Assembly (NCBI GenBank): GCA_014860585.1
Contig: JACZJL010000053.1
Span: forward strand, 1 to 64,000
DNA from: Bacteroidales bacterium
GTDB lineage: Bacteria; Bacteroidota; Bacteroidia; Bacteroidales; 4484-276
DNA: 64,000 nucleotides
Reading direction: 5' to 3'
Both the position numbers and the translations under genes were made by a program. Shown in pieces: positions 1 to 64,000 of this stretch (positions are counted from its first letter, which is position 1; the number at the start of each line of letters is the position of its first letter). Below the pieces are notes generated by a model, which saw only the letters and a list, made by a program, of their open reading frames with translations, was not told the origin of the DNA and searched no databases.

Positions 1-1
1 T

Positions 2-259
2 CAGCTTAGGCGATTGGGATACAAAGTTTCTGTTGGGGTGATGAATGGCAATGAAGTTGATTTTGTGGCGCAAAAGGCCGATAAAACGGTTTATTACCAG
101 GTGGCCTATCTTTTACAAGACCCCGCAACCATCGAAAGGGAATTTGGGAATTTATTGGCTATCAACGACAATTACGAAAAGTTTGTGGTATCGCTTGATG
201 AAATGGATTTTTCTGATTACCGCGGGATTAAACACATCAAGCCGTGGGAAATCGTGTGA
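2..259 (+). CDS. DUF4143-type ATPase protein, C-terminal fragment (5' end outside window)
   Basis: Only the last 85 or so residues are present; the frame is open to the left edge, so the gene starts outside the window. The fragment reads as a restriction-fold-like segment: EVDFVAQ carries the acidic E-V-D pattern, followed by a YYQVAY strand, and the end (HIKPWEIV) resembles the C-terminus of the AAA+ ATPase plus DUF4143 proteins common in Bacteroidota. In such proteins an N-terminal ATPase domain precedes DUF4143; that part cannot be seen here. The role of these proteins is poorly known. The family assignment is from the tail alone. Confidence 0.6.
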   Translation, partial: QLRRLGYKVSVGVMNGNEVDFVAQKADKTVYYQVAYLLQDPATIEREFGNLLAINDNYEKFVVSLDEMDFSDYRGIKHIKPWEIV

Positions 260-376
260 GATCGCCATGATGAAATTGATTTCCGGATTGTGTCAAAAAT
301 GTTTTCCACGTTAATAAAAACAGATTTAGTTTTACTACTCATTTGATGTAGTCGCTTTTCATATCAAAAAAACCAA

Positions 377-384
377 TACATTTG
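377..384 (+). promoter_or_regulatory. Putative -7 box (TACATTTG) of the DoxX operon
   Basis: TACATTTG matches the Bacteroidota primary sigma factor -7 consensus TAnnTTTG and lies 22 bases before the DoxX start codon. No convincing TTG/TTTG -33 element is seen at the usual 17-23 base spacing, so this rests on the -7 box only. Confidence 0.4.
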
Positions 385-406
385 TCCGGCTAAAAATTAC
401 CGGGCG

Positions 407-883
407 ATGGACTACTCTAATGGGAAACTCACTGCACTTGTGCTGCTCAGGCTGGCGATAGGCTGGCACTTTTTTTACGAAGGGATGGTGAAGGTGCTCA
501 CACCTTCGTGGACTTCAAAAGCTTACCTGCTCGATTCGGGCGGTTTTGCAAAACCCTTCTTCGAATGGATTGCTCAAAATCCGACCCTACTTTCAATCAA
601 TGATGTTGTGAATGCCTGGGTGCTCTCGCTCGTCGGGTTCTTTCTGTTGCTGGGATTCAAGGTTCGCCCGGCTGCCCTGGCCGGAATGATTCTCCTCGGG
701 CTATATTACCTGTCGCATCCTGCATGGCCCGGGATCGAATATTTATTTCCATCTGACGGAAGCTATTTTGTCATCAACAAAACCCTGATCGAACTGGCAG
801 CAATGCTGGTCATTTTTGCGTTCCCCACCGCACACATTATCGGACTCGAAAGACTGATCTGCAAACCCCGGAAAAAGAACTAA
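407..883 (+). CDS. DoxX family membrane protein
   Basis: A 158-residue integral membrane protein with about four hydrophobic segments (roughly residues 9-25, 66-84, 87-105 and 125-145). The N-terminal LRLAIGWHFFYEGMVK segment is the DoxX/DoxD signature. DoxD is the small subunit of archaeal thiosulfate:quinone oxidoreductase, and many bacterial DoxX proteins have no known reaction. The stop codon is one base before the start of the next gene, a Tat-exported oxidoreductase, so the two are almost certainly cotranscribed and translationally coupled. I infer, without proof, that the protein could pass electrons between the periplasmic sugar oxidoreductase and the quinone pool. It is the first gene of the apparent operon. 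Confidence 0.8.
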   Translation: MDYSNGKLTALVLLRLAIGWHFFYEGMVKVLTPSWTSKAYLLDSGGFAKPFFEWIAQNPTLLSINDVVNAWVLSLVGFFLLLGFKVRPAALAGMILLGLYYLSHPAWPGIEYLFPSDGSYFVINKTLIELAAMLVIFAFPTAHIIGLERLICKPRKKN

Positions 884-884
884 G

Positions 885-2453
885 ATGGAATCAGAAAATA
901 TGACTCAAAATGGAGGGAAATTCAGCCGTCGCGATGTACTGGCAGGGCTGGCCTCAATACCGGTTTTTGGATTTCTTGGCTATGGCCTGGTAAAACATTT
1001 TACCGAGCGGAAAAGGAAAAACGTTCAACTGCTGGATGATATTGACTCAATTATCCCTAAAGGAGTTCCTCCGATTGTCCAGGGAGAAACCATCAGAATC
1101 GGCATTGTAGGCTGCGGCGGACGTGGTCGCTATCTTATGAAAGCAATGGGTTTCCTGCATCCTGACCGGATTGACCAGTTCAAAGAGTGGGCGGGAAATG
1201 ACAAGTACTGGAAAGAGTATCTCGAAGAATTTAATGCGCAGGACGACCTCAATGTAAAGATTACGGCCATTTGTGATGTATTTGAAAAAAATGCACGCAG
1301 AGGCGCTGAAACCGCCGCCAATCTTTATCGCAACGGAACCGGCGGACAAATGGCAGAAGTTCCCAAACGTTATCTTACCTACCAGGAACTGGTGGCTGCG
1401 CCCGATGTGGATGCGGTCATTATTGCCACTCCCGACCACCTGCACGTACCGGTGGCACTGGAAGCGGTGAAATACGGAAAACATGTTTACTGCGAAAAAC
1501 CACTGTCATGGACAGTGCCGGAAACTTTCGAAATCCGCCGGGCTGTGAAAGACGCTGGAATTGTGTTTCAGTTGGGGCACCAGGGCAGGCAGACAGAAAG
1601 CTATCAAATAGCAAAGTCGCTGATAAAAAAAGAGGTGATAGGAAAAATTTCGCTTATTGAGGTGTGTACCAACCGCAATGATCCCAATGGCGCCTGGGTT
1701 TATGACATTGACCCGGAAGCCAGTGAGAAAACCATTGACTGGAAGCAATTCATCGGGCCGGCGCCCTGGCATGATTTCAGCCTCGAAAGGTTTTTCAGGT
1801 GGCGCTGCTGGTGGGACTACAGCACGGGCTTAAGCGGCGATCTCTTTACCCACGAGTATGATGCACTCAATCAAATCCTCGATCTTGGAATTCCTCATTC
1901 AGCAATGGCTTCAGGTGGGATTTATTTTTACAAGGATGGCCGCACCGTCCCTGATGTGCTGAATATGGCCTTTGAATATCCCGACCGCGACCTGACCCTG
2001 CTCTACAGCGCAACACTTGCCAGTGAACGAAATCGGGGAAAAGTGATCATGGGGCACGACGCCAACATCGAACTGGATGAAACCCTGCTGGTTGTGGCCG
2101 ATCCAAAATCCACCCGGTACAAGGAGAAAATTGAGCAAGGGATCATCGAACCACACAAACCGATCTTTTCCTATGTTCCCGGCCAGGATAAGGTAGATGC
2201 CATCACCACCCCGACTGAAAAATACTTTGCCGGTCGCGGACTGCTTTATACTTATCGCGACGGGAAAACTTTCGACACGTCGCACCTGCATCTGCGCGAG
2301 TGGCTCAATTGCATCCGGCTCAACAATGGTGCACAGCCAAGCTGCGACATTGACCAGGGGTTCGAAGAAGCCATCACTGCCCACATGGGGACAATTTCCT
2401 ACCTCGAAGGCCGCCGCACCTATTGGGATGCCGTGAACGAAAAGATCGTTTAG
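885..2453 (+). CDS. Tat-exported Gfo/Idh/MocA family oxidoreductase (first)
   Basis: A 522-residue NAD(P)-type sugar dehydrogenase of the Gfo/Idh/MocA family. A twin-arginine signal (SRRDVLAG, Arg15-Arg16, then a hydrophobic stretch at 22-36) predicts export folded with its cofactor. The Rossmann dinucleotide motif GCGGRG lies at 76-81, the family EKP motif at 204-206 (Lys205 catalytic), and the second-domain D319-x3-H323 motif supplies the likely catalytic His. At 522 residues it is longer than the usual 350-400, mainly through the leader and an insertion after the first strand. A second Met at residue 6 is an alternative start; both keep the signal. Exported members oxidise sugars or glycosides at a ring hydroxyl. 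It is flanked by DoxX and by another family member in the same direction. Confidence 0.88.
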   Translation: MESENMTQNGGKFSRRDVLAGLASIPVFGFLGYGLVKHFTERKRKNVQLLDDIDSIIPKGVPPIVQGETIRIGIVGCGGRGRYLMKAMGFLHPDRIDQFKEWAGNDKYWKEYLEEFNAQDDLNVKITAICDVFEKNARRGAETAANLYRNGTGGQMAEVPKRYLTYQELVAAPDVDAVIIATPDHLHVPVALEAVKYGKHVYCEKPLSWTVPETFEIRRAVKDAGIVFQLGHQGRQTESYQIAKSLIKKEVIGKISLIEVCTNRNDPNGAWVYDIDPEASEKTIDWKQFIGPAPWHDFSLERFFRWRCWWDYSTGLSGDLFTHEYDALNQILDLGIPHSAMASGGIYFYKDGRTVPDVLNMAFEYPDRDLTLLYSATLASERNRGKVIMGHDANIELDETLLVVADPKSTRYKEKIEQGIIEPHKPIFSYVPGQDKVDAITTPTEKYFAGRGLLYTYRDGKTFDTSHLHLREWLNCIRLNNGAQPSCDIDQGFEEAITAHMGTISYLEGRRTYWDAVNEKIV

Positions 2454-2473
2454 CTTTTTAAAAGAACAAAGAA

Positions 2474-3535
2474 ATGAACAAAACAAACAGTACCCGGCGA
2501 AGGATCAAAACGGCAATTGCCGGTTTCGGACTGTCGGGCAGGGTCTTTCACGCCCCATTTGTAAACACGAATTCAAAATTCCAACTGCATTCCATCGTGA
2601 CTTCGGGTGATGAAGCAAAGAAAAATTATCCCGATGTAAAAATCGTAAGGAATTTCAAATCAATTATCGAAAATCCGGCCATCGGGCTTGTCGTGATTTG
2701 TACCCCGCATCATCTGCACACCGAACAGGCATGTATGGCGCTTGAGCGGGGCAAGCATGTCGTAATCGAAAAGCCGGTAGCTATGACCAGCGGTGAAATT
2801 GAACAAATCATCGCAACCTCCGAAAAATATGGTAAAATGGTTTTTCCCTACCACAACCGCCGCTGGGATGGCGATTTAATGACGATCCGGCATTTGATAA
2901 AGGAAGGTTATTTGGGAGAGGTGCTCGATTTTGAATCCCATTTCGATCGCTACAGTCCGGAAGTGCTGAGGGCTGAATGGCGCTACAACAATCCGGACGG
3001 TGGAGGAACTTTGTTCGACCTTGGTCCACATCTGATTGACCAGGCGATAGCCCTCTTCGGAAAACCGCAATCGGTTTGGTGTCTTTTGCACAACCAGCGT
3101 GAAGGGAGTAAAGTGAACGACAGCTTCGATTTGAAACTCATTTACCCAAAACTTACAGCGACCCTCCGCGCCAGTGTTTTTGTAAAAGAAACCGGCCCGC
3201 GTTTCCAGGTTCATGGAACGCTGGGTTCTTTCAATAAATATGGTCTCGACACCCAGGAAGCCGCTTTGAAAGCAGGTAAAATGCCGGGAAGCAAGAACTT
3301 TGGTGTTGACCTGGCAAAGAACTACGGCATTTTAAATTCTGTGGCCAATGATAAATCGCTACGGTTAAAATATGCTACAATGCCAGGATTTTACATGGGT
3401 TTTTATGAAGATGTTTATGCGGCAATCAACGGGCAAAAATCACCAGAAGTAACTGCTGAAGATGCTCTGCTGAATCTTCAGATTATTGAAGCGGCATTCC
3501 GGAGCTATGTAGAAAGAAGAATTATAGACATTTAA
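2474..3535 (+). CDS. Cytoplasmic Gfo/Idh/MocA family oxidoreductase
   Basis: A 353-residue dehydrogenase of normal family length with no signal peptide, so it is cytoplasmic. The Rossmann motif GFGLSG is near residues 17-22, EKP is at 99-101 with catalytic Lys100, and the D182-x3-H186 motif follows the GGTLFDLGPH segment. The overall sequence resembles the YdgJ/YulF-type oxidoreductases. It lies 20 bases after the first exported oxidoreductase and 10 bases before the TIM-barrel gene. I infer that it reduces an imported keto-sugar back to the ordinary sugar, the cytoplasmic counterpart of the exported oxidoreductases. The substrate cannot be read from sequence. Confidence 0.88.
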   Translation: MNKTNSTRRRIKTAIAGFGLSGRVFHAPFVNTNSKFQLHSIVTSGDEAKKNYPDVKIVRNFKSIIENPAIGLVVICTPHHLHTEQACMALERGKHVVIEKPVAMTSGEIEQIIATSEKYGKMVFPYHNRRWDGDLMTIRHLIKEGYLGEVLDFESHFDRYSPEVLRAEWRYNNPDGGGTLFDLGPHLIDQAIALFGKPQSVWCLLHNQREGSKVNDSFDLKLIYPKLTATLRASVFVKETGPRFQVHGTLGSFNKYGLDTQEAALKAGKMPGSKNFGVDLAKNYGILNSVANDKSLRLKYATMPGFYMGFYEDVYAAINGQKSPEVTAEDALLNLQIIEAAFRSYVERRIIDI

Positions 3536-3545
3536 TCTTTAAAAT

Positions 3546-4427
3546 ATGGAATCGAAAAAGAAAAATGGAATTTTAACCACACGAAGGACATTTCTTAAAT
3601 CCCTACCGGTTTTTTCAGCTGGAGCTTTCCTGCCTTTAGCACTTAAAGATGCCTCTGCTGCCCTGGTTCCCGGTGACAAGAAAATAGCCATCCAGCTTTG
3701 GAGCCTTCGCGACATACTGAAAGATGATTTGCAGGGTGTGTTGGCGCAAATCAGCCGGCTGGGCTTTACAGGGATTGAGCCGTATGGTTTTGATGGGAAA
3801 TTTTACGGTGTTGAAGCAAAGGAATTCAGGAAAATCTGCTCAGATCTGAAACTGGAAATTTATAGCACACACACCGGAATTACTGCCGACAATGCAGATT
3901 TTTATTCCGAAAAAGCAGTGGATGTGGGCATGCAATACCTTGTATTACCGTCATTTGCAGGACGTCCAGACAAAACTGCTGCCGATTTTCAGAACCTTGC
4001 TGAAGAGATGAACCGGATCGGTGAAACCTGCAAACAATACAACCTCCGCTTTGGATATCATAACCACGATTTTGAATTTCGGATGATTGACGATGTACTT
4101 CTTTACGAGATTCTTCTCAAGGAAACAGATCCTGATTTGGTTTTTTTCCAGCCCGACACCTACTTTTTTGCAAAAGCAGGATACAACCTGCCGGATTTCA
4201 TTCATCGCTATCCCGGGCGTTTTCTAACCTGGCACATCAAGGACCGGAACAATGACGGCGACAGCTGCATCATTGGCAACGGAAGGATTGATTTCAAGAA
4301 CATCCTGAATTCGTCTGCCAAAGCTGGTCTTGAATTGATGATTTACGAGCAGGAACACTGTTCCGAGGGCTCTCCGATCCACTGTGCAGAGCAAAGTTTA
4401 CAATACATTCATTCACATTTACTTTAA
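3546..4427 (+). CDS. Tat-exported sugar phosphate isomerase/epimerase-like TIM-barrel protein
   Basis: A 293-residue protein of the AP-endonuclease-2/xylose-isomerase-like TIM-barrel family (PF01261 type). The N-terminus has a twin-arginine motif (TRRTFLKS, Arg13-Arg14) and an Ala-rich cleavage region ending near DASA. The IQLWSLRD strand, GIEPYGF with a metal-binding Glu, the YHNHDFEF segment with paired His, and WHIKDRN near the C-terminus are the usual metal-site strands. Exported members occur beside Gfo/Idh/MocA and DUF1080 genes in Bacteroidota. There they act in keto-glycoside chemistry (elimination, hydration or isomerisation) rather than on sugar phosphates. The name is therefore a family label; the precise reaction here is unknown. 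Confidence 0.85.
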   Translation: MESKKKNGILTTRRTFLKSLPVFSAGAFLPLALKDASAALVPGDKKIAIQLWSLRDILKDDLQGVLAQISRLGFTGIEPYGFDGKFYGVEAKEFRKICSDLKLEIYSTHTGITADNADFYSEKAVDVGMQYLVLPSFAGRPDKTAADFQNLAEEMNRIGETCKQYNLRFGYHNHDFEFRMIDDVLLYEILLKETDPDLVFFQPDTYFFAKAGYNLPDFIHRYPGRFLTWHIKDRNNDGDSCIIGNGRIDFKNILNSSAKAGLELMIYEQEHCSEGSPIHCAEQSLQYIHSHLL

Positions 4428-4443
4428 CCAAAAAATTAGAGCT

Positions 4444-5928
4444 ATGGAAGAAACTGACAACTTGAAAAGCGGAATCGATCGCCGGGCATTTCTTCGCAAC
4501 GCAGCCGTGGCATCAGCCGGGTTTATAATTTTGCCAAGCAAGGTTATTTCGGGACTTGGTTATAAAATGCCAAGCGACAAGCTGAATATCGTAGGAATTG
4601 GGGTTGGCGGTCGCGGAGGCGGTGTGATCAGGGCTTGTAAAAGTGAAAACATTTTGGCGTTGTGCGATGTTGACTGGAAATATGCGGCCAAAATTTTCGG
4701 TGAATTTCCCGATGCAAAGAAGTTTTACGACTGGCGGGTACTGTTCGATGAGCTGGGAGATTCGATTGATGCAGTGGTGGTGGGCACACCCGATCATACC
4801 CATGCAATCATCAGCCTGAATGCCATGAAACTCGGAAAGCATGTTTACTGTGAAAAGCCATTGACCCATTCAGTTTGGGAATCGCGGCAAATGGCAGAAG
4901 TTGCAAGGGAATATAAAGTTGCAACACAAATGGGCAACCAGGGCAATTCCGGTGAAGGAATCCGGCAGGTTTGCGAATGGGTTTGGGATGGCGCCATCGG
5001 CGAAGTGAAAGAAGCCCATGCCTGGACTAACCGTCCTATCTGGCCTCAGGGGCTCGAACGTCCGACAGAAGTAATGACGGTACCCGACACACTGAAATGG
5101 GATCTTTTCCTCGGCCCGGCGCGGGAACGCCCTTACCATCCACTTTACACGCCATGGAACTGGCGCGGCTGGTGGGACTTTGGCACTGGCGCCCTGGGCG
5201 ACATGGCCTGCCACATCATGGACCCGATTTTTATGTCGCTTAAATTGAAATATCCAACGAAAGTGCAGGGAAGCTCCTCTCTTTTTAATACCGAATCTCC
5301 ACCCCTTTCCGAGGTGGTGAAATACGTTTTCCCCTCCCGCGAAAAGTTCAGAAACCTCAACATGCCCGAAGTTACGGTAAACTGGTGGGATGGAGGACTA
5401 CTCCCCCCCCGCCCCGAAGGACTTCCCGATGGAGAACTTATGGGCCGCGACCCCAACGGAGGATGCATGCTCATTGGCACAAAAGGGACGATTATGACCG
5501 GTTGTTACGGGCGAAATCCATTTCTCCTTCCGCTTGATTATGACAAGGATTACAAGCGCCCCGCACCGGAAATGCGCAGAATTGAAGCCGGTCACGAGAT
5601 GGACTGGGTACGCGCCTGCAAGGAAAGCCCGGAAAGCAGGGTGGAGGCAACATCCAACTTCAGCTATTCCGGCCCTATGAACGAAATGGTGGTGATGGGT
5701 GTAGTGGCTGTAAGGTTGCAGGACCTTAAACGCGAATTATTGTGGGACGGCGAAAAAATGCAATTCACTAACATCAACAATTCGGACGAGATCAGGGTAG
5801 TACTGAGCGACAAATTTGAGATCATTGACGGGCATCCCCATTTCGACACAAAACATGAAACCATCAATGCCAAACAGGCAGCCGATGAATACATTAAACA
5901 TACTTACCGGCAGGGGTGGAGTATTTAG
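4444..5928 (+). CDS. Tat-exported Gfo/Idh/MocA family oxidoreductase (second)
   Basis: A 494-residue exported dehydrogenase. I chose the ATG at 4444 because it places a clean twin-arginine motif (DRRAFLRN) about 12 residues in and avoids the overlap with the preceding gene that an in-frame start at 4384 would create. The Rossmann motif GVGGRGGG follows the leader. EKP lies at 137-139 and D253-x3-H257 in GDMACH provides the likely catalytic His. The shared W-G-W-W-D-F-G-x-G segment before GDMACH also occurs in the first exported enzyme, so the two are diverged paralogues. They probably act on different positions or linkages of the same class of glycosides. It is followed 52 bases later by the DUF1080 lipoprotein. 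Confidence 0.88.
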   Translation: MEETDNLKSGIDRRAFLRNAAVASAGFIILPSKVISGLGYKMPSDKLNIVGIGVGGRGGGVIRACKSENILALCDVDWKYAAKIFGEFPDAKKFYDWRVLFDELGDSIDAVVVGTPDHTHAIISLNAMKLGKHVYCEKPLTHSVWESRQMAEVAREYKVATQMGNQGNSGEGIRQVCEWVWDGAIGEVKEAHAWTNRPIWPQGLERPTEVMTVPDTLKWDLFLGPARERPYHPLYTPWNWRGWWDFGTGALGDMACHIMDPIFMSLKLKYPTKVQGSSSLFNTESPPLSEVVKYVFPSREKFRNLNMPEVTVNWWDGGLLPPRPEGLPDGELMGRDPNGGCMLIGTKGTIMTGCYGRNPFLLPLDYDKDYKRPAPEMRRIEAGHEMDWVRACKESPESRVEATSNFSYSGPMNEMVVMGVVAVRLQDLKRELLWDGEKMQFTNINNSDEIRVVLSDKFEIIDGHPHFDTKHETINAKQAADEYIKHTYRQGWSI

Positions 5929-5980
5929 AATTGAAATTTCTTATCTCATTATTTCTTAATCATTTTAAAAGGAAAACAAA

Positions 5981-6748
5981 ATGAAGAATCTGATTTATTT
6001 AGTGATTGTTGCTTTTGCTTTTGCAGCCTGTGGAGGCCAGCAACCAAAAGCTACAGATGAGCAAGCCGCTGCGGAAGAAGTAGCTGTGGACAATGCACTC
6101 ACCGAAGCCGAAATTGCCGACGGCTGGATGTTGTTATTTGACGGTAATGAACCCGGCAAATGGCGTGGTTACAACAAAGATTTTTTTCCTAATGGCTGGG
6201 AAGTGGCCGATGGCATGTTGCGGTGTATCGGTTCAGGTCGCGGTGAAGCCGGCTCTTTGGTAGGTGGCGACATCATTTACGATGAGAAATTTCAAAACTT
6301 TGAGTTGTCCCTCGAGTGGAAGATTTCACCTGGCGGAAACAGCGGTATCTTTTACCTCGCTCAGGAATTGCCCGACAAAACCATCTGGCAAACATCACCC
6401 GAAATGCAGGTGCTCGACAACACCACGCATCCCGATGGTCGCGAGGGTGTGCACAGCGCAGGAGCTCTGTATGATATGATCGGCGTTTCGCAGGACAAAG
6501 TAAAACCGGTAGGTGAGTGGAACCAGGTGAAAATCCTTGTTTTCAAAGGGCTGGTCGAACACTGGCTGAACGGTGAACTGGTCGTGAAATACCACCTTTG
6601 GACTCCCGAATGGTACGACATGGTGGCCAAAAGTAAATTTCCGCAATATAATCCCGACTGGGCTGAAGTTGCTCAGGAAGGTTTTATCGGTTTGCAGGAT
6701 CACGGCGACGATGTGTGGTACAAAAATATCAAGCTGAAGAGGTTGTAG
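5981..6748 (+). CDS. DUF1080 lipoprotein (3-keto-disaccharide hydrolase family)
   Basis: A 255-residue lipoprotein: a short hydrophobic leader ends in AFAACGG, giving a lipobox Cys at about residue 17, followed by an Ala/Glu-rich linker and one DUF1080 domain from about residue 44 (DGWMLLFDG) to the end. DUF1080 has a concanavalin-like beta-sandwich, and characterised members cleave 3-keto-glycosides (Pfam name 3keto-disac_hyd). The GNSGIFY and WNQVKI segments are typical. A Shine-Dalgarno-like AAAGGA precedes the ATG. Together with the two exported oxidoreductases it completes an oxidise-then-cleave pair in the periplasm. The lipid anchor could face either side of the outer membrane; no surface-export signal (SDDDD-like) is obvious. 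Confidence 0.9.
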   Translation: MKNLIYLVIVAFAFAACGGQQPKATDEQAAAEEVAVDNALTEAEIADGWMLLFDGNEPGKWRGYNKDFFPNGWEVADGMLRCIGSGRGEAGSLVGGDIIYDEKFQNFELSLEWKISPGGNSGIFYLAQELPDKTIWQTSPEMQVLDNTTHPDGREGVHSAGALYDMIGVSQDKVKPVGEWNQVKILVFKGLVEHWLNGELVVKYHLWTPEWYDMVAKSKFPQYNPDWAEVAQEGFIGLQDHGDDVWYKNIKLKRL

Positions 6749-6763
6749 GATAGAGTCTCAAAA

Positions 6764-6844
6764 CCCTGACAGGTCTGAAAGACTCTTTCAGGTTTGGGAA
6801 AATGATTGTTCTCGAAACCTGTCAGGGGACGAAGTACCTGACAG
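6764..6844. repeat. Inverted repeat of the CCTGACAGG family between DUF1080 and permease genes
   Basis: CCCTGACAGGT at 6764-6774 and its exact reverse complement ACCTGTCAGGG at 6817-6827 form an 11-bp inverted repeat with about 42 bases between the arms; a third half-copy, ACCTGACAG, follows at 6836-6844. The same core recurs as a hairpin at 61163-61195. It sits in the only sizeable gap (125 bases) of the sugar operon and could act as an attenuator or an mRNA-stabilising structure. No T-tract directly follows the right arm, although a T run lies at 6847-6853. Confidence 0.7.
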
Positions 6845-6873
6845 TGTTTTTTTAATCAAATTAATCAATATTT

Positions 6874-8052
6874 ATGTCAAAAAACAAAACGTTCCCGATT
6901 TTTCTCGCTTTTCTGGCGATGGGTTTTGGCGATGTAGTTGGTCCTCTGGTCTCACTTGTCAAGGATTCTTTCCAGGTTTCCAATTTCGTGGCTTCGTTGA
7001 TGACCACCAGTGGATTCATTATGTTTGGTGTGCTTTCGATTCCGTTGGGTGTTTTTCAGGATACCAGGGGAAAAAAGTTTGTGCTTTCGATGGGTTTACT
7101 TATCGCACTCTTTGGATTGCTGATTCCCATTGCCTTTGGAATGTACGGACCGGCAGTTGAACTTGAAACCGGCTCCAATATAAAACTTTACGCCCTTTTT
7201 GCCTCCATCTTCCTGCTTGGCGCCGGAGCTACAACTCTCCAGGTTGCCGGAAATCCTATCATGCGCGATGTTTCGGATGAAGGAAAATACTCCAGTAACC
7301 TTTCACTTGGCCAATCCATCAAAGCCATCGGCTCGTCCATGGGATTTTTAATTCCTCCGGCAGTTGCTGTTTGGTTCGGGCTGGACTGGACAGTACTATT
7401 CCCACTATTTGCCATCATCCTTCTCATCACATTCGTTTGGGTCAGAACCATCAACATTAAAGAAATGAAATCTCTGGATGCCATTCCGGCGACTTTTATG
7501 TCGAGTGTGTCGTTGTTGAGGAACCCTTTTGTGTTGTCAATGGTAGCGGCCATATTCCTTTACGTCGGTGCAGAGGTATCGATGAGTGCGCAAATTCCCA
7601 TCTTGATGGCAAATGGTTATGGCATCAGTGATTTTGGTTTATGGCTGGCGTGGGCACTTTTCTTCCTGCCAATTTTTATCGGAAGATTGTCCGGGGCAAT
7701 CATCCTCAGGTCAATGAAAGCTGGAAAATTTTTGATCATCAGTGTATTGCTTTCGATTTTCGGGATGTTGATGTTGTTTTTTGGGAGCCAGTATTTTGCT
7801 TTTGCCGGAATTTTTATGGTTGGCCTCGGCTTTGCCAATATCTTCCCGCTCATATTTTCAATCACAGTGGATACTATGCCCGGGCGTGCCAACGAACTCT
7901 CGGGACTGATGGTCATGGCCATTGTTGGAGGGGCAGTAATCCCTCCAATTACAGGTGCTGTAGCGGATATCAGCGTGATGCTGGGGTTTGTGGCGCCGGC
8001 CGTTTGTATTTTCTACATCCTTCTGGTAGCCATGAAATCGCTGAAAAAATAA
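6874..8052 (+). CDS. FucP-like MFS sugar permease
   Basis: A 392-residue major facilitator with about 12 hydrophobic segments. The N-terminal half has FLAMGFGDVVGPLVSLVK followed by a conserved loop near SIPLGVFQDTRGKKFVL, like the loop 2-3 motif of the fucose:proton symporter branch (FHS). The sequence TLQVAGNPIMRD in the middle is highly typical of that branch (FucP, GluP). It probably imports a monosaccharide or keto-sugar across the inner membrane by proton symport. It follows the DUF1080 gene and precedes the beta-mannosidase gene by 22 bases. I infer that it delivers periplasmic cleavage products to the cytoplasmic oxidoreductase. The substrate is unknown. Confidence 0.85.
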   Translation: MSKNKTFPIFLAFLAMGFGDVVGPLVSLVKDSFQVSNFVASLMTTSGFIMFGVLSIPLGVFQDTRGKKFVLSMGLLIALFGLLIPIAFGMYGPAVELETGSNIKLYALFASIFLLGAGATTLQVAGNPIMRDVSDEGKYSSNLSLGQSIKAIGSSMGFLIPPAVAVWFGLDWTVLFPLFAIILLITFVWVRTINIKEMKSLDAIPATFMSSVSLLRNPFVLSMVAAIFLYVGAEVSMSAQIPILMANGYGISDFGLWLAWALFFLPIFIGRLSGAIILRSMKAGKFLIISVLLSIFGMLMLFFGSQYFAFAGIFMVGLGFANIFPLIFSITVDTMPGRANELSGLMVMAIVGGAVIPPITGAVADISVMLGFVAPAVCIFYILLVAMKSLKK

Positions 8053-8074
8053 CCCTACGGCTAAAGTCATTTTT

Positions 8075-10615
8075 ATGAGAAATCTGATCTGCATTGTTCT
8101 GGTCTTTCTGATTTCCTGCTCAACGGAAGAAAAACCATTGATTGAAAAAGTGTTTTTAAATGATGGGTGGGAATTTCATCAATTGAATCCAGATCAACCA
8201 ACCTGGTATCCGGCAATCATCCCCGGTACTATACATACGGATTTGCTAAAAAATGGCTTGATTAACAATCCTTTTTATGGCTGTAATGAAAAGGAATTGC
8301 AATGGATCGGAGAGACGGACTGGACTTACCGGAAAACCTTTCAAATGGATAACGAATTCATTTCGAGACCAAACATGCTTCTCATTTTTGAAGGCCTTGA
8401 CACCTATGCTGAAGTATTTTTAAATGGACAAAAAATCCTCTCAGCAAATAATATGTTTCGAAAATGGGAGGTGGATTGTAAAAGTTTTTTAATTGAAGGT
8501 GAAAATCTACTCGAGATTAATTTTGAATCAGCCGAAAATCGCTTTATCAGGGATTCACTTGCACTCGGATATCCTTTGCCCGGCGGCAAATGGGTGTTTG
8601 CCCGCAAAGCAGCCTACCATTTCGGTTGGGACTGGGGGCCAAAATTGGTAACCGCCGGAATCTGGAAACCGGTTTACCTGGAAACATGGAACGATCATCG
8701 TCCAGTGGAAATTCAGCTTTTTACAGGGGAAATCACCCGGAAAAAGGCGGAGATCAATACCGAAATTTTCGTCAATTCAGCCATCAGCGAAAAGGCCACT
8801 CTGACTGTAACCAAAACCACAACCGGAAAACGACTGGCCAGGAAAGAAATATTTTTAAGCCCTGATCTGCGGAAGTATGTCCTGGATTTTTCTATCCATG
8901 ATCCAATTCTATGGTGGACTAACGGATTAGGGGAACCCCATCTGTATGAATTGGATTTTGAACTGAAAACGGGTTCAGGCTTTACCTGGTCAAGGCATAT
9001 TGCTTATGGTATCCGGAAGGTCGAGGTTGTGAATGAAAATGATGAGTATGGTCAATCGTTGTATGTGAAACTCAATGGCGTGCCTGTTTTTATGAAGGGC
9101 GCCAATTATATCCCGCAGCACAGTTTTGTTACCGAAGTCAGCGATGACGATTACCGTAAAGTTATTCAAACGGCGGTGGAATCCAATATGAACATGCTGC
9201 GTGTCTGGGGAGGCGGTATATATGAAAAGGATATTTTTTACGAACACTGCAGCCGCAATGGCATCCTGGTTTGGCAGGATTTTATGTTTGCCTGCGCCAT
9301 GTATCCCGGAGATGCTGATTACATCGAAAATGTTAAACAGGAAGCTGTCCGGCAGATCAGGCGACTGCGAAATCACACAAGCCTCGCCATGTGGTGCGGC
9401 AACAACGAAGCCGACGAAGGCTGGCATAATTGGCAATGGCAAAAAACACACAACATACTTTCAAATGATTCAGCTACGATATGGCAGGGTTACCGAAACA
9501 TTTTTCACAAGTTGCTGCCGGAAACCGTTGCTGCCAATGATCCCGGACGTTTTTACCTGCACACTTCCCCAATGCACGGCTGGGGTCGTGCGGAAAGCTT
9601 GACCCATGGAAGCGCACATTATTGGGGTGTTTGGTGGGGGAGAGAGCCATTTGAAAAATATCTTGATAAAATTCCGCGCTTTATGAGTGAGTTCGGATTT
9701 CAAGCCATGCCCGCATTAGCAACAATCCGCCAGTTTCAGGCAGAAGAGGATGATTTTCTTTTTTCTGATGCCCTGAAATGCCATCAAAAACACCCGACAG
9801 GTTATCCTACGATTGATGTTTATCTTGAGCGTGAACATCTTAACCCAAAAAGTTTGGATGAATACATATACTTTAGTCAGCTTGTGCAGGCCAAAGGAAT
9901 TGGCATGGCCATCGAAGCGCAACGCCGTGCCATGCCTTATTGTATGGGGTCGCTCTATTGGCAGTTGAACGACTGCTGGCCGGTGACCAGTTGGTCGGGA
10001 ACGGACGTGAACGGAAACCGGAAGGCGTTGCAGTATAAGGTAAAAGAAAACTATCAGGATATCCTTGTTTCTATCCTGATGCATAATGACACCAGTTCCA
10101 TTTACCTGGTCTCTGACCGGCTTGAAGCAACTGAAGGGAAGTTACAGCTGATGGTATTTGACTTTCACGGTAGCAAGATCTGGAGCTATGAAAGGGGCAT
10201 AAATATCGCTGCCAATAGTAGTTCGCAGGTCGTTTCTTTTAGCATGAAATCGCTCCTAGGCGGAAATGAAGCGACAAAGTGTTTTCTGAAAGCCACCTTT
10301 TCGGATGGCAATGATACGTATCAAAGCATCCAATTTTTCAGGAATTATGGTCAGTTAGTGCTGCCTGAACCAGAGTTGAAATTCGAAGTCGTGCAACTTG
10401 AGGATGAATTTGAGATTGAACTGAAAGCAACTGAATTTGTGCCTTTCGTGCATCTTTACCTTACTGAAGGAAATGCCATTTTCAACAAAAACTTCATTCA
10501 TCTCATGCCCGGCGAGAAATACCGGGTGACCTGCCAATGCAAACTTAATCCTGATGAATTCAGAAAGCAACTTAGGGTTAAAGGTTTGGGAGACTATCTG
10601 GCCGGTACCAATTAA
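8075..10615 (+). CDS. Lipoprotein beta-mannosidase, glycoside hydrolase family 2
   Basis: An 846-residue GH2 enzyme of the beta-mannosidase subfamily. The leader VFLISCST gives a lipobox Cys near residue 15, so the enzyme is membrane anchored. Domains in order: sugar-binding jelly roll (about 25-195), immunoglobulin-like domain (200-310), and catalytic TIM barrel from about 320. The acid/base is Glu445 in the WCGNNEADEG motif and the nucleophile is Glu539 in MSEFGFQ, the retaining GH2 pair. The N-terminal PGTIHTDLLKNGLI and later LYWQLNDCWPVTSWS stretches are beta-mannosidase hallmarks. It closes the operon and ends 12 bases before the convergent lytic transglycosylase gene. It would release mannose from the non-reducing end of beta-mannosides. 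Confidence 0.92.
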   Translation: MRNLICIVLVFLISCSTEEKPLIEKVFLNDGWEFHQLNPDQPTWYPAIIPGTIHTDLLKNGLINNPFYGCNEKELQWIGETDWTYRKTFQMDNEFISRPNMLLIFEGLDTYAEVFLNGQKILSANNMFRKWEVDCKSFLIEGENLLEINFESAENRFIRDSLALGYPLPGGKWVFARKAAYHFGWDWGPKLVTAGIWKPVYLETWNDHRPVEIQLFTGEITRKKAEINTEIFVNSAISEKATLTVTKTTTGKRLARKEIFLSPDLRKYVLDFSIHDPILWWTNGLGEPHLYELDFELKTGSGFTWSRHIAYGIRKVEVVNENDEYGQSLYVKLNGVPVFMKGANYIPQHSFVTEVSDDDYRKVIQTAVESNMNMLRVWGGGIYEKDIFYEHCSRNGILVWQDFMFACAMYPGDADYIENVKQEAVRQIRRLRNHTSLAMWCGNNEADEGWHNWQWQKTHNILSNDSATIWQGYRNIFHKLLPETVAANDPGRFYLHTSPMHGWGRAESLTHGSAHYWGVWWGREPFEKYLDKIPRFMSEFGFQAMPALATIRQFQAEEDDFLFSDALKCHQKHPTGYPTIDVYLEREHLNPKSLDEYIYFSQLVQAKGIGMAIEAQRRAMPYCMGSLYWQLNDCWPVTSWSGTDVNGNRKALQYKVKENYQDILVSILMHNDTSSIYLVSDRLEATEGKLQLMVFDFHGSKIWSYERGINIAANSSSQVVSFSMKSLLGGNEATKCFLKATFSDGNDTYQSIQFFRNYGQLVLPEPELKFEVVQLEDEFEIELKATEFVPFVHLYLTEGNAIFNKNFIHLMPGEKYRVTCQCKLNPDEFRKQLRVKGLGDYLAGTN

Positions 10616-10627
10616 CAATCAATTCAT

Positions 10628-11587
10628 TTACTGTTCCGATTCCCAAAGTTTAGAGTAATTCGTATAACCCTCGAGCGGGATTTTAATTTGATAGGTCCGC
10701 TTTGAACTGTTGGGTAGCGATTCCTGACGCAACCATGGGTTGAAGTACTTGAGCACTTTGTATGTCACATGGTGAGACCGGGCAAAATCTACAAGACTGG
10801 GAATTGTTTGGGTCACCTCCACAACTCTGACGGGGATCGGCGGAAAAAGATCCTTTTTATCCATATAAAACCCATAATTTTCGGGATTCTCGAAAATTGT
10901 TTTTATGGCCAATATTCTGAAAATGTATCTTGCTGTTTCCTGGTTCAGAAAAAGATCATAATAATTATCAACCTGTTGCTCTGATAGCGATTTTGAAATG
11001 CGATTATTACCCGTATTATAGGCAGCAGCTACAAGCGTCCAGTTGCCATAAATTGCGTAAGCGTCTTTTAAATAATTGCATGCAGCATGAGTAGCTTTTT
11101 CCAGGTGATAGCGCTCATCAATCCCATCGTTCACCTCAAGACCATACTCACGGGCTGTTGTTGTCATGAACTGCCAAACTCCAGCTGCACCGGCAGGAGA
11201 AACAGGATTTTCCAACCCACTTTCAATTAACGCCAGGTACTTAAAATCGTTCGGGATTTTATGCTGTGACAAAATGGGTTCTATGATTGGGAACCAACGA
11301 TATGAGCGCTTAATCAGCATCATGGTGGATGAATGAAAATAGGTGTTGGAGGTCAACTCGCGGTCAAAATATTCCCGGACTAAAAACATATCTAAAGGAG
11401 CAACTTCGCCGCAGAAAGCAATAGTTTCAGGGATTTCGACATTGTAAACCGGTTGAATTTGTTCTCTTGCAAATGGTTTTGCAGCATCATCGGGTGTTGT
11501 TTCCTTTTCGCTGAACGCCTGAAAAAGAAATACATTAAAAAGAAAAAAGGCCAGAAGGCCAAAAGGTATCCAGATTGTTTTATTCAT
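10628..11587 (-). CDS. Lytic murein transglycosylase, MltD-like, with LysM-like tail
   Basis: A 319-residue cell-wall enzyme. A hydrophobic segment at residues 8-25 acts as signal or anchor. The SLT (GH23) domain spans about residues 95-225 with catalytic Glu122 in ALIESGL, then GAAGVWQFM and AAAYNTG, all canonical. The C-terminal 50-60 residues (IPSLVDFARSHHVTYKVLKYFNPWLR) look like one divergent LysM-type peptidoglycan-binding unit. It cleaves the glycan backbone non-hydrolytically to 1,6-anhydroMurNAc products. It is convergent with the beta-mannosidase gene and about 79 bases downstream of rfbC in the same direction. Confidence 0.87.
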   Translation of the reverse strand: MNKTIWIPFGLLAFFLFNVFLFQAFSEKETTPDDAAKPFAREQIQPVYNVEIPETIAFCGEVAPLDMFLVREYFDRELTSNTYFHSSTMMLIKRSYRWFPIIEPILSQHKIPNDFKYLALIESGLENPVSPAGAAGVWQFMTTTAREYGLEVNDGIDERYHLEKATHAACNYLKDAYAIYGNWTLVAAAYNTGNNRISKSLSEQQVDNYYDLFLNQETARYIFRILAIKTIFENPENYGFYMDKKDLFPPIPVRVVEVTQTIPSLVDFARSHHVTYKVLKYFNPWLRQESLPNSSKRTYQIKIPLEGYTNYSKLWESEQ

Positions 11588-11666
11588 TTGGTGAATTGAA
11601 TTTGAAAATGGGATGTATTAAGGTCCCCGAAAAACGAAAAACCTGTTTAATTATTTGTGATTTGAG

Positions 11667-12212
11667 CTAAAAAGGGCTATTAAAATTTTCAAAAAGCGGG
11701 GACAGTTTATCTTTTTCTGATAGGACAAGTTGATCAGTTTTACCCCAATCAATGGCTAATGTTGGATCATCCCATCGGATACTTCCCTCCGACTTGCTAT
11801 TATAAACGTTAGTACATTTATAAAAGAAAACTGTATTGTCTTCGAGTGTGAGGAAACCATGTGCAAAACCCTCTGGAATCCAGTACATCCATTTGTTTTT
11901 ATCACTCAGTACGATAGAGGCCCATTTGCCATAAGTCGGAGATTTTTTCCGGAGGTCGACCGCGACATCAAGCACCGAACCACGCATAACACGTACAAGT
12001 TTTCCCTGGCTGAATGGTGGTTTCTGAAAATGTAATCCACGCAGAACATGTTTCATCGATCGTGATTCATTGTCCTGAACAAATGTGGCATTGATTCCGT
12101 TTTCAAGAAAAACCTGTTTATTGTACGATTCAAAAAAATAACCCCTTTCATCCTCAAACACTCGCGGTTTGATGATCAGTAAATCCTGAATTTCCGTCTT
12201 AAGAATGTCCAT
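11667..12212 (-). CDS. rfbC: dTDP-4-dehydrorhamnose 3,5-epimerase
   Basis: A 181-residue cupin-fold enzyme of typical length that converts dTDP-4-keto-6-deoxyglucose to dTDP-4-keto-L-rhamnose in dTDP-rhamnose synthesis. Catalytic His61 is in RGLHFQKPP, with the preceding acidic FEDERGYFFE strand and the later IPEGFAHGF motif. The other genes of the pathway (rfbA, rfbB, rfbD) are not in the window, so it is an isolated copy. RfbC homologues also include 5-epimerases, but the active-site spacing fits the standard enzyme. Confidence 0.92.
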   Translation of the reverse strand: MDILKTEIQDLLIIKPRVFEDERGYFFESYNKQVFLENGINATFVQDNESRSMKHVLRGLHFQKPPFSQGKLVRVMRGSVLDVAVDLRKKSPTYGKWASIVLSDKNKWMYWIPEGFAHGFLTLEDNTVFFYKCTNVYNSKSEGSIRWDDPTLAIDWGKTDQLVLSEKDKLSPLFENFNSPF

Positions 12213-12234
12213 AACGGTAAATAAAATTTGGGGT

Positions 12235-12242
12235 CAAATGTA
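12235..12242 (-). promoter_or_regulatory. Putative -7 box (TACATTTG) for rfbC
   Basis: On the minus strand the sequence is TACATTTG, ending 22 bases before the rfbC ATG. It matches the TAnnTTTG consensus; the -33 element is not clear. Confidence 0.4.
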
Positions 12243-12342
12243 TAAAAATACTCAGGTAAGGCAATTAGGGCTGAGTTTTTTGTTTCCTGATAATTGGGCA
12301 GAGTAATATAAATGTGTTGAATTTACCAGTGTTTATTACTGA

Positions 12343-13158
12343 TTAATGAAATAAAAAGCCAAATTTTAGACCGGCAGAAAAACTGACCGGGAAATTATTT
12401 GAGCTAACCACGTGCCCGTAATGATAACCCCCATCGGTATTGTCAAAGCCGTAACCTATTCCTGCATAAAAGTCAATGAGCAACGCATTGTCATACACCC
12501 ATTGCTTACCAAACACCATATTGATAGCGCCGGAGAACACGCTTTTCCTTTCGGTATAATATTGGTAACCAGGAGGGTATCGTGGATCATACTCTTCAAA
12601 ATCCCGCATGTAAGATGATATTGATATTTCAGGCATAAAATAGCTGCCTTTAAGGATGTGTGCGTAACGCATACCCTGAAGATAAAAATCCGGATTTTTA
12701 ATGAATCTCAGGCCAAATTTAACAAATGCACCCGATGGGTTATTGTTGTTAGGATCAGTGCCCAGACCAATCAACCCAAGCGAGCCTTCGATGCTTCGAC
12801 CGGGCTTGAGGCTTCGCTCATACGCGATAGTAGTATTACCTGTGAGTGGAGAGAAGAAATCCACCTTAAGGGCATTTTTCTTCTGGCCTTCATAGTTTTT
12901 CGGATCGGACATGGCATCACTGATCGTCAGTTCCCTTCCATCCTCGAAAATTATCTTTACTACTTTATCTTTTTCGATAGCAAAGAAAACATCAGAGGGG
13001 TAATCACTTACTGTATATTTAATTTCATTTGAGCCAATTTCTTTTATTTTGCAATTGATAACTTCGAGATTGCGCTTGATGATTTGATCCTGACTGAATA
13101 GTGAGAATGGAACAATTGCTAAAAGTATCAAACTGGAAATGAAGATGAACTTATTCAT
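12343..13158 (-). CDS. Putative outer membrane beta-barrel protein of unknown function
   Basis: A 271-residue protein from the ATG at 13158, chosen because the signal peptide (MNKFIFISSLILLAIVPFSLFSQ) begins there; an in-frame ATG 33 bases upstream only adds a charged leader. After the signal, residues 25-85 form a compact domain (LEVINCKIKEIGSNEIKY, then KVVKIIFEDGREL) seen at the front of several Bacteroidota membrane proteins. From about residue 100 alternating hydrophobic and aromatic strands continue to a C-terminal LKFGFLFH, as in small outer membrane barrels. I do not recognise a named family or function. It has its own upstream gap and is divergent from the GH3 gene. Confidence 0.65.
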   Translation of the reverse strand: MNKFIFISSLILLAIVPFSLFSQDQIIKRNLEVINCKIKEIGSNEIKYTVSDYPSDVFFAIEKDKVVKIIFEDGRELTISDAMSDPKNYEGQKKNALKVDFFSPLTGNTTIAYERSLKPGRSIEGSLGLIGLGTDPNNNNPSGAFVKFGLRFIKNPDFYLQGMRYAHILKGSYFMPEISISSYMRDFEEYDPRYPPGYQYYTERKSVFSGAINMVFGKQWVYDNALLIDFYAGIGYGFDNTDGGYHYGHVVSSNNFPVSFSAGLKFGFLFH

Positions 13159-13263
13159 TGTATTTGGGATTTTGTACCGGGTTGTTTTCAATTAATGTGC
13201 CAGATTGTGAATTAAAGTAATGAGTTTTTAAATATTGTAAGGGTTAAATTTCAGGTTTTTGTT

Positions 13264-13271
13264 TAAGTTTG
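13264..13271 (+). promoter_or_regulatory. Putative -7 box (TAAGTTTG) for the GH3-family gene
   Basis: TAAGTTTG fits TAnnTTTG and ends 29 bases before the TTG start at 13301. A TTG at 13235-13237 lies 26 bases upstream, slightly beyond the usual spacing. Confidence 0.4.
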
Positions 13272-13300
13272 CAGAATAAAATAACTAAAACCAGACAACA

Positions 13301-14845
13301 TTGCCAATCATTGGATCGATAATCAAACGTGCCATCGAACTTCGGAGCATGAGTGTCAAAGAAAACCTGAAAGGATTTGACGGTTGGAAAGCTCAGCAGG
13401 CTGTGCTTAACAGGCTGCTCCGAAAAGCGGAGTTTACACATTTTGGCGAGGCCTGCCATTTTTCTGAAATTATTCGTTCTGATAACGTTGTGGAAGCTTT
13501 CCAGCGGCAGGTGCCGGTTCATGATTATAATTCTATATTTAAAAATTGGTGGTATCGTTCGCTCAATGGAGAACCCTACGTGACCTGGCCAGGCAAGGTA
13601 AAGTATTTTGCCCTTAGTTCGGGAACATCAGAAGCTTCCAGTAAGTATATCCCGGTAACCAATGACGTGCTGAAGTCGATTAAAAGAACCAGTGTAAGGC
13701 AATTACTCTCACTTGCTCAATATAATTTTCCTCCTGAGTTTTTTGAAAAAGGGAAGGGTATTTTGATGCTTGGGGGAAGTACCCATTTACAATTTAATGG
13801 CAGCTACTATGCAGGCGACCTTTCAGGAATTACTACAGGGAATATTCCGTTTTGGTTCCAGTTTTTTTACAAACCCGGCAGGCGTATTTCAAAAGAGAGG
13901 GACTGGACAGTAAAGTTGGAAGAAATTGTAAGGAGAGCTAAAGACTGGGATATTGGTGTAATTGTCGGTGTACCGGCGTGGCTTCAGATTTTGCTTGAAA
14001 AGATAATCGAAAAGTACAACCTCAAAAATATCCATGAGATCTGGCCAAACCTCAGTATTTATGTACATGGCGGGGTTTCGTTTGCTCCTTATCACAAAGG
14101 CTTCGAACGTTTATTGGGTAAACCGCTGATTTACATGGAAACATATCTTGCCTCCGAAGGCTTTATTGCTTACCAAAAACGACCTGGGGTTGATTCGATG
14201 CAAATGTCGCTTGATACCGGTCTTTTCTTTGAGTTTGTTCCTTTCAATAATTCAAATTTCGATGACGAAGGAAACATAAAGAGTAATCCCGAGGCGCTGA
14301 CGCTCAGCCAGGTGGAAGAGGATAGAGAATATGCTTTGCTGATCAGCTCAAATGCAGGCGCCTGGCGGTACCTGATCGGGGATACGATAAAATTTACTTC
14401 GAAAAAACTAAATGAAATCCGGATAACAGGCCGCACAAAACATTACCTGAGCCTTTGCGGGGAGCACCTTTCACAGGAAAATATGAATCGTGCTGTGGAA
14501 ATGATGTGCCAATCCATGAATATCACGGTGAAAGAGTTTACCGTTGCAGGAATTAAACATGGATCTATGTTTGCTCATAAATGGTTTCTGGGCACAGATG
14601 ATAACCTGCAGGCAGATGTTGCAAGGGAAATGATAGACAATAATCTTAAAACTCTCAATGACGATTATCGCGTAGAACGCATCGAAGCCATCAAGGATGT
14701 CATTGTGGAGGTGCTGCCAACAAGGATATTTTATCAATGGATGCGAGATCATGGAAAAGAGGGGGCTCAAAACAAGTTCCCGCGTGTAATCAAAGCCAAG
14801 CTGCTTGAAGAGTGGGAGGCCTATATTCATCAATTTCCCCATTAA
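13301..14845 (+). CDS. GH3 auxin-responsive-promoter family protein (acyl-adenylate amido synthetase-like)
   Basis: A 514-residue member of the GH3 family, adenylate-forming enzymes that in plants join jasmonate or auxin to amino acids. The N-terminal PIIGSIIKRAIELR segment, the ATP-loop-like LSSGTSEASSKYIPV (about residue 103-117), YLASEGFIAYQ, and the hinge-like YLIGDTIKF followed by ITGRTKHYLSL are family landmarks. I take TTG at 13301 as start because bacterial members begin with a similar PI-containing helix; the first ATG (13349) would remove it. The bacterial substrate is unknown. The LysE-type exporter gene follows 33 bases later, so the pair may make and export, or modify, an amino-acid conjugate; this is inference. 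Confidence 0.85.
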   Translation: MPIIGSIIKRAIELRSMSVKENLKGFDGWKAQQAVLNRLLRKAEFTHFGEACHFSEIIRSDNVVEAFQRQVPVHDYNSIFKNWWYRSLNGEPYVTWPGKVKYFALSSGTSEASSKYIPVTNDVLKSIKRTSVRQLLSLAQYNFPPEFFEKGKGILMLGGSTHLQFNGSYYAGDLSGITTGNIPFWFQFFYKPGRRISKERDWTVKLEEIVRRAKDWDIGVIVGVPAWLQILLEKIIEKYNLKNIHEIWPNLSIYVHGGVSFAPYHKGFERLLGKPLIYMETYLASEGFIAYQKRPGVDSMQMSLDTGLFFEFVPFNNSNFDDEGNIKSNPEALTLSQVEEDREYALLISSNAGAWRYLIGDTIKFTSKKLNEIRITGRTKHYLSLCGEHLSQENMNRAVEMMCQSMNITVKEFTVAGIKHGSMFAHKWFLGTDDNLQADVAREMIDNNLKTLNDDYRVERIEAIKDVIVEVLPTRIFYQWMRDHGKEGAQNKFPRVIKAKLLEEWEAYIHQFPH

Positions 14846-14878
14846 TCAATTATTGTTTAATCAAAGGAAAAGAAAAAC

Positions 14879-15514
14879 ATGAATCCGTTCCTTGAAGGTG
14901 CAATTGTTGGTTTAACTTTGGCAGTTTTGCTGGGACCGGCAATGTTCAGCCTGATACAAACAAGTATTCATCGTGGATTCAGATCAGGAGCTATGCTTGC
15001 AGCAGGAATTTTCCTGAGCGACCTGACGCTGGTTTTCCTTTGTTTTATGGGCGCCATCCAAATTCTCTCGGATGATAACAACCGCTTTCTTTTTGGATTT
15101 ATCAGCGGGATGATATTAATTAGTTATGGGATTGTTGCGTTGACACGAAAAATGAAAACTTCCGAAAACGGTGACCTTGTTATCGAAAATGAGTCAAATC
15201 GCTTTAAATATATTTTCAAAGGTTTTTTTCTAAATATCACCAACCCTTTCGTGTGGATTTTCTGGATGGGGCTGACTGTTGGAGTCACTTCAAATTATGG
15301 TGAAGACACCGGTCAGGCAACTATGTTTTTTTCGGGGACATTATCAACCATCATTTTAACCGACCTGCTCAAAGTTTACGTTGCCAAGTCCATCAAAAGT
15401 TTATTAAACCCTGCAAATATCCGTCACCTTAATCAACTTGTAGGGGCATTACTGATAGGCTTTGGAGTTGTTTTGATTGTCAGGACAGTAATGAATCAAT
15501 ACATGGTCAACTAA
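14879..15514 (+). CDS. LysE family translocator
   Basis: A 211-residue inner-membrane protein with about six hydrophobic segments. It opens with NPFLEGAIVGLTLAVLLGPA, the typical LysE/RhtB first helix including the conserved G-P. The segment GFFLNITNPFVWIFWMG carries the N-P of the fourth helix. Known family members export amino acids such as lysine, threonine or homoserine lactones; specificity cannot be read here. It is 33 bases downstream of the GH3-family gene and convergent with recJ, whose stop codon is 4 bases away. Confidence 0.85.
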   Translation: MNPFLEGAIVGLTLAVLLGPAMFSLIQTSIHRGFRSGAMLAAGIFLSDLTLVFLCFMGAIQILSDDNNRFLFGFISGMILISYGIVALTRKMKTSENGDLVIENESNRFKYIFKGFFLNITNPFVWIFWMGLTVGVTSNYGEDTGQATMFFSGTLSTIILTDLLKVYVAKSIKSLLNPANIRHLNQLVGALLIGFGVVLIVRTVMNQYMVN

Positions 15515-15517
15515 TTC

Positions 15518-17293
15518 TTAGTCGTATCGCTCCCAATCGGCATCCAGCGGTTTGATATCCTTGATATTCAGTTGCAATGATACATGACCGTTCCATTCGT
15601 TTTCCTCGATGTGATAACAAATCGAAAAAGGTTGACCACTTTGAACGATCTGCAATTTATTGCCTTGCTGAAAGGCAATTGCAGCCAATGGAAATCCTGA
15701 GATATCGGGATGGATTACACTAAGTTTAAGATGATTTTTGCCAACAACACAGGCAAAGCCGGTGTCCACAACCCCTTCTGTCATGAAGATTGGAGCCATG
15801 TTTTCGGGGCCAAACGGCGCAAACTGCTTGAGCACCTTGTAAAATTTGGTGGATATGCTGCTCAACCTGACCATCGCGTCAATTTCGATCTCAGGAATTC
15901 TCATTCTCTCTTCAATAGTGCTGGCCACAATGCTTTCAAACTTTTCTTTGAATGCATCAAAGTTTTCAGGTTTTATAGAGAGTCCTGCAGCATATTTATG
16001 TCCGCCGAAATGCTCAAGCAAGCTGTAACACTGGTCGATCGCATTGTAAATATCAAAGTCCTTTACCGAGCGTGCCGAGCCGGTTATCAGTCCGTTTGCT
16101 TTTGTAAGGATGATGGTCGGACGGTAATATTGTTCGGTAAGACGTGATGCAACAATTCCAAGAACACCTTTATGCCAATCAGGATTGTAAACAATCGTGG
16201 CTCTTTTTTCGGCAAATTCGCCGTCTTTAGTGATCACCTCCAAAGCCTGCTGGGTAATTTGTGTGTCAAGGTTTCGTCGTTCGGTATTAAATTGGTTGAT
16301 CTGCTCGGCTTTTTCAATGGCTGTTTCGATGGTATTGCTGATCAGCAACTCCACCGAGTTTCTGCCGCTTTCCATGCGCCCTGCAGCATTTATGCGCGGA
16401 CCGATAAGAAATACCAGGTCGCTGATCGAAAGTTTACGGTTAAAAGCAAACTCTTCTTCAACATATTGGAATTCGTTTTTCTTCTTTATATTGCTGTAGT
16501 GCAAGATTGCTGTGAAGGCAGGACGGGGGTTGGAGTTTAAAAGTTTCAGACCGTAGTAGGCCAATATCCTGTTTTCGCCTGTGATTGGTACAATGTCAGC
16601 GGCAATACTAACTACCACAAGGTCGAGGTATTTCTCCAGCCGCTTGAATGGCATATGATTTTTTTTGGAAAAAGCCTGGACTAGTTTAAAGCCAAGCCCA
16701 CATCCCGATAACTCATCATAAGGGTAATTGCAGTCTGGTTGTTTTGGATCAAGAATGGCATAAGCTTCAGGCAACTCTTCTCCCGGTCGGTGATGGTCGC
16801 AAACGATAAAATCTATTCCCAGGCTGGATGCATAATTTATGTTGTCAATTGCTTTAATACCGCAATCCAATGCTATGATGAGTGTAAAATTGTTTTCGTG
16901 GGCAAATTCAATTCCTGCTTTTGAAACGCCATAACCCTCCGAGTAGCGGTCAGGAATGTAAAAATCGACCTCCCGGTAAATGGATTTAAGAAAAGTGTAA
17001 ACCAGCGCTACAGCCGTTGTTCCATCAACATCATAATCGCCATAGACAAGTATCTTTTCGTGATGACGAATGGCATTTTCGATGCGGTAAACAGCCCTGT
17101 CCATGTCCTTCATCAGAAAAGGATCATGAAGTTGCAGAAGTTTTGGCCGGAAAAAAGATCTGGCTTCCTCGAATGTAGTTACACCCCTTTGCACAAGTAA
17201 AGTTGTGAGCAGTGTATTGATATTCAATTCACGAGAGAGCTGCTGTACTAATTCCGGATCACCTCTTTCTTTGATTACCCATCGCTTATCCAT
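15518..17293 (-). CDS. recJ: Single-stranded-DNA-specific exonuclease RecJ
   Basis: A 591-residue 5'-3' ssDNA exonuclease used in RecF-pathway recombination and mismatch repair. The DHH-superfamily motifs are intact: YGDYDVDG (84-91), LDCGIK (142-147) and DHH (166-168) for the two metal ions. DHHA1-like GPRINAAGRM follows near 295, then GHKYAAGLS near 430. An OB-fold DNA-binding region precedes the C-terminus. Length is close to normal for the family. The gene appears to be a single unit; about 474 non-coding bases separate it from the CWC gene upstream. Confidence 0.95.
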   Translation of the reverse strand: MDKRWVIKERGDPELVQQLSRELNINTLLTTLLVQRGVTTFEEARSFFRPKLLQLHDPFLMKDMDRAVYRIENAIRHHEKILVYGDYDVDGTTAVALVYTFLKSIYREVDFYIPDRYSEGYGVSKAGIEFAHENNFTLIIALDCGIKAIDNINYASSLGIDFIVCDHHRPGEELPEAYAILDPKQPDCNYPYDELSGCGLGFKLVQAFSKKNHMPFKRLEKYLDLVVVSIAADIVPITGENRILAYYGLKLLNSNPRPAFTAILHYSNIKKKNEFQYVEEEFAFNRKLSISDLVFLIGPRINAAGRMESGRNSVELLISNTIETAIEKAEQINQFNTERRNLDTQITQQALEVITKDGEFAEKRATIVYNPDWHKGVLGIVASRLTEQYYRPTIILTKANGLITGSARSVKDFDIYNAIDQCYSLLEHFGGHKYAAGLSIKPENFDAFKEKFESIVASTIEERMRIPEIEIDAMVRLSSISTKFYKVLKQFAPFGPENMAPIFMTEGVVDTGFACVVGKNHLKLSVIHPDISGFPLAAIAFQQGNKLQIVQSGQPFSICYHIEENEWNGHVSLQLNIKDIKPLDADWERYD

Positions 17294-17767
17294 TAAATAA
17301 TTTTTTCGTAAAAATAGGAATAATCAGTCAACACTTGAGGAAAAAATATTTTTTAAAATTGGATTTTAAGATGAGTATTTTTCTAAAATACTTAAATTCA
17401 AATACATGCATTCAATACAAAATTTGTTTGCTTTTGACATTAACAGGGTTCCATTCGTTGTTAATCCCCAATTATGTAAAAGAATAGACAAATCAATAAA
17501 AAAGTAATATCGATTGGGGCAAACATCATTATCCATCAACCCTAAAGGGTCGGGATTTTCAAGCCAGAAAAGTCGGGACTTTCAGCACTAAACACAATAA
17601 ATCGTTGAAAATCATTGCTCCCGGATTTTATCCCGATACTTTAGGAGGAGTTGGGATCAACATTAAGCGTTTTCTGTCAGGAACAGCATAAAATATTTTC
17701 TTAATCAGGGGGCATCAAACAAAATCAGTTAGTTCGGTATTTCATGCCTCTAACTTTTTATTTGGTA
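17294..17767. other. Non-coding gap between recJ and the CWC gene
   Basis: I see no plausible gene in these 474 bases. The upstream part is AT-rich and presumably holds the recJ promoter. Around 17536-17656 there are degenerate short repeats: ACCCTAAAGGGT, the direct pair GTCGGGATTTTC / GTCGGGACTTTC, and a loose inverted counterpart (TCCCGATACTTTAGGAGG). This looks like a decayed palindromic repeat rather than an RNA gene. Confidence 0.5.
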
Positions 17768-17968
17768 TTAAAGGAGAAGCAAATCGTTCTTTTTATAATC
17801 ATCCAGGCACTTTGGGCAAAGGCAACCGGCGTAAGTTTTATTAAGGAATTCCAAGTTTTTGGGTGGTATGTATAGTTTACTACACCAACAATTTCCGGTT
17901 GGATTGCAGGTAAATTGTGCCTGGCATTTTGGGCAGATTGAAATTTTGGGTTTATTTGTCGATTTCAT
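17768..17968 (-). CDS. Small cysteine-rich CWC-type protein
   Basis: A 66-residue protein with the pattern CPKC, a C-x-C pair in NCWC, and a final CLCPKC, giving eight closely placed cysteines likely to bind zinc. The arrangement matches the bacterial Cys_rich_CWC family (named for its Cys-Trp-Cys), whose function is unknown. Its ATG is 4 bases after the folB stop, so it is the last gene of the gltX-folB operon. A hydrophobic C-terminus (LLLL) follows a Lys-rich stretch. Confidence 0.78.
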   Translation of the reverse strand: MKSTNKPKISICPKCQAQFTCNPTGNCWCSKLYIPPKNLEFLNKTYAGCLCPKCLDDYKKNDLLLL

Positions 17969-17972
17969 GGTT

Positions 17973-18323
17973 TCAATCAGTAAGCGTGAGACTCACACTG
18001 CCAATCTTACCACCAAGGGGGGGGTTCATTTTTGATACTTTGATTTTGGCAGAGACGATTTCGGGAAAACTATTTCTCAACGCATTTAAAATTCTTCTTC
18101 CGACATGCTCGAGCAGTTTCGATTTTACAGCCATTTGTTCTTTTACCACAAGAAAAACCTCCTGATAATTGATTGTTTTCGAAAGCTTGTCCAAATTCTC
18201 GGCCTCTGTAGTGTCAGTTTCTATCCACAGGTCAACAATAAAACGTGTTCCGATGATCTGTTCTTCGCTGAAACAACCATGATAAGCAAAGAACTCCATA
18301 TTTTCAAGCGCAATTTGTGCCAT
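17973..18323 (-). CDS. folB: Dihydroneopterin aldolase
   Basis: A 116-residue enzyme from the ATG at 18323, the start that aligns with the family (MAQIALENMEFFAYHGCF); a longer frame would overlap gltX. FolB converts 7,8-dihydroneopterin to 6-hydroxymethyl-dihydropterin and glycolaldehyde in folate synthesis. The conserved AYHGCFSEEQ, the NYQEV segment with substrate-binding Tyr and Glu, LLEHVGRRIL, and a late Lys in ISAKIKVSK-like sequence (SAKIKVSKMNPP) are present. The start lies 4 bases past the gltX stop codon, indicating translational coupling. Confidence 0.9.
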   Translation of the reverse strand: MAQIALENMEFFAYHGCFSEEQIIGTRFIVDLWIETDTTEAENLDKLSKTINYQEVFLVVKEQMAVKSKLLEHVGRRILNALRNSFPEIVSAKIKVSKMNPPLGGKIGSVSLTLTD

Positions 18324-18327
18324 ATTT

Positions 18328-19854
18328 TTACCCAATTTTTTTGATTCCTGACTCAATCCTATCGACGAATTCCGCTTTTCCAATCATTTCGGCGATCAGC
18401 ATCAGGTCGGGGCCAAATCCGCCACCCACTAAAAGCAACCTGAGTGCATTCATAACGATACCCATCCCAAGCGATTTTTCCTCTACAAAATGATGAATTA
18501 TTTCTTTGATTTTATCCGCTTTGAAGTCATCAATGTCAATCATCCTGTCTTTCAACTCAATCATTATTGCAGGTAAATCAGCTTTCCAACGCTTTTTAAC
18601 TACTTGTTCATCGTAACTTTTCGGCGACTGAAAAAAGAATGAAGACTGTTCCCAGAAATCTGAGATGAAATTTGCCCGTTCTTTAATGATTCCTACTACT
18701 TTTTCCACATATTCCGGCTTAGCTTCAACCCCTTTTTCACGAAGTTTGGGTAAATAAAGACGGGCAAGTTCAGCATCACTTTTCCCCACCAAATATTTAT
18801 GATTAAACCATTTGGCTTTTTCAGGATCGAATTTTGAACCCGATTTTCCAACACGCTCCAGTGAAAATTCTTTGGCCAGTTCATCCATTGAAAATATTTC
18901 CTGTTCTGTACCAGGGTTCCAGCCAAGGAAGGCCAACATATTAATGAAAGCATCCGGAAAATACCCTGATTCTCTGTAACCACTCGAAAATTCGCCGGTT
19001 GACGGGTCTTTCCATTGCAGTGGAAAGACCGGGAATCCAAGCCTGTCGCCGTCCCGTTTACTCAATTTGCCGTTGCCGTCAGGCTTGAGAAGTAAAGGAA
19101 GATGTGCAAACTGTGGTGCTTCCCATCCAAAACAACGGTAAAGGAATATATGAAGAGGAGCTGAAGGCAGCCATTCTTCACCTCTTATCACATGGCTGAT
19201 TTCCATCAGGTGGTCATCAACGATATTGGCAAGGTGATACGTGGGCATCCCATCGGATTTGAACAAGACCTTATCGTCGAGCATTTCTGACTTTACTTCC
19301 ACCCTGCCACGAATCAAGTCGTTAACAACAATGGTCTCATGGGCCGGTATCTTAATCCTGATTACATAGGGTTCTCCAGAACCTAATCGCCGTTGGATTT
19401 CAGCTTCACCCATTGTTAGCGAGTTTTTCATTGTATCGCGTGTGGTCACGTCGTATTGCTGACTGGAAGATTTTTCAGTCTTCAAACGATCACGCATTGT
19501 ATCCAACTCTTCCGGTGTATCGAAAGCATAGTAAGCGTTGCCTGAGGCCACCAACTGATTGGCATATTGAGCATACAGTGCTTTGCGTTCCGACTGCCTG
19601 TAGGGTGCATATTTCCCTCCGTTATCAGGCCCTTCATCATAAAGGATACCGCACCATTTCAGCGATTCGATGATGTACTCCTCTGCACCCGGTACATAAC
19701 GCAGCTGGTCGGTGTCTTCGATACGGAGCAGAAAAGTTCCGTTATACCTTTTGGCAAAGAGGTAATTGTATAAAGCAGTTCTTACACCACCGATGTGCAG
19801 CGGTCCGGTAGGACTTGGCGCAAAGCGCACCCTTACGGGTTTATCATTATTCAT
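18328..19854 (-). CDS. gltX: Glutamyl-tRNA synthetase
   Basis: A 508-residue class I aminoacyl-tRNA synthetase. The HIGH motif is HIGG at residues 20-23 (in PSPTGPLHIGG) and the KMSKS motif is KLSKR at 263-267. The IEDTDQ and VIRGEEWLPS segments are canonical for glutamate recognition and the fold. The C-terminal anticodon-binding helices extend to the end. It attaches glutamate to tRNA-Glu and is the first gene of the gltX-folB-CWC operon. The sequence alone does not show whether it also charges tRNA-Gln. Confidence 0.96.
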   Translation of the reverse strand: MNNDKPVRVRFAPSPTGPLHIGGVRTALYNYLFAKRYNGTFLLRIEDTDQLRYVPGAEEYIIESLKWCGILYDEGPDNGGKYAPYRQSERKALYAQYANQLVASGNAYYAFDTPEELDTMRDRLKTEKSSSQQYDVTTRDTMKNSLTMGEAEIQRRLGSGEPYVIRIKIPAHETIVVNDLIRGRVEVKSEMLDDKVLFKSDGMPTYHLANIVDDHLMEISHVIRGEEWLPSAPLHIFLYRCFGWEAPQFAHLPLLLKPDGNGKLSKRDGDRLGFPVFPLQWKDPSTGEFSSGYRESGYFPDAFINMLAFLGWNPGTEQEIFSMDELAKEFSLERVGKSGSKFDPEKAKWFNHKYLVGKSDAELARLYLPKLREKGVEAKPEYVEKVVGIIKERANFISDFWEQSSFFFQSPKSYDEQVVKKRWKADLPAIMIELKDRMIDIDDFKADKIKEIIHHFVEEKSLGMGIVMNALRLLLVGGGFGPDLMLIAEMIGKAEFVDRIESGIKKIG

Positions 19855-19870
19855 CTGTGAAAATTTTCGG

Positions 19871-19878
19871 CAAAGATA
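19871..19878 (-). promoter_or_regulatory. Putative -7 box (TATCTTTG) for gltX operon
   Basis: The minus strand reads TATCTTTGCC, matching TAnnTTTG, and ends 16 bases before the gltX ATG, giving a very short leader. No clear -33 element is visible. Confidence 0.45.
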
Positions 19879-19945
19879 ATGGTTGATTTCGGATCTGATG
19901 ATTTCCGGATTTTCAGGTTAAAACAGCCTCTTTCGCGAAAAAATA

Positions 19946-19953
19946 TACTTTTG
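19946..19953 (+). promoter_or_regulatory. Putative -7 box (TACTTTTG) for tRNA-Arg
   Basis: TACTTTTG fits TAnnTTTG and ends 17 bases before the mature 5' end of the tRNA, the position expected for its promoter. Confidence 0.5.
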
Positions 19954-19970
19954 CTGTTGATTTTTAGTTT

Positions 19971-20042
19971 GGCCCCATAGTTCAATGGATAGAATTTCAG
20001 ATTCCGGTTCTGACGATGTGGGTTCGAATCCCGCTGGGGTCA
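19971..20042 (+). tRNA. tRNA-Arg (anticodon CCG)
   Basis: A complete 72-base cloverleaf: acceptor GGCCCCA/TGGGGTC, D stem GTTC/GAAT, anticodon stem TCAGA/TCTGA with loop TTCCGGT (anticodon CCG, reading CGG), T stem GTGGG/CCCGC with TTCGAAT loop, discriminator A. CCA is not encoded. Confidence 0.95.
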
Positions 20043-20064
20043 CAACTGTCCGGTTTTTAAAAAC

Positions 20065-20107
20065 AAAAAACCACCAAGCCATTGGGTATCCAGCTTGGTG
20101 GTTTTTT
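20065..20107 (+). terminator. Hairpin terminator after tRNA-Arg
   Basis: AAAAAACCACCAAG at 20065-20078 pairs with CTTGGTGGTTTTTT at 20094-20107 around a 15-base loop. The A-tract and T-tract make it usable from both strands, so it can end both the tRNA transcript and the convergent yceI operon. Confidence 0.85.
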
Positions 20108-20125
20108 ATGGTTTTAAACCTTTTG

Positions 20126-20674
20126 TTATATCGCTTCCAACTTCACATCCACTGTCACTTCGATAGATTCGGCAATATTGTTGACAACAGCGCCGGGAAT
20201 TTTAATTTCGTAATCGGCCACTTTGACGTTGAATTTTGAAAAACCCTGAATCACACCACCCTTGACAGTGAAAGTTCCTTTTTCGGCAATGTCTTTGGTT
20301 ACGCCATGAATAGTCAGTTTTCCCTCAACATTGGCATCGTAGGTTCCATCTTTAGAAAAATCCAAATCAGCAAGATTGGTAACTTTTCCCTGGAAGGAAG
20401 CATTTGGAAAATTATGGGATTCCAAATAGTTTTCGTTAAAATGCTCCTGCATCAGCGCCTTTTCAAATTCAAAGGATTTGATAAGAACCCTGAAAACAAA
20501 ATCACCCGTTTGTAAATCAAGGGCAGCATTCACCTGGCGGTTGTGGGCTTCAATATCCTCAACTGGTGTTGATGAAAAGAAGCGGATATGACCATTTTTG
20601 GTCATGTATTTCTGCGAGTAAGCAACGTTGGTTGATAACAGAAGTGCCAAAATTGAAATGAAAATTGTTTTCAT
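20126..20674 (-). CDS. YceI family periplasmic protein
   Basis: A 182-residue secreted protein with a signal peptide (FISILALLLSTNVAYSQ). The remainder is a YceI lipocalin-like barrel: KNGHIRFFSSTPVEDIEAHN at the front, FEFEKALMQEHFNENYLESHNFPNASFQGKV in the middle, and GKLTIHGVTKDI near the end. YceI proteins bind polyisoprenoid or amphiphilic ligands in the periplasm. This one is the last gene of the module that starts with the two cytochrome-like genes; YceI proteins often sit beside cytochrome or quinone-linked genes. The ligand here is unknown. Confidence 0.88.
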   Translation of the reverse strand: MKTIFISILALLLSTNVAYSQKYMTKNGHIRFFSSTPVEDIEAHNRQVNAALDLQTGDFVFRVLIKSFEFEKALMQEHFNENYLESHNFPNASFQGKVTNLADLDFSKDGTYDANVEGKLTIHGVTKDIAEKGTFTVKGGVIQGFSKFNVKVADYEIKIPGAVVNNIAESIEVTVDVKLEAI

Positions 20675-20705
20675 ACTTATAAAGAATTAAATGATTGATA
20701 TTGAA

Positions 20706-21140
20706 CTAATTTACTATAGATCCTTTTTCAAGAATCACGTCGGTTTCGTTATAGCCTGTGCAAAAGCCTTTTATAGTGATTTCTTTACCGATTCCAAGGT
20801 TAATCAGCGGCTGAGCGTACTCCGGTAACATAGTAATCCGAACTCCTTCGGGGCCAAACATCCCTTCGTCAAACTCAAAAACGGCCACCGTTAGATCGTC
20901 GGGGGTATCGATCTTGGTAAGCACTCCGGTAACTTCCAATAACTTCCCGTTAAATCTTTCAACTGCAGTGATATTGTCATCTTTGTAAGATTGAAAAAGA
21001 TCGCTTGCAACAACACTAAAGTCAGCCTTTTGATTCTCAAAGTCAGGGTGAGGTTTGTTGTAAAAAAATTTATAAACAACGAAAAGTGCGATGAGTCCTA
21101 CAATTACAAGTGTTCCGATTACTTTAATCCATGTTTTCAT
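20706..21140 (-). CDS. Membrane-anchored OB-fold protein (tRNA_anti-like)
   Basis: A 144-residue protein from the ATG at 21140; the longer in-frame start at 21275 directly abuts the preceding stop and adds a non-conserved leader before the membrane segment. An N-terminal helix (TWIKVIGTLVIVGLIALFVVYKFF) anchors it. The remainder contains DLFQSYKDDNITAVERFNGKLLEVTGVLTKI and later KEITIKGFCTGYNETDVIL, the pattern of the OB-fold family called tRNA_anti-like. The function is unknown. It is the fourth gene of the five-gene cytochrome/DUF5777/YceI module, 31 bases before yceI. Confidence 0.75.
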   Translation of the reverse strand: MKTWIKVIGTLVIVGLIALFVVYKFFYNKPHPDFENQKADFSVVASDLFQSYKDDNITAVERFNGKLLEVTGVLTKIDTPDDLTVAVFEFDEGMFGPEGVRITMLPEYAQPLINLGIGKEITIKGFCTGYNETDVILEKGSIVN

Positions 21141-21275
21141 GGGCGTTGTATTTTGATTTTTAGTGAATGAATATAAAACATGGTCATTCAGTAAATGATC
21201 AGAAAAGGTGGGAAATAAACAGGTATTAAGGTAATAAGTTGTTGGATTATGATTTTTTAACTTGTTACCTATCAT

Positions 21276-22193
21276 CTACATTTTGAAAGCCTTTGGTTTT
21301 ACGATTGTAAATACTCTTGAAATGTTAAATCCGAAATAAACGTCGCCTTTGTTCCATTTACCAGCAGTTTCGGTGATGAAACCACTCTCAAAAATTGGAT
21401 CGGAATTGGTGCAAAACAGCTGGAATACATGGCCGCCGGTTTCAAGATCAAAACCAATGGAAAAGGAATTATCAGTGGGTGTTGAGATAATCTGGTCGGG
21501 GAAAACATACCAGTACTCTGCATTCAGTGATGCACGGCTGGACAATTTTACACGTCCGCCAAACCCTGTGGCAAAGATGTCGTTTTTATCCTCTTCGGTA
21601 AGTACTAAATTTTTATGCACAAGTGTTGGTGTAATTTGAAATGAAAGACCAGGACTAAATTTGCGGGCAATAAGCAGTTGATGCGTAAAAGCCAACCTTG
21701 ATGAGAAATAGTTTTCCCGGTCAGGTTCAGCCCACTTCAGGGAGTTCAATGAAATGCTGCCGAAATAGGTGACTGCAATGGGCATTACTTTCGCACCGGT
21801 GCTTTGCCTGAGAATCTTCCCTTTAATAAAGCCATCGAAAGTTTTTTTATAAGAACTTCGGCCAATACCAACAGCGAGCCGGTCATTGATCCCGTACTCG
21901 AAACCAAGTCGAATGTTGGCCTGATCTAAGCCCCAGAATTCGTAAGCCCCGGAATTTATCTTTCCAAAGTGGTGCTGGATCAGGAACATCAGCACCCCGG
22001 GAGCAGGATTTTCGATTGAGTGCCCCAATACAAGGCGCGTTGTTTTGAACGTTGCCGTCTCGAATTCCACGGTTTCAGGTTCATCACCAAACAGGTCCAT
22101 CAGGTCGGTCTGGGCATTTAGTTTACTTGTTGCCAGGCAAATAAAAACGAATGACAACATCAGGGTGAAATATTTTACTGTTTTCATCTTCAT
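21276..22193 (-). CDS. DUF5777 family outer membrane beta-barrel protein
   Basis: A 305-residue secreted protein (signal peptide to about residue 28, ending SKLNAQ). The segment FETATFKTTRLVLGHSIENPAPGVLMFLIQHHFG, then GLDQANIRLGFEYGINDRLAVGIGRSS, matches DUF5777, a barrel-like family found in Bacteroidota next to c-type cytochrome and YceI genes. Repeated amphipathic strands and the final FGFNISRVFTIV support an outer membrane location. No function has been assigned to the family as far as I know. ATGs at 22193 and 22187 are both possible starts. It follows the 131-residue cytochrome by 23 bases. Confidence 0.82.
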   Translation of the reverse strand: MKMKTVKYFTLMLSFVFICLATSKLNAQTDLMDLFGDEPETVEFETATFKTTRLVLGHSIENPAPGVLMFLIQHHFGKINSGAYEFWGLDQANIRLGFEYGINDRLAVGIGRSSYKKTFDGFIKGKILRQSTGAKVMPIAVTYFGSISLNSLKWAEPDRENYFSSRLAFTHQLLIARKFSPGLSFQITPTLVHKNLVLTEEDKNDIFATGFGGRVKLSSRASLNAEYWYVFPDQIISTPTDNSFSIGFDLETGGHVFQLFCTNSDPIFESGFITETAGKWNKGDVYFGFNISRVFTIVKPKAFKM

Positions 22194-22216
22194 ATCGATT
22201 AATGAGTTTTGATGGA

Positions 22217-22612
22217 TTAGTTATTTGGCGCCCCGGCATTGAGCCATGCATCAATTTTTGCAAGGTCACACGAATTTAGTTTGTTACCACCTTTAGGCAT
22301 TGGTGACCACGGCGATACATGATTGATTGCCCCTCTGAAACTTCCATTGGCTATGATAGGCTGCAATCCATCATAAGAGTCTGTGATAATACCTGCGGTT
22401 GGTGCGCTTGAATTATGACAGGCATTGCAATTGTTTGCCAAAATCGGCGCAACAGTTAATGAGTAGGTAACGCTCGTCGTGTCGCAGCTGGTAGGGTTTG
22501 GATAAAGGTATTCTTCGCTGTCATAATAACATGAATTGGTGATGATAATCACCACAATCATGATGATTGTTATTGGTAAAAGTGACTTAAATTTAATTAT
22601 TTGGCGTTCCAT
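22217..22612 (-). CDS. Single-motif c-type cytochrome-like lipoprotein
   Basis: A 131-residue protein. Residues 10-28 form a hydrophobic leader ending in a lipobox-like TNSC. One cytochrome-type unit follows: CDTTSVTYSLTVAPIL, haem-binding motif CNACH, then a distal Met candidate in WSPMP, and the end WLNAGAPNN. This unit is nearly the same as the last unit of the 334-type gene upstream (ends WINDGTPNN), so it looks like a duplicated repeat that became its own gene. Its start overlaps the upstream stop by 20 bases, which implies coupled translation. It would carry one covalent haem in the periplasm or outer membrane. Confidence 0.8.
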   Translation of the reverse strand: MERQIIKFKSLLPITIIMIVVIIITNSCYYDSEEYLYPNPTSCDTTSVTYSLTVAPILANNCNACHNSSAPTAGIITDSYDGLQPIIANGSFRGAINHVSPWSPMPKGGNKLNSCDLAKIDAWLNAGAPNN

Positions 22613-23573
22613 CGTTTATCCATTTTTGAATTTGAGAAATATTGCAGTCCGAAAGCTTAGCTCCGTTTTTTGGCATCGGCGAGTAGCCTTGTTCGTGCCG
22701 GATAGCGCCCATTAACGACCCGTTGTTTGCAACTGCAACAAGGTCTGTGTGGTTGGTAAGGCTGATTCCGCCCGATGGCGAGCCGCCACTGTGGCATCCA
22801 TAGCAACGGTTTTGTATGATCGGCCATATTGTAGCCGAAAAAGTAACATTGACCGAATCACATTCAATATCATCACAATAATTGTTCAGCGCACCCTGCA
22901 TGATCCATTTGTAAACAGCATTGGTTTGCTCTGTTGTTAATGGATTTCTTGGTGGTGGTGGCATTCTTTTATCAGGATCATCTTCAACCATCACTTCGTA
23001 CAAATCGCTGCCATCTGCATTGAAAGGTCTGACATTTGCTGTGCTCATGATTCTGGCATAATCGGTCAGGATAACACCATCCGATGCTGAAGCTTCATCA
23101 TGACAACCGGAAATGGCGCAGGAGGACTGCAATAACGGGAGAATGGTATTTTGAAAATAGACCGTATCCGGATCGCAGGGAATACCTCCCGGAGGGAAAA
23201 TAAAAGTTGTATCCCGAATCCAGATTTCAAATTTGGCAATATCGCATTCCGATAATTTGACCCCTGTGGGCGGCATGGGTGAAAACCCTGCCTCATGCCT
23301 GATAGCTCCCAGTAAAGTGCCGTTTTCGGCAATGATTGCAACTGTATTAAAATCCGTGAAATCCATTCCTCCAGAAGGGCTTGCACCACTGTGACAACTG
23401 ATGCAATTCTGATCTAAAACAGGATACACACTCCCGGGATAGGTTACATTGGCTGTGTCACAAACTTCTGGCGGTAGGATTGGCCCGGCCTCAGGTTCAT
23501 GTTTGCAGGAGCCAATAAACAAGAGCCCGGCAGACGTCATGGCTAAAACAAATAGAAAAAAAGGACTTTTCAT
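22593..23573 (-). CDS. Multi-unit c-type cytochrome-like lipoprotein
   Basis: A 326-residue lipoprotein from the ATG at 23573, chosen because an AGGA lies just upstream and the leader (MKSPFFLFVLAMTSAGLLFIGSC) then starts normally. Three tandem units of 90-100 residues each begin with a C-D-x-x-x-V motif. The haem motifs are CISCH in unit 1, CAISGCH (an unusual C-x4-C-H) in unit 2, and CYGCH in unit 3. Distal Met candidates are in SPMPP, MPPPP and SPMPK. It probably transfers electrons at the cell envelope. It heads the module with the one-unit cytochrome, DUF5777, OB-fold and YceI genes. Confidence 0.82.
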   Translation of the reverse strand: MKSPFFLFVLAMTSAGLLFIGSCKHEPEAGPILPPEVCDTANVTYPGSVYPVLDQNCISCHSGASPSGGMDFTDFNTVAIIAENGTLLGAIRHEAGFSPMPPTGVKLSECDIAKFEIWIRDTTFIFPPGGIPCDPDTVYFQNTILPLLQSSCAISGCHDEASASDGVILTDYARIMSTANVRPFNADGSDLYEVMVEDDPDKRMPPPPRNPLTTEQTNAVYKWIMQGALNNYCDDIECDSVNVTFSATIWPIIQNRCYGCHSGGSPSGGISLTNHTDLVAVANNGSLMGAIRHEQGYSPMPKNGAKLSDCNISQIQKWINDGTPNN

Positions 23574-23730
23574 TTTCCTGAGTTTTAGGATAAGCATAAT
23601 AAGTAATCAGATGCAATATTACAAATAAAAATGTAATAATGGGGTTAAAGCATTATCCAGTTATGGTTTTCTCCCAAAATTCAATTAAGTGTTTGAAAGT
23701 GATTGAGTGCCGGATTATACCAAAAATCCA

Positions 23731-23738
23731 TACTTTTG
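23731..23738 (+). promoter_or_regulatory. Putative -7 box (TACTTTTG) for cysS
   Basis: TACTTTTGTCGC matches TAnnTTTG and ends 21 bases before the chosen cysS ATG at 23760. This also argues against the longer in-frame start at 23703, which lies upstream of the box. Confidence 0.55.
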
Positions 23739-23759
23739 TCGCGAAAAGAGAGATTAAAA

Positions 23760-25235
23760 ATGGAACATAAAATTTTACTTTACAATACATTAAGCCGCAG
23801 GAAAGAGGTTCTCGAGCCTTTGAACCCTCCACATGTCGGATTATATGTTTGCGGGCCTACTGTGTATGGTGATGCGCACCTGGGTCATGCAAGGCCTGCG
23901 GTCACCTTCGACCTGGTTTTTCGCTACCTGCTTCACCTTGGTTATAAGGTCAGGTATGTGCGCAATATTACCGATGTTGGCCATCTTGAAAATGATGCCG
24001 ATCAGGGTGAAGATAAAGTTGCAAAAAAAGCCCGCATCGAGCAACTTGAGCCCATGGAGATCGTACAGTATTTCACCTTGAGATACCACAAAAACATGGA
24101 GCAGCTCAATGTACAGCCCCCCAGCATTGAGCCACATGCTTCCGGTCATATTATTGAACAAATTGAAATGGTGAAAAAAATCCTCGATTCGGGTTTTGCC
24201 TACGAAAAGAATGGCTCAGTATATTTTGATGTGGTGAAATACAATACCAAAAACAATTACGGGAAATTGTCCGGAAGATCAATAGAAGAGACACTCGAAA
24301 ACACCCGTGAACTGGCTGGCCAGGAAGAAAAGCAGAGCCAGGTGGATTTTGCCATCTGGAAAAAAGCTTCCCCTGAGCACATCATGCGCTGGCCTTCGCC
24401 CTGGAGCGACGGATTCCCGGGTTGGCATCTTGAATGCACTGCTATGGGCTGCAAATATTTGGGAGAAAGGTTCGATATTCATGGCGGAGGAATGGACCTG
24501 ATTTTCCCGCATCATGAGTCAGAAATTGCCCAGGCTGTTGCTGCTAATGGTCATGATCACGTTCACTATTGGATGCACAACAACATGATAACTATTGACG
24601 GACAGAAAATGGGCAAGTCGCTCAATAACTTCATCACCCTGAATCAATTTTTCAATGGTGAGCATGAACTCCTCGAACAGGCTTATGACCCAATGACCAT
24701 CAGGTTCTTTATTTTGCAGGCACACTACCGCAGTACACTCGATTTCTCAAATGATGCCTTAAAAGCTGCTAAAAAGGGATTAAAGCGACTTTTGGCCGCC
24801 TCCGAAACGTTGGAAAAACTCAAACCCACCGACAAATCCACAGTCGAAATAGATTCATGGCGGACGAAGTGTTACGAGGCAATGAATGACGACTTTAACA
24901 GCCCGATCACCATAGCTCATCTTTTTGATGCCGTGCGTATGATCAATTCGATCAATGACGGTAAGGATACCATCACTTTACAAGACATGGAACTGCTAAG
25001 AATGACCTTCCATGTTTTTTTGTTCGAGATTCTTGGGTTAAAATCTGATGAACAGCATTCATCAGCCAATGAAGAACTTATCGAAGGGCTGATGCAGACC
25101 ATTCTCGACATCCGCAAAGAAGCCAAATTGAAGAAAGACTGGCCAACAGCCGATAAAATCCGCGATCACCTCAACGAATTAAGCATCGAAGTGAAAGACA
25201 CAAAAGATGGGGTAACCTGGGGAGTGAAAGGGTAA
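23760..25235 (+). CDS. cysS: Cysteinyl-tRNA synthetase
   Basis: A 491-residue class I synthetase from the ATG at 23760, which matches the family start ([16 protein letters not shown]) and sits just after the promoter box. Zinc ligand Cys31 is in [10 protein letters not shown], the HIGH motif is HLGH at 40-43, WHLECTAMG holds another zinc ligand, and the KMSKS loop is KMGKS. A helical C-terminal tRNA-binding domain with the DALIA-type core and the usual [14 protein letters not shown] ending is present. It attaches cysteine to tRNA-Cys. It is a single-gene unit. Confidence 0.96.
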
Positions 25236-25311
25236 TACCGATTGCACTTTCAATATAGTCCAATTTCGACTTCGTCTCATTGTACTATTTTCAAGTAGCA
25301 TCGGCATTTAC

Positions 25312-25361
25312 TCCCGAATATTCGGGATAAAATTATAAAATGGTCCAAACCATTTTATAAT
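25312..25361. repeat. Two adjacent palindromes downstream of cysS
   Basis: A perfect 16-bp palindrome (25312-25327, half-site TCCCGAAT) is followed at once by a 13-bp perfect inverted repeat, ATTATAAAATGGT at 25332-25344 and its complement at 25349-25361, with a 4-base loop. Neither has a T-tract. Confidence 0.75.
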
Positions 25362-25412
25362 TACAATTGGTATAAAATGTAAACGAAAAATACTCCCTGC
25401 TTTGGTTGAATG

Positions 25413-25449
25413 AAAAAGGCTTGCAACTACTATGGTTACAAGCCTTTTT
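25413..25449. terminator. Bidirectional terminator between cysS and tRNA-Ala
   Basis: AAAAAGGCTTG at 25413-25423 pairs with CAAGCCTTTTT at 25439-25449. It has T runs on both strands, and more T residues follow on the plus strand. It fits as the end of both cysS and the oppositely directed tRNA-Ala transcript. Confidence 0.8.
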
Positions 25450-25460
25450 GTTTTTTGATG

Positions 25461-25534
25461 TGGAGCGTATGGGAATCGAACCCATGACCTTTAGACTGCC
25501 AGTCTAACGCTCTAGCCAACTGAGCTAACGCCCC
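25461..25534 (-). tRNA. tRNA-Ala (anticodon GGC)
   Basis: A complete 74-base cloverleaf on the minus strand: acceptor GGGGCGT/ACGCTCC with the G3:U70 wobble that identifies tRNA-Ala, D stem GCTC/GAGC, anticodon stem TTAGA/TCTAA with loop CTGGCAG (anticodon GGC), T stem ATGGG/CCCAT, discriminator A. Confidence 0.96.
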
Positions 25535-25555
25535 AGGATTTCAAAAATCAGGTTG

Positions 25556-25563
25556 CAAAAATA
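25556..25563 (-). promoter_or_regulatory. Putative -7 box (TATTTTTG) for tRNA-Ala
   Basis: The minus strand reads TATTTTTGC, matching TAnnTTTG, ending 21 bases before the tRNA 5' end. The spacing resembles that at tRNA-Arg. Confidence 0.5.
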
Positions 25564-25575
25564 GAATTTTTCTGA

Positions 25576-26382
25576 TCAGGCAGTGATTTTTTTCTTGGGA
25601 AAATTTCCACTACCCGGTTTACTGAATATGATGACCAATCCGGCAATGATGAAAGGAATGCTAAGCCATTGTCCCATATTCAGGATCATGTTGGTCTCAA
25701 AAGCTACCTGAGGTTCTTTTACAAATTCGATTAAAAACCTTACTGTAAAAAGCAAGATAAGAAACATTCCGAAAATGAATCCTAATCTGGGTTTTCCGTC
25801 TGTTTTCCAATAATACCACAACAGATATCCAAAAATGGCCAGGTAGCTTAACCCTTCATAGATTTGGGTCGGATGTCTTGGCAAATTGTCTTCGGAGGTG
25901 AAAATGAATCCCCAGGGCATTGTTGTTACTTCACCATAAATTTCAGAGTTCATCAGGTTGCCCATCCGGATAAAGAAACCAGCAAGGGCAACTACAATTA
26001 CCAGGCGATCGAGTACCCAGAAATATGGTTTTTTATTTTTTCGCGAAAAAAGCCAAATGGCTATCAAAATTCCAATTGCTGCGCCGTGTGAGGCGAGTCC
26101 TCCTTCCCAAACCTTGAATATGGAAACAGGATCACGAAGGAAATAGGAAGGCTCGTAAAATAGAACATGACCGAATCTTGCCCCAACGATGGTGGCGATA
26201 AAAACATACATAGCCAGTTGATCCAATAAAGTGACCGGTAGTTTTTCGTGTTTAAAAATCCGTATCAGGACAATGTAACCAAAAAAGAACGCTGAGGCAA
26301 AGAGCAGTCCGTACCACCTGACAGGAAGCAACCCCGGGAAAATTTCCGGGTTTACACTCCAATGGATATAAGTGAGCAGCAT
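25576..26382 (-). CDS. lgt: Prolipoprotein diacylglyceryl transferase
   Basis: A 268-residue inner-membrane enzyme with about seven hydrophobic segments. It transfers diacylglycerol from phosphatidylglycerol to the lipobox Cys of prolipoproteins, the first step in maturing the many lipoproteins in this window. The signature FIRMGNLMNSEIYG (about residue 136-149, containing the essential Arg and Asn) and VGARFGHVLFYEPSY with the functional His and Tyr are present, as is HPTQIYEGLSYL. Length is normal. Confidence 0.95.
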   Translation of the reverse strand: MLLTYIHWSVNPEIFPGLLPVRWYGLLFASAFFFGYIVLIRIFKHEKLPVTLLDQLAMYVFIATIVGARFGHVLFYEPSYFLRDPVSIFKVWEGGLASHGAAIGILIAIWLFSRKNKKPYFWVLDRLVIVVALAGFFIRMGNLMNSEIYGEVTTMPWGFIFTSEDNLPRHPTQIYEGLSYLAIFGYLLWYYWKTDGKPRLGFIFGMFLILLFTVRFLIEFVKEPQVAFETNMILNMGQWLSIPFIIAGLVIIFSKPGSGNFPKKKITA

Positions 26383-26398
26383 AATAATTAATTTTTGG

Positions 26399-26406
26399 CA
26401 AAGATA
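26399..26406 (-). promoter_or_regulatory. Putative -7 box (TATCTTTG) for lgt
   Basis: The minus strand reads TATCTTTGCC, the same octamer as at gltX, ending 16 bases before the lgt ATG. Confidence 0.45.
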
Positions 26407-26495
26407 AACTTTAGAAGAGATTTGGAATGCGTCAAATTTCAGAAGATAATTTTCGGAATTTTATGCATACACAAGGGAGCAAAGTGTATTAAAGA

Positions 26496-28859
26496 TCAGA
26501 AGGGATATCCGATTCCAAAGCTCCAGATGACGTCCCTCATTTTCAGGTTATTTGCACGCCATCTCTCACCTTTGGGATAGGAAGGGTCTTTCAACGGTGC
26601 AGCGGCATCAACCCTGAATATGAAAAAAGAGAAATCAAGACGAAATCCTATTCCTGCATTAACCGCCAACTCACTGAGGAATTCATTCATTTCAAATTTA
26701 CCTCCGGGGTAACTTTCGCTGTTATTCAGCAGCCAGATATTGCCTACATCGGCAAACAATGCGCCTTTAAAATAACTGTAAACCGGAAAGCGGTATTCGA
26801 GGTTGGTTTCAATGGCCAGGTCGCCCATTTTTTCAAAATAAACACCTGTGGTATCCACGAAAGAACCCGGTCCGAGTGAGCGGTATTTCCATCCTCTCAT
26901 ATCGTTCGCCCCACCCATGTAAAACCCTTTTTCAAATGGCAACACTTCTGAATTGTTGTAAGCAATACCTATTCCGGCCATAGTGCGGTAAACCAGAGTG
27001 TTATCTTCTCCTAAGGCAAAGTAGTATCTGAAGTCTGCATCAGTACGCACAAACTGGGCAAAAGGGATATTCCAGATCACTGATTCACCTGATTCATTGG
27101 TATCAGAACCACTTAGCCTGTTAATCATTTGCAGAAAGTTACCTGCTGTTTCTATGCTCCAGCGCAAATATTTAAAATTTTGAACTTTTCCCCGCTCCTG
27201 GTTATTGAAAATGTAGATGTATTTAGCCGACATAATAAAATGATCGGTGTATTGATTGGTCAATCGCGGGTCATTCAATTCTTCAAGACGCCGCACAAAA
27301 CTGGAGTCGGGGAAAATGGACACAGAATTTAAATCCACAAGGGTCAGATTGTGGCTTTTAAAACGTCCGATCCTCCAGTTGTAACCATAGGAAATATTGG
27401 TGACATAGTTTTTGTAGTCAGGTCTGTTTTGATAATTTATACCCAGTGTAACCGTCGTTCTGGGTCTGATTACATTTGGCATCTTTTCGAGAGAAACGGG
27501 CAGAACAAACTTGGGAAAATCTAAACTGGCCTCAGCTCCGGTTTGAATGGTGTTGAAAAACAGCAGTACATCATCACGAGAAGTTCCACCTTGCTGCCAT
27601 TCAACACCTCCGGTCAGTTTAAGGGTAAGCACTTCACCTCCTCTGAAAATATTGAGATTCTGGTAAACAAAATTGCCGGCCATTCCAAGTTTACCGCCTG
27701 ATGTTGTGCCTTCAGTTTCAACAGAAAATGATTGCACAGGTCGTCGGGTTAGGTTGATTAATGCATTTAGGTAATAATGATCATTATCAGGTATCTTATC
27801 CGGGTTATTGATCTCCCTGAACTGAAGGGAAGTATAACCGTAAAGTGCAAGGCTGGACAACTGACGGTATGTATTCTCTTCCTGTTTCTCGGAATAGAGT
27901 TTCAGTGGTTCAAGGAATATTGAATTACGGATTAATGAGGGGCGTATCCTGAGTTGGTCGCTGTAATAAAACAGATACCTGCTGATACCGTTTTCAGAAA
28001 TTGTATCAAGAAAAAAGCGCATTTTAGAGGTATCGCTTTTGATGGGATTAAATTCGGTGTTGATCGAAATCTTGTTTAGATAATATTTCCGATGATTGGT
28101 TTCAACAACCTTTGAGTCATCAGTTTCGCTCACTGATTGTGCTTGCTGGATGCTGGTATAAATTTTTAATGTATGATTTCCAAAAGCACTATCGACCTCA
28201 TAAAAAACGAATTCAGGGGAGAAGAAGTAATAACCGTGATTTCTTAAAAGGCTTGTGATGCGAAATCTCTCATCATCCATTAGCGATGCGTTATAAATCT
28301 GGTTTTTTTTAATTAAGGACTTATCAAGTTGCTGTGAAAAAATGCGATCTATCGCCGTATCCTGTATGAAATGCTCTATATCATTAATAATGTAAGGCCT
28401 TGCAAGACTGATGGAGTAAGTTACTGTCGCTTTTTTTCGCTTAATAGTCACGGCTGTATCAATGACTGAGTTGAAGAAACCATAATTGTTAAGGTAGAGA
28501 CGTAATTGATACACCGAGCGGTCGATCGAATAAAGGTCTAAAAGAGCTGGCTCTTTTCCGAAATTTTTGTTGATCCACCGTTTAAATTTTGTGTCCTTAC
28601 CTAATGTGGTATCAGAATAAAACATCTCACCTAACCGGAAAATCCCAACAAATCGCTTGTTTGGTTTTTGTTGAATCAGTGCCGGGAGGTCTTCTTCTTC
28701 AAAATTTAGTTTACGAAGACCGGACTTTGTTTTATCGAGTTTTATCTCGTTCCGCACCAGCATATAATCGCCCTCCTTAAGCTGTTTGGTGACTCTGCAA
28801 CTACTGAAAACCAGCAGCATCAGCGCGATGAGTAACAGATGAGGACGATATTTTTTCAA
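26496..28859 (-). CDS. TamL-type BamA/TamA superfamily outer membrane lipoprotein
   Basis: A 787-residue outer membrane protein. The leader ends LLVFSSCRV, with lipobox Cys at about residue 21, so it is a lipidated member of the BamA superfamily, as in Bacteroidota TamL. Residues about 25-370 form POTRA-like domains (repeated alpha-beta units such as YQLRLYLNNYGFFNSVIDT). The C-terminal half is a surface-antigen (Omp85) barrel with GGANDMRGWKYRSLGPG, the RGF-like loop 6 motif, and a final VIWSFGIGYPF. It probably inserts or assembles proteins or other envelope material at the outer membrane. No tamB gene is next to it. Confidence 0.88.
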   Translation of the reverse strand: MKKYRPHLLLIALMLLVFSSCRVTKQLKEGDYMLVRNEIKLDKTKSGLRKLNFEEEDLPALIQQKPNKRFVGIFRLGEMFYSDTTLGKDTKFKRWINKNFGKEPALLDLYSIDRSVYQLRLYLNNYGFFNSVIDTAVTIKRKKATVTYSISLARPYIINDIEHFIQDTAIDRIFSQQLDKSLIKKNQIYNASLMDDERFRITSLLRNHGYYFFSPEFVFYEVDSAFGNHTLKIYTSIQQAQSVSETDDSKVVETNHRKYYLNKISINTEFNPIKSDTSKMRFFLDTISENGISRYLFYYSDQLRIRPSLIRNSIFLEPLKLYSEKQEENTYRQLSSLALYGYTSLQFREINNPDKIPDNDHYYLNALINLTRRPVQSFSVETEGTTSGGKLGMAGNFVYQNLNIFRGGEVLTLKLTGGVEWQQGGTSRDDVLLFFNTIQTGAEASLDFPKFVLPVSLEKMPNVIRPRTTVTLGINYQNRPDYKNYVTNISYGYNWRIGRFKSHNLTLVDLNSVSIFPDSSFVRRLEELNDPRLTNQYTDHFIMSAKYIYIFNNQERGKVQNFKYLRWSIETAGNFLQMINRLSGSDTNESGESVIWNIPFAQFVRTDADFRYYFALGEDNTLVYRTMAGIGIAYNNSEVLPFEKGFYMGGANDMRGWKYRSLGPGSFVDTTGVYFEKMGDLAIETNLEYRFPVYSYFKGALFADVGNIWLLNNSESYPGGKFEMNEFLSELAVNAGIGFRLDFSFFIFRVDAAAPLKDPSYPKGERWRANNLKMRDVIWSFGIGYPF

Positions 28860-28884
28860 GAATACAGTTTTGGTATTTCAAACA

Positions 28885-28892
28885 CAAAAGTA
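28885..28892 (-). promoter_or_regulatory. Putative -7 box (TACTTTTG) for tamL-like gene
   Basis: The minus strand reads TACTTTTGTG, matching TAnnTTTG, ending 25 bases before the ATG. Confidence 0.45.
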
Positions 28893-28965
28893 AAGGAAAA
28901 ATTTCCTCATAGTTGAATTTTGAAGACAGACTGTAATAAAGAGCGGTTTTGTTCCAGGCTGGAAT

Positions 28966-29000
28966 AAAAAAACCGGCGTTCCATCTCAGGAAGGCCGGTT
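28966..29000 (-). terminator. Terminator after hsp20
   Basis: On the minus strand AACCGGC (complement of 28994-29000) pairs with GCCGGTT (complement of 28971-28977), followed by a T run. It lies 25 bases past the hsp20 stop. Confidence 0.8.
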
Positions 29001-29024
29001 TCTAAGAATTCATCCAAACGGATT

Positions 29025-29453
29025 TTACGAAATCTTTATTTCTTTGGTAACTTTTGCCTCTTGTTTTTTAGGTAAAACCACCTTTAGGATTCCATCAGTC
29101 ATATCAGCCTTAATTTTCTCTTTATCAATGGTGTCGGGCAAAGTGAACGTGCGGCAAAAAGTTCCGTAAACAAATTCCCTTCTGTTGTACTTAATCCCAT
29201 TTTCAGGTTGCTCGTTTGCTTTCTTTTTCGATTGGATATTCAGGATGTTTTTTTCAAGATCGATCTGAATGTCCTCTTTCTTTACTCCAGGCAAAGCAAG
29301 GTGTAGCTCAAAACTCTCATTTTTCTCCAAAATATTGGTCGATGGTGTGCAATCGTAAGACCTTCTCTCCATCTTCTCATTTGCGCTGTCTCTGAACAGG
29401 TTATCAAACAGGTCAGATAGCGGGGATTCAGGATTCCATCTCATCATTGTCAT
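29025..29453 (-). CDS. Hsp20/alpha-crystallin small heat-shock protein
   Basis: A 142-residue small chaperone that holds unfolding proteins. The alpha-crystallin domain spans about 40-142: NILEKNESFELHLALPGVKKEDIQIDLEKN at the front, the FVYGTFCRTFTLP strand, and DGILKVVLPKK with the usual G-x-L motif. The C-terminal tail EIKIS supplies the I-x-I-like oligomerisation contact. A strong Shine-Dalgarno AAAGGAG (complement of 29461-29467) lies 7 bases before the ATG, unusual for this phylum and a sign of high expression. A hairpin terminator follows, so it is a single-gene unit. Confidence 0.93.
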   Translation of the reverse strand: MTMMRWNPESPLSDLFDNLFRDSANEKMERRSYDCTPSTNILEKNESFELHLALPGVKKEDIQIDLEKNILNIQSKKKANEQPENGIKYNRREFVYGTFCRTFTLPDTIDKEKIKADMTDGILKVVLPKKQEAKVTKEIKIS

Positions 29454-29738
29454 AATATTACTCCTTTCTGGTTAAGTTATGTAGTTGATTAAATTTTCCG
29501 AGCGGATTTTCAATTTTTATACCACCACCAAAAAATCCTTGATTTAAAAAAAAATCAAGTCAATTTGTCGGAAAGACCAATGAAAGCCGACACTTTGTCG
29601 GATAATTTTGATGCGGGTATTTGTAGATTGTATGATTTTAAACTTAAAACCAATAGAACACCTTTTCTTTTTTCGTGTTAAATGGTCAGGTTTAAAAACT
29701 TTATCCATTTTTGCAGCACCATTAATGATCAATTTTCC

Positions 29739-30821
29739 ATGACCGATAAGCACATTAGAATCCTGAGTATCTTTAAATTTAAAAGGGTGATCATCCCTGT
29801 AATACTCGGTTTGGGTGTGGTAGCTTATCTGGTATTTAAGGATTTCGATCCTGAGCCATTTTATAAAATCCAATGGACAACCTACACGGCACTTTGGATT
29901 TTTATAGCCCTGCTGATGGTTGTTACGCGTGATGTAGCTTACATGTATCGTATCCGATTGCTAACAGACAAGCAACTCTCCTGGCGGCATTCGTTCGATG
30001 TAATTATGCTTTGGGAATTCGCTTCCTCAGTAACACCAAGTGTTGTTGGTGGATCGGCAGCAGCACTGTACATAGTTTCAAAAGAAGGAATCCGACCGGG
30101 AAGAGCTACTGCCATTGTCATGATCACTGCACTGCTTGATGAGTTATTTTATATTGTCATGGTTCCCCTGGTAATACTAATTGCTGGAACAAGCCTTCTA
30201 TTCAAGAGTGATACGAGCTATCTTTTTGTGAATACAAAAATTGGGATGCAGGGAATTTTTATCCTAGGATATCTTTTTATTTTGGTATTGACCTTTATTA
30301 TTTCATATGGGGTTTTCATCAAACCCAGGGGATTCAAATGGATTTTGCTGCGCTTATTCAAGATCCCCTTTTTGCGCAAGTGGCGCACTCAGGCAGGACA
30401 GGCAGGAGATGACATTATCACCACATCTGCTGAAATGCGCGGTAAACCGATAATTTTCTGGATCAGGGCGTTTATGGCTACTTTTTTTTCATGGACTGCG
30501 CGTTTTTGGGTGGTCAATTTCCTTATACTTTCCATCACACCGGTTGGTCAGCATTTTCTGATTTATGCCCGACAACTGGTGATGTGGGTTATTATGCTCA
30601 TTAGCCCGACACCCGGAAGCAGTGGCGTTGCTGAGTTTTTGTTTTCTGATTTCCTTGGCGATTTTATCCCGGTCGGTTTAACTGCGGCTGTTGCTTTATT
30701 GTGGAGGCTTCTCAGTTACTATCCTTACATTATTATTGGAGCAATCGTTTTGCCCAACTGGATTAAGCGGGTCTATCTTACCAAACAAAACCAGGATGCC
30801 TCTCAAGCTCCCAAATCATAA
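29739..30821 (+). CDS. Flippase-like membrane protein (YbhN/MprF-N family)
   Basis: A 360-residue inner-membrane protein from the ATG at 29739. A longer in-frame start at 29682 adds 19 residues that do not look conserved. About eight hydrophobic segments are seen. The segment ASSVTPSVVGGSAAALYIVSKEG with its P-x-x-x-G-G and the later LISPTPGSSGVAEFLF (G-x-x-E) are hallmarks of the lysylphosphatidylglycerol synthase membrane domain family (also called UPF0104 or flippase-like). Family members move lipids or lipid-linked sugars across the membrane; the substrate here is unknown. It stands alone between divergent hsp20 and the convergent BNR-repeat gene. Confidence 0.82.
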   Translation: MTDKHIRILSIFKFKRVIIPVILGLGVVAYLVFKDFDPEPFYKIQWTTYTALWIFIALLMVVTRDVAYMYRIRLLTDKQLSWRHSFDVIMLWEFASSVTPSVVGGSAAALYIVSKEGIRPGRATAIVMITALLDELFYIVMVPLVILIAGTSLLFKSDTSYLFVNTKIGMQGIFILGYLFILVLTFIISYGVFIKPRGFKWILLRLFKIPFLRKWRTQAGQAGDDIITTSAEMRGKPIIFWIRAFMATFFSWTARFWVVNFLILSITPVGQHFLIYARQLVMWVIMLISPTPGSSGVAEFLFSDFLGDFIPVGLTAAVALLWRLLSYYPYIIIGAIVLPNWIKRVYLTKQNQDASQAPKS

Positions 30822-30909
30822 GACTTATCCGGGATCATCGGGCAAATTAAAGCCAGGCTTGCCTTTGATTATTTTTTGAAAACCGGTTTTTCAAAGCGAT
30901 ATTGATGAA

Positions 30910-33633
30910 TTATTTGAGCACAATCTTTTCTGTAAATGAATGCTGGCCTTCGTGAACAGACACCAGGTAGGTTCCCTTTTGTAGCCAGGCAAGATCAATA
31001 ACTTCAATTTCGCCTGCCATTGATTTTTTCTCAAAAATCAGTTTCCCTGAAATATCAGAAATCCTGAGGTTGATTTCTTTTTGCTCAATAAAAGTGAGAT
31101 CAACATGGATCAGACCGTTTGATGGATTAGGATAAATACTCAATGTTGGGTTCGATTGTTCCTGAACAGCCACGCCCGGATCGAGCAGGAATTCAGCCGT
31201 ATAAAACCCACGCCCATGGGTTGCAGCCAAAACAGTGTTGTCGGAATCTCTGAGTGTTAGCATATCCACCCTCACATTGGCCATTCCCTGGGCATCCTGA
31301 ACCCAGGACACATTTGGAGCATTGACCCAGTTGGTGGTCCAGATTCCAAGTTCGGTGGCAAGCATCACCTGGTTGTCATTTTCAGGATGATATATTGCCC
31401 AGCGGACGGGAATGTCGGGCATATCCCCGGAAACGTTTTGCCATGTTTGTCCACCATCTATGGTTTGCCATAAAGCCTCAACACCATAATTGGAAAATGT
31501 GACCAGTAAAATGTCCTCAGTTGATCCCACCGCAATACATGAAACATAAGCGGTTGGGAATTCGTTTCCGGTAATTTCAACGGTTTGAGGATTTGCATGA
31601 GCATTCGTTGACTTGTAAACCCTTCCGGCCTGCGTTCCGATATAAAGGTTTGAAGTTCCGGCAGGGGCATGAGGAGAGGCTTTGATGTGTGAATAATAAA
31701 CATTGGTATTCGTGGTTAAACCAATAAAATCACCATTTGTGTTATAGGGAATTCCGCTGATCCGAAGCAGGGAGTTGGGATTTTCCCCAGAAAAACTGAC
31801 TGCATTGGCAAACAATGTATTGGTTTTAACATCAAAATCGGCAGGGTTAATAAAAACACCACTTTCGTAATCGAGACTGGTAAGATAATTAAAATTCATA
31901 AAAACATAATACCTGTTATAATAGATGGAAGTCAGCATCAACGGGTCTGCATCGTCGAAGAAACAGGCAGCGCCATCGCCACCACTGATCATATTGTTGA
32001 TGGTAAGGGGCTGACCGGTGTAGAGCAGGGTGCCGTTGTCCTGCAATCCGCCAACGTAATTGGTCGAACCTGTCTGGGGGGTTATGGCTCCAGTGTATAA
32101 CTGCAGGGTGTTGTAGCCCTGGTTTTTTTCCAAAAAAGCAGGATATCCGGCTGTGGCTGTTTCGGTATAAAAAACACCTCCGTCATTGCAGGTTATAAAG
32201 GTTGTCGAACTTCCCGGTTTGAACTGAATATCATGCTGGTCGGCATGGAGGTATTGATCCCCACCACCTGAATACATCAGTGACCAATCGGAAATCTTTG
32301 TCCATGAGGTACCGCTGTTCACTGATTTCCACATATCGAGCCCACCGGTGAAAATGCGGTTGGCATTATTAGGATCAACCTTTAAAACGAATGCATGCCA
32401 TGCTAATGTTGACCAGTCGGAAGCAGGCAGGGGAAGTGTAGACCATGTTTCACCTTTGTTCGTCGATTTCAGGATATAGCGACCGCGGTAATAATTGAAA
32501 TAGTTATTGTATCCGGCAGCAATCTGGGCATAAACCACATTGGCATCCGATGGTGCAGCCGCAACCATCACGCGGGCCGGAATATTGTATTGTGCATGGT
32601 TTTTAATGTATTCAGCATATTGATCAATTACTGTCCATGTTCCGCTAAAACCATCGTCAGAGTAAAGAATAACCGCACCTCCTTCAATATCCACGTTTTG
32701 CATGGTTCCTACATAAATCCTTCCATCGGTACCCAGTTCAATATCAGATACGGCATATGGAGCTCCGTATCCCGGGATGTCTGGAAGTACCTGTTCCCAC
32801 GTCAGGCCGTTATCTTCCGAGCGGAAAAGGCCATCGGAAGGATAGCTGTAGTGAACGCTCCCCTTGTAAACGCCCGAAACCACACCAGCATAGATAACAC
32901 TTTGCCCCTCTTCATTTCTGACAACAATATCTGTAACATATTCAAAGTCGAGAGTTGATTCCATCAGCGACCAGGTTTGTCCTCCGTCGGTCGAACGCCA
33001 GATCCCGTCACCAATGCCGGATGATTCCCGATAAATAATCAGTGCGGTTTCTGCCTCACCCGTTCCTACGTAAAATGTTGTTGGATTGTTTGGGTCATAA
33101 GTAATGCAACTGATGTTAAGGGAACTCCAGAAATCGTTGACGGGTTCCCATTCCACCATATCGTTGGTAATATCGGTGCGGTACCAGAGGCCGCCGGTCA
33201 CGCCTCCCGCCCAGACTTTCCTGCCGGCAGGATCATTCGGGTCCCACATGATAGCCCTGGTGCGACCTCCCATATTGGCTGAAGTTCCATTCCATTGCAA
33301 CGGATTTGTCAGCCTGGCTTTGGGATTTTTTTCAAGTTCCTGATACACTCGCATCAACCGTTCTTTTGGAACAATTCCTGATTTTGGATCAAAAGTCATG
33401 AAAAAGTCCTGGATTGCAGCTTTATCGGGTTGTGCAGGCTTTGGCAGATTTTTTATGTCTCTGGCAACGTAGTCAGGAATTTTCGACATTCTTTCGCTGA
33501 GCTGCCGTTCATAAATTTCCCGGTAGTCATTTTCGTTGTTTAAAAGTTTGGAAACAATGAAGGAACCAACAGCAATAACCACTGCGGCCAACCAAAGTTT
33601 GTTAGTGAGGGAAAGTCGGGTAAAGGAAATCAT
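30910..33633 (-). CDS. Secreted BNR/VPS10-like repeat protein with T9SS sorting domain
   Basis: A 907-residue exported protein. An N-terminal hydrophobic segment (LWLAAVVIAVGSFIVSKLL, about 13-31) acts as signal. The body contains at least five Asp-box/BNR motifs (STDGGQTW, SEDNGLTW, STNKGETW, SVNSGTSW, TIDGGQTW) spread over a beta-propeller fold like sortilin/VPS10 and sialidase-type proteins. The last 75 residues (LSIYPNPSNGLIHVDL to EKIVLK) are a type A C-terminal domain that directs secretion and surface attachment by the type IX system. No catalytic residues can be assigned, so the sialidase label would go too far. Confidence 0.88.
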   Translation of the reverse strand: MISFTRLSLTNKLWLAAVVIAVGSFIVSKLLNNENDYREIYERQLSERMSKIPDYVARDIKNLPKPAQPDKAAIQDFFMTFDPKSGIVPKERLMRVYQELEKNPKARLTNPLQWNGTSANMGGRTRAIMWDPNDPAGRKVWAGGVTGGLWYRTDITNDMVEWEPVNDFWSSLNISCITYDPNNPTTFYVGTGEAETALIIYRESSGIGDGIWRSTDGGQTWSLMESTLDFEYVTDIVVRNEEGQSVIYAGVVSGVYKGSVHYSYPSDGLFRSEDNGLTWEQVLPDIPGYGAPYAVSDIELGTDGRIYVGTMQNVDIEGGAVILYSDDGFSGTWTVIDQYAEYIKNHAQYNIPARVMVAAAPSDANVVYAQIAAGYNNYFNYYRGRYILKSTNKGETWSTLPLPASDWSTLAWHAFVLKVDPNNANRIFTGGLDMWKSVNSGTSWTKISDWSLMYSGGGDQYLHADQHDIQFKPGSSTTFITCNDGGVFYTETATAGYPAFLEKNQGYNTLQLYTGAITPQTGSTNYVGGLQDNGTLLYTGQPLTINNMISGGDGAACFFDDADPLMLTSIYYNRYYVFMNFNYLTSLDYESGVFINPADFDVKTNTLFANAVSFSGENPNSLLRISGIPYNTNGDFIGLTTNTNVYYSHIKASPHAPAGTSNLYIGTQAGRVYKSTNAHANPQTVEITGNEFPTAYVSCIAVGSTEDILLVTFSNYGVEALWQTIDGGQTWQNVSGDMPDIPVRWAIYHPENDNQVMLATELGIWTTNWVNAPNVSWVQDAQGMANVRVDMLTLRDSDNTVLAATHGRGFYTAEFLLDPGVAVQEQSNPTLSIYPNPSNGLIHVDLTFIEQKEINLRISDISGKLIFEKKSMAGEIEVIDLAWLQKGTYLVSVHEGQHSFTEKIVLK

Positions 33634-33664
33634 TTCAAATTCTTTTTTATGAATTAATAAGTCA

Positions 33665-33672
33665 CAAAATTA
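33665..33672 (-). promoter_or_regulatory. Putative -7 box (TAATTTTG) for the T9SS BNR gene
   Basis: The minus strand reads TAATTTTGTG, matching TAnnTTTG, 31 bases before the ATG. Confidence 0.4.
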
Positions 33673-33738
33673 CAAAAGTTTGCTTTCTGATGGATAAACC
33701 GTATCTCACTCAAAACGATCAGGAGGTTGTCTCAAAGA

Positions 33739-36700
33739 TTACTTAAACGCTTTTTCAAGCAGCCCGTCGCCTTTTAATGTAAGGCGGTCGAAATATGCCG
33801 GTACCACTTTTCCTGTGAGTTTATCCACATAAAGTTGTGCAAGGTACTGTCCGAGCATGAAGCCCTGGCCGCGCAGACCGATGAATAATCCTGCGTTAGG
33901 ATCAACGATCATGCGCGGCTCAACATAGTAGCCTGCCCAGACTGCCTGGAAGCCGACCGATGACAGTTCCGGAATCCAATCCACAAAAATTTCCGATACA
34001 ATTTCAAGGAAATCTTTCGAGTTGATTTTAAGATTTTTGTCAGTTTCATAGGGTTCGATATGCGGTGACGCACATCCGATAATCTGTCCTGTTTCGCCCA
34101 ATTGCTGACCATAAACAGCAGTGAAACCTTTGTATTGCCGACGGTCAATCATCATGGGTAGTGGAATGCCATTTTTTCCCATCATAGGGAGGCGACGGGT
34201 GATAAATGCCTGGTGTTTAACAGGGTAAATACCGGTTTCTATACCGAGCTTTTTAGCAAATCGATCCCCCTGGGGTCCCATCGCGTTGATAAAACAATCG
34301 GTTTCATACTCGATGTATTCGCGGTCGTGTGTTTTAACAAGTACGGTGTAAGTATTTCCCGTTTTGTGTATGTCTATCATTTCGCAGTCTTCTTGTATCT
34401 CCCCACCATGTTTGATCCCGATCTGGCGGATCAGGTCAACCACTTTGCCTGGTGTTGCCTGCCAGCAATTTTTAGTGATCAGTGCAGCCAGGTAGGTTTT
34501 CAGGTTTGGATTAAAATGAGGAGAGACTTCTTTCCGGAAGTCTTTTGGCTCAATCATGTAGGCATCCGACCAGGCCATCGACGCTTCAAGAGCTTTCAGA
34601 AGCTGTTCGTTGTGAGCAAAAGTTACGTAATCGATCGGACGAAAATCGATGTTGCCAATTTCCTGTAGTTCCTTGAATATTTCGAGGTTTTTCACGGCTA
34701 TATCCGACAGTTCAGGCAGACTGAAATTTGGGCGGCCACCGGCGATATTGCGCCATGAAGCGCCACGGCCATAGTTGGCCAGTACTGGCTTCATACCTGC
34801 TTCAGCCAGGTAACGGAATAAGGCGCTGCCCCCGATGCCCCCGCCGGCAACCAGCGTGTTTACTTTTATTTTTTTCGGTTTGTTTCCATTGCCATGCGTG
34901 ATGATTTGTTCTTTTACTTTTTTTGGATAAAGGTCACCGAGTGAAACCTGGTTTGATAGCGGGCCGCGGGGTGTAGGTTCGCCAACGATGGAAATTCCCG
35001 TTCCTGCAAGTGTTTGCTTTAATCGTTTGATGCAACGTTTTCCACGACAGGCGCCCATACCAAGACGTGTTGTATGTTTTACCTCATCTACCGAGATAAA
35101 TTTCCGGTCACCGATGACATCAAGTATCTCATTCAGCTTCACATCATCGCAATGGCAGATGTATTGTTCGGTGGAGACATCATTCATATTTTCCTTTAAT
35201 TCTAACGGATCAGGGTAAGAGGCCTTTACCACAAATCCGCGAACTGACATCAATGCTTCTTTGTGTATGTCCATTGATTTTACGCGGGCAATATTGGTTT
35301 TATTTGGTTTACGCAAAATCTTTTCTATGATCCCTTCTCCTAAAATCTTTCCGTTATTGTCAACCAGAAAAACTCCGGTTTGTTCGTCTACCTCATATTC
35401 GATGGGTAAAAACAGCCAGTCCTTGTTCACATTATAGCCAAAGATAGCCAGGCCAGGGCACTGATAAACACACTGCATACAACCGATGCACTTGTCGAAA
35501 TTGATTTTTGGTACCGTGCTGGTTGATGTTTTATGAATGGCATCGTGCGGGCAGGCAAACTCACATGGGTTGCATGCAAAACCGTACAGGCAGTCAATAA
35601 TAACAAAAGGTTTGGCAGTCATCCTTTCCGGTTCAGGCTCAAAGGGTTTTTCGATAACCCGTACCGGATGCTGTTGGGAATCGATGTACTCTTTCGAAAC
35701 AGCTAAGTAATCATCATAATTGAAGCGTTCCCCCATGTCGTCGAGGATTTCGTAAGCTACCTGCTTGCCCCGCAAAACGGCGCTGGTTCCTTCGCCAATT
35801 CTTATTGTATCGCCGGCGCCATAAACATTTCGGCCAAAAATTTCTTTTCCTTTAATCAGTAATTGATCGTCAGGCACAAGGCCGGTACAAATGTTAATGG
35901 CATCAATTCCATCGATCATTTTCTCAGTACCCTGAACGGGTTTGAAATTTTCGCAGTCGGCAACTACAGCGCCGATGATCCCTGTATTGTCCTCATTTGG
36001 GATGGCTTTAAGCAAAATTTTTGAAGTCATCACAGGTATTCCCAGCCTCCTGATGCGGTTGGCCTGCACCGGAAAACCACCTTCGCGCGACTGCGCTTCG
36101 ATGATCGCCTTCACGTTCGCTCCAGCCTGCATCAACTGGTAAGAAGTCAGGTAGCCGATATTGCCAGCACCGACGGTTAGAACATTCTTACCAAGAAGCG
36201 TAAACTCACTGTTCATCATTTTCTGGACAACAGCGGCGGTGAAAACACCAGGTAAATCATCGTTTTCGAAAGCTGGAAGAAAAGGAACTGCGCCGGAGGC
36301 CACTACCAGGAAATCACTTTCGATATAATAAACCTCTTCGGTGAGTATGTTTTTCACCGCCAGGCGTTTTCCCTCAAGAATATCCCATACGGTCGAGTTA
36401 AGAAATATCCCGCTGTGATCATCACCGGCAAGGGTTTGTGCAATGTCAAAACCGCGCATACCCCCGAATTTTTTTTCCTTTTCAAAAAAGAAAAATTGGT
36501 GTGTCTGCATGAGGAACTGCCCGCCAATCTTGTCATTGTTATCTATCACAATGTTACTGATATCATGCTTGTTAAGCATTTCGCGGCAGGCTAGCCCTGC
36601 TGGTCCGGCGCCGACAATAGTTACCCTCGTTTTAAAAACTTTTACCGGTTCCAATTCATTGACGTGCTCAATAACAGGGGTGTAATCTTTCGGTATTTCG

Positions 36701-36972
36701 CTTACTTCGTGGACACCATCCACCTTTGTAATACAAATCCGCTTTATTCTCCCATCAACCAACATTTCGCAGGCGCCGCACTTGCCAATACCACATTCGA
36801 GTGAACGGTTGCGGTTGCGAAGGCTATGACTATGAACCGGGAAACCCGCCTGATGCAAAGCTGCAGCAATGGAAAATCCTTTTTCACCTTCAACTTGCTG
36901 ACCGTTGTATGAAAAAACAACCTTCTCTACCTTCGGTACCTCAAGAATGGGATGACTATCAATTTTATGCAT
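33739..36972 (-). CDS. Fused iron-sulfur/FAD dehydrogenase (HcnABC/sarcosine-oxidase-like, five domains in one chain)
   Basis: A 1077-residue protein in which functions usually found on separate subunits are joined. Domains: plant-type [2Fe-2S] domain with Cys60, 65, 68 and 80; FAD/NAD oxidoreductase with GAGPAG at 121-126 and a second GAGNIG at 268-273; a two-cluster ferredoxin domain with Cys461, 467, 470, 474 and 495, 498, 501, 505; a BFD-like [2Fe-2S] domain with CHC at 606-608 and CRGKRC at 642-647; and a DAO-type FAD domain starting AGGGIGGS at 709-716. The layout equals HcnA, HcnB and HcnC (or D-amino-acid/hydroxyproline dehydrogenase subunits) end to end. It likely oxidises a small amine or amino acid and passes electrons through its clusters to an acceptor. 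The substrate is unknown. Confidence 0.85.
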   Translation of the reverse strand: MHKIDSHPILEVPKVEKVVFSYNGQQVEGEKGFSIAAALHQAGFPVHSHSLRNRNRSLECGIGKCGACEMLVDGRIKRICITKVDGVHEVSEIPKDYTPVIEHVNELEPVKVFKTRVTIVGAGPAGLACREMLNKHDISNIVIDNNDKIGGQFLMQTHQFFFFEKEKKFGGMRGFDIAQTLAGDDHSGIFLNSTVWDILEGKRLAVKNILTEEVYYIESDFLVVASGAVPFLPAFENDDLPGVFTAAVVQKMMNSEFTLLGKNVLTVGAGNIGYLTSYQLMQAGANVKAIIEAQSREGGFPVQANRIRRLGIPVMTSKILLKAIPNEDNTGIIGAVVADCENFKPVQGTEKMIDGIDAINICTGLVPDDQLLIKGKEIFGRNVYGAGDTIRIGEGTSAVLRGKQVAYEILDDMGERFNYDDYLAVSKEYIDSQQHPVRVIEKPFEPEPERMTAKPFVIIDCLYGFACNPCEFACPHDAIHKTSTSTVPKINFDKCIGCMQCVYQCPGLAIFGYNVNKDWLFLPIEYEVDEQTGVFLVDNNGKILGEGIIEKILRKPNKTNIARVKSMDIHKEALMSVRGFVVKASYPDPLELKENMNDVSTEQYICHCDDVKLNEILDVIGDRKFISVDEVKHTTRLGMGACRGKRCIKRLKQTLAGTGISIVGEPTPRGPLSNQVSLGDLYPKKVKEQIITHGNGNKPKKIKVNTLVAGGGIGGSALFRYLAEAGMKPVLANYGRGASWRNIAGGRPNFSLPELSDIAVKNLEIFKELQEIGNIDFRPIDYVTFAHNEQLLKALEASMAWSDAYMIEPKDFRKEVSPHFNPNLKTYLAALITKNCWQATPGKVVDLIRQIGIKHGGEIQEDCEMIDIHKTGNTYTVLVKTHDREYIEYETDCFINAMGPQGDRFAKKLGIETGIYPVKHQAFITRRLPMMGKNGIPLPMMIDRRQYKGFTAVYGQQLGETGQIIGCASPHIEPYETDKNLKINSKDFLEIVSEIFVDWIPELSSVGFQAVWAGYYVEPRMIVDPNAGLFIGLRGQGFMLGQYLAQLYVDKLTGKVVPAYFDRLTLKGDGLLEKAFK

Positions 36973-37040
36973 AATGTGCAGTTATATAGTAAGTTAAGTA
37001 CTTATCAATAATTTTGAAAAATGTGTTAAATAATTAACAG

Positions 37041-37048
37041 CAAAAGTA
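37041..37048 (-). promoter_or_regulatory. Putative -7 box (TACTTTTG) for the fused dehydrogenase
   Basis: The minus strand reads TACTTTTGC, matching TAnnTTTG, 68 bases before the ATG, which would give a leader of about 60 bases. Confidence 0.4.
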
Positions 37049-37186
37049 TTTCAATATTCTAATCCTATTGTAAATCAGGCTCAATTTTTACCCTTTATAA
37101 ATAGTTTGTTGGAAATTGTAATCCCAGCACAGCGCCGAAAAGCAGGAACTCACAGAATTCATATGTTCCTCCAATCGAAATTCGAC

Positions 37187-37194
37187 TAATTTTG
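37187..37194 (+). promoter_or_regulatory. Putative -7 box (TAATTTTG) for the rhodanese gene
   Basis: TAATTTTGCC fits TAnnTTTG and ends 45 bases before the rhodanese ATG. Confidence 0.4.
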
Positions 37195-37239
37195 CCACAA
37201 TATTTTACTGAATTTATTTTATCAATTTCATTTTGAAAA

Positions 37240-37644
37240 ATGACAACGACCATTGTTCCCAAGCTTCAGGATTTCCATATTAATGGGGTAAAACACATCA
37301 CCCCTGAAGAATCATTCGAATTGCTAAAAAATGGAACTGCAGTAATTCTTGACGTAAGAGAAGCGGAGGAGGTTAGCTTTGAGCGCATTGCAGATGCTAA
37401 GACATTGTATATTCCCCTTGCTGAAGTTATTTTAAGTTTGGATAAACTACCTCATGACAAAACATTGATTGTTGTATGCAGGGCAGGAATCCGAAGTGCA
37501 AAAATTGCAAACCTTCTTAACTACCAGGGATTTCCCAATGCATTAAATCTTGACGGGGGGATAAACATGTGGAAAAGTTTTGGTCTGCCGATGGAAAGCA
37601 GTAATTCCCGTAGTTGCGGTTGCGGATGCAACTGTGGCGGCTAA
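37240..37644 (+). CDS. Rhodanese-like sulfurtransferase with Cys-Gly tail
   Basis: A 134-residue single-domain rhodanese. ILDVREAEE (37-45) is the CH2-like N-terminal motif; the active-site loop is CRAGIRS with Cys80 carrying the persulfide; LDGGINMWKSFGLP is the usual C-terminal segment. The family moves sulfane sulfur. An odd tail, RSCGCGCNCGG, adds four closely placed Cys residues that could bind metal or accept sulfur. No signal peptide is seen, so it is cytoplasmic. It is divergent from the fused Fe-S dehydrogenase, with 267 bases between them. Confidence 0.88.
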   Translation: MTTTIVPKLQDFHINGVKHITPEESFELLKNGTAVILDVREAEEVSFERIADAKTLYIPLAEVILSLDKLPHDKTLIVVCRAGIRSAKIANLLNYQGFPNALNLDGGINMWKSFGLPMESSNSRSCGCGCNCGG

Positions 37645-37661
37645 TCATTGCTTTTTTAACA

Positions 37662-39977
37662 CTAAAAAGCCAAAGTCAGTCCTAAACTTGGCATGATAGG
37701 AAGCTGGCGCACAACGTCTCCTGTCACGCGATTCACATAAAAAACATTGGGGCGGTCGTAAACATTGGTCACGCTCAGGTCAGCCTGAAATGTGGTGGTT
37801 TCTGAAAAGTGAAAAGTTCGCTTCAGGTTTACGTCAAAACGGTGATAGGTGGGAAGCCTGCCCTGGTTCAGCGGGCCATATTCGATACCGAGAATCCCGT
37901 TCTCGGAGAGGTAATCAGAATTTATACCATCTGGAAATAAGATTTTTTCATAGTAACCCTGTGACTGCGTGAAAGGAAATCCTGTACCAAAGTTCCAACG
38001 TACACTAAACTCCCATTCCTTGAGCGGACCCATCGAATAAGATGAAAGCAGGTTGAGATTGTGCCTGCGGTCGAAATGGGGATAATACCATTGAATTCCA
38101 TCATACCTGTTGACAAAGGCATAAGAGTAAGCTGTCCAGAAATAAAACCGGTTCTTGCTGTATTTCACCGAAAGATCAATACCCATAGCGTCGCCCTTTT
38201 CTACAATAAAATCCTTTTTCTCGATATCCGGAGTTCCTGCTGGCGCAGTGGCTTCGTCGTAAATTTTGTAGCGGTTCAGGTTGGTAAGTTGAGGAAATCC
38301 TTTGTAATAACCTTCAAGGTTTATGGTGAGTTCCCGCGACAAATCCTGTTCTATACCAATAATGACATGTTGTGATTTTTGCAATTTATGTTCGGTTTCG
38401 TTACCGTCAAAATCGGTCAGACTTTGATCGGGGCCTGAAAGAAAACCATAAAAGAGGTTCACAACATCCCTGTCGGAGCGGGCGCTTATGAGGTTTTGTG
38501 AATATAATCCAGCCGCCAGTTTAAAGCGGGTGTTGTTTGAGTAATTATACTTCAGTGCAAATCGCGGTTCTATTGAGATATCGGAAAGGGAAGCATACCA
38601 TTGTAGACGAAGTCCTGGTTCAATCAGAAATTTGCCGGTTGTCAGTTTGTATTTGAAATATCCGGCCAGCTCAGTTGTATTCTGCTCTTGCTGAATGCGT
38701 TGTCCTAAGTCGTTGAAATACTCGAACTCCGTTTTAAAACCATTCATTTCAATACCATATTTTGCCTCGTTCTTGCCCATGAAATAGGTAAAATCAAATC
38801 CGGCATTGAACCCGTTAATTGCACTGGTACGGGGATCTTTACCCAATTCATCAAGTTGCATATCGTAGGAGGAATAAGCAAAAATCCCTTCCATCAAAAC
38901 GGGAGTTGAACCCGGGATCACCACGAAATTGGCGCCGCCACCAGCAGCATTCCAGGAATATTCCGAGATTTCCTTATAGTTAACCTGATCAGCAAAGTTA
39001 AATCCGAAAAGGTTTAGTTTACTGCCGTTTTGGGCGTTTAGGGAAATTTTTCCATATAGATCGAGAAAATTGAACGGTAGTCCGTCCTCATTCACATACT
39101 CATAAAAAATCTTGGAACTTTGTTCAAGGTAGGAGTTTTTTGCCGAAAGAATAAAAGACGAACTGCCACCGCCATTTTCCGACTGCTTTTTGATGGGTCC
39201 TTCAATCATTGCACGTGCGCCAAAGGTAGACATCCCAACAATTCCCGAATACCGCTTTTTGTTACCGTCGCGCGTGGTGATATCCATTACGGATGAGATA
39301 CGTCCGCCATGCTCTGCATTGAAGCCACCCGTGTAAACATCGGCAATTCGGATGATTTCGGTGTCGAAAACCGAGAACAGGCCTATGGAATGAAACGGAT
39401 TGTAAATAACCATTCCGTCAAGCAGGACTTTATTTTGTATGGGCGAGCCCCCACGTATGTATAATTGCCCCCCCTGGTCGCCGGTAAAAATTACACCAGG
39501 TAACACCTGCAGGTATTGCGCCAGATCTGGCTGACCACCAACTGTTGGAATTTGCTTTATGTCAAGGGGTGTTACTTTTACAACCGATGTTCTTGTTTCA
39601 GTGCGCACAGCCTGCCGCTCAGCGGAAACATTTACTGCGTCAAGCAAAACCGATGATTTAACCAGGAATAGGTTTTTTTGTAACAAATCATTTGGCTTCA
39701 GCGAAACTTCCATCTTGAGGGTATCGTATCCAAGATAAGTAACCAGCAGCGTGTAATCTCCGGGTGGGATTTGAGTGATCGCAAAATAGCCGTTTACGTC
39801 AGTGGTTGAACCATAGTTGGTACCTAAAAGGTAGGCATTCGTAAAAATGATCGGTTCGCCGGATTCTTTTTCGTAAATAAAACCCCTGATGACAGCTGAC
39901 TGAGCAAAAACCAGTTTAGCGGCAAGAAGAAATACAAGTAATAACAGGTGGGCAGGACGAAGTAAGCTATGTGGCAT
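37662..39977 (-). CDS. TonB-dependent receptor with CarboxypepD_reg-like domain
   Basis: A 771-residue outer membrane receptor. The signal peptide ends near VFAQ (about residue 26). Residues 28-110 form the carboxypeptidase-regulatory-like beta-sandwich (GEPIIFTNAYLLG, DVNGYFAITQIPPGDY), then the plug domain (LPGVIFTGDQGGQLYIRGGSPIQNKVLLDG), and a 22-strand barrel to the C-terminal LGLTLAF. It imports a substrate, unknown here, using TonB energy. No susD partner or TonB-box regulator gene is adjacent, so it is not a Sus-type pair. Confidence 0.9.
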   Translation of the reverse strand: MPHSLLRPAHLLLLVFLLAAKLVFAQSAVIRGFIYEKESGEPIIFTNAYLLGTNYGSTTDVNGYFAITQIPPGDYTLLVTYLGYDTLKMEVSLKPNDLLQKNLFLVKSSVLLDAVNVSAERQAVRTETRTSVVKVTPLDIKQIPTVGGQPDLAQYLQVLPGVIFTGDQGGQLYIRGGSPIQNKVLLDGMVIYNPFHSIGLFSVFDTEIIRIADVYTGGFNAEHGGRISSVMDITTRDGNKKRYSGIVGMSTFGARAMIEGPIKKQSENGGGSSSFILSAKNSYLEQSSKIFYEYVNEDGLPFNFLDLYGKISLNAQNGSKLNLFGFNFADQVNYKEISEYSWNAAGGGANFVVIPGSTPVLMEGIFAYSSYDMQLDELGKDPRTSAINGFNAGFDFTYFMGKNEAKYGIEMNGFKTEFEYFNDLGQRIQQEQNTTELAGYFKYKLTTGKFLIEPGLRLQWYASLSDISIEPRFALKYNYSNNTRFKLAAGLYSQNLISARSDRDVVNLFYGFLSGPDQSLTDFDGNETEHKLQKSQHVIIGIEQDLSRELTINLEGYYKGFPQLTNLNRYKIYDEATAPAGTPDIEKKDFIVEKGDAMGIDLSVKYSKNRFYFWTAYSYAFVNRYDGIQWYYPHFDRRHNLNLLSSYSMGPLKEWEFSVRWNFGTGFPFTQSQGYYEKILFPDGINSDYLSENGILGIEYGPLNQGRLPTYHRFDVNLKRTFHFSETTTFQADLSVTNVYDRPNVFYVNRVTGDVVRQLPIMPSLGLTLAF

Positions 39978-40083
39978 AAGTTAAGAAGTGATAGAATTCT
40001 CGATAGGTTTCGTTTTAGAAAACATCTTAACGGCTACCTATCACAAATATTATCGGATAATGGATTTGCGTAATTTTGAAAAA

Positions 40084-41019
40084 TTAGCCTTCTTTTTTAC
40101 GAATCATGCTAAGCTGTTTAAAAAGATTGATCTCCTGATCGTTCAAATTCTGCGGTAAAACCACCTGGATTCTCGCGTAAAGGTCGCCAAATTCGTTGGA
40201 TTTACCATAAACCGGCATACCCATCCCTTTCAACCGCAGAATTTTTCCATTTGGTGTTTCCTTTGGAATTTCAACATTCATCGGCTTATTCATGGTATTG
40301 ATCGTTGTTTTACCACCAAGTATCGCTGTGTACAAATCAACCTTCACATCCAGGTAGAGATCAATTTCTTTCAGCTCAAAAACAGTATTATTCACAACAT
40401 TAATTTTGAGCAGCAAATCACCAGAGTCGCCACCGGTATGCGATACAGCGCCTTTCCCCCTGACTCTTAAGGTTTGTCCGTTTTTCACTCCCGGTCTGAG
40501 GTTTACTTTTATTTTGTTTCCATCCACATTCAGAATTGTTGAAGTGCCATGATAAGCGTCACTAAGAGAAATGTTCAGCTGTGCTGTGTAATCCTCCCCT
40601 TTAAACTGCCTTGTTCGCTGGTGGAAACTGCGACGGCCTCCAAAACCTGTCTGACCGGAACCTCCCCCAAAGAAGCTGTTAAAAAAATCGCTAAAATCAG
40701 ATTCACCAAACACATCACCAAATGAACTGCGGTAAGAACCACCGCTCTTTTGCGCCCATTGTGAAAAATCGAAACCTGTCCCGCCATGTTGAAACTGGTT
40801 CCAGTTTGCCCCCAGCTGGTCATATTTTTCCCGCTTCTGATCATCACCAAGTACTTCATATGCTTCCGAAATGTCTTTGAATTTCTCTTCAGCAGATTTA
40901 TTATCAGGATTTCGATCGGGATGATACATCTGAGCCATCTTGCGGTATTGCTTTTTGATTTCGGCTTTTGTTGCTTTCTTATCAACTCCAAGAATTTTAT
41001 AGTAGTCTTTGTATTCCAT
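40084..41019 (-). CDS. CbpA-like DnaJ-class co-chaperone
   Basis: A 311-residue type II J-domain protein. The J domain covers residues 1-70 with HPD at 33-35, followed by a Gly/Phe-rich linker ([25 protein letters not shown]) and two beta-sandwich substrate-binding domains (from about 135, [21 protein letters not shown]). The zinc-finger repeats of DnaJ proper are absent, so CbpA is the better match. It stimulates DnaK ATPase and delivers clients. No cbpM modulator gene is nearby. It lies 106 bases upstream of the TonB receptor gene, in the same direction, with its own start region. Confidence 0.88.
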
Positions 41020-41080
41020 TTATAATTTTTTTGTAAATCTGACTGATCAAAATTGATGCAAAAGGGGGATTTTTGACAAA

Positions 41081-41113
41081 TTGAACAATGAATTGAATAT
41101 TTATCTATTTTTG
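41081..41113 (+). promoter_or_regulatory. Bacteroidota-type promoter of the wza-wzc pair
   Basis: TTG at 41081-41083 and TATTTTTG at 41106-41113 are separated by 22 bases, matching TTG-N17-23-TAnnTTTG. The ATG follows 50 bases later. This is one of the two best two-element promoters seen in the window. Confidence 0.55.
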
Positions 41114-41163
41114 CCGGTCAATTCTGTCAGTCAAGTCTGGTTTTAAATCCAAACAGTTTGTAA

Positions 41164-41961
41164 ATGAAAATTTATCACAACTTTTTCTTACGGTCAGTCT
41201 TTTTTATGGCACTTCTTGCCATCTTTTTTTCCTCCTGTGTTCCCATGAAGCGGATTAAGTACCTTCAGCAGGAGGTGGCTAAAGGAGATTCACTCAGAAC
41301 GCATTTTGAAAATAAAAAACTTGCTGACTACAGGATTCAGCCGGGAGACAACCTTTACATCAAGGTTAACAGTGCCATTTCCACAACTGATAACTTATTC
41401 CTGAATGAAGCCAATCAGTCGTCCAATTATTATAATGATATTGGAATTTATCTGAACAGCTACCCTGTAAGTGATTCCGGTCACGTTGACTTTCCTTTTG
41501 TTGGGAAAATTTATCTTAAGGGTTTATCGATTGAACAAGCCAAAGATACAATACAAGCCATTGTAGACGATTACCTCAAAGGGACAACGGTTATTGTAAG
41601 GCTTGCCAATTTTAAAGTTACCATTCTTGGAGAGATCAACCGGCCGGGAGAGTATAGTGTTTATCAGAACAAGCTAAATATTTTCGATGCTATTGCTTAC
41701 GCCGGAGATATGACCACATTTGCAAAACGAGATGATGTATATATGATCAGGGAGACCAAAACAGGCACTAAAGTAATCCATTTAAACCTTAATGACGTTA
41801 GTATACTTGAATCAGAGTATTACACTTTAATGCCCAAAGATATTATCTACATCCCGCCTGTTAAAGGAAAGAATTTTGCTTTCAGCAATTTCCCTTATGC
41901 GCTGATCTTCACCACAATCACCACTACGCTTTTGTTAATTAACTTTTTTAAAACCAACTAA
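41164..41961 (+). CDS. Polysaccharide export outer membrane lipoprotein (Wza-type)
   Basis: A 265-residue lipoprotein. The leader ends in FFSSCVPM (lipobox Cys about residue 25). Residues 55-145 are the polysaccharide export domain (YRIQPGDNLYIKV, VDFPFVGKIYLKGLSIEQA) and 148-235 an SLBB domain (VTILGEINRPGEYSVY, then IFDAIAYAGDMT). A C-terminal hydrophobic helix follows (ALIFTTITTTLLLINF), as in Bacteroidota members. It forms the outer membrane channel through which capsule or exopolysaccharide leaves, together with the Wzc-type protein encoded 12 bases downstream. Confidence 0.9.
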   Translation: MKIYHNFFLRSVFFMALLAIFFSSCVPMKRIKYLQQEVAKGDSLRTHFENKKLADYRIQPGDNLYIKVNSAISTTDNLFLNEANQSSNYYNDIGIYLNSYPVSDSGHVDFPFVGKIYLKGLSIEQAKDTIQAIVDDYLKGTTVIVRLANFKVTILGEINRPGEYSVYQNKLNIFDAIAYAGDMTTFAKRDDVYMIRETKTGTKVIHLNLNDVSILESEYYTLMPKDIIYIPPVKGKNFAFSNFPYALIFTTITTTLLLINFFKTN

Positions 41962-41973
41962 CAGCCTGTAACT

Positions 41974-44433
41974 GTGGATACGAATTACAACATTCCAACT
42001 ATAAAACAAGAGGAATCGATCGACCTCAAAGCACTTTTTTTGAAATTCTTCAGGTACTGGTATTTCTTTGCACTCACCGTTTTTGTAGCACTTGTGATTG
42101 CCTTTTTGTTCAACAAATACACCAAACCGGTTTATGAAGTGAAAACCACCGTGCTGATTAAAGACGACCGTTCGAGTAAAGACTTGTTGGGAATTGGAAT
42201 CAATAATTTGCAGAACCTGCAAAACGAAATGGGGCTTATCAGATCATACACCCTTGCTGAAAGGACAATCAATAACCTGAATTTTGAAATTTCCTACCTT
42301 CTTGAAGATAATTTTATTACAACCGAACTCTACGATAAATCGCCCTTCAAAGTGGAAATGGACACTTCTTTCCCTCAAATAAAAAATGTGAAAATCAACC
42401 TTTTTATGCTATCCAACACCCGGTTTAAGCTGGGAATCCAAATAGAGGAAGCCATTCTGTACAGTTTTTCAGATCGGCAGGATGTTGGGAAGGTGACAGG
42501 ATTAAACTTCACAAAGGATTATGAATTTGGCGAATTGATAGAAGGCGAATTCGGAAAGTTCAGAATTTTTCTGACTGAAAACTTTACATCAGAATTTTTG
42601 AACAAAAACCTCATCTTTACATTCAACGATTACCAGAGCCTGATTGCCCAATTCAGGGGAATCAAGGTGGAGCCAATCAACCGTGAGGCATCTATTGTCG
42701 AAATTTCGATCGAAGGAGGCAACTCGCAAAAGATGCAGGATTACATGAATGAATTAACCCAGCAGTACCTTTACAGGGGTATTGAAAAGAAAAATCAGAT
42801 CGCTGTTAATACCATCCGTTTTATTGACTCCGAGTTGGTTGACATCACTGACTCACTTAATTATGTAGAAACAAAACTGCAGGATTTCAGGATTTCAAAC
42901 GAGGTGATGAATCTTGATTTCAAAGCCAACCAGGTGTTTACCGCCATGAAACAACTTGAAGAGCAAAAAGCTCAGTTGATTGTCAAGGCAAAATATTACA
43001 AAAATCTGCAGGATTATCTCATTCAACAGAAAGAAAGCATTGATGATATTGTAATCCCTTCGGCTATGGGTATTGAAGACCCTTTACTTACCCAGTTGAT
43101 CAGTGGTCTTGCCAAACTCTATGCCGACCGTGCCGATTTACTTTGGAGATCGTCTGAGAAAAATCCAGCCGTTGCTGCAGTTGAACAACAAATTGAAACG
43201 ACAAAGAAAACCATCCTGGAGAACATTCATAATATTGTGAACACATCAACTATTTCAATAAAAGACATTGATGAACGCATTGAACGTCTTGAATCGGAAA
43301 TAAGCCGTCTGCCACTCACTCAACGACAACTTTTCGGAATAGAACGTAAATTTAAATTGAACGATGCAATTTATACCTTCCTTCTGCAAAAACGATCTGA
43401 AGCACAGATTGCCAAAGCATCAACATTGCCTGATAACGAAGTGATTGACATTGCACGAACCGGCGAACAGGTTTACCCGAAAAAGAGTCTCAATTACCTG
43501 ATTGCCTTAGTGCTTGGCCTGGTTATTCCGGTAGTTTACATCCTGGGGAAAGATTACATGAACGACAAGATTATTGAGAGGCAGGATGTGGAGAAAATTA
43601 CGAACATTCCTATTATTGGGCACCTTATCCATAACAATAAAGAAACTCAGCTGGTTGTGCCGGAATCACCAAAATCATCCATCTCCGAATCCTTCAGGTC
43701 GATCAGGACAAATCTCCAGTACCTCACCAAAGGCAAAAACAAACAAACAATCCTGGTTACTTCTGATATGGTTGGCGCCGGAAAAACATTTGTTTCGATC
43801 AACCTGGCTTCTATTTTTGCCATGTACGACAAGAAAACCCTGTTAATGGGTTTTGACCTTCGCAAACCGAAAATTTATCAGGATTTCGGTTTAACAAATA
43901 CAGAGGGAATCAGCTCTTACCTGATCAACAAAAGTAAACTGGAAGATATTATCCAGGTTTCACCCGTTAAGAATCTCGATATCATCATGGCTGGACCGGT
44001 GCCACCCAATCCGGCAGAGTTGATCTCGTCAGAAAAAACTGATGAGCTGATGGCGAAGTTGCAGGAAATGTATGATTATATCATCATTGACACACCTCCC
44101 GTAGGCCTTGTCACCGATGCTTTCCTCCTGATGAAATACACCGATGCTAATCTCTTTATGGTTCGGCAGAACTACACCAACAAGAAAGTATTTGAATCCA
44201 TCATCAAGGATATTGAGCAACGCAAGCTGCCCAACATCTATATCTGTATCAATGACGTCAAACTGGGTAAAGGATCCTACGGGTACGGTTACGGCTATGG
44301 TTACGGCTATGGTTATGGTTACGGCTATGGTTACGGCTATGGGTATGGTTACGGTTATGGGTATGGTTACTACTCCGATGATGATGAAGCATCGAAAAAA
44401 TCATTGCTCAGAAAAATTTTCGGGAAAGCGTAA
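41974..44433 (+). CDS. Polysaccharide co-polymerase/tyrosine kinase (Wzc-type) with Gly-Tyr repeat tail
   Basis: An 819-residue inner-membrane protein with a GTG start; no ATG exists before the first membrane helix. The Wzz chain-length domain with two membrane helices (about 31-49 and 507-527) encloses a long periplasmic coiled-coil region (270-480). The cytoplasmic BY-kinase has Walker A GAGKT at 601-605, Walker A' GFDLRKPK, and Walker B IIIDTPP. The tail contains 15 uninterrupted Gly-Tyr dipeptides encoded at 44281-44370, then YSDDDEAS and a basic end. In this family the C-terminal tyrosine cluster is autophosphorylated in trans and controls polymer export. Confidence 0.92.
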   Translation: MDTNYNIPTIKQEESIDLKALFLKFFRYWYFFALTVFVALVIAFLFNKYTKPVYEVKTTVLIKDDRSSKDLLGIGINNLQNLQNEMGLIRSYTLAERTINNLNFEISYLLEDNFITTELYDKSPFKVEMDTSFPQIKNVKINLFMLSNTRFKLGIQIEEAILYSFSDRQDVGKVTGLNFTKDYEFGELIEGEFGKFRIFLTENFTSEFLNKNLIFTFNDYQSLIAQFRGIKVEPINREASIVEISIEGGNSQKMQDYMNELTQQYLYRGIEKKNQIAVNTIRFIDSELVDITDSLNYVETKLQDFRISNEVMNLDFKANQVFTAMKQLEEQKAQLIVKAKYYKNLQDYLIQQKESIDDIVIPSAMGIEDPLLTQLISGLAKLYADRADLLWRSSEKNPAVAAVEQQIETTKKTILENIHNIVNTSTISIKDIDERIERLESEISRLPLTQRQLFGIERKFKLNDAIYTFLLQKRSEAQIAKASTLPDNEVIDIARTGEQVYPKKSLNYLIALVLGLVIPVVYILGKDYMNDKIIERQDVEKITNIPIIGHLIHNNKETQLVVPESPKSSISESFRSIRTNLQYLTKGKNKQTILVTSDMVGAGKTFVSINLASIFAMYDKKTLLMGFDLRKPKIYQDFGLTNTEGISSYLINKSKLEDIIQVSPVKNLDIIMAGPVPPNPAELISSEKTDELMAKLQEMYDYIIIDTPPVGLVTDAFLLMKYTDANLFMVRQNYTNKKVFESIIKDIEQRKLPNIYICINDVKLGKGSYGYGYGYGYGYGYGYGYGYGYGYGYGYGYGYYSDDDEASKKSLLRKIFGKA
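44281..44370 (+). repeat. Hexanucleotide coding repeat (15 Gly-Tyr units) in wzc
   Basis: Fifteen consecutive 6-base units of the form GGN-TAY. The synonymous sites alternate as a 12-base unit, GGTTAC-GGCTAT, repeated several times. This suggests growth by slippage of a dimer unit and a potential for length variation between strains. Confidence 0.95.
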
Positions 44434-44445
44434 CCATATCTTGTA

Positions 44446-45600
44446 TTATTCCATTTCCCCGACCTTTTTGATAATTCCATAAAACATGGCGATTCCGGTT
44501 TTGATGATCTCATCCGGGAAATCATAATCCGGATTGTGTAATGAAGGATGATTCTTACCGGCGCCAACACCGAACAGAGCCCCGGGATGTCTTGATAAAA
44601 ATTGCCCAAAATCTTCTGACCACCGAAATGGCTCTGCCATCTCCCTGACTGGGAATTTATTTTCAACAGCTACTGTTCTGACCAAATCAACGCATTCATC
44701 GTCATTTACCGAAGCCGGAAACTGCTCTGTCCATTCGATTTTTTCGTGAAGTCCGTATTTGTCGGCAATTTGTTCGACTATGTTGATGGCTTTGTTTGTC
44801 AACAACTCCATATCATCATTACTATAGCTGCGTAAGGTAGCCATTACCTCTGCATAACCGGGAGAAGTACCAAAAGCCCTCTCGCCGAGCCTGGCATGAA
44901 TTATTGTGATCAGTTTGAAAGCGTCAAAACCTTCCCTGGCATTCGATAAACCTGAAAATTTGCTGATGATCTCAGAGATTGCAAGTGCCGGACTGATTCC
45001 CTGTTCTGGATTCGCTGCATGTGATGTTTTACCGGAAAGTTTGATGATCATTCCTTTCGAAGCTGCAGCAAAATGTTGTTTTCGGATGATGATGGAGTTT
45101 TTCCTGAACCCCGGCAAATTATGCAATGCGAATACAAAGTCAATCTGTAAATCTTTAAATTTTGAGTCATTTATCACTGTTACAGCGCCTTCACCGGTTT
45201 CTTCGGCAGGCTGAAAAAGCAGGATTACACGACCTTTCTCTGGAGGATTGGATCTAAGTTGTTGAGCTACTCCGGCAAGGATAACAAGGTGCCCGTCGTG
45301 GCCGCATTTGTGACTGACAAATGCATTTACCGAATGATGTTCAAAGTCATTTATTTCCGGGATTGGAAGTGCATCCATATCAGCGCGAAGCAGGATAGAT
45401 TTTCCGGGAATTCGACTTTCATAAATAGCGATTAGACCATGCCCACCAACATCCTCAATAATTTCATCAGCAGAGCATAATTTTAGGAAAGCTTTTATTT
45501 TCTTTGCAGTTTCAATTTCAACGCCCGAAAGTTCGGGATTTTTGTGAAGATCTTTCCTTAATGCAATGATTTGATTGAGCTGATCGTTTGGGATTTTCAT
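44446..45600 (-). CDS. M20 family metallo-amidohydrolase (carboxypeptidase/aminoacylase-like)
   Basis: A 384-residue enzyme from the ATG at 45600, chosen because the family start is LNQIIALRKDLHKNPELSG; an upstream in-frame ATG would overlap the divergent manA gene. Metal ligands are in KCGHDGH (His, His pair) and EETGEGA, and the domain is the usual M20D type with a dimerisation lobe around residues 185-290. Family members hydrolyse N-acyl amino acids, hippurate or indole-3-acetyl amino acids. No signal peptide, so cytoplasmic. It is convergent with wzc and divergent from manA with 26 bases between start codons. Confidence 0.88.
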   Translation of the reverse strand: MKIPNDQLNQIIALRKDLHKNPELSGVEIETAKKIKAFLKLCSADEIIEDVGGHGLIAIYESRIPGKSILLRADMDALPIPEINDFEHHSVNAFVSHKCGHDGHLVILAGVAQQLRSNPPEKGRVILLFQPAEETGEGAVTVINDSKFKDLQIDFVFALHNLPGFRKNSIIIRKQHFAAASKGMIIKLSGKTSHAANPEQGISPALAISEIISKFSGLSNAREGFDAFKLITIIHARLGERAFGTSPGYAEVMATLRSYSNDDMELLTNKAINIVEQIADKYGLHEKIEWTEQFPASVNDDECVDLVRTVAVENKFPVREMAEPFRWSEDFGQFLSRHPGALFGVGAGKNHPSLHNPDYDFPDEIIKTGIAMFYGIIKKVGEME

Positions 45601-45626
45601 TCGTTTAAATGCTTTATAGGTAAAAA

Positions 45627-46607
45627 ATGAACAAGTTATACCCACTTAAGTTCAGGCCTGTCTTCAAAGATAAAATCTGGGGTGGCAGCAAAATTAAAAA
45701 TCTGCTGGGATTAAATTATGGGAATCTTTTTAATTGTGGTGAAGCATGGGTGTTGTCAGGAGTGAACAGAAATGAAACCATCGTTTCGGAAGGATTCCTC
45801 GAAGGTAATGAGTTGAACGAACTCGTCGAAATTTATATGGACGACCTGGTGGGAGAAAAGGTGTACAAAAAATACCAGAACGAATTTCCCATCCTGGTCA
45901 AATTTATCGATGCCAACGATTACCTCTCCATCCAGGTACATCCGGATGATGCACTGGCACAGCAACGTGGATTGGGTAACGGAAAAACTGAAATGTGGTA
46001 CATCATCAGTGCAGAGGAAGGCGCTGAGCTGATCAGCGGTTTCAACCGTATAATGGATAAAAAAACTTATTTGCATCACCTGAAAAATAATACCCTGCAA
46101 GAAATTCTTAATGTTGAAAAGGTAAAAGCAGGGGATGTGTTTTTTATGCCGGCGGGCAGGGTGCACGCGCTTGGCCCCGGGATTTTGATGGCCGAAATCC
46201 AGCAAACCTCCGACATCACTTACAGGATTTATGATTATGACCGGACGGACAGTTCCGGTAAACGGCGCGATCTGCACACCGAAGAAGCTCTTGATGCCAT
46301 TGATTTTGAATTTTATGACAGTTACAGGAGTCATTATCCCAGCATCAAAAATAAAAGCGTGGAAGTGGTCAATCAGCCATTTTTCACTACCCATATCATC
46401 CACCTCGACCAACCCGTTTCAAGGGATTATTCAGCACTCGACTCGTTTGTCATCTGCACCTGCGTGCATGGAGAGGTTGAGATTATTTATCCTGAGGGAA
46501 AAATTGGCCTGAAATTGGGTGAATGTTTGCTCATTCCAAATGAAATCAATGAGATTCGGATCCTACCCCTGATCGAGTCGAAAATTTTGGAAACGTTCAT
46601 TTTGTAG
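45627..46607 (+). CDS. manA: Mannose-6-phosphate isomerase, class I
   Basis: A 326-residue zinc enzyme of the short (Bacillus-like) class I type that interconverts mannose-6-phosphate and fructose-6-phosphate. Motifs: FRPVFKDKIWGG at the start, LSIQVHPDDALA with the zinc-binding Gln-x-His, GKTEMWYII with the zinc-binding Glu, and FMPAGRVHALGPGI with a further His. The C-terminal cupin half is present. It could supply mannose for GDP-mannose in the exopolysaccharide, or feed mannose from the beta-mannosidase into glycolysis; both are inference. Confidence 0.94.
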   Translation: MNKLYPLKFRPVFKDKIWGGSKIKNLLGLNYGNLFNCGEAWVLSGVNRNETIVSEGFLEGNELNELVEIYMDDLVGEKVYKKYQNEFPILVKFIDANDYLSIQVHPDDALAQQRGLGNGKTEMWYIISAEEGAELISGFNRIMDKKTYLHHLKNNTLQEILNVEKVKAGDVFFMPAGRVHALGPGILMAEIQQTSDITYRIYDYDRTDSSGKRRDLHTEEALDAIDFEFYDSYRSHYPSIKNKSVEVVNQPFFTTHIIHLDQPVSRDYSALDSFVICTCVHGEVEIIYPEGKIGLKLGECLLIPNEINEIRILPLIESKILETFIL

Positions 46608-46628
46608 TCAGCGAATTGCAGAAAGTTT

Positions 46629-46636
46629 TAGTTTTG
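46629..46636 (+). promoter_or_regulatory. Putative -7 box (TAGTTTTG) for the tlpA-DUF6029-omp28 operon
   Basis: TAGTTTTG fits TAnnTTTG, 37 bases before the first ATG. A TTTG at 46601-46604 is 24 bases upstream, at the edge of acceptable spacing. Confidence 0.45.
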
Positions 46637-46673
46637 TAAAAAATTATTTATTCACATCTTTAAATATGTTTCT

Positions 46674-47195
46674 ATGAAAAAATTGCTTTTTCTTGTTATT
46701 CTAATCAGTTCAACAACAGTTCTGCTGGCTCAAAATGAAGCCAAAACTTTATTCCGGTTGCCGGAAACATCCATTCAGACCCTTGAAGGAAAACCTTTTG
46801 AAACGAAGGATATGCAAAATGACGGTAAACCAATCCTTCTCACTTTTTGGGCAACCTGGTGTAAACCGTGCATGCGCGAGCATGACGCCATTAATGAAAT
46901 GTACGGTGAATGGGTCGAAGAGACCGGGTTAAAAGTGTATGCCATTTCGATTGATGACGCCCGTTCAACAAAACGGGTCATGCCAACGGTTAATGGTAAA
47001 GGATGGGAATTTGAGGTGCTTCTCGATCCCAACGGCGATTTGAAACGGTTGATGAATGTGAATATACCCCCCCACGTTTTTGTCCTGAACGGGAATAAGG
47101 AAGTGGTCTGGCAACATGTAGGTTACCTCGATGGTGACGAATTAAAATACATTGAGGTGGTCGAAAAGCTTTTAGCCGGAGAACCCATTGAATAA
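46674..47195 (+). CDS. TlpA-family periplasmic thioredoxin-like protein
   Basis: A 173-residue secreted protein with a signal peptide ending LLAQ (residue 20). The thioredoxin fold has the active site WCKPC with Cys63 and Cys66, preceded by LTFWAT as in TlpA/ResA. A cis-Pro loop lies in NIPPHVFVLNG. It probably keeps periplasmic cysteines reduced or acts on a partner disulfide. It heads a three-gene operon with DUF6029 and Omp28, whose product contains a CVNC motif and could be a redox partner. Confidence 0.9.
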   Translation: MKKLLFLVILISSTTVLLAQNEAKTLFRLPETSIQTLEGKPFETKDMQNDGKPILLTFWATWCKPCMREHDAINEMYGEWVEETGLKVYAISIDDARSTKRVMPTVNGKGWEFEVLLDPNGDLKRLMNVNIPPHVFVLNGNKEVVWQHVGYLDGDELKYIEVVEKLLAGEPIE

Positions 47196-47226
47196 TTCTA
47201 TTCCTTATGCTTAAAACTTAAATGGT

Positions 47227-48981
47227 TTGAAAACAAAATTTTATCTCAGGTTTTTGGTGCTTTCTGTCCTATTCCCGACTGTTGTTTTTTCGCAGGGCTT
47301 TCTTGATGGCGCTAAGGTGACAGGAAATACGCAGATTGACGCCCAATATTATGCAGAAGACGACAAACTGGGAATTACGGACTCGACACTTAACTACCGA
47401 AAATTCGGAATGAATGGATATGCGAACCTGCTCTACACTGCCGGTGATTTCTCGGCCGGATTGCGCATGGAGGCTTATCTGAATCCTATGCTCGGATTCG
47501 ATCAGCGCTATGAAGGTGTTGGTATTCCCTACTGGTTTGCCAGGTATAAAACCGGAACATTTGAAATGACTGCAGGCCATTTTTATGAGCAGTTTGGCAG
47601 TGGTCTCATTTTGCGAAGCTGGGAAAACTGGACGCTTGGCTACGACAACAGCATTTACGGTTTCAATGCCAATTTCTCGCCTGTTCAGGGGGTAAAACTC
47701 AAGGGGCTGGTTGGTGTTCAGCGCTATTTCTGGCAGCCCTACCAGGAGTCCAACCGCGGGATTGTTAAAGGTATCGATGGAGATTTTTATCTTAACGAAT
47801 TATTTGATGGTATGGTTGAGTCGAAAACCAGGATCAACCTCGGCGGAAGTTTTGTGAGTAAATACGAAAAAGTCCCCACTTTAACCTATGTAACGGACTC
47901 AACATATTTTGTGGACTCGGTGGAATGGAATCAACAAACTGTTTATGAGATGAATTTGCCTTACAACGTGGGATCATGGGCTGCGAGGACGAGCATTTCT
48001 CACGGAGGCCTGGACTTTTTCGTCGAATATGCCGAGAAAGCCAACGATCCCAATGCCACAAACAGTTACATTTTCAGGAAAGGAAGTGCCATTTATTCAT
48101 CTTTATCTGTGTCAACAAAAGGATTGGGAATTTTCCTGTCAACCAAATGGATTGATAACATGAGTTACAAGTCAAAGCTTACTGAGACCGGCAACCCCCC
48201 GATGCTTGACATCAACTATCTGCCAGCTATCAGTAAAGAACATGCTTACAGTATGGCTGCGCTTTACCCCTATGCAACACAGCCAAACGGTGAGTTTGGC
48301 TTTCAGGGACAGGTAGACTATAAGATTCCAAAAGAAACTAAACTTGGCGGGAAATACGGAACATCGGTCACTTTGAATTATTCGCTGGCGAAATCAATTG
48401 AAAAAGACACCCTTCCTAATTCACCGGTGACAGGCTCGCTTGCCGGCACCGATGGTTACGAAACAAAGTTCTTTTCCATTGGCGATTTAACCTATTACAG
48501 AGACCTGAACCTGATCATTGAAAGACGACTTTCGGGTAAATGGAAAACGATATTGGGTTATTACAACCAGTCTTATAACAAAAATGTGATTGAGGATAAT
48601 ATATACAACGATAAGCACATGGTAGATGCCAACATTGCAGTGCTTGACCTTACCTATCGGATTACACGCCGCAACTCATTAAGAATGGAGGCGCAGGGGT
48701 TATGGACAGAAGAAGATAAAGGCGATTGGGCCGCGCTGCTTTTTGAATACAATGTCTCGCCATCCTGGTTTTTCTCCGTGCAGGATGAGTTTAACTACGG
48801 AAATCCCAATGAGGATTTGCAGGTCCATTATTTCAACCTGGCATTCGGGTATACACAAAACACAACACGGTTTGCTGTTCGCTATGGAAGGCAAAGAGAA
48901 GGATTGGTGTGTATCGGAGGCGTTTGTCGTTATGTACCTGCCTCAACCGGTTTAACATTAACCATCACAAGCTCTTTTTAA
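47227..48981 (+). CDS. DUF6029 family protein, predicted outer membrane beta-barrel
   Basis: A 584-residue secreted protein starting with TTG at 47227; this start retains the signal peptide (FLVLSVLFPTVVFSQG), while the first in-frame ATG would lose it. The body consists of repeated amphipathic strands and ends LTLTITSSF, with a terminal Phe as in outer membrane barrels. DUF6029 proteins are found only in Bacteroidota, often between a thioredoxin-like gene and an Omp28 gene as here. The function is unknown. A short Cys-x4-Cys segment (CIGGVC) lies near the C-terminus. The gap to tlpA is 31 bases and to omp28 19 bases. Confidence 0.8.
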   Translation: MKTKFYLRFLVLSVLFPTVVFSQGFLDGAKVTGNTQIDAQYYAEDDKLGITDSTLNYRKFGMNGYANLLYTAGDFSAGLRMEAYLNPMLGFDQRYEGVGIPYWFARYKTGTFEMTAGHFYEQFGSGLILRSWENWTLGYDNSIYGFNANFSPVQGVKLKGLVGVQRYFWQPYQESNRGIVKGIDGDFYLNELFDGMVESKTRINLGGSFVSKYEKVPTLTYVTDSTYFVDSVEWNQQTVYEMNLPYNVGSWAARTSISHGGLDFFVEYAEKANDPNATNSYIFRKGSAIYSSLSVSTKGLGIFLSTKWIDNMSYKSKLTETGNPPMLDINYLPAISKEHAYSMAALYPYATQPNGEFGFQGQVDYKIPKETKLGGKYGTSVTLNYSLAKSIEKDTLPNSPVTGSLAGTDGYETKFFSIGDLTYYRDLNLIIERRLSGKWKTILGYYNQSYNKNVIEDNIYNDKHMVDANIAVLDLTYRITRRNSLRMEAQGLWTEEDKGDWAALLFEYNVSPSWFFSVQDEFNYGNPNEDLQVHYFNLAFGYTQNTTRFAVRYGRQREGLVCIGGVCRYVPASTGLTLTITSSF

Positions 48982-49000
48982 CACTTAAAACTGGATAAAG

Positions 49001-49909
49001 ATGAAATTAAAAATATCACTCGTTTTTTTAACTACTGTTTTTTCGTTCATCCTTTGGACAGCCTGTGATAAAATTGAAGACCCCCTCAAGATCACTGACC
49101 AGAAAGATTACCCTTTGAACCCGGATGATACCTTGTTTTTTGTTGATTCAGTGCTGGTGCAGAACAAGCAGGTATTGCTCGAAGACTTTACAGGTCACAA
49201 ATGTGTCAATTGCCCAAAAGCTGCAAAAGAATTGCACGAAATGATGGAAGAACTCCATCCGAGCCTGGTGTCCTACACCGTTCACGCCGGGAACTTTGCT
49301 GTACCCTCTCCGGGTACTGTGTTTTCTACCGATTTGCGCTCGCCGCTTAGCGAGCGGTTGTTCACCGAATTTGGGATTTTTGCCAACCCTATTGCCATGA
49401 TTGATCGTGTGGAATACAATGGTCTCAGGCAGGTATTTACGACCAGCTGGAACACTGTTGTAACCCAGCAATTGCAAACACCGAACACTGCAAACCTGAA
49501 ACTCAAGAACATCTATTTTCCAAAGCTGGATATCGTCGTCATCGATGTTGATGTTGAATTCCTCTCTGCACTCGAAGGCCAATACAATCTGGTGGTTTAT
49601 CTTGTCGAAGATGGTATTGTTTCGCCACAATTGAATAATGACCCGACCATTGGCCCCGACACATTGATGAATTTTGTGCACCACAATGTACTTCGCGGTG
49701 CTGTGAATGCAGCATATGGGGATCCGATCAACCTGTCTGGTAATATTGTTTCAGGGCAAACTTTCACTAAAAGGTATACTTATCAGATCAATCCTGACTG
49801 GGTTACTGAAAATTGCAGGATCATTGCCTACATTGGCAAATCAGATGATGCCCTCAACCTGATTGACATCATCCAGGTGGCTGAACTGGGAATTAAGACT
49901 GAAGAATAA
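49001..49909 (+). CDS. Omp28-related outer membrane lipoprotein
   Basis: A 302-residue lipoprotein with a leader ending LWTACDK (lipobox Cys about 22). The middle resembles Porphyromonas Omp28: VLLEDFTGHKCVNCPKAAKEL carries a thioredoxin-like CVNC motif, followed by a long beta-rich C-terminal half. Omp28 proteins are surface antigens or adhesins of unknown mechanism. Third gene of the tlpA-DUF6029-omp28 operon. The CxxC motif suggests interaction with the operon's TlpA-like protein, which is inference. Confidence 0.87.
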   Translation: MKLKISLVFLTTVFSFILWTACDKIEDPLKITDQKDYPLNPDDTLFFVDSVLVQNKQVLLEDFTGHKCVNCPKAAKELHEMMEELHPSLVSYTVHAGNFAVPSPGTVFSTDLRSPLSERLFTEFGIFANPIAMIDRVEYNGLRQVFTTSWNTVVTQQLQTPNTANLKLKNIYFPKLDIVVIDVDVEFLSALEGQYNLVVYLVEDGIVSPQLNNDPTIGPDTLMNFVHHNVLRGAVNAAYGDPINLSGNIVSGQTFTKRYTYQINPDWVTENCRIIAYIGKSDDALNLIDIIQVAELGIKTEE

Positions 49910-49925
49910 AACCAGTCACAACTTA

Positions 49926-50010
49926 TTAAAAGGGGCTGTCGCAAAAGTCAGGATTTCTCACGAAATGTTTAAAATCCAAATGAACGACTTTGAGGCAGCC
50001 TCAACTTTTG
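49926..50010. repeat. Possible MITE-like inverted repeat between omp28 and the DUF2723 gene
   Basis: AAAAGGGGCTGTCGCAAAAG near 49928-49947 is mirrored by ACTTTGAGGCAGCCTCAACT near 49987-50006, an imperfect terminal inverted repeat bounding about 80 bases. A third, related end (AGGAGGTTGTCTCAAAG) occurs near 33720-33736. No coding sequence lies inside. It could instead be a convergent terminator. Confidence 0.45.
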
Positions 50011-50040
50011 ATATGAAGGAACAAAAAATCAGAACAACCT

Positions 50041-53000
50041 TTACATGAACTTATCAAGCAGTAGATTGAGCCTTGTTTCGATCTTATCTGCCTGATCAGT
50101 TTGCTGGTAGCGGCGGGAGAGGGATGCAAGATGTTGCATGATACTGAAAGCCCGCTCAATTTCCTTTTGATAGTAATCCTGGAAATACTGATCGAGTGTA
50201 GCGTAGTACTCCAGGTCGGCTTCATAGTTGGTCAAAAGAATGTCTGAAACAGCATTCCCCTTTTCTGTGGCGGCGGCATCGTAGTAATATTCTACCATTG
50301 GCAGGGAGTACATGTCGTAGTACATTTTTTCGTTGGGGAAATATTTCTGGCAGGCGTCGAGCGTCATCACGGCCGAATCCATCTGATTCAGTTCGATCAG
50401 GGCTGCAGCCAGACGGAAGTAATTTTGCCTTGGCATCACAGAGTTTCGCCGGCTTTCAGGGTCAACGTACACTTCCGGTTCGTTGAGTCTTCCCCAGCGG
50501 GCTTTGTTCACCAGCAAATCATAAGCTCTGTCCACGTTAATTCCACCTAATCCTTCCAGGTAATGGTCGGCCTCCACCGGCATAAACCGGTAAGCAATGC
50601 CTTCGAGATGACAATATTTTGCAATATCCATAACGCCTTCAACGGCAGACGGGCTGGTGAAGTAAATCGGGCGTTCCCAGCTATTGGTCGCAATAAAATC
50701 GAGCAGCATCAGGTCGTTTTTGTAAAGAAAGTTTTGTTTAACACGCCAGGAGATTTCATCTGGGATTCTATCATAGAACTTTTTATTTACGTACCCTTTC
50801 GCAACCAGTTCATCACGGTTGATGGTCATTTTGAGGTCTTTGGTTGGAATGAAATTGATAAAGGTTCCATCCTGCAGTTGCACTTTTGTTCTTGGATTAT
50901 CCTTTGCAATAAAGTCAATGATCTCTTTCAATTCCCATGATCCACTGACCCTTTCAAAGAAGGGGACATAGTTATTGTTTCCTTTGTCGTAATCTTTTCT
51001 TGAAATGGTAAATGGCAGCGGTGGAGAATCATAAACCTTCCGCATTTTCTGATGAATATACCACTCGCCGGATGCAAGCATATAGTTCACAACACGGATG
51101 TCGGTGCGGATTCCTTCCACTTCCTGAGCATACCAAAGGGGGAAAGTATCATTATCGCCATTGGTAAAAATGATGGCGTTTGGTTCGCACGATTCGAGGT
51201 AATTGATCGCAAAATCAAGTGCGGCATACTTTCCCGACCGGTTGTGGTCGTCCCATCCTTCGCTGGCCATAATTCCAGGCACAAGCACCAGGGGCACGAC
51301 TGTGGCTGCAATGGCCGACAAGCTTTGACCCATAAATTTTTTCAGGAAGTTGAAAATCCCCAGTACACCAAACCCGATCCAGATGGCGAAGGCATAAAAA
51401 GAGCCTGCATACGCGTAATCCCGCTCCCTTGGCTGATATGGGTATTGATTGAGGAAGACGATAATGGCAATTCCTGTCATGATAAACAGGAGTGTTACCA
51501 CCAGACCGTTTTTGTAATCCCTGTTGAAATGGAAGAAAAGTCCGATTAATCCAAGTATCAGAGGAAGCAGGTAAAACTTGTTATTACCCCAGTTCTGCAT
51601 ACTCGGAGGGAGGTTTTTCTGATTCCCGAGCCGATTGGCGTCCAGGCTATCGAACCCGGTGATCCAGTTGCCGTTTTCAATTTCCCCATGCCCCTGGATA
51701 TCGTTTTGCCTTCCGGCGAAATTCCACATAAAATACCGCCAGTACATGAACCCGAGTTGGTAGCGGAAGAAGTAGGTCAAATTTTCACCGAAGGTTGGCT
51801 TTTGAATTACCTCAGCTTCTCCATTTTCGTTCGTATAGCGCATTGGAATACCTTTCACCTTCCCCCATCGCTTGTATTCGCTAATATGAATGGGTTTTTG
51901 GTTGCTCCACATACGCGGAAAAATGGTAGTAAATGCCGGATCATACACTGGGTTTGTACTTTTGCGCGCATCGGCAATCACATATTTTCCTTTGGCCACA
52001 TCGCGAATAAAGACAGGATTGCCATCTTCATAATCAACTACCGGAGAGTTGTAATAAGGCCCGTGGAAAATAGGCCAGGTGCCGTATTGCTCACGGTTTA
52101 AGTAAGAAAAAAGACCAATGGCATCGTCAGGATTATTCTCGTTAACAGGGGTGTTAGCATTTGCCCTGATAATAATAAGGATAAAACTGGAATAGCCGAT
52201 AAGAACAAAAGCAAAACTTAGGGCAATGGTGTTCAAATGGACACGTTGATTTCTAATCAGGTAAACACCTCCACCTAAAAGACTTCCTACAATTAATCGC
52301 ATAAAGAAACTTCCTGCAGAAGTACTTTCGCTAAGTATCAGTATAAAAAGCAACCCGGCCAGACCTATTGCTACTTTAACAAGCATCGGGTTGTTGGTTG
52401 AAGTTGCTTTTATAAAAAAGAAAACATTGGCAATCAGCAGGATGACGAAAAAGATCGTTCCTGAATTAAAAGGCATCCCAAAAGTATTGACGAACAGAAT
52501 CTCGGTGTTGGCAAACAGGTTGGCAATTTCCGGGATAATTACATACATGATGGCCGACAGGATTAAGATGGAGATGACACCGGCAACCATCATCCCCTTG
52601 ATGGTAGGCTGATATTTTTTGAAATAATAAACAAACACGATCGCCGGGATAGCCAGCAGATTGAGCATGTGAACGCCAATGGAAAGCCCTACAAGGTAAG
52701 CAATCAGCAGCAGCCAGCGGGCCGAATGAGGCTGCCCCTCTTCCTCTTCCCAACGGAGAATAGCCCAGAAAACAACTGCAGTAAATAACGACGACATGGC
52801 ATATACTTCACCCTCGATGGCTGAAAACCAGAATGAATCGCTGAAGGTGTAAGCCAACGCTCCAACAACGCCGCTTCCGAAAATGGCGATCATTTTGGCG
52901 CTGGTCATTTCACCACCAAGTAAAACTGCCTTGCGTGCAAGAATGGTGATGCTCCAGAATAAAAACAGGATAGTGAAGCTGCTCGACAGTGCCGACATCC

Positions 53001-53241
53001 CGTTGATCATCAAAGCTACCTGTGAGGTGTCACCAAAAGAGAACAAAGAAAATATTCTGGCAACAAGCTGGAAAAATGGCGCTCCCGGAGGGTGACCCAC
53101 CTGCAGTTTGTAGGAGGTGGCAATGTATTCACCGCAATCCCACCAACTGGCGGTAGGTTCGATGGTCAGGAAGTAAACGGCTGTGGCAATCAAAAACACA
53201 GCCCACCCGATCAGGTTGTTGAGCTTTTTGTAATTTTCCAT
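50041..53241 (-). CDS. DUF2723 polytopic membrane protein (predicted GT-C-type glycosyltransferase)
   Basis: A 1066-residue protein from the ATG at 53241, which begins the conserved region (NLIGWAVFLIATAVYFLTIEPTASWWDCGEY). The motif WWDCGEYIATSY with an acidic pair after the first helix is the family mark and resembles the catalytic loop of GT-C transferases. About twelve membrane helices occupy residues 10-670 in two blocks, and a soluble C-terminal domain of about 390 residues begins NAIIFTNGDNDTFPLWYAQ. The end is helical and TPR-like. The family is Bacteroidota-centred and proposed to act in protein or lipid O-glycosylation. The exact reaction is unknown. Confidence 0.85.
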   Translation of the reverse strand: MENYKKLNNLIGWAVFLIATAVYFLTIEPTASWWDCGEYIATSYKLQVGHPPGAPFFQLVARIFSLFSFGDTSQVALMINGMSALSSSFTILFLFWSITILARKAVLLGGEMTSAKMIAIFGSGVVGALAYTFSDSFWFSAIEGEVYAMSSLFTAVVFWAILRWEEEEGQPHSARWLLLIAYLVGLSIGVHMLNLLAIPAIVFVYYFKKYQPTIKGMMVAGVISILILSAIMYVIIPEIANLFANTEILFVNTFGMPFNSGTIFFVILLIANVFFFIKATSTNNPMLVKVAIGLAGLLFILILSESTSAGSFFMRLIVGSLLGGGVYLIRNQRVHLNTIALSFAFVLIGYSSFILIIIRANANTPVNENNPDDAIGLFSYLNREQYGTWPIFHGPYYNSPVVDYEDGNPVFIRDVAKGKYVIADARKSTNPVYDPAFTTIFPRMWSNQKPIHISEYKRWGKVKGIPMRYTNENGEAEVIQKPTFGENLTYFFRYQLGFMYWRYFMWNFAGRQNDIQGHGEIENGNWITGFDSLDANRLGNQKNLPPSMQNWGNNKFYLLPLILGLIGLFFHFNRDYKNGLVVTLLFIMTGIAIIVFLNQYPYQPRERDYAYAGSFYAFAIWIGFGVLGIFNFLKKFMGQSLSAIAATVVPLVLVPGIMASEGWDDHNRSGKYAALDFAINYLESCEPNAIIFTNGDNDTFPLWYAQEVEGIRTDIRVVNYMLASGEWYIHQKMRKVYDSPPLPFTISRKDYDKGNNNYVPFFERVSGSWELKEIIDFIAKDNPRTKVQLQDGTFINFIPTKDLKMTINRDELVAKGYVNKKFYDRIPDEISWRVKQNFLYKNDLMLLDFIATNSWERPIYFTSPSAVEGVMDIAKYCHLEGIAYRFMPVEADHYLEGLGGINVDRAYDLLVNKARWGRLNEPEVYVDPESRRNSVMPRQNYFRLAAALIELNQMDSAVMTLDACQKYFPNEKMYYDMYSLPMVEYYYDAAATEKGNAVSDILLTNYEADLEYYATLDQYFQDYYQKEIERAFSIMQHLASLSRRYQQTDQADKIETRLNLLLDKFM

Positions 53242-53428
53242 TGAACTACTTTTAATTTTTTGCTTTAAACGCGGTGCGAAAATACGCATTTTAGAAAATA
53301 ACGTCCGAAAATCATTTTGCGATTATTTAATGCGGGATGTTTCACAAGTCATCAATACTATGTCTAAAAGTAATTCAACTATTTTAATTGAAATGTGCGA
53401 CCTATAACATAATGAGTTGTTCAATTAA

Positions 53429-53455
53429 GAACCCCGATCAGTCCGACCGGGGTTC
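53429..53455 (-). terminator. Hairpin downstream of the T9SS protein gene
   Basis: GAACCCCG (53429-53436) pairs with CGGGGTTC (53448-53455) around an 11-base loop. It lies 24 bases beyond the stop codon at 53480. A T-rich tail is weak, so termination is likely but not certain. Confidence 0.5.
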
Positions 53456-53479
53456 ATTAAAAGGCAATACTTTATCCTG

Positions 53480-55021
53480 TCAACGTTTTATCAGTTTTCG
53501 TGTAATGGAAATGTCAGCGTTTGAAAGGTTGACAAAATAGACGCCTTGCGGCAGATTAGAAATTTTTACTGTAGCATCTCCATTCGCGTTTTGGGTTAAC
53601 AATAATGATCCCCTGACATCGGAAACTGACACAAGGTACTCTCCAGTAAAAGAGGTTTTTATGGAGAAAAAGTCATCGGCAGGATTTGGGAAAAAAGCTG
53701 GAATATGGCCGGTGAGTTCATCAATGGAGGTTGCACTGGCGGTTAATGATCTGATCACTGATAATCCATTGGGTGAAAATATTCCTTCGTCCGGATGGTC
53801 GAAAGTGGGGAACAAAATGAACTCCCGTGTTTTTGATTTACTCCATGCACGAAAATGTACTGTTTCTCCTGTAGCGATTCCATCAATCTCCTGAGTTGTA
53901 GGATCGTCGGCAAAAACAGTGATATGGAAAGCGCCTGCCGGAGCGGTTCCAATGCATAATCCCTCAGGTGTAAAAGCTCCGATAGTGAAATCTGATTCTA
54001 TATCTGATGCTAGTAGCACCTCCTCCGGAATTGCAAAAACGTGGGATACAGCTGTTGATATAGGTTGATTCCACTTTTTGGGAATGGCAGGCTTACTGTC
54101 AAACGACATTTTTTCACCTTCCCAACATGGCCCAAACCAAAAATCATTATTGGCCATCCAGGAATAAACGAAATATGATTTGCCTCTCTCCAATACCTGC
54201 AGGGAGTTGATATTATATGTCGGCCATAAAACCCTCCAACCGGCCACCTCTTTTATGATCACGCTCGACCATAAATACCAGCTCATAAAACTTTGGGCTT
54301 CAATATCGCAATCGGCAATAATGGGTATGATGTCCCATCCTTCATCAATATTTGCCCATTCGTTGCATTGGGGTGTGCTGCCCTGAAAATTTACAGTGAA
54401 CGGATTGAGGGTTTTAATCACATATCCCTGCATGACATCCCATTCATTCAATGAAAAAAGATTTCCCCCCGGCCAAAACACATCCTGGAGATCCTGAATG
54501 ATGACAATATCCTCAATATGATCGCTAAAGATGTTCGCGATCTGATTATCCACTGGCACATAATAGGTTGAAATACCGCTCCATCCCGGAATCAGACTAA
54601 CCGGCTGAATTCCCGTTCCGATTGTGAGGTATCCGTCAGATGGCACTTCATAATTATTTATATGACCAAAACTGTCGGATGCAATGATGTAAAGCCTTCC
54701 AAATGAAGTAACTACATCAGGAATTGTTATGAAGGCTTGCCCCTCAGGGGGTAGGTTTCCGAGGATTGTAATTTCACCGTTTATTTCAGAACTGAAACCC
54801 AATTGCAATGATGTGAGATTTCCTTCGAATAAAGAGTAATCCAGATACACTTCCTGACCCGGGAGATAAATCGTTCCTGCCTCAGGACACCAGTTGCTAA
54901 TATTAGGAACCCTGGAATCGTATTCGAACAGGTCGGACGTGGCTGAGAAAAACTGTGCCGCTGCATTATCTGCGATAAATGCGCAAAAAATAACTATTGA
55001 ATAAAGCATTAATTTTTTCAT
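53480..55021 (-). CDS. Secreted protein of unknown function with T9SS sorting domain
   Basis: A 513-residue protein from the ATG at 55021. A good Shine-Dalgarno GGAGG (complement of 55027-55031) lies 5 bases upstream, and the signal peptide (KLMLYSIVIFCAFIADNAAAQ) starts there. The C-terminal 70 residues (IPAFFPNPADDFFSIKTSF to TRKLIKR) form a T9SS type A sorting domain. The centre contains the segment PVSLIPGWSGISTYYVPVDNQI and Trp-rich stretches but no catalytic motif I recognise. It is 13 bases after the FISUMP gene and probably cotranscribed with it. Confidence 0.75.
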   Translation of the reverse strand: MKKLMLYSIVIFCAFIADNAAAQFFSATSDLFEYDSRVPNISNWCPEAGTIYLPGQEVYLDYSLFEGNLTSLQLGFSSEINGEITILGNLPPEGQAFITIPDVVTSFGRLYIIASDSFGHINNYEVPSDGYLTIGTGIQPVSLIPGWSGISTYYVPVDNQIANIFSDHIEDIVIIQDLQDVFWPGGNLFSLNEWDVMQGYVIKTLNPFTVNFQGSTPQCNEWANIDEGWDIIPIIADCDIEAQSFMSWYLWSSVIIKEVAGWRVLWPTYNINSLQVLERGKSYFVYSWMANNDFWFGPCWEGEKMSFDSKPAIPKKWNQPISTAVSHVFAIPEEVLLASDIESDFTIGAFTPEGLCIGTAPAGAFHITVFADDPTTQEIDGIATGETVHFRAWSKSKTREFILFPTFDHPDEGIFSPNGLSVIRSLTASATSIDELTGHIPAFFPNPADDFFSIKTSFTGEYLVSVSDVRGSLLLTQNANGDATVKISNLPQGVYFVNLSNADISITRKLIKR

Positions 55022-55034
55022 ATCTGCCTCCATG

Positions 55035-56960
55035 TTAATAATTTGGATAATGAACACATCTTACACTGTTAGCATTATATGTCGAGTAGGCCGAAGTTCG
55101 TTTCACTCTTGCCTCATCATGACCCAGACTCCAGATGTAAAAAAAATTCCCTCCCGGAGCAACGGTTGACGACCAGAACCTTGCCGACTGTTTGAACTCC
55201 CGATACTCATAATTACTGTTGTCATAACGGTAGCCATAACCGGCTCCGACAGCGCGGAATCCGCTGGAATTTGTAGCCCCGGTATTCGGGGTAAGCCAAT
55301 AATCTGTGCCGTCTTTTTTCATTTTTCCACCTGCATCAGTTCCTGTCCAGTCGGTGGCATAACAGTCAACAGACCCGTCAAGGAATGTGGTGAGATTACA
55401 CCAGTCTTCATCTTGTGGTATAAACCATCCCATAGGGCAAATGCCCTGTTTGCGGTATTGCCCGATCTGGTATTGAATGGCTTCAAGGTAAATATATAAA
55501 CCGCCGTAAATATCGCAATTTGCAGGATCGTCATCGTAGCAATATTTTTGAATCTTCCCATCATAACCATTGACAGCTTCACTCAAAGGGATTTGTTCAC
55601 CGATATCCATATTGTCGGCCAGCCAGCAATAGTCGCCGATCAATTTTGTGTTGTAGGTTTTCCCGTTGCGATGGTCGGTTAACAACTCTCCACAATTAAA
55701 CGGTGAGAATTCAATTATGCATTCATCATAAGTTGCTGTACACTCATTGGATACGGTCCAGGCAAGCGCATAAGTTTCGCCTGGATATCCGTAGAACTCT
55801 GAATTTGGTTTGTATTCATATTCAAATATACCTTTTTTACCCTCGGAGTGGTTGCTTACGATTTTCCATTTCCCAGTGCCGTCAATGCCAGGGGTGGCGG
55901 CAAGAACCGTATAATTGGAATTGGCTATGATTTGATCCGGGCCCGCATTAGCCTGTCCTGGAATATCATCACAATCTTTCATGCATCTCACGCTGCCAAA
56001 GGGATAGGGTTCTGCCGGAATATCGGTGAAGTAGGCGCCGGCGCCAATGCTGGTCAGATAGAGCGCCGGTTTGTGGGGCGGGTTGTTCATACTTGAAGTC
56101 CAGATATAGCTGAGGTTATCTAATCCGAAACAATCTGACGGTCCTGTTAAACCCTGGTAATTGTATCCTGACCCAGCACCTCTGGCTGTAAAGTAACTCA
56201 AATTGGTGGCGCCGGTATTGGGATTGTTCCAGAAATTGATATCTTTTAAAGCTCCTCCGGCGCCATCATGCCCACCAAAAAGATCTATGAGAATCGAAAA
56301 TTCCTCCTGCGTGGGTATGTGGTATCCGGGGGGGCAGATGCCTTGTTTTCCGGGTATAGCCTCACCATAAAACATGGCTTCCCACCAATGGTAAAGTGCG
56401 CCGTAATTCTGGCAATTTGAAGGGTCATTGTCATAGCAATATTTTTCAATTTCATCATCGAGCCACGGCAGAAATTGATAATCAATCATAACGCCGGCAT
56501 TCAAATTTTTTTTCAACCAGCATTGGCCGCCAATCTGGATGGTTGGATATTCCTCACCCATAAAATTTATTGTTGATTGTCCCGGGCAAGGATTTCCCAG
56601 CGGGTAATACGCTCTCACTTCAATTTTAGCATTTTTTCGCTCTTGGTTTGGGTCATGTCGGTTAACATCGAAGGCAAAGTGTTTGTTATTGCCGGGCGGT
56701 ATTCCCGGACCATAATCGCCGCTGCAGTATTCAAACGGGATCAGCCCCATGTTGTAGTTGTTGGAATAGAGGACGGCCTGGATAATGTAACTGTCGTAGT
56801 ATCCGGCCAAATCGAAGAAAACGTCAATGGTGTCTGATCCATCAACGCGCTGTTGCGCCTGCACATTGTTGATTTCGCCTTTCCCCTGGCCGTAAGAACT
56901 CAAAACCAGGGAAAATGCAAACACCAGCAATGCCATTTTTTTGTAATGCTCATTTTTCAT
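55035..56960 (-). CDS. Secreted protein with two FISUMP domains
   Basis: A 641-residue protein from the ATG at 56960, where the signal peptide (ALLVFAFSLVLSSYGQ) begins; an upstream in-frame ATG adds a non-signal leader. Two copies of the Fibrobacter succinogenes major paralogous domain are present. The first follows GQCWLKKNLN (about residue 145-330), and the second follows GDYCWLADNMDIG (about 445-640). Each contains a Cys pair, a Trp-rich WWEAM/YIYLEAI segment, CPPGYHIPTQEEF or CPMGWFIPQDEDW, and ends SVRCMKD or SVRCVHY. The function of this secreted domain is unknown. The next gene encodes a T9SS-targeted protein. Confidence 0.85.
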   Translation of the reverse strand: MKNEHYKKMALLVFAFSLVLSSYGQGKGEINNVQAQQRVDGSDTIDVFFDLAGYYDSYIIQAVLYSNNYNMGLIPFEYCSGDYGPGIPPGNNKHFAFDVNRHDPNQERKNAKIEVRAYYPLGNPCPGQSTINFMGEEYPTIQIGGQCWLKKNLNAGVMIDYQFLPWLDDEIEKYCYDNDPSNCQNYGALYHWWEAMFYGEAIPGKQGICPPGYHIPTQEEFSILIDLFGGHDGAGGALKDINFWNNPNTGATNLSYFTARGAGSGYNYQGLTGPSDCFGLDNLSYIWTSSMNNPPHKPALYLTSIGAGAYFTDIPAEPYPFGSVRCMKDCDDIPGQANAGPDQIIANSNYTVLAATPGIDGTGKWKIVSNHSEGKKGIFEYEYKPNSEFYGYPGETYALAWTVSNECTATYDECIIEFSPFNCGELLTDHRNGKTYNTKLIGDYCWLADNMDIGEQIPLSEAVNGYDGKIQKYCYDDDPANCDIYGGLYIYLEAIQYQIGQYRKQGICPMGWFIPQDEDWCNLTTFLDGSVDCYATDWTGTDAGGKMKKDGTDYWLTPNTGATNSSGFRAVGAGYGYRYDNSNYEYREFKQSARFWSSTVAPGGNFFYIWSLGHDEARVKRTSAYSTYNANSVRCVHYPNY

Positions 56961-57014
56961 AAGAAATTGGGTTTTGGTTAATAATAGATGAATTGTAATT
57001 TTTATTGAACTGAG

Positions 57015-57046
57015 CAAAATTAATACAAAATCAAGCAATTTTGCAA
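57015..57046 (-). promoter_or_regulatory. Promoter of the FISUMP-T9SS gene pair
   Basis: On the minus strand TTG (complement of 57044-57046) and TAATTTTG (complement of 57015-57022) are separated by 21 bases, matching the Bacteroidota consensus well. The ATG at 56960 is 54 bases downstream of the box. Confidence 0.5.
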
Positions 57047-57127
57047 GGCTTTTTTCAATTTTTTAATGAATTTGTGGATTATTTCTTGACTTGCCGCCAG
57101 ATTCCATGGAGTTGCCTAAGGTAAAAT

Positions 57128-57164
57128 AAAAAAGCCGACCTGCATCACATTGATGCAGGTCGGC
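57128..57164 (-). terminator. Strong terminator after hppA
   Basis: A perfect 12-bp stem, GCCGACCTGCAT (57134-57145) and ATGCAGGTCGGC (57153-57164), followed on the minus strand by a run of T (complement of 57128-57133). It lies 27 bases past the hppA stop. Confidence 0.93.
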
Positions 57165-57191
57165 CTTTAAAAGTTTTGGATAAATCGCTTA

Positions 57192-59390
57192 CTAAAGCAG
57201 GTGATAAGAAACAGCCACACCCACAGTAACAACGGCAGCCATGGCCATGAGTTTGATGAGGATGTTAAGGCTTGGACCGGAAGTATCTTTGAACGGGTCG
57301 CCCACGGTGTCGCCGATAACGGCAGCTTTGTGGTTTTCGGAACCCTTTCCGCCATGGTGTCCTTCTTCGATGTATTTCTTGGCATTATCCCAGGCGCCTC
57401 CTGCATTAGCCATAAAGATGGCGAGTGCAAAGCCGCTTGTAGTTGTGCCGATCAGCAGACCGGTAACCCCGGCAACACCAAATACCAACCCAACTAAGAT
57501 GGGGATCAACAGAGCCATCAGCGAAGGAAGCATCATTTCCTGCTGGGCGCCTTTGGTCGAAATCGCAACGCAACGGGCATAATCAGGCTCAGTAGTGCCT
57601 TCCATGATGCCTTTGATTTCGCGGAACTGGCGACGAACTTCATCCACCATTTTCTGCGCAGCACGGCCAACAGCATTCATCGTCATACCGCTGAAAAGGA
57701 ATACCGCCATCACACCGATTAATATTCCAACAATAACCCGTGCGTTCATCAGATGTATTTCGTAGTGATAGATGAAATCGATGAAAGTGGCATCCTTTGC
57801 AGCTGTTCCATTGATCAGTGTATCGGGCTGATTCAGAAAATGTACAAACATCATCTTCACCTCTTCAAAATAAGCGGCAAGAAGTGCAAGAGCAGTAAGA
57901 GCGGCGCTTCCGATAGCAAAACCTTTACCTGTAGCTGCAGTAGTGTTTCCCAATGAATCGAGCGCATCGGTACGTTTACGCACCTCTTTACCCAGATGAG
58001 CCATCTCGGCATTACCACCTGCATTGTCGGCAATCGGACCATAAGCGTCGGTGGCGAGGGTGATACCTAATGTTGAAAGCATTCCCACTGCGGCTATACC
58101 GATTCCGTACAATCCGAAGTTGATGTCGGCTTTATCGAATGAGAATAGGGTCGGAGTGGCAAATCCGTAAGCAAGTGTGATGGCGATGGCAATGATTAAC
58201 AAAGGAAATGCTGTAGAGATTAGACCTGTGCCAATTCCCGAAATGATGATCGTAGCAGGACCTGTTTGGCTGGAAGCTGCAATCCGTTGGGTTGGTTTAT
58301 AGGCTGAAGCAGTGTAATACTCAGTGGATTGACCAATGCCAATACCTGCGAGCAGTCCGACAACAATCGAACCCCAGAGGCCTAAATAATTGGGAAGACC
58401 AAGGAAATATAAAATGACCAGTGAGAAAATAACAATCAGGCCGGCACTTACATTTACACCAAAACCTAATGCTTTGAGTAATTGTTTCTGGGTGGCGCCT
58501 TCTTTGGTTTTTACCATATAAACACCAGCGATCGAGAGCAAAGTACCAACAGCAGCGATCAACATCGGAGCAATAACGGCGCTGTATTGATTATCAAGGT
58601 AACCACCGGTGTAAGCAGCAGCTCCCAGGAGGGCTGTTGCAAGAATTGAACCGGCAAACGACTCAAAAAGGTCGGCGCCCATACCTGCAACGTCGCCCAC
58701 ATTATCACCTACGTTATCGGCGATGGTTGCAGGGTTGCGGGGATCGTCTTCAGGGATTCCGGCTTCCACTTTTCCTACAAGGTCAGCGCCAACGTCGGCA
58801 GCTTTTGTGTAGATGCCGCCGCCCACACGTGCAAACAGTGCCTGTGTGGAAGCACCCATGCCAAAGGTAAGCATGGTTGCGGTAATGGTTAACAACTGCA
58901 TCCCGGAAGTTGTTTCCGGAATAGCTAAGTTCAATACAGTGAACCAAATTGAAATATCGAGCAACACCAGTCCTACCACTGTTAGTCCCATGACGGCGCC
59001 GCTTCTGAAAGCAAGCCTGAGACCGGCATTGAGAGAATCACGGCAGGCGTTGGCTACGCGGGCTGAAGCATAAGTAGCTGCTTTCATCCCAAAGAAACCG
59101 GCAAGCCCCGAAAAGATACCTCCTGTGAGAAAAGCAAACGGAACCCATGGGTTCTGAATGTGTAGCACATAGGCCATGAAACTGAAAATGATCGTGATAA
59201 TGACAAAAACTACTCCCACAACTTTGTATTGCTGACGTAAGTATGCTCCGGCGCCCTTGCGAACGTGATGAGCAATGCGTTTCATCACATCAGTTCCTTC
59301 GCTGGCGCCCATCATCTGCTTGAAAAAAAAGTAAGCAAACCCAAGAGCAAGCACAGCACTGATTGGTGTTAACCAAAAAATTCCTGGCAT
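57192..59390 (-). CDS. hppA: Membrane-bound pyrophosphatase, K+-dependent ion pump
   Basis: A 732-residue integral membrane pyrophosphatase with about 16 membrane helices. The pyrophosphate-binding signature is intact: [20 protein letters not shown] followed by [19 protein letters not shown], and the second acidic cluster [16 protein letters not shown]. The sequence [10 protein letters not shown] has Ala where K+-independent pumps have Lys, so it should require potassium. Such enzymes pump Na+ or H+ into the periplasm; which ion cannot be decided by eye. An unusually strong Shine-Dalgarno AAAGGAGG precedes the ATG, and a strong terminator follows, so it is a well-expressed single gene. Confidence 0.95.
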
Positions 59391-59455
59391 TTTTTCCTCC
59401 TTTTAAATTAGTAAATTAATATGTTAACTGTTAAATGATTGATTAATAATGCGCG

Positions 59456-59463
59456 CAAAAGTA
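59456..59463 (-). promoter_or_regulatory. Putative -7 box (TACTTTTG) for hppA
   Basis: The minus strand reads TACTTTTGCGC, matching TAnnTTTG, with a TTG (complement of 59488-59490) 24 bases upstream. The ATG is 65 bases downstream. Confidence 0.5.
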
Positions 59464-59514
59464 AAATTATTGACCGAACCGGGCTGACAATTTAATAAGA
59501 TTTTAGAAATCCGA

Positions 59515-60948
59515 TCACTGCTTTTTGAAAAGGTCATACTTGTTTAAGCTGATCTGAACCCTTTTGTAGCCTTCAGGAACATCCGCATTTAAAGTCTTTA
59601 ATTTCATAAAATACTCATTCTCCTCTCTCGGATCGAGTGATATGTTGAAATACCTGACCAAAAAACCCTCAAGAATAAAATTGTATTCGGAATACATTTC
59701 CTGCGGAACAGTGATGGCAGAAAGGCGCGGAACAACTTTCCCGATTTCATACACATCCGCCACAGTTTCTCTTTCACGCGAAACCTTTCCATATTGTGAA
59801 GCAGTGATGACAATTACTCCGGCCATCATTAAAATGGTGAGGAAGGTGAATATTCTGAACGCTTGTTTTTGTGAATTGATTTTTTCAATCCAGACTGCAA
59901 CCATGGGCGAGATCATCAGTGCAAAACCAATGGCAAAATAAGGAAATGCAGGGACGAGGTACCACCCTTTTTGAACCATGGTCGTTGCAAGTGGCGCCGA
60001 GCCTGAAAATCCAATCAGAAGAAAAACCAAAATGTTGCTGCTATGATTGGAAAATCCTGTTTTCATCTTTTTGAAAAATGCAACAGCCGAAACCACCGAA
60101 ACCATGATCATAACCGGAATCAGCTCTTTGACCAGCCTCCAGAGAATTTCGAGTCGGTAATCAGCTGTGGGCATCACATCCACCCGCATAAGCAACCGCT
60201 TAAACACATAGTTGGAAAGGCTTTCGCTGCTTTCCGGAAATAGAAACAGGACAACATAAATCGTCGCCGCAACGGCAAACAAAATTGCAGTTTGCCACAC
60301 ACTTTGCCAAAATCCGGTCTTTCGTAAAGTTAACCAGTAAAGAAAAGGAACGGCCAGCGGAAAAAGCCCGGGTATGCCTTTGGTGAAAGAGGCCAGGAAG
60401 ATCATCAATCCCGATCCGGCTAACAGGAAGATTTCGTTCCGCCTTGATTTGATGGCGTAAAAGAACAGCAGAACAGCAGCAAGGTCAAAAACACTCATGG
60501 TGTTTTCCATCATATTTCCCCGGAAAGACCAGAAACACACCGGAATGGTCATCCAGAACAATACCGGCAACCAGCCCAGTTTTCGTTGTCCATCTGATTT
60601 GGAAAAAATTTCTTTCCACAGCATATGGATCAAAAGAATATTGAAAACGATCATCAGGAGCGTATAAAACCTTTCAACATAAATTGAGCTGCCCAGCACC
60701 TTGAAAAACAGTGCCTGGATGCCGAACAGTAGCGGCGGATGCTCATGAAAAGAGGACAACCCGGCAATGTTCATTTTACTGTACTGTGGAAACCAGAACG
60801 TGCCGATGCCCTGGCTGAGATTGTGCGAAACGCTGCTGTAGAGCATCGCATCCTGGAACATCGCATCCTGGATCAGCACCGGAAGCGTCAGCCCAAAAAC
60901 CACGCTTAGGCTGAATATCCAAAAAGGGAGCTGTTTGTTTGTTTTCAT
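59515..60948 (-). CDS. GT-C-type (ArnT/GT39-like) membrane glycosyltransferase
   Basis: A 477-residue membrane protein with about 11 hydrophobic segments. After the first helix comes the acidic loop LPVLIQDAMFQDAMLYSSV, where such enzymes keep a catalytic Asp, then HEHPPLLFGIQALFFKVLGSSIYVERFYT, typical of the ArnT/PMT superfamily. It would move a sugar from a polyprenyl-phosphate donor to lipid, glycan or protein on the periplasmic side. QDAMF/QDAM is a short tandem duplication at DNA level (CATCGCATCCTGGA repeated 15 bases apart near 60844-60872). It stands alone upstream of hppA, 124 bases apart. Confidence 0.83.
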   Translation of the reverse strand: MKTNKQLPFWIFSLSVVFGLTLPVLIQDAMFQDAMLYSSVSHNLSQGIGTFWFPQYSKMNIAGLSSFHEHPPLLFGIQALFFKVLGSSIYVERFYTLLMIVFNILLIHMLWKEIFSKSDGQRKLGWLPVLFWMTIPVCFWSFRGNMMENTMSVFDLAAVLLFFYAIKSRRNEIFLLAGSGLMIFLASFTKGIPGLFPLAVPFLYWLTLRKTGFWQSVWQTAILFAVAATIYVVLFLFPESSESLSNYVFKRLLMRVDVMPTADYRLEILWRLVKELIPVMIMVSVVSAVAFFKKMKTGFSNHSSNILVFLLIGFSGSAPLATTMVQKGWYLVPAFPYFAIGFALMISPMVAVWIEKINSQKQAFRIFTFLTILMMAGVIVITASQYGKVSRERETVADVYEIGKVVPRLSAITVPQEMYSEYNFILEGFLVRYFNISLDPREENEYFMKLKTLNADVPEGYKRVQISLNKYDLFKKQ

Positions 60949-60978
60949 TTTTCGCCAAAAAGTTCATAAACAGAAGCG

Positions 60979-60986
60979 CAAAAGTA
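60979..60986 (-). promoter_or_regulatory. Putative -7 box (TACTTTTG) for the GT-C gene
   Basis: The minus strand reads TACTTTTGCG, matching TAnnTTTG, 30 bases before the ATG. Confidence 0.45.
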
Positions 60987-61067
60987 ACAGAATTGGAATT
61001 TCATGGAAAATGGAAAAGGCAAAAGATAATCAGAAACACAGACTTGAGGTTAAGCTGAACGTGTGTT

Positions 61068-61090
61068 CGGACGAGGCTCAGCCTCGTCCG
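61068..61090. repeat. Palindrome 1: CGGACGAGGCT arms
   Basis: CGGACGAGGCT at 61068-61078 and its exact complement at 61080-61090 flank a single base. It is GC-rich against an AT-rich background. Confidence 0.85.
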
Positions 61091-61098
61091 GTTTATTA

Positions 61099-61118
61099 TG
61101 GCAGGCTCCAGCCTGCCA
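61099..61118. repeat. Palindrome 2: TGGCAGGCT arms
   Basis: TGGCAGGCT at 61099-61107 and its complement at 61110-61118 are separated by two bases; it begins 8 bases after palindrome 1. Confidence 0.85.
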
Positions 61119-61162
61119 GGGAAAAGAAATCCAGACAATTTCCGGTTTTCGAAAAAGGATTT

Positions 61163-61195
61163 AGACCTGACAGGTTTCAAAAACCTGTCAGGTCT
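61163..61195. repeat. Palindrome 3: AGACCTGACAGGTTT hairpin (CCTGACAGG family)
   Basis: A perfect 15-bp inverted repeat (61163-61177 and 61181-61195) with a 3-base loop. Its core matches the repeat at 6764-6844, showing that this element is dispersed in the genome. Confidence 0.9.
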
Positions 61196-61244
61196 GCCGA
61201 CAACCTTAGTAGAGATGACCGACACTAAAAGTTATCAAACCTTA

Positions 61245-61266
61245 TCCCAAAGGGATCCCTTCGGGA
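61245..61266. repeat. Palindrome 4: near-perfect 22-bp palindrome
   Basis: A 22-base palindrome centred on AAGGGATCCCTT with a single mismatched pair (A at 61249 against C at 61262). Confidence 0.8.
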
Positions 61267-61289
61267 TTGCCTTATTTTCAATGGATTGA

Positions 61290-61325
61290 GCCCTGACAGT
61301 CCCGCACGTGCGGGACTGTCAGGGC
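61290..61325. repeat. Palindrome 5: perfect 36-bp palindrome
   Basis: The left half (61290-61307, starting GCCCTGACAGTCCC) is exactly complementary to the right half (61308-61325). There is no unpaired centre. Four T residues follow, so it might also work as a weak plus-strand terminator, but no plus-strand gene lies upstream. Confidence 0.92.
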
Positions 61326-61427
61326 TTTTCATGCAGAGCCTGATCAAAAATCCACGTTTGAAACAAAATAATTTTGATTTTCCCGGACTAACCGGATGGG
61401 TGATAAATTTACTTTTTTACCTTTGGC

Positions 61428-61435
61428 GATCATTT
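61428..61435 (+). promoter_or_regulatory. Putative -7 box (TACCTTTG) for the terminal BNR gene
   Basis: TACCTTTGGC fits TAnnTTTG and ends 40 bases before the ATG at 61476. Confidence 0.45.
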
Positions 61436-61475
61436 GATCGTTGAACTTTTTCAATTAAACTACAAATCATTTGCT

Positions 61476-64000
61476 ATGAGAAGATTTACTATTGTTCTGC
61501 TGACTTTAGCTTTCTTTTTATCCTTTACCGGCATTGGCTTTGCTCAAACTGCCAAGAGTGATCAGCCCCTGTCATCCGAAACATTTTCAGGGCTAAAATT
61601 TCGCAGCATCGGCCCGGCGCTGATGTCTGGGAGAATTGCTGATATTGCCATTCATCCGGAAAACAACAACATCTGGTACGTGGCTGTTGGTTCGGGTGGA
61701 GTATGGAAAACCATCAACTCCGGCACTACCTGGACTCCCATTTTCGATAACCAGGGTTCGTATTCTATTGGCTGTGTAACCGTTGATCCTTCTAACCCGA
61801 ATGTGATTTGGGTGGGAACGGGCGAAAATGTAGGTGGCCGGCATGTGGGCTATGGCGATGGCATTTACCGTAGCGCTGATGGCGGCGCCACCTGGCAAAA
61901 CATGGGATTAAAGACATCCGAACATATTTCCAAAATCATTGTTCACCCAAAAAATCCTGATAATATCTGGGTTGCAGCCCAGGGGCCGCTTTGGTCTAAA
62001 GGTGGCGAACGTGGTGTGTTTAAGACTACCGATGGTGGAAAAACCTGGAAGCGCACCCTTGGCGATGACCAATGGGTTGGCGCCACCGACATTATGATTG
62101 ACCCGCGCAATCCCGACCTGCTTTATGCTGCAACCTGGCAACGGCACAGAACCGTTGCCGCCTACATGGGAGGTGGACCCGGAACAGGAATTTACCGCTC
62201 TTATGATGGTGGTGAAACATGGGAGCGCCTCACCAATGGACTCCCTGCTTCCACCATGGGGAAAATTGGTATTGCCATTTCCCCTCAGCAACCGGATGTC
62301 ATTTATGCCGCCATCGAACTCGACCGGCGCTCAGGTGGAGTTTATCGCAGTGTCGACCGTGGTTCAAGCTGGACTAAGCAATCGGATGTTGTTGCTGGTG
62401 GAACCGGTCCTCACTATTACCAGGAACTTTACGCATGTCCACATCAGTTCGACAGGATTTACCTGGTGGATGTGAGGTTAAGGATTTCGGACAATGGCGG
62501 GAAAACATTCAGGCGAATGCACCATCGCTTTACCCATGTTGACAATCATGCCATTGCCTTCAAAGCCGATGACCCGAATTATATATTGCTTGGCAACGAT
62601 GGCGGGCTGTACGAAACATACGATCTGCTCGAAAACTGGAAATTCGTGTCTAACCTTCCCGTGACGCAGTTCTATAAAGTTGCTGTTGACGACGACGAGC
62701 CTTTTTACAATGTGTACGGTGGCACCCAGGACAACAATACACAGGGAGGCCCTTCAAGGACTGATAATGTGCATGGCATACGCAATGCCGACTGGTTTAT
62801 TACTTTAGGTGGCGATGGCCATCAACCGGCCACAGAGCCTGGTAACCCTGATATTATCTATTGTCAGTCGCAGCAAGGCTATCTCAACCGTTTCGACCGG
62901 ACAACCGGTGAGACGGTCCTAATCCGTCCTCAACCCGGGGAAAATGATGGAGTGGAACGTTTCAACTGGGATGCTCCCATTTTGGTCAGTCCGCACAAGC
63001 CTTCGAGAATTTATTTTGCTTCGCAGCGCGTGTGGAAATCGGAAGACCGGGGAGATTCATGGACAGCCATCTCCGGCGATCTCACAAAAAGTCAGGAACG
63101 AATCACCCTTCCCATCATGGATAAAACCTGGAGTTGGGACTCCCCATGGGATTTTTACGCCATGTCGGATTACAACAGCATCACCTCACTGGCCGAATCT
63201 CCGTTGCAGGAGGGATTGATCTACGCCGGCACCGACGACGGGATTGTTCAGGTTACGGAAAATGGAGGAGACAGCTGGCGGAAAATTGAGGTCGGAACCC
63301 TGCCCGGCGTTCCTGCTACAGCTTTTGTTAACGATATTAAAGCTGATCTCTTTGAAGTAAATACTGTTTACATCGTGCTTGATAATCATAAATATGGTGA
63401 TTTCAATCCTTATGTGTTGAAAAGCAGCGACAAAGGGCAAACCTGGACTTCAATAAAAAGCAACCTGCCCGAAAGAACACTGGCATGGCGGATTGTCCAG
63501 GATCATGTGAAAAAGGAATTGATGTTCCTTGCAACAGAATTTGGTATCTGGTTTACGATCGATGGTGGAAGCCAATGGATTCAACTCAAAGGCGGCCTGC
63601 CGGTCATCTCTTTCCGCGATCTGGCCATTCAGCGGCGCGAAAACGATCTTGTCGGGGCTTCTTTTGGGAGAGGTTTTTACATCCTGGATGACTACAGCGT
63701 TTTGCGCAGTGTGACCCAAACTCAGCTACAGGAAGAGGCCACCCTTTTCCCGACCCGAAATGCCTGGTGGTACATCCAGCGAAACCTTCTCGGGTACTCG
63801 CAGAAAGCTTCTAAAGGCGATGCCTATTTTGTGGCTGACAACCCTCCTTTTGGCGCTGTTTTCACCTACTATTTGAGGGATACCTTTGAAACAAAAAAAT
63901 CGCATCGTCAGAATACAGAAAAAGAACTTGCTGCTCAAAACAAAGACATCCCCTTCCCCGGTTGGGATACTGTGGAGGAAGAGCGTTTAGAGGAAAATCC
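61476..64000 (+). CDS. Secreted BNR/sortilin-like repeat protein, 3' end beyond window
   Basis: An open frame of at least 841 residues from the ATG at 61476 to the window edge, with no stop codon. A signal peptide (IVLLTLAFFLSFTGIGFAQ) is followed by FRSIGPALMSGRIADIAIHP, the usual start of the large glycosyl-hydrolase-labelled VPS10/sortilin-type proteins. Asp-box motifs recur: TINSGTTW, SADGGATW, TTDGGKTW, SYDGGETW and later TIDGGSQW. Two beta-propellers are likely. The family is common in Bacteroidota, usually about 1000-1100 residues, with no proven activity. The missing end may hold a sorting domain, which cannot be checked here. Confidence 0.88.
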   Translation, partial: MRRFTIVLLTLAFFLSFTGIGFAQTAKSDQPLSSETFSGLKFRSIGPALMSGRIADIAIHPENNNIWYVAVGSGGVWKTINSGTTWTPIFDNQGSYSIGCVTVDPSNPNVIWVGTGENVGGRHVGYGDGIYRSADGGATWQNMGLKTSEHISKIIVHPKNPDNIWVAAQGPLWSKGGERGVFKTTDGGKTWKRTLGDDQWVGATDIMIDPRNPDLLYAATWQRHRTVAAYMGGGPGTGIYRSYDGGETWERLTNGLPASTMGKIGIAISPQQPDVIYAAIELDRRSGGVYRSVDRGSSWTKQSDVVAGGTGPHYYQELYACPHQFDRIYLVDVRLRISDNGGKTFRRMHHRFTHVDNHAIAFKADDPNYILLGNDGGLYETYDLLENWKFVSNLPVTQFYKVAVDDDEPFYNVYGGTQDNNTQGGPSRTDNVHGIRNADWFITLGGDGHQPATEPGNPDIIYCQSQQGYLNRFDRTTGETVLIRPQPGENDGVERFNWDAPILVSPHKPSRIYFASQRVWKSEDRGDSWTAISGDLTKSQERITLPIMDKTWSWDSPWDFYAMSDYNSITSLAESPLQEGLIYAGTDDGIVQVTENGGDSWRKIEVGTLPGVPATAFVNDIKADLFEVNTVYIVLDNHKYGDFNPYVLKSSDKGQTWTSIKSNLPERTLAWRIVQDHVKKELMFLATEFGIWFTIDGGSQWIQLKGGLPVISFRDLAIQRRENDLVGASFGRGFYILDDYSVLRSVTQTQLQEEATLFPTRNAWWYIQRNLLGYSQKASKGDAYFVADNPPFGAVFTYYLRDTFETKKSHRQNTEKELAAQNKDIPFPGWDTVEEERLEEN

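Follow-up and report, generated by a model that had tools for sequence, protein, structure and literature searches.

Why five palindromes should be packed into one intergenic gap is the question raised by the window analysed here, i.e., the whole 64,000-nucleotide stretch of a Bacteroidales genome. As previously described, the gap lies between divergent genes, which encode a PMT_2-type membrane protein (minus strand) and a Sortilin/Vps10 BNR protein (plus strand). An inverted-repeat search combined with scripts recovered all five perfect or near-perfect palindromes at 61068-61326 (Table 1). The preliminary description called their sequences unrelated, which proved wrong on two points: A2 and A3 have the common core AGGC-n-GCCT, and B and D have the outer arm AGnCCTGACAG in common. 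At the script threshold, 10 palindromes were detected in the window, 5 of which form the gap cluster, and five first-order Markov controls of window length gave 6, 1, 2, 3 and 2. Palindrome scores in the gap were 11, 9, 15, 9 and 19, and all those of the Markov controls were 11 or less.

Table 1. Features of the gap and its flanking genes (window positions; A to D, palindromes; T, inverted repeat described in the text)
Feature	Position	Strand	Remark
Left flanking gene, PMT_2-type membrane protein	59515..60948	-	context only
Remnant of composite 5' part	61025..61067	+	A0 and A1 deleted in window copy
Composite palindromic repeat, truncated copy	61040..61331	+	inner A-type palindromes, then right half of T with B, C, D
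Palindrome A2, CGGACGAGG family, core AGGC-n-GCCT	61068..61090	.	23 bp, 1-base centre
Palindrome A3, TGGCAGGCT family, core as in A2	61099..61118	.	20 bp, 2-base centre
Palindrome B, A-R-ACCTGACAGGTTT-nnn-AAACCTGTCAGGT-Y-T	61163..61195	.	33 bp, 3-base centre; cross-phylum repeat
T block 2, ACAACCTTAGTAGA, composite scaffold	61200..61213	.	matches array upstream of C164 Y1 gene
Outer T end, CCTTAT...TGCCTTATTTTC, split by palindrome C	61240..61279	.	same end uninterrupted elsewhere
Palindrome C including preceding AT	61244..61267	.	24 bp, one mismatched pair
22-bp insertion CCCnnnGGGATCCCnnnGGGAT, palindrome C without preceding AT	61246..61267	.	filled and empty sites, same genome
Palindrome D, centre TCCCGCACGTGCGGGA nested in arms AGCCCTGACAG...CTGTCAGGGCT	61289..61326	.	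perfect 38 bp
Right flanking gene, Sortilin/Vps10 BNR-repeat protein	61476..63998	+	extends past window; context only

Copies and modules of the composite repeat

When the palindromes were searched against the genome, as had been proposed, their families were indeed found at other places. In the assembly to which the window belongs (G000; 4.7 Mb, 194 contigs, with C53 as the window contig), the query 60900-61500 gave 72 matches, and the block 61040-61331 occurred at nine other places with its order kept, ~70-90% identity and homologous spacers. These copies lie on contigs C184 (four), C10 (two), C133 (two) and C98 (one), the best match being C184:23891-24148 (90% over 259 bp), and the two on C10 being 104-340 (82%) and 1306-1566 (73%). 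This shared order, together with homologous spacers at nine other loci, implies that the palindromes arrived as one block, and the five are thus best read as modules of one composite and not as five separate arrivals in the gap.

An alignment of the ten copies placed two further palindromes, A0 (GCAGGCnGGAGCCTGC) and A1 (CAGCTTAGGCTGGAGCCTAAGCTG), 5' of the window palindromes in most other copies, indicating that the original composite was longer than the window copy, which has lost both. Across the ten copies, A2 and A3 are always present, A1 is found in 8, D in 4, B in 3 and C in 2 (the window 'A0' match, which overlaps A3, was left out of the count), and by this comparison the block varies through gain and loss of modules. 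A0, A1, A2 and A3 differ in their outer arms around one core (AGGC-n-GCCT), B and D have common outer arms around different centres, and yet another centre lies between D arms on C184 (L028 5462-5494). Two-sided changes at pair 2 keep the stems in 5 of 12 A1, 5 of 17 A2 (G-C/A-T) and 13 of 31 B copies, counted over copies from this genome and its relatives. Conservation of all five palindromes as one block with compensatory changes had been put forward as the mark of a single structured RNA; this applies only in part, since within the genome the palindromes do keep one block order, yet many copies lack modules and the compensatory changes fall within single palindromes.

A2 has 10 copies in its own genome and was found in 4 of 247 genomes from the order; a search of the named genomes with the composite pattern gave no match, nor did a search of the viral contigs with A2. 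Note that composite copies of like orientation have small toxin-antitoxin-like open reading frames between them (L028 4375-4772 and L029 431-1044), and that these frames resemble HicA/HicB and RelE/ParE when named by translation only.

Scaffold T and the Y1 genes

The spacers of the composite correspond to half of a ~185-bp inverted repeat, T (ACAACCTTAGTAGA ... CCTTAT-TA-CCTTATTTTC), which has inverted ends and three AAGGTT-type blocks per half, is complete at, e.g., C71:10232-10427 (L233; fold z -8.2), and was found in 17 of 40 relatives. Comparison of 25 T ends (CCTTAT...CCTTATT) showed that 6 carry an identical 22-bp insert, which is palindrome C, and that 19 are empty, with TA (17), TG (1) or TCA (1) between the CCTTAT blocks. 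The insert is present at both ends of one T on C62 and at one end on C112 and C173, with AT on either side. Palindrome C is an exact 22-bp insertion, with filled and empty sites within one genome, and B in the composite replaces ~30 bases of T and is not a clean insertion. An odd cluster thereby becomes a readable history, with one genome holding occupied as well as empty sites, together with half elements and palindromes from several families nested in one another. In addition, TTCACCCCGTGAA-type palindromes flank T in this genome (L233, L035), and a sequence like theirs, TTTACCCCGTGAAA, is the repeated word found most often at a Y1 locus (L068) of genome G024.

The same genome holds three intact Y1_Tnp (IS200-like Y1/HUH) genes, on C164 (5973-6386), C32 and C26, and a broken one. 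All three intact proteins match PF01797 and have the signature Y---Q--HH, with DHIH as HUH motif in two of them and EHIH in the C164 protein. In PMC6006769, Y---Q--HH is the signature of Y1 subclass 1.2, whose features are a DH[IV]H-type HUH motif and low copy number, and which is generally without typical terminal hairpins and without associated REP sequences. Our three proteins fit this subclass in signature, HUH-type motif and low copy number. Against the NCBIfam RAYT model NF047646 (cut-off 80), the C26 protein scored 28.8 bits and the C32 and C164 proteins gave no match, the C164 protein just missed the IS200 model (50.1 vs the cut-off of 55 bits), and no relative of it was found in the PDB at E 0.001.

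Each intact gene has its own local repeats, i.e., T around the C164 gene, CAACCTCGAAGAGGTTG and others around the C32 gene, and AGGTGCAGCGCACC-type sequences around the C26 gene; members of the C32 array recur on C138, C94 and C44, and the C26 array is almost purely local. The array upstream of the C164 gene consists of T copies and has 38 matches in the genome (a palindromic query may match one place twice), with one in the window at C53:61201-61245 (E 4.1e-4). The two closest orthologues of the C164 gene, in G027 (70% identity) and G013 (69%), which belong to families other than that of the host, have T copies on both sides, and the presence of T next to this Y1 gene in all three genomes supports the link between the two. 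In G006, T matches also adjoin fragments of Y1 genes on C608, C297 and C1123, as if T had been inserted into, or remained from, decayed Y1 genes. Speaking against a strict link, 19-24 T matches were found in each of three further genomes (G003, G008 and G011) that lack a close C164-type Y1 gene, and G011 gave neither a match to the C164 protein nor any Y1 match.

Arrays of this kind are not limited to T. From 33 Y1 loci, 16 with the Y---Q--HH motif were scored for flank repeats, leaving out 14 at which no gene was picked up by motif, two of another motif type (L074 and L075), and one of the pair L058 and L076, which are the same gene. Eight of the 16 (L058, L062, L064, L066, L067, L068, L077 and L078) exceeded the control maximum of 0.071 (control means 0.007 and 0.003), L063 equalled it to rounding, and 7 were below. 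Repeat arrays were read at L066, L067, L077 and L078, with fixed-order blocks of five unlike palindromes at L066 and three at L067, an architecture like that of the window gap. Thus, Y1 genes of subclass 1.2 are often located here within multi-palindrome arrays, which departs from the lack of REPs and terminal hairpins ascribed to the subclass. In a motif scan of the 33 loci, the only trace of a B, C or D centre was a B half-motif in L059, and an A core matched once in each of 3 loci. The flanks of the L075 Y1 gene, which has another motif type (YVLRNP), are likewise very rich in repeats (score 0.316).

Our repeats can be compared with elements of kinds already known, namely REP arrays, BIMEs, REPtrons and TIRtrons. 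Like REP/REPIN sequences and their RAYT (TnpA-REP, REPtrons), they are dispersed intergenic palindromes, with arrays beside a single-copy Y1/HUH gene and inverted pairs (T), but the Y1 proteins have the signature of subclass 1.2 and stay below the RAYT cut-off, and the window unit combines several unlike palindromes. Many intergenic copies, as expected of REPs, are found for B, A2 and the T array, and a Y1 gene flanked by the same repeats is found for T (G000, G027 and G013) but not for the five window palindromes. The tetranucleotide GT[AG]G at the 5' hairpin foot is missing from all five window palindromes. Within T, the sequence CCTTAGTAG is present in G000 and G013, and the upstream copies in G027 read CCTTAATAG. 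CGTC-tagged REPs have CGTC at one end of the palindrome, and in A2 it occurs within the arm, not at the end. As in the BIMEs of enterobacteria, a mosaic of palindromic motifs is repeated as a block (here in 10 composite copies), but BIMEs alternate one REP family in orientation, which is not seen here, where the modules are the unlike families A, B, C and D with a clean nested insertion. The TIRtrons with their TIRYT, as presented in PMC3733652, where a motif GGGGWSAS is given, likewise have Y1 genes bordered by inverted repeats, and these repeats make up dispersed families, some of them self-complementary. T is distinguished by three AAGGTT-type blocks per half. A partial literature search found no description of REP-type arrays for subclass 1.2, of T or of the composite. 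In cyanobacteria, the very short palindromic elements known as SDRs reportedly insert into other repeats without a known transposase; compared by description only, they resemble our modules as short palindromes nested in other repeats and differ in host phylum.

Palindrome B across phyla

B (ACCTGACAGG arms) has 16 copies in its own genome and was found in 20 of 395 Bacteroidota genomes, and the reversed pattern gave no match. In named genomes, it was found in at least 117 stretches from several phyla. Among the 80 matches listed, record titles assign 42 to gammaproteobacteria (mostly giant sulfur bacteria), 22 to Bacteroidota, 14 to Chloroflexota, and one each to a Balneolaceae and a betaproteobacterium; many are metagenome bins, and isolates of Flavobacterium, Cyclobacterium and Gelidibacter are included. 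It was also found in 6 viral contigs, one of which shows three tandem copies at 51-base steps in a GC-rich background (L263 12949-13081). As a plasmid passenger, B was searched in a plasmid collection, which gave no match at E up to 1.

The edge pair of B covaries among 127 copies with distinct flanks (G-C 62, A-T 60 and A-C 5), this set being without copies less than 30 bases from a locus end and without flank duplicates. Of the 127 copies, 122 have A as the adjacent left-hand base and 124 have T as the right-hand one, with no strong consensus farther out. No target duplication of at least 3 bp was found above chance at these copies, except one 5-bp case. B places were outside open reading frames of at least 80 aa in 110 of 132 cases, although such frames cover 85% of the sequence, with 9 places between divergent and 23 between convergent genes. 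No neighbouring protein cluster, such as a transposase, recurred in more than 4 of the 117 listed loci. B stands at the centre of longer inverted repeats in 15 of 125 cases at a score of at least 12, vs 2.0 for shuffled partners, but the direct-repeat comparison likewise gave 7. At L183 2931 and L186 346, B is centred in long perfect inverted repeats with arms of at least 15 bases and otherwise unlike sequence, as if it had primed the copying of its own flank.

These observations tentatively suggest, with more doubt than confidence on our side, that B may be a stand-alone 33-bp element that spread between phyla nearly unchanged and landed between genes without target duplication, through a process encoded by the host or borne by replication and not through a linked transposase, and that with A, C and D it might build nested mosaics on the repeats of subclass-1.2 Y1 genes, a REP-type system new for this subclass. 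A partial literature search found no description of B. Common to several phyla almost letter for letter and without a known carrier, B provides a way to ask how geneless sequences spread between distant bacteria.

Origin of the cluster and competing readings

Altogether, we consider it probable (roughly 0.75) that the five palindromes represent modules in a mosaic of the REP/BIME-like kind, scaffolded by half of T, a repeat belonging to the subclass-1.2 IS200-like Y1/HUH transposase encoded on C164, and that A to D came into or beside T before the finished composites were copied. IS200/IS605 and TnpA-REP proteins cut and join folded single strands. By analogy, the Y1 protein would cut and join such strands at the replication fork (lagging-strand template), T being the presumed substrate of the C164-type protein, and A to D would enter T-containing intergenic DNA as a tolerated target. 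The composite would then spread to other intergenic sites, the window gap included, by Y1 activity or recombination. The same analogy for Y1 action is drawn from PMC6006769. The location of T in three genomes speaks for the first step of this scheme, and the later steps are an inference. On C184, C10 and C133, where the copies lie close together, the composites could have been multiplied by homologous recombination without any other process. T is, in any case, a candidate substrate for a Y1 subclass reported without REP sequences.

The inverted ends of T and the AT on both sides of the C insertion, as in some DDE elements, would also agree with a MITE-like composite moved by an ordinary DDE transposase, the Y1 genes being mere neighbours. 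We regard this as unlikely, given that orthologous Y1 genes in three genomes have T at their side and that the 127 B copies show no excess of target duplications. A landing zone, in which five palindromic elements were inserted singly into this gap, was the suggestion of the preliminary description, and part of it stands: its palindromes do belong to dispersed families, and T received C by clean insertion. The gap itself is not supported as the target, since the same order and homologous spacers at nine other loci need a block that arrived ready-made, with the landing in a repeat that was copied afterwards, and separate insertion here is quite improbable.

Strong folding (z -10.2 for the composite block as single-stranded DNA and -10.0 as RNA) and 6 terminator-like sites vs 1.1 expected would suit one structured RNA or a regulatory region of the flanking genes, such as stacked terminators or an attenuator. 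Folded singly, A2 (z -5.9), A3 (-3.5), B (-7.7) and D (-9.4) are also strong, and C alone is a weak hairpin (-0.57). This reading is nonetheless very improbable, as elsewhere the block adjoins unrelated genes, and the ~1.5 kb preceding five right-hand-gene orthologues contained, taken together, one unrelated hairpin or palindrome, one run of N and nothing else. A single structured RNA was rejected on the absence of an Rfam family match in the gap and of some modules from many other copies. The earlier statement that the cluster is not a single regulatory hairpin agrees with the palindrome families found elsewhere and with the empty C sites in the same genome. In five relatives (L096-L100), the stretch beside the right-hand-gene orthologue showed no homologue of the left-hand gene, and the comparison of the gap proposed in the preliminary description yielded no empty orthologous site.

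Last, attC-like recombination sites of an integron, to which the composites on C184, C10 and C133 facing one way, some around small toxin-antitoxin-like genes, and the spacing on C184 and C10 could point, are hardly credible and were rejected, since no IntI (TIGR02249) passed the cut-off in the genome, the 8 partial matches have counterparts in 14 of 14 control genomes, and the window copy stands alone between ordinary genes.

Two other palindromic sequences of the window may be mentioned. A strong 39-bp hairpin at 57130-57168, between the minus-strand genes 57192-59390 and 55035-57038, is likely the terminator of gene 57192-59390. Near a tRNA, the palindrome AATTATAAAATGGTCC...ACCATTTTATAATT (25331-25362) has a second copy on C184 (L028 11761-11793) and is another dispersed family, the C184 copy lying a few hundred bases from a copy of the composite.
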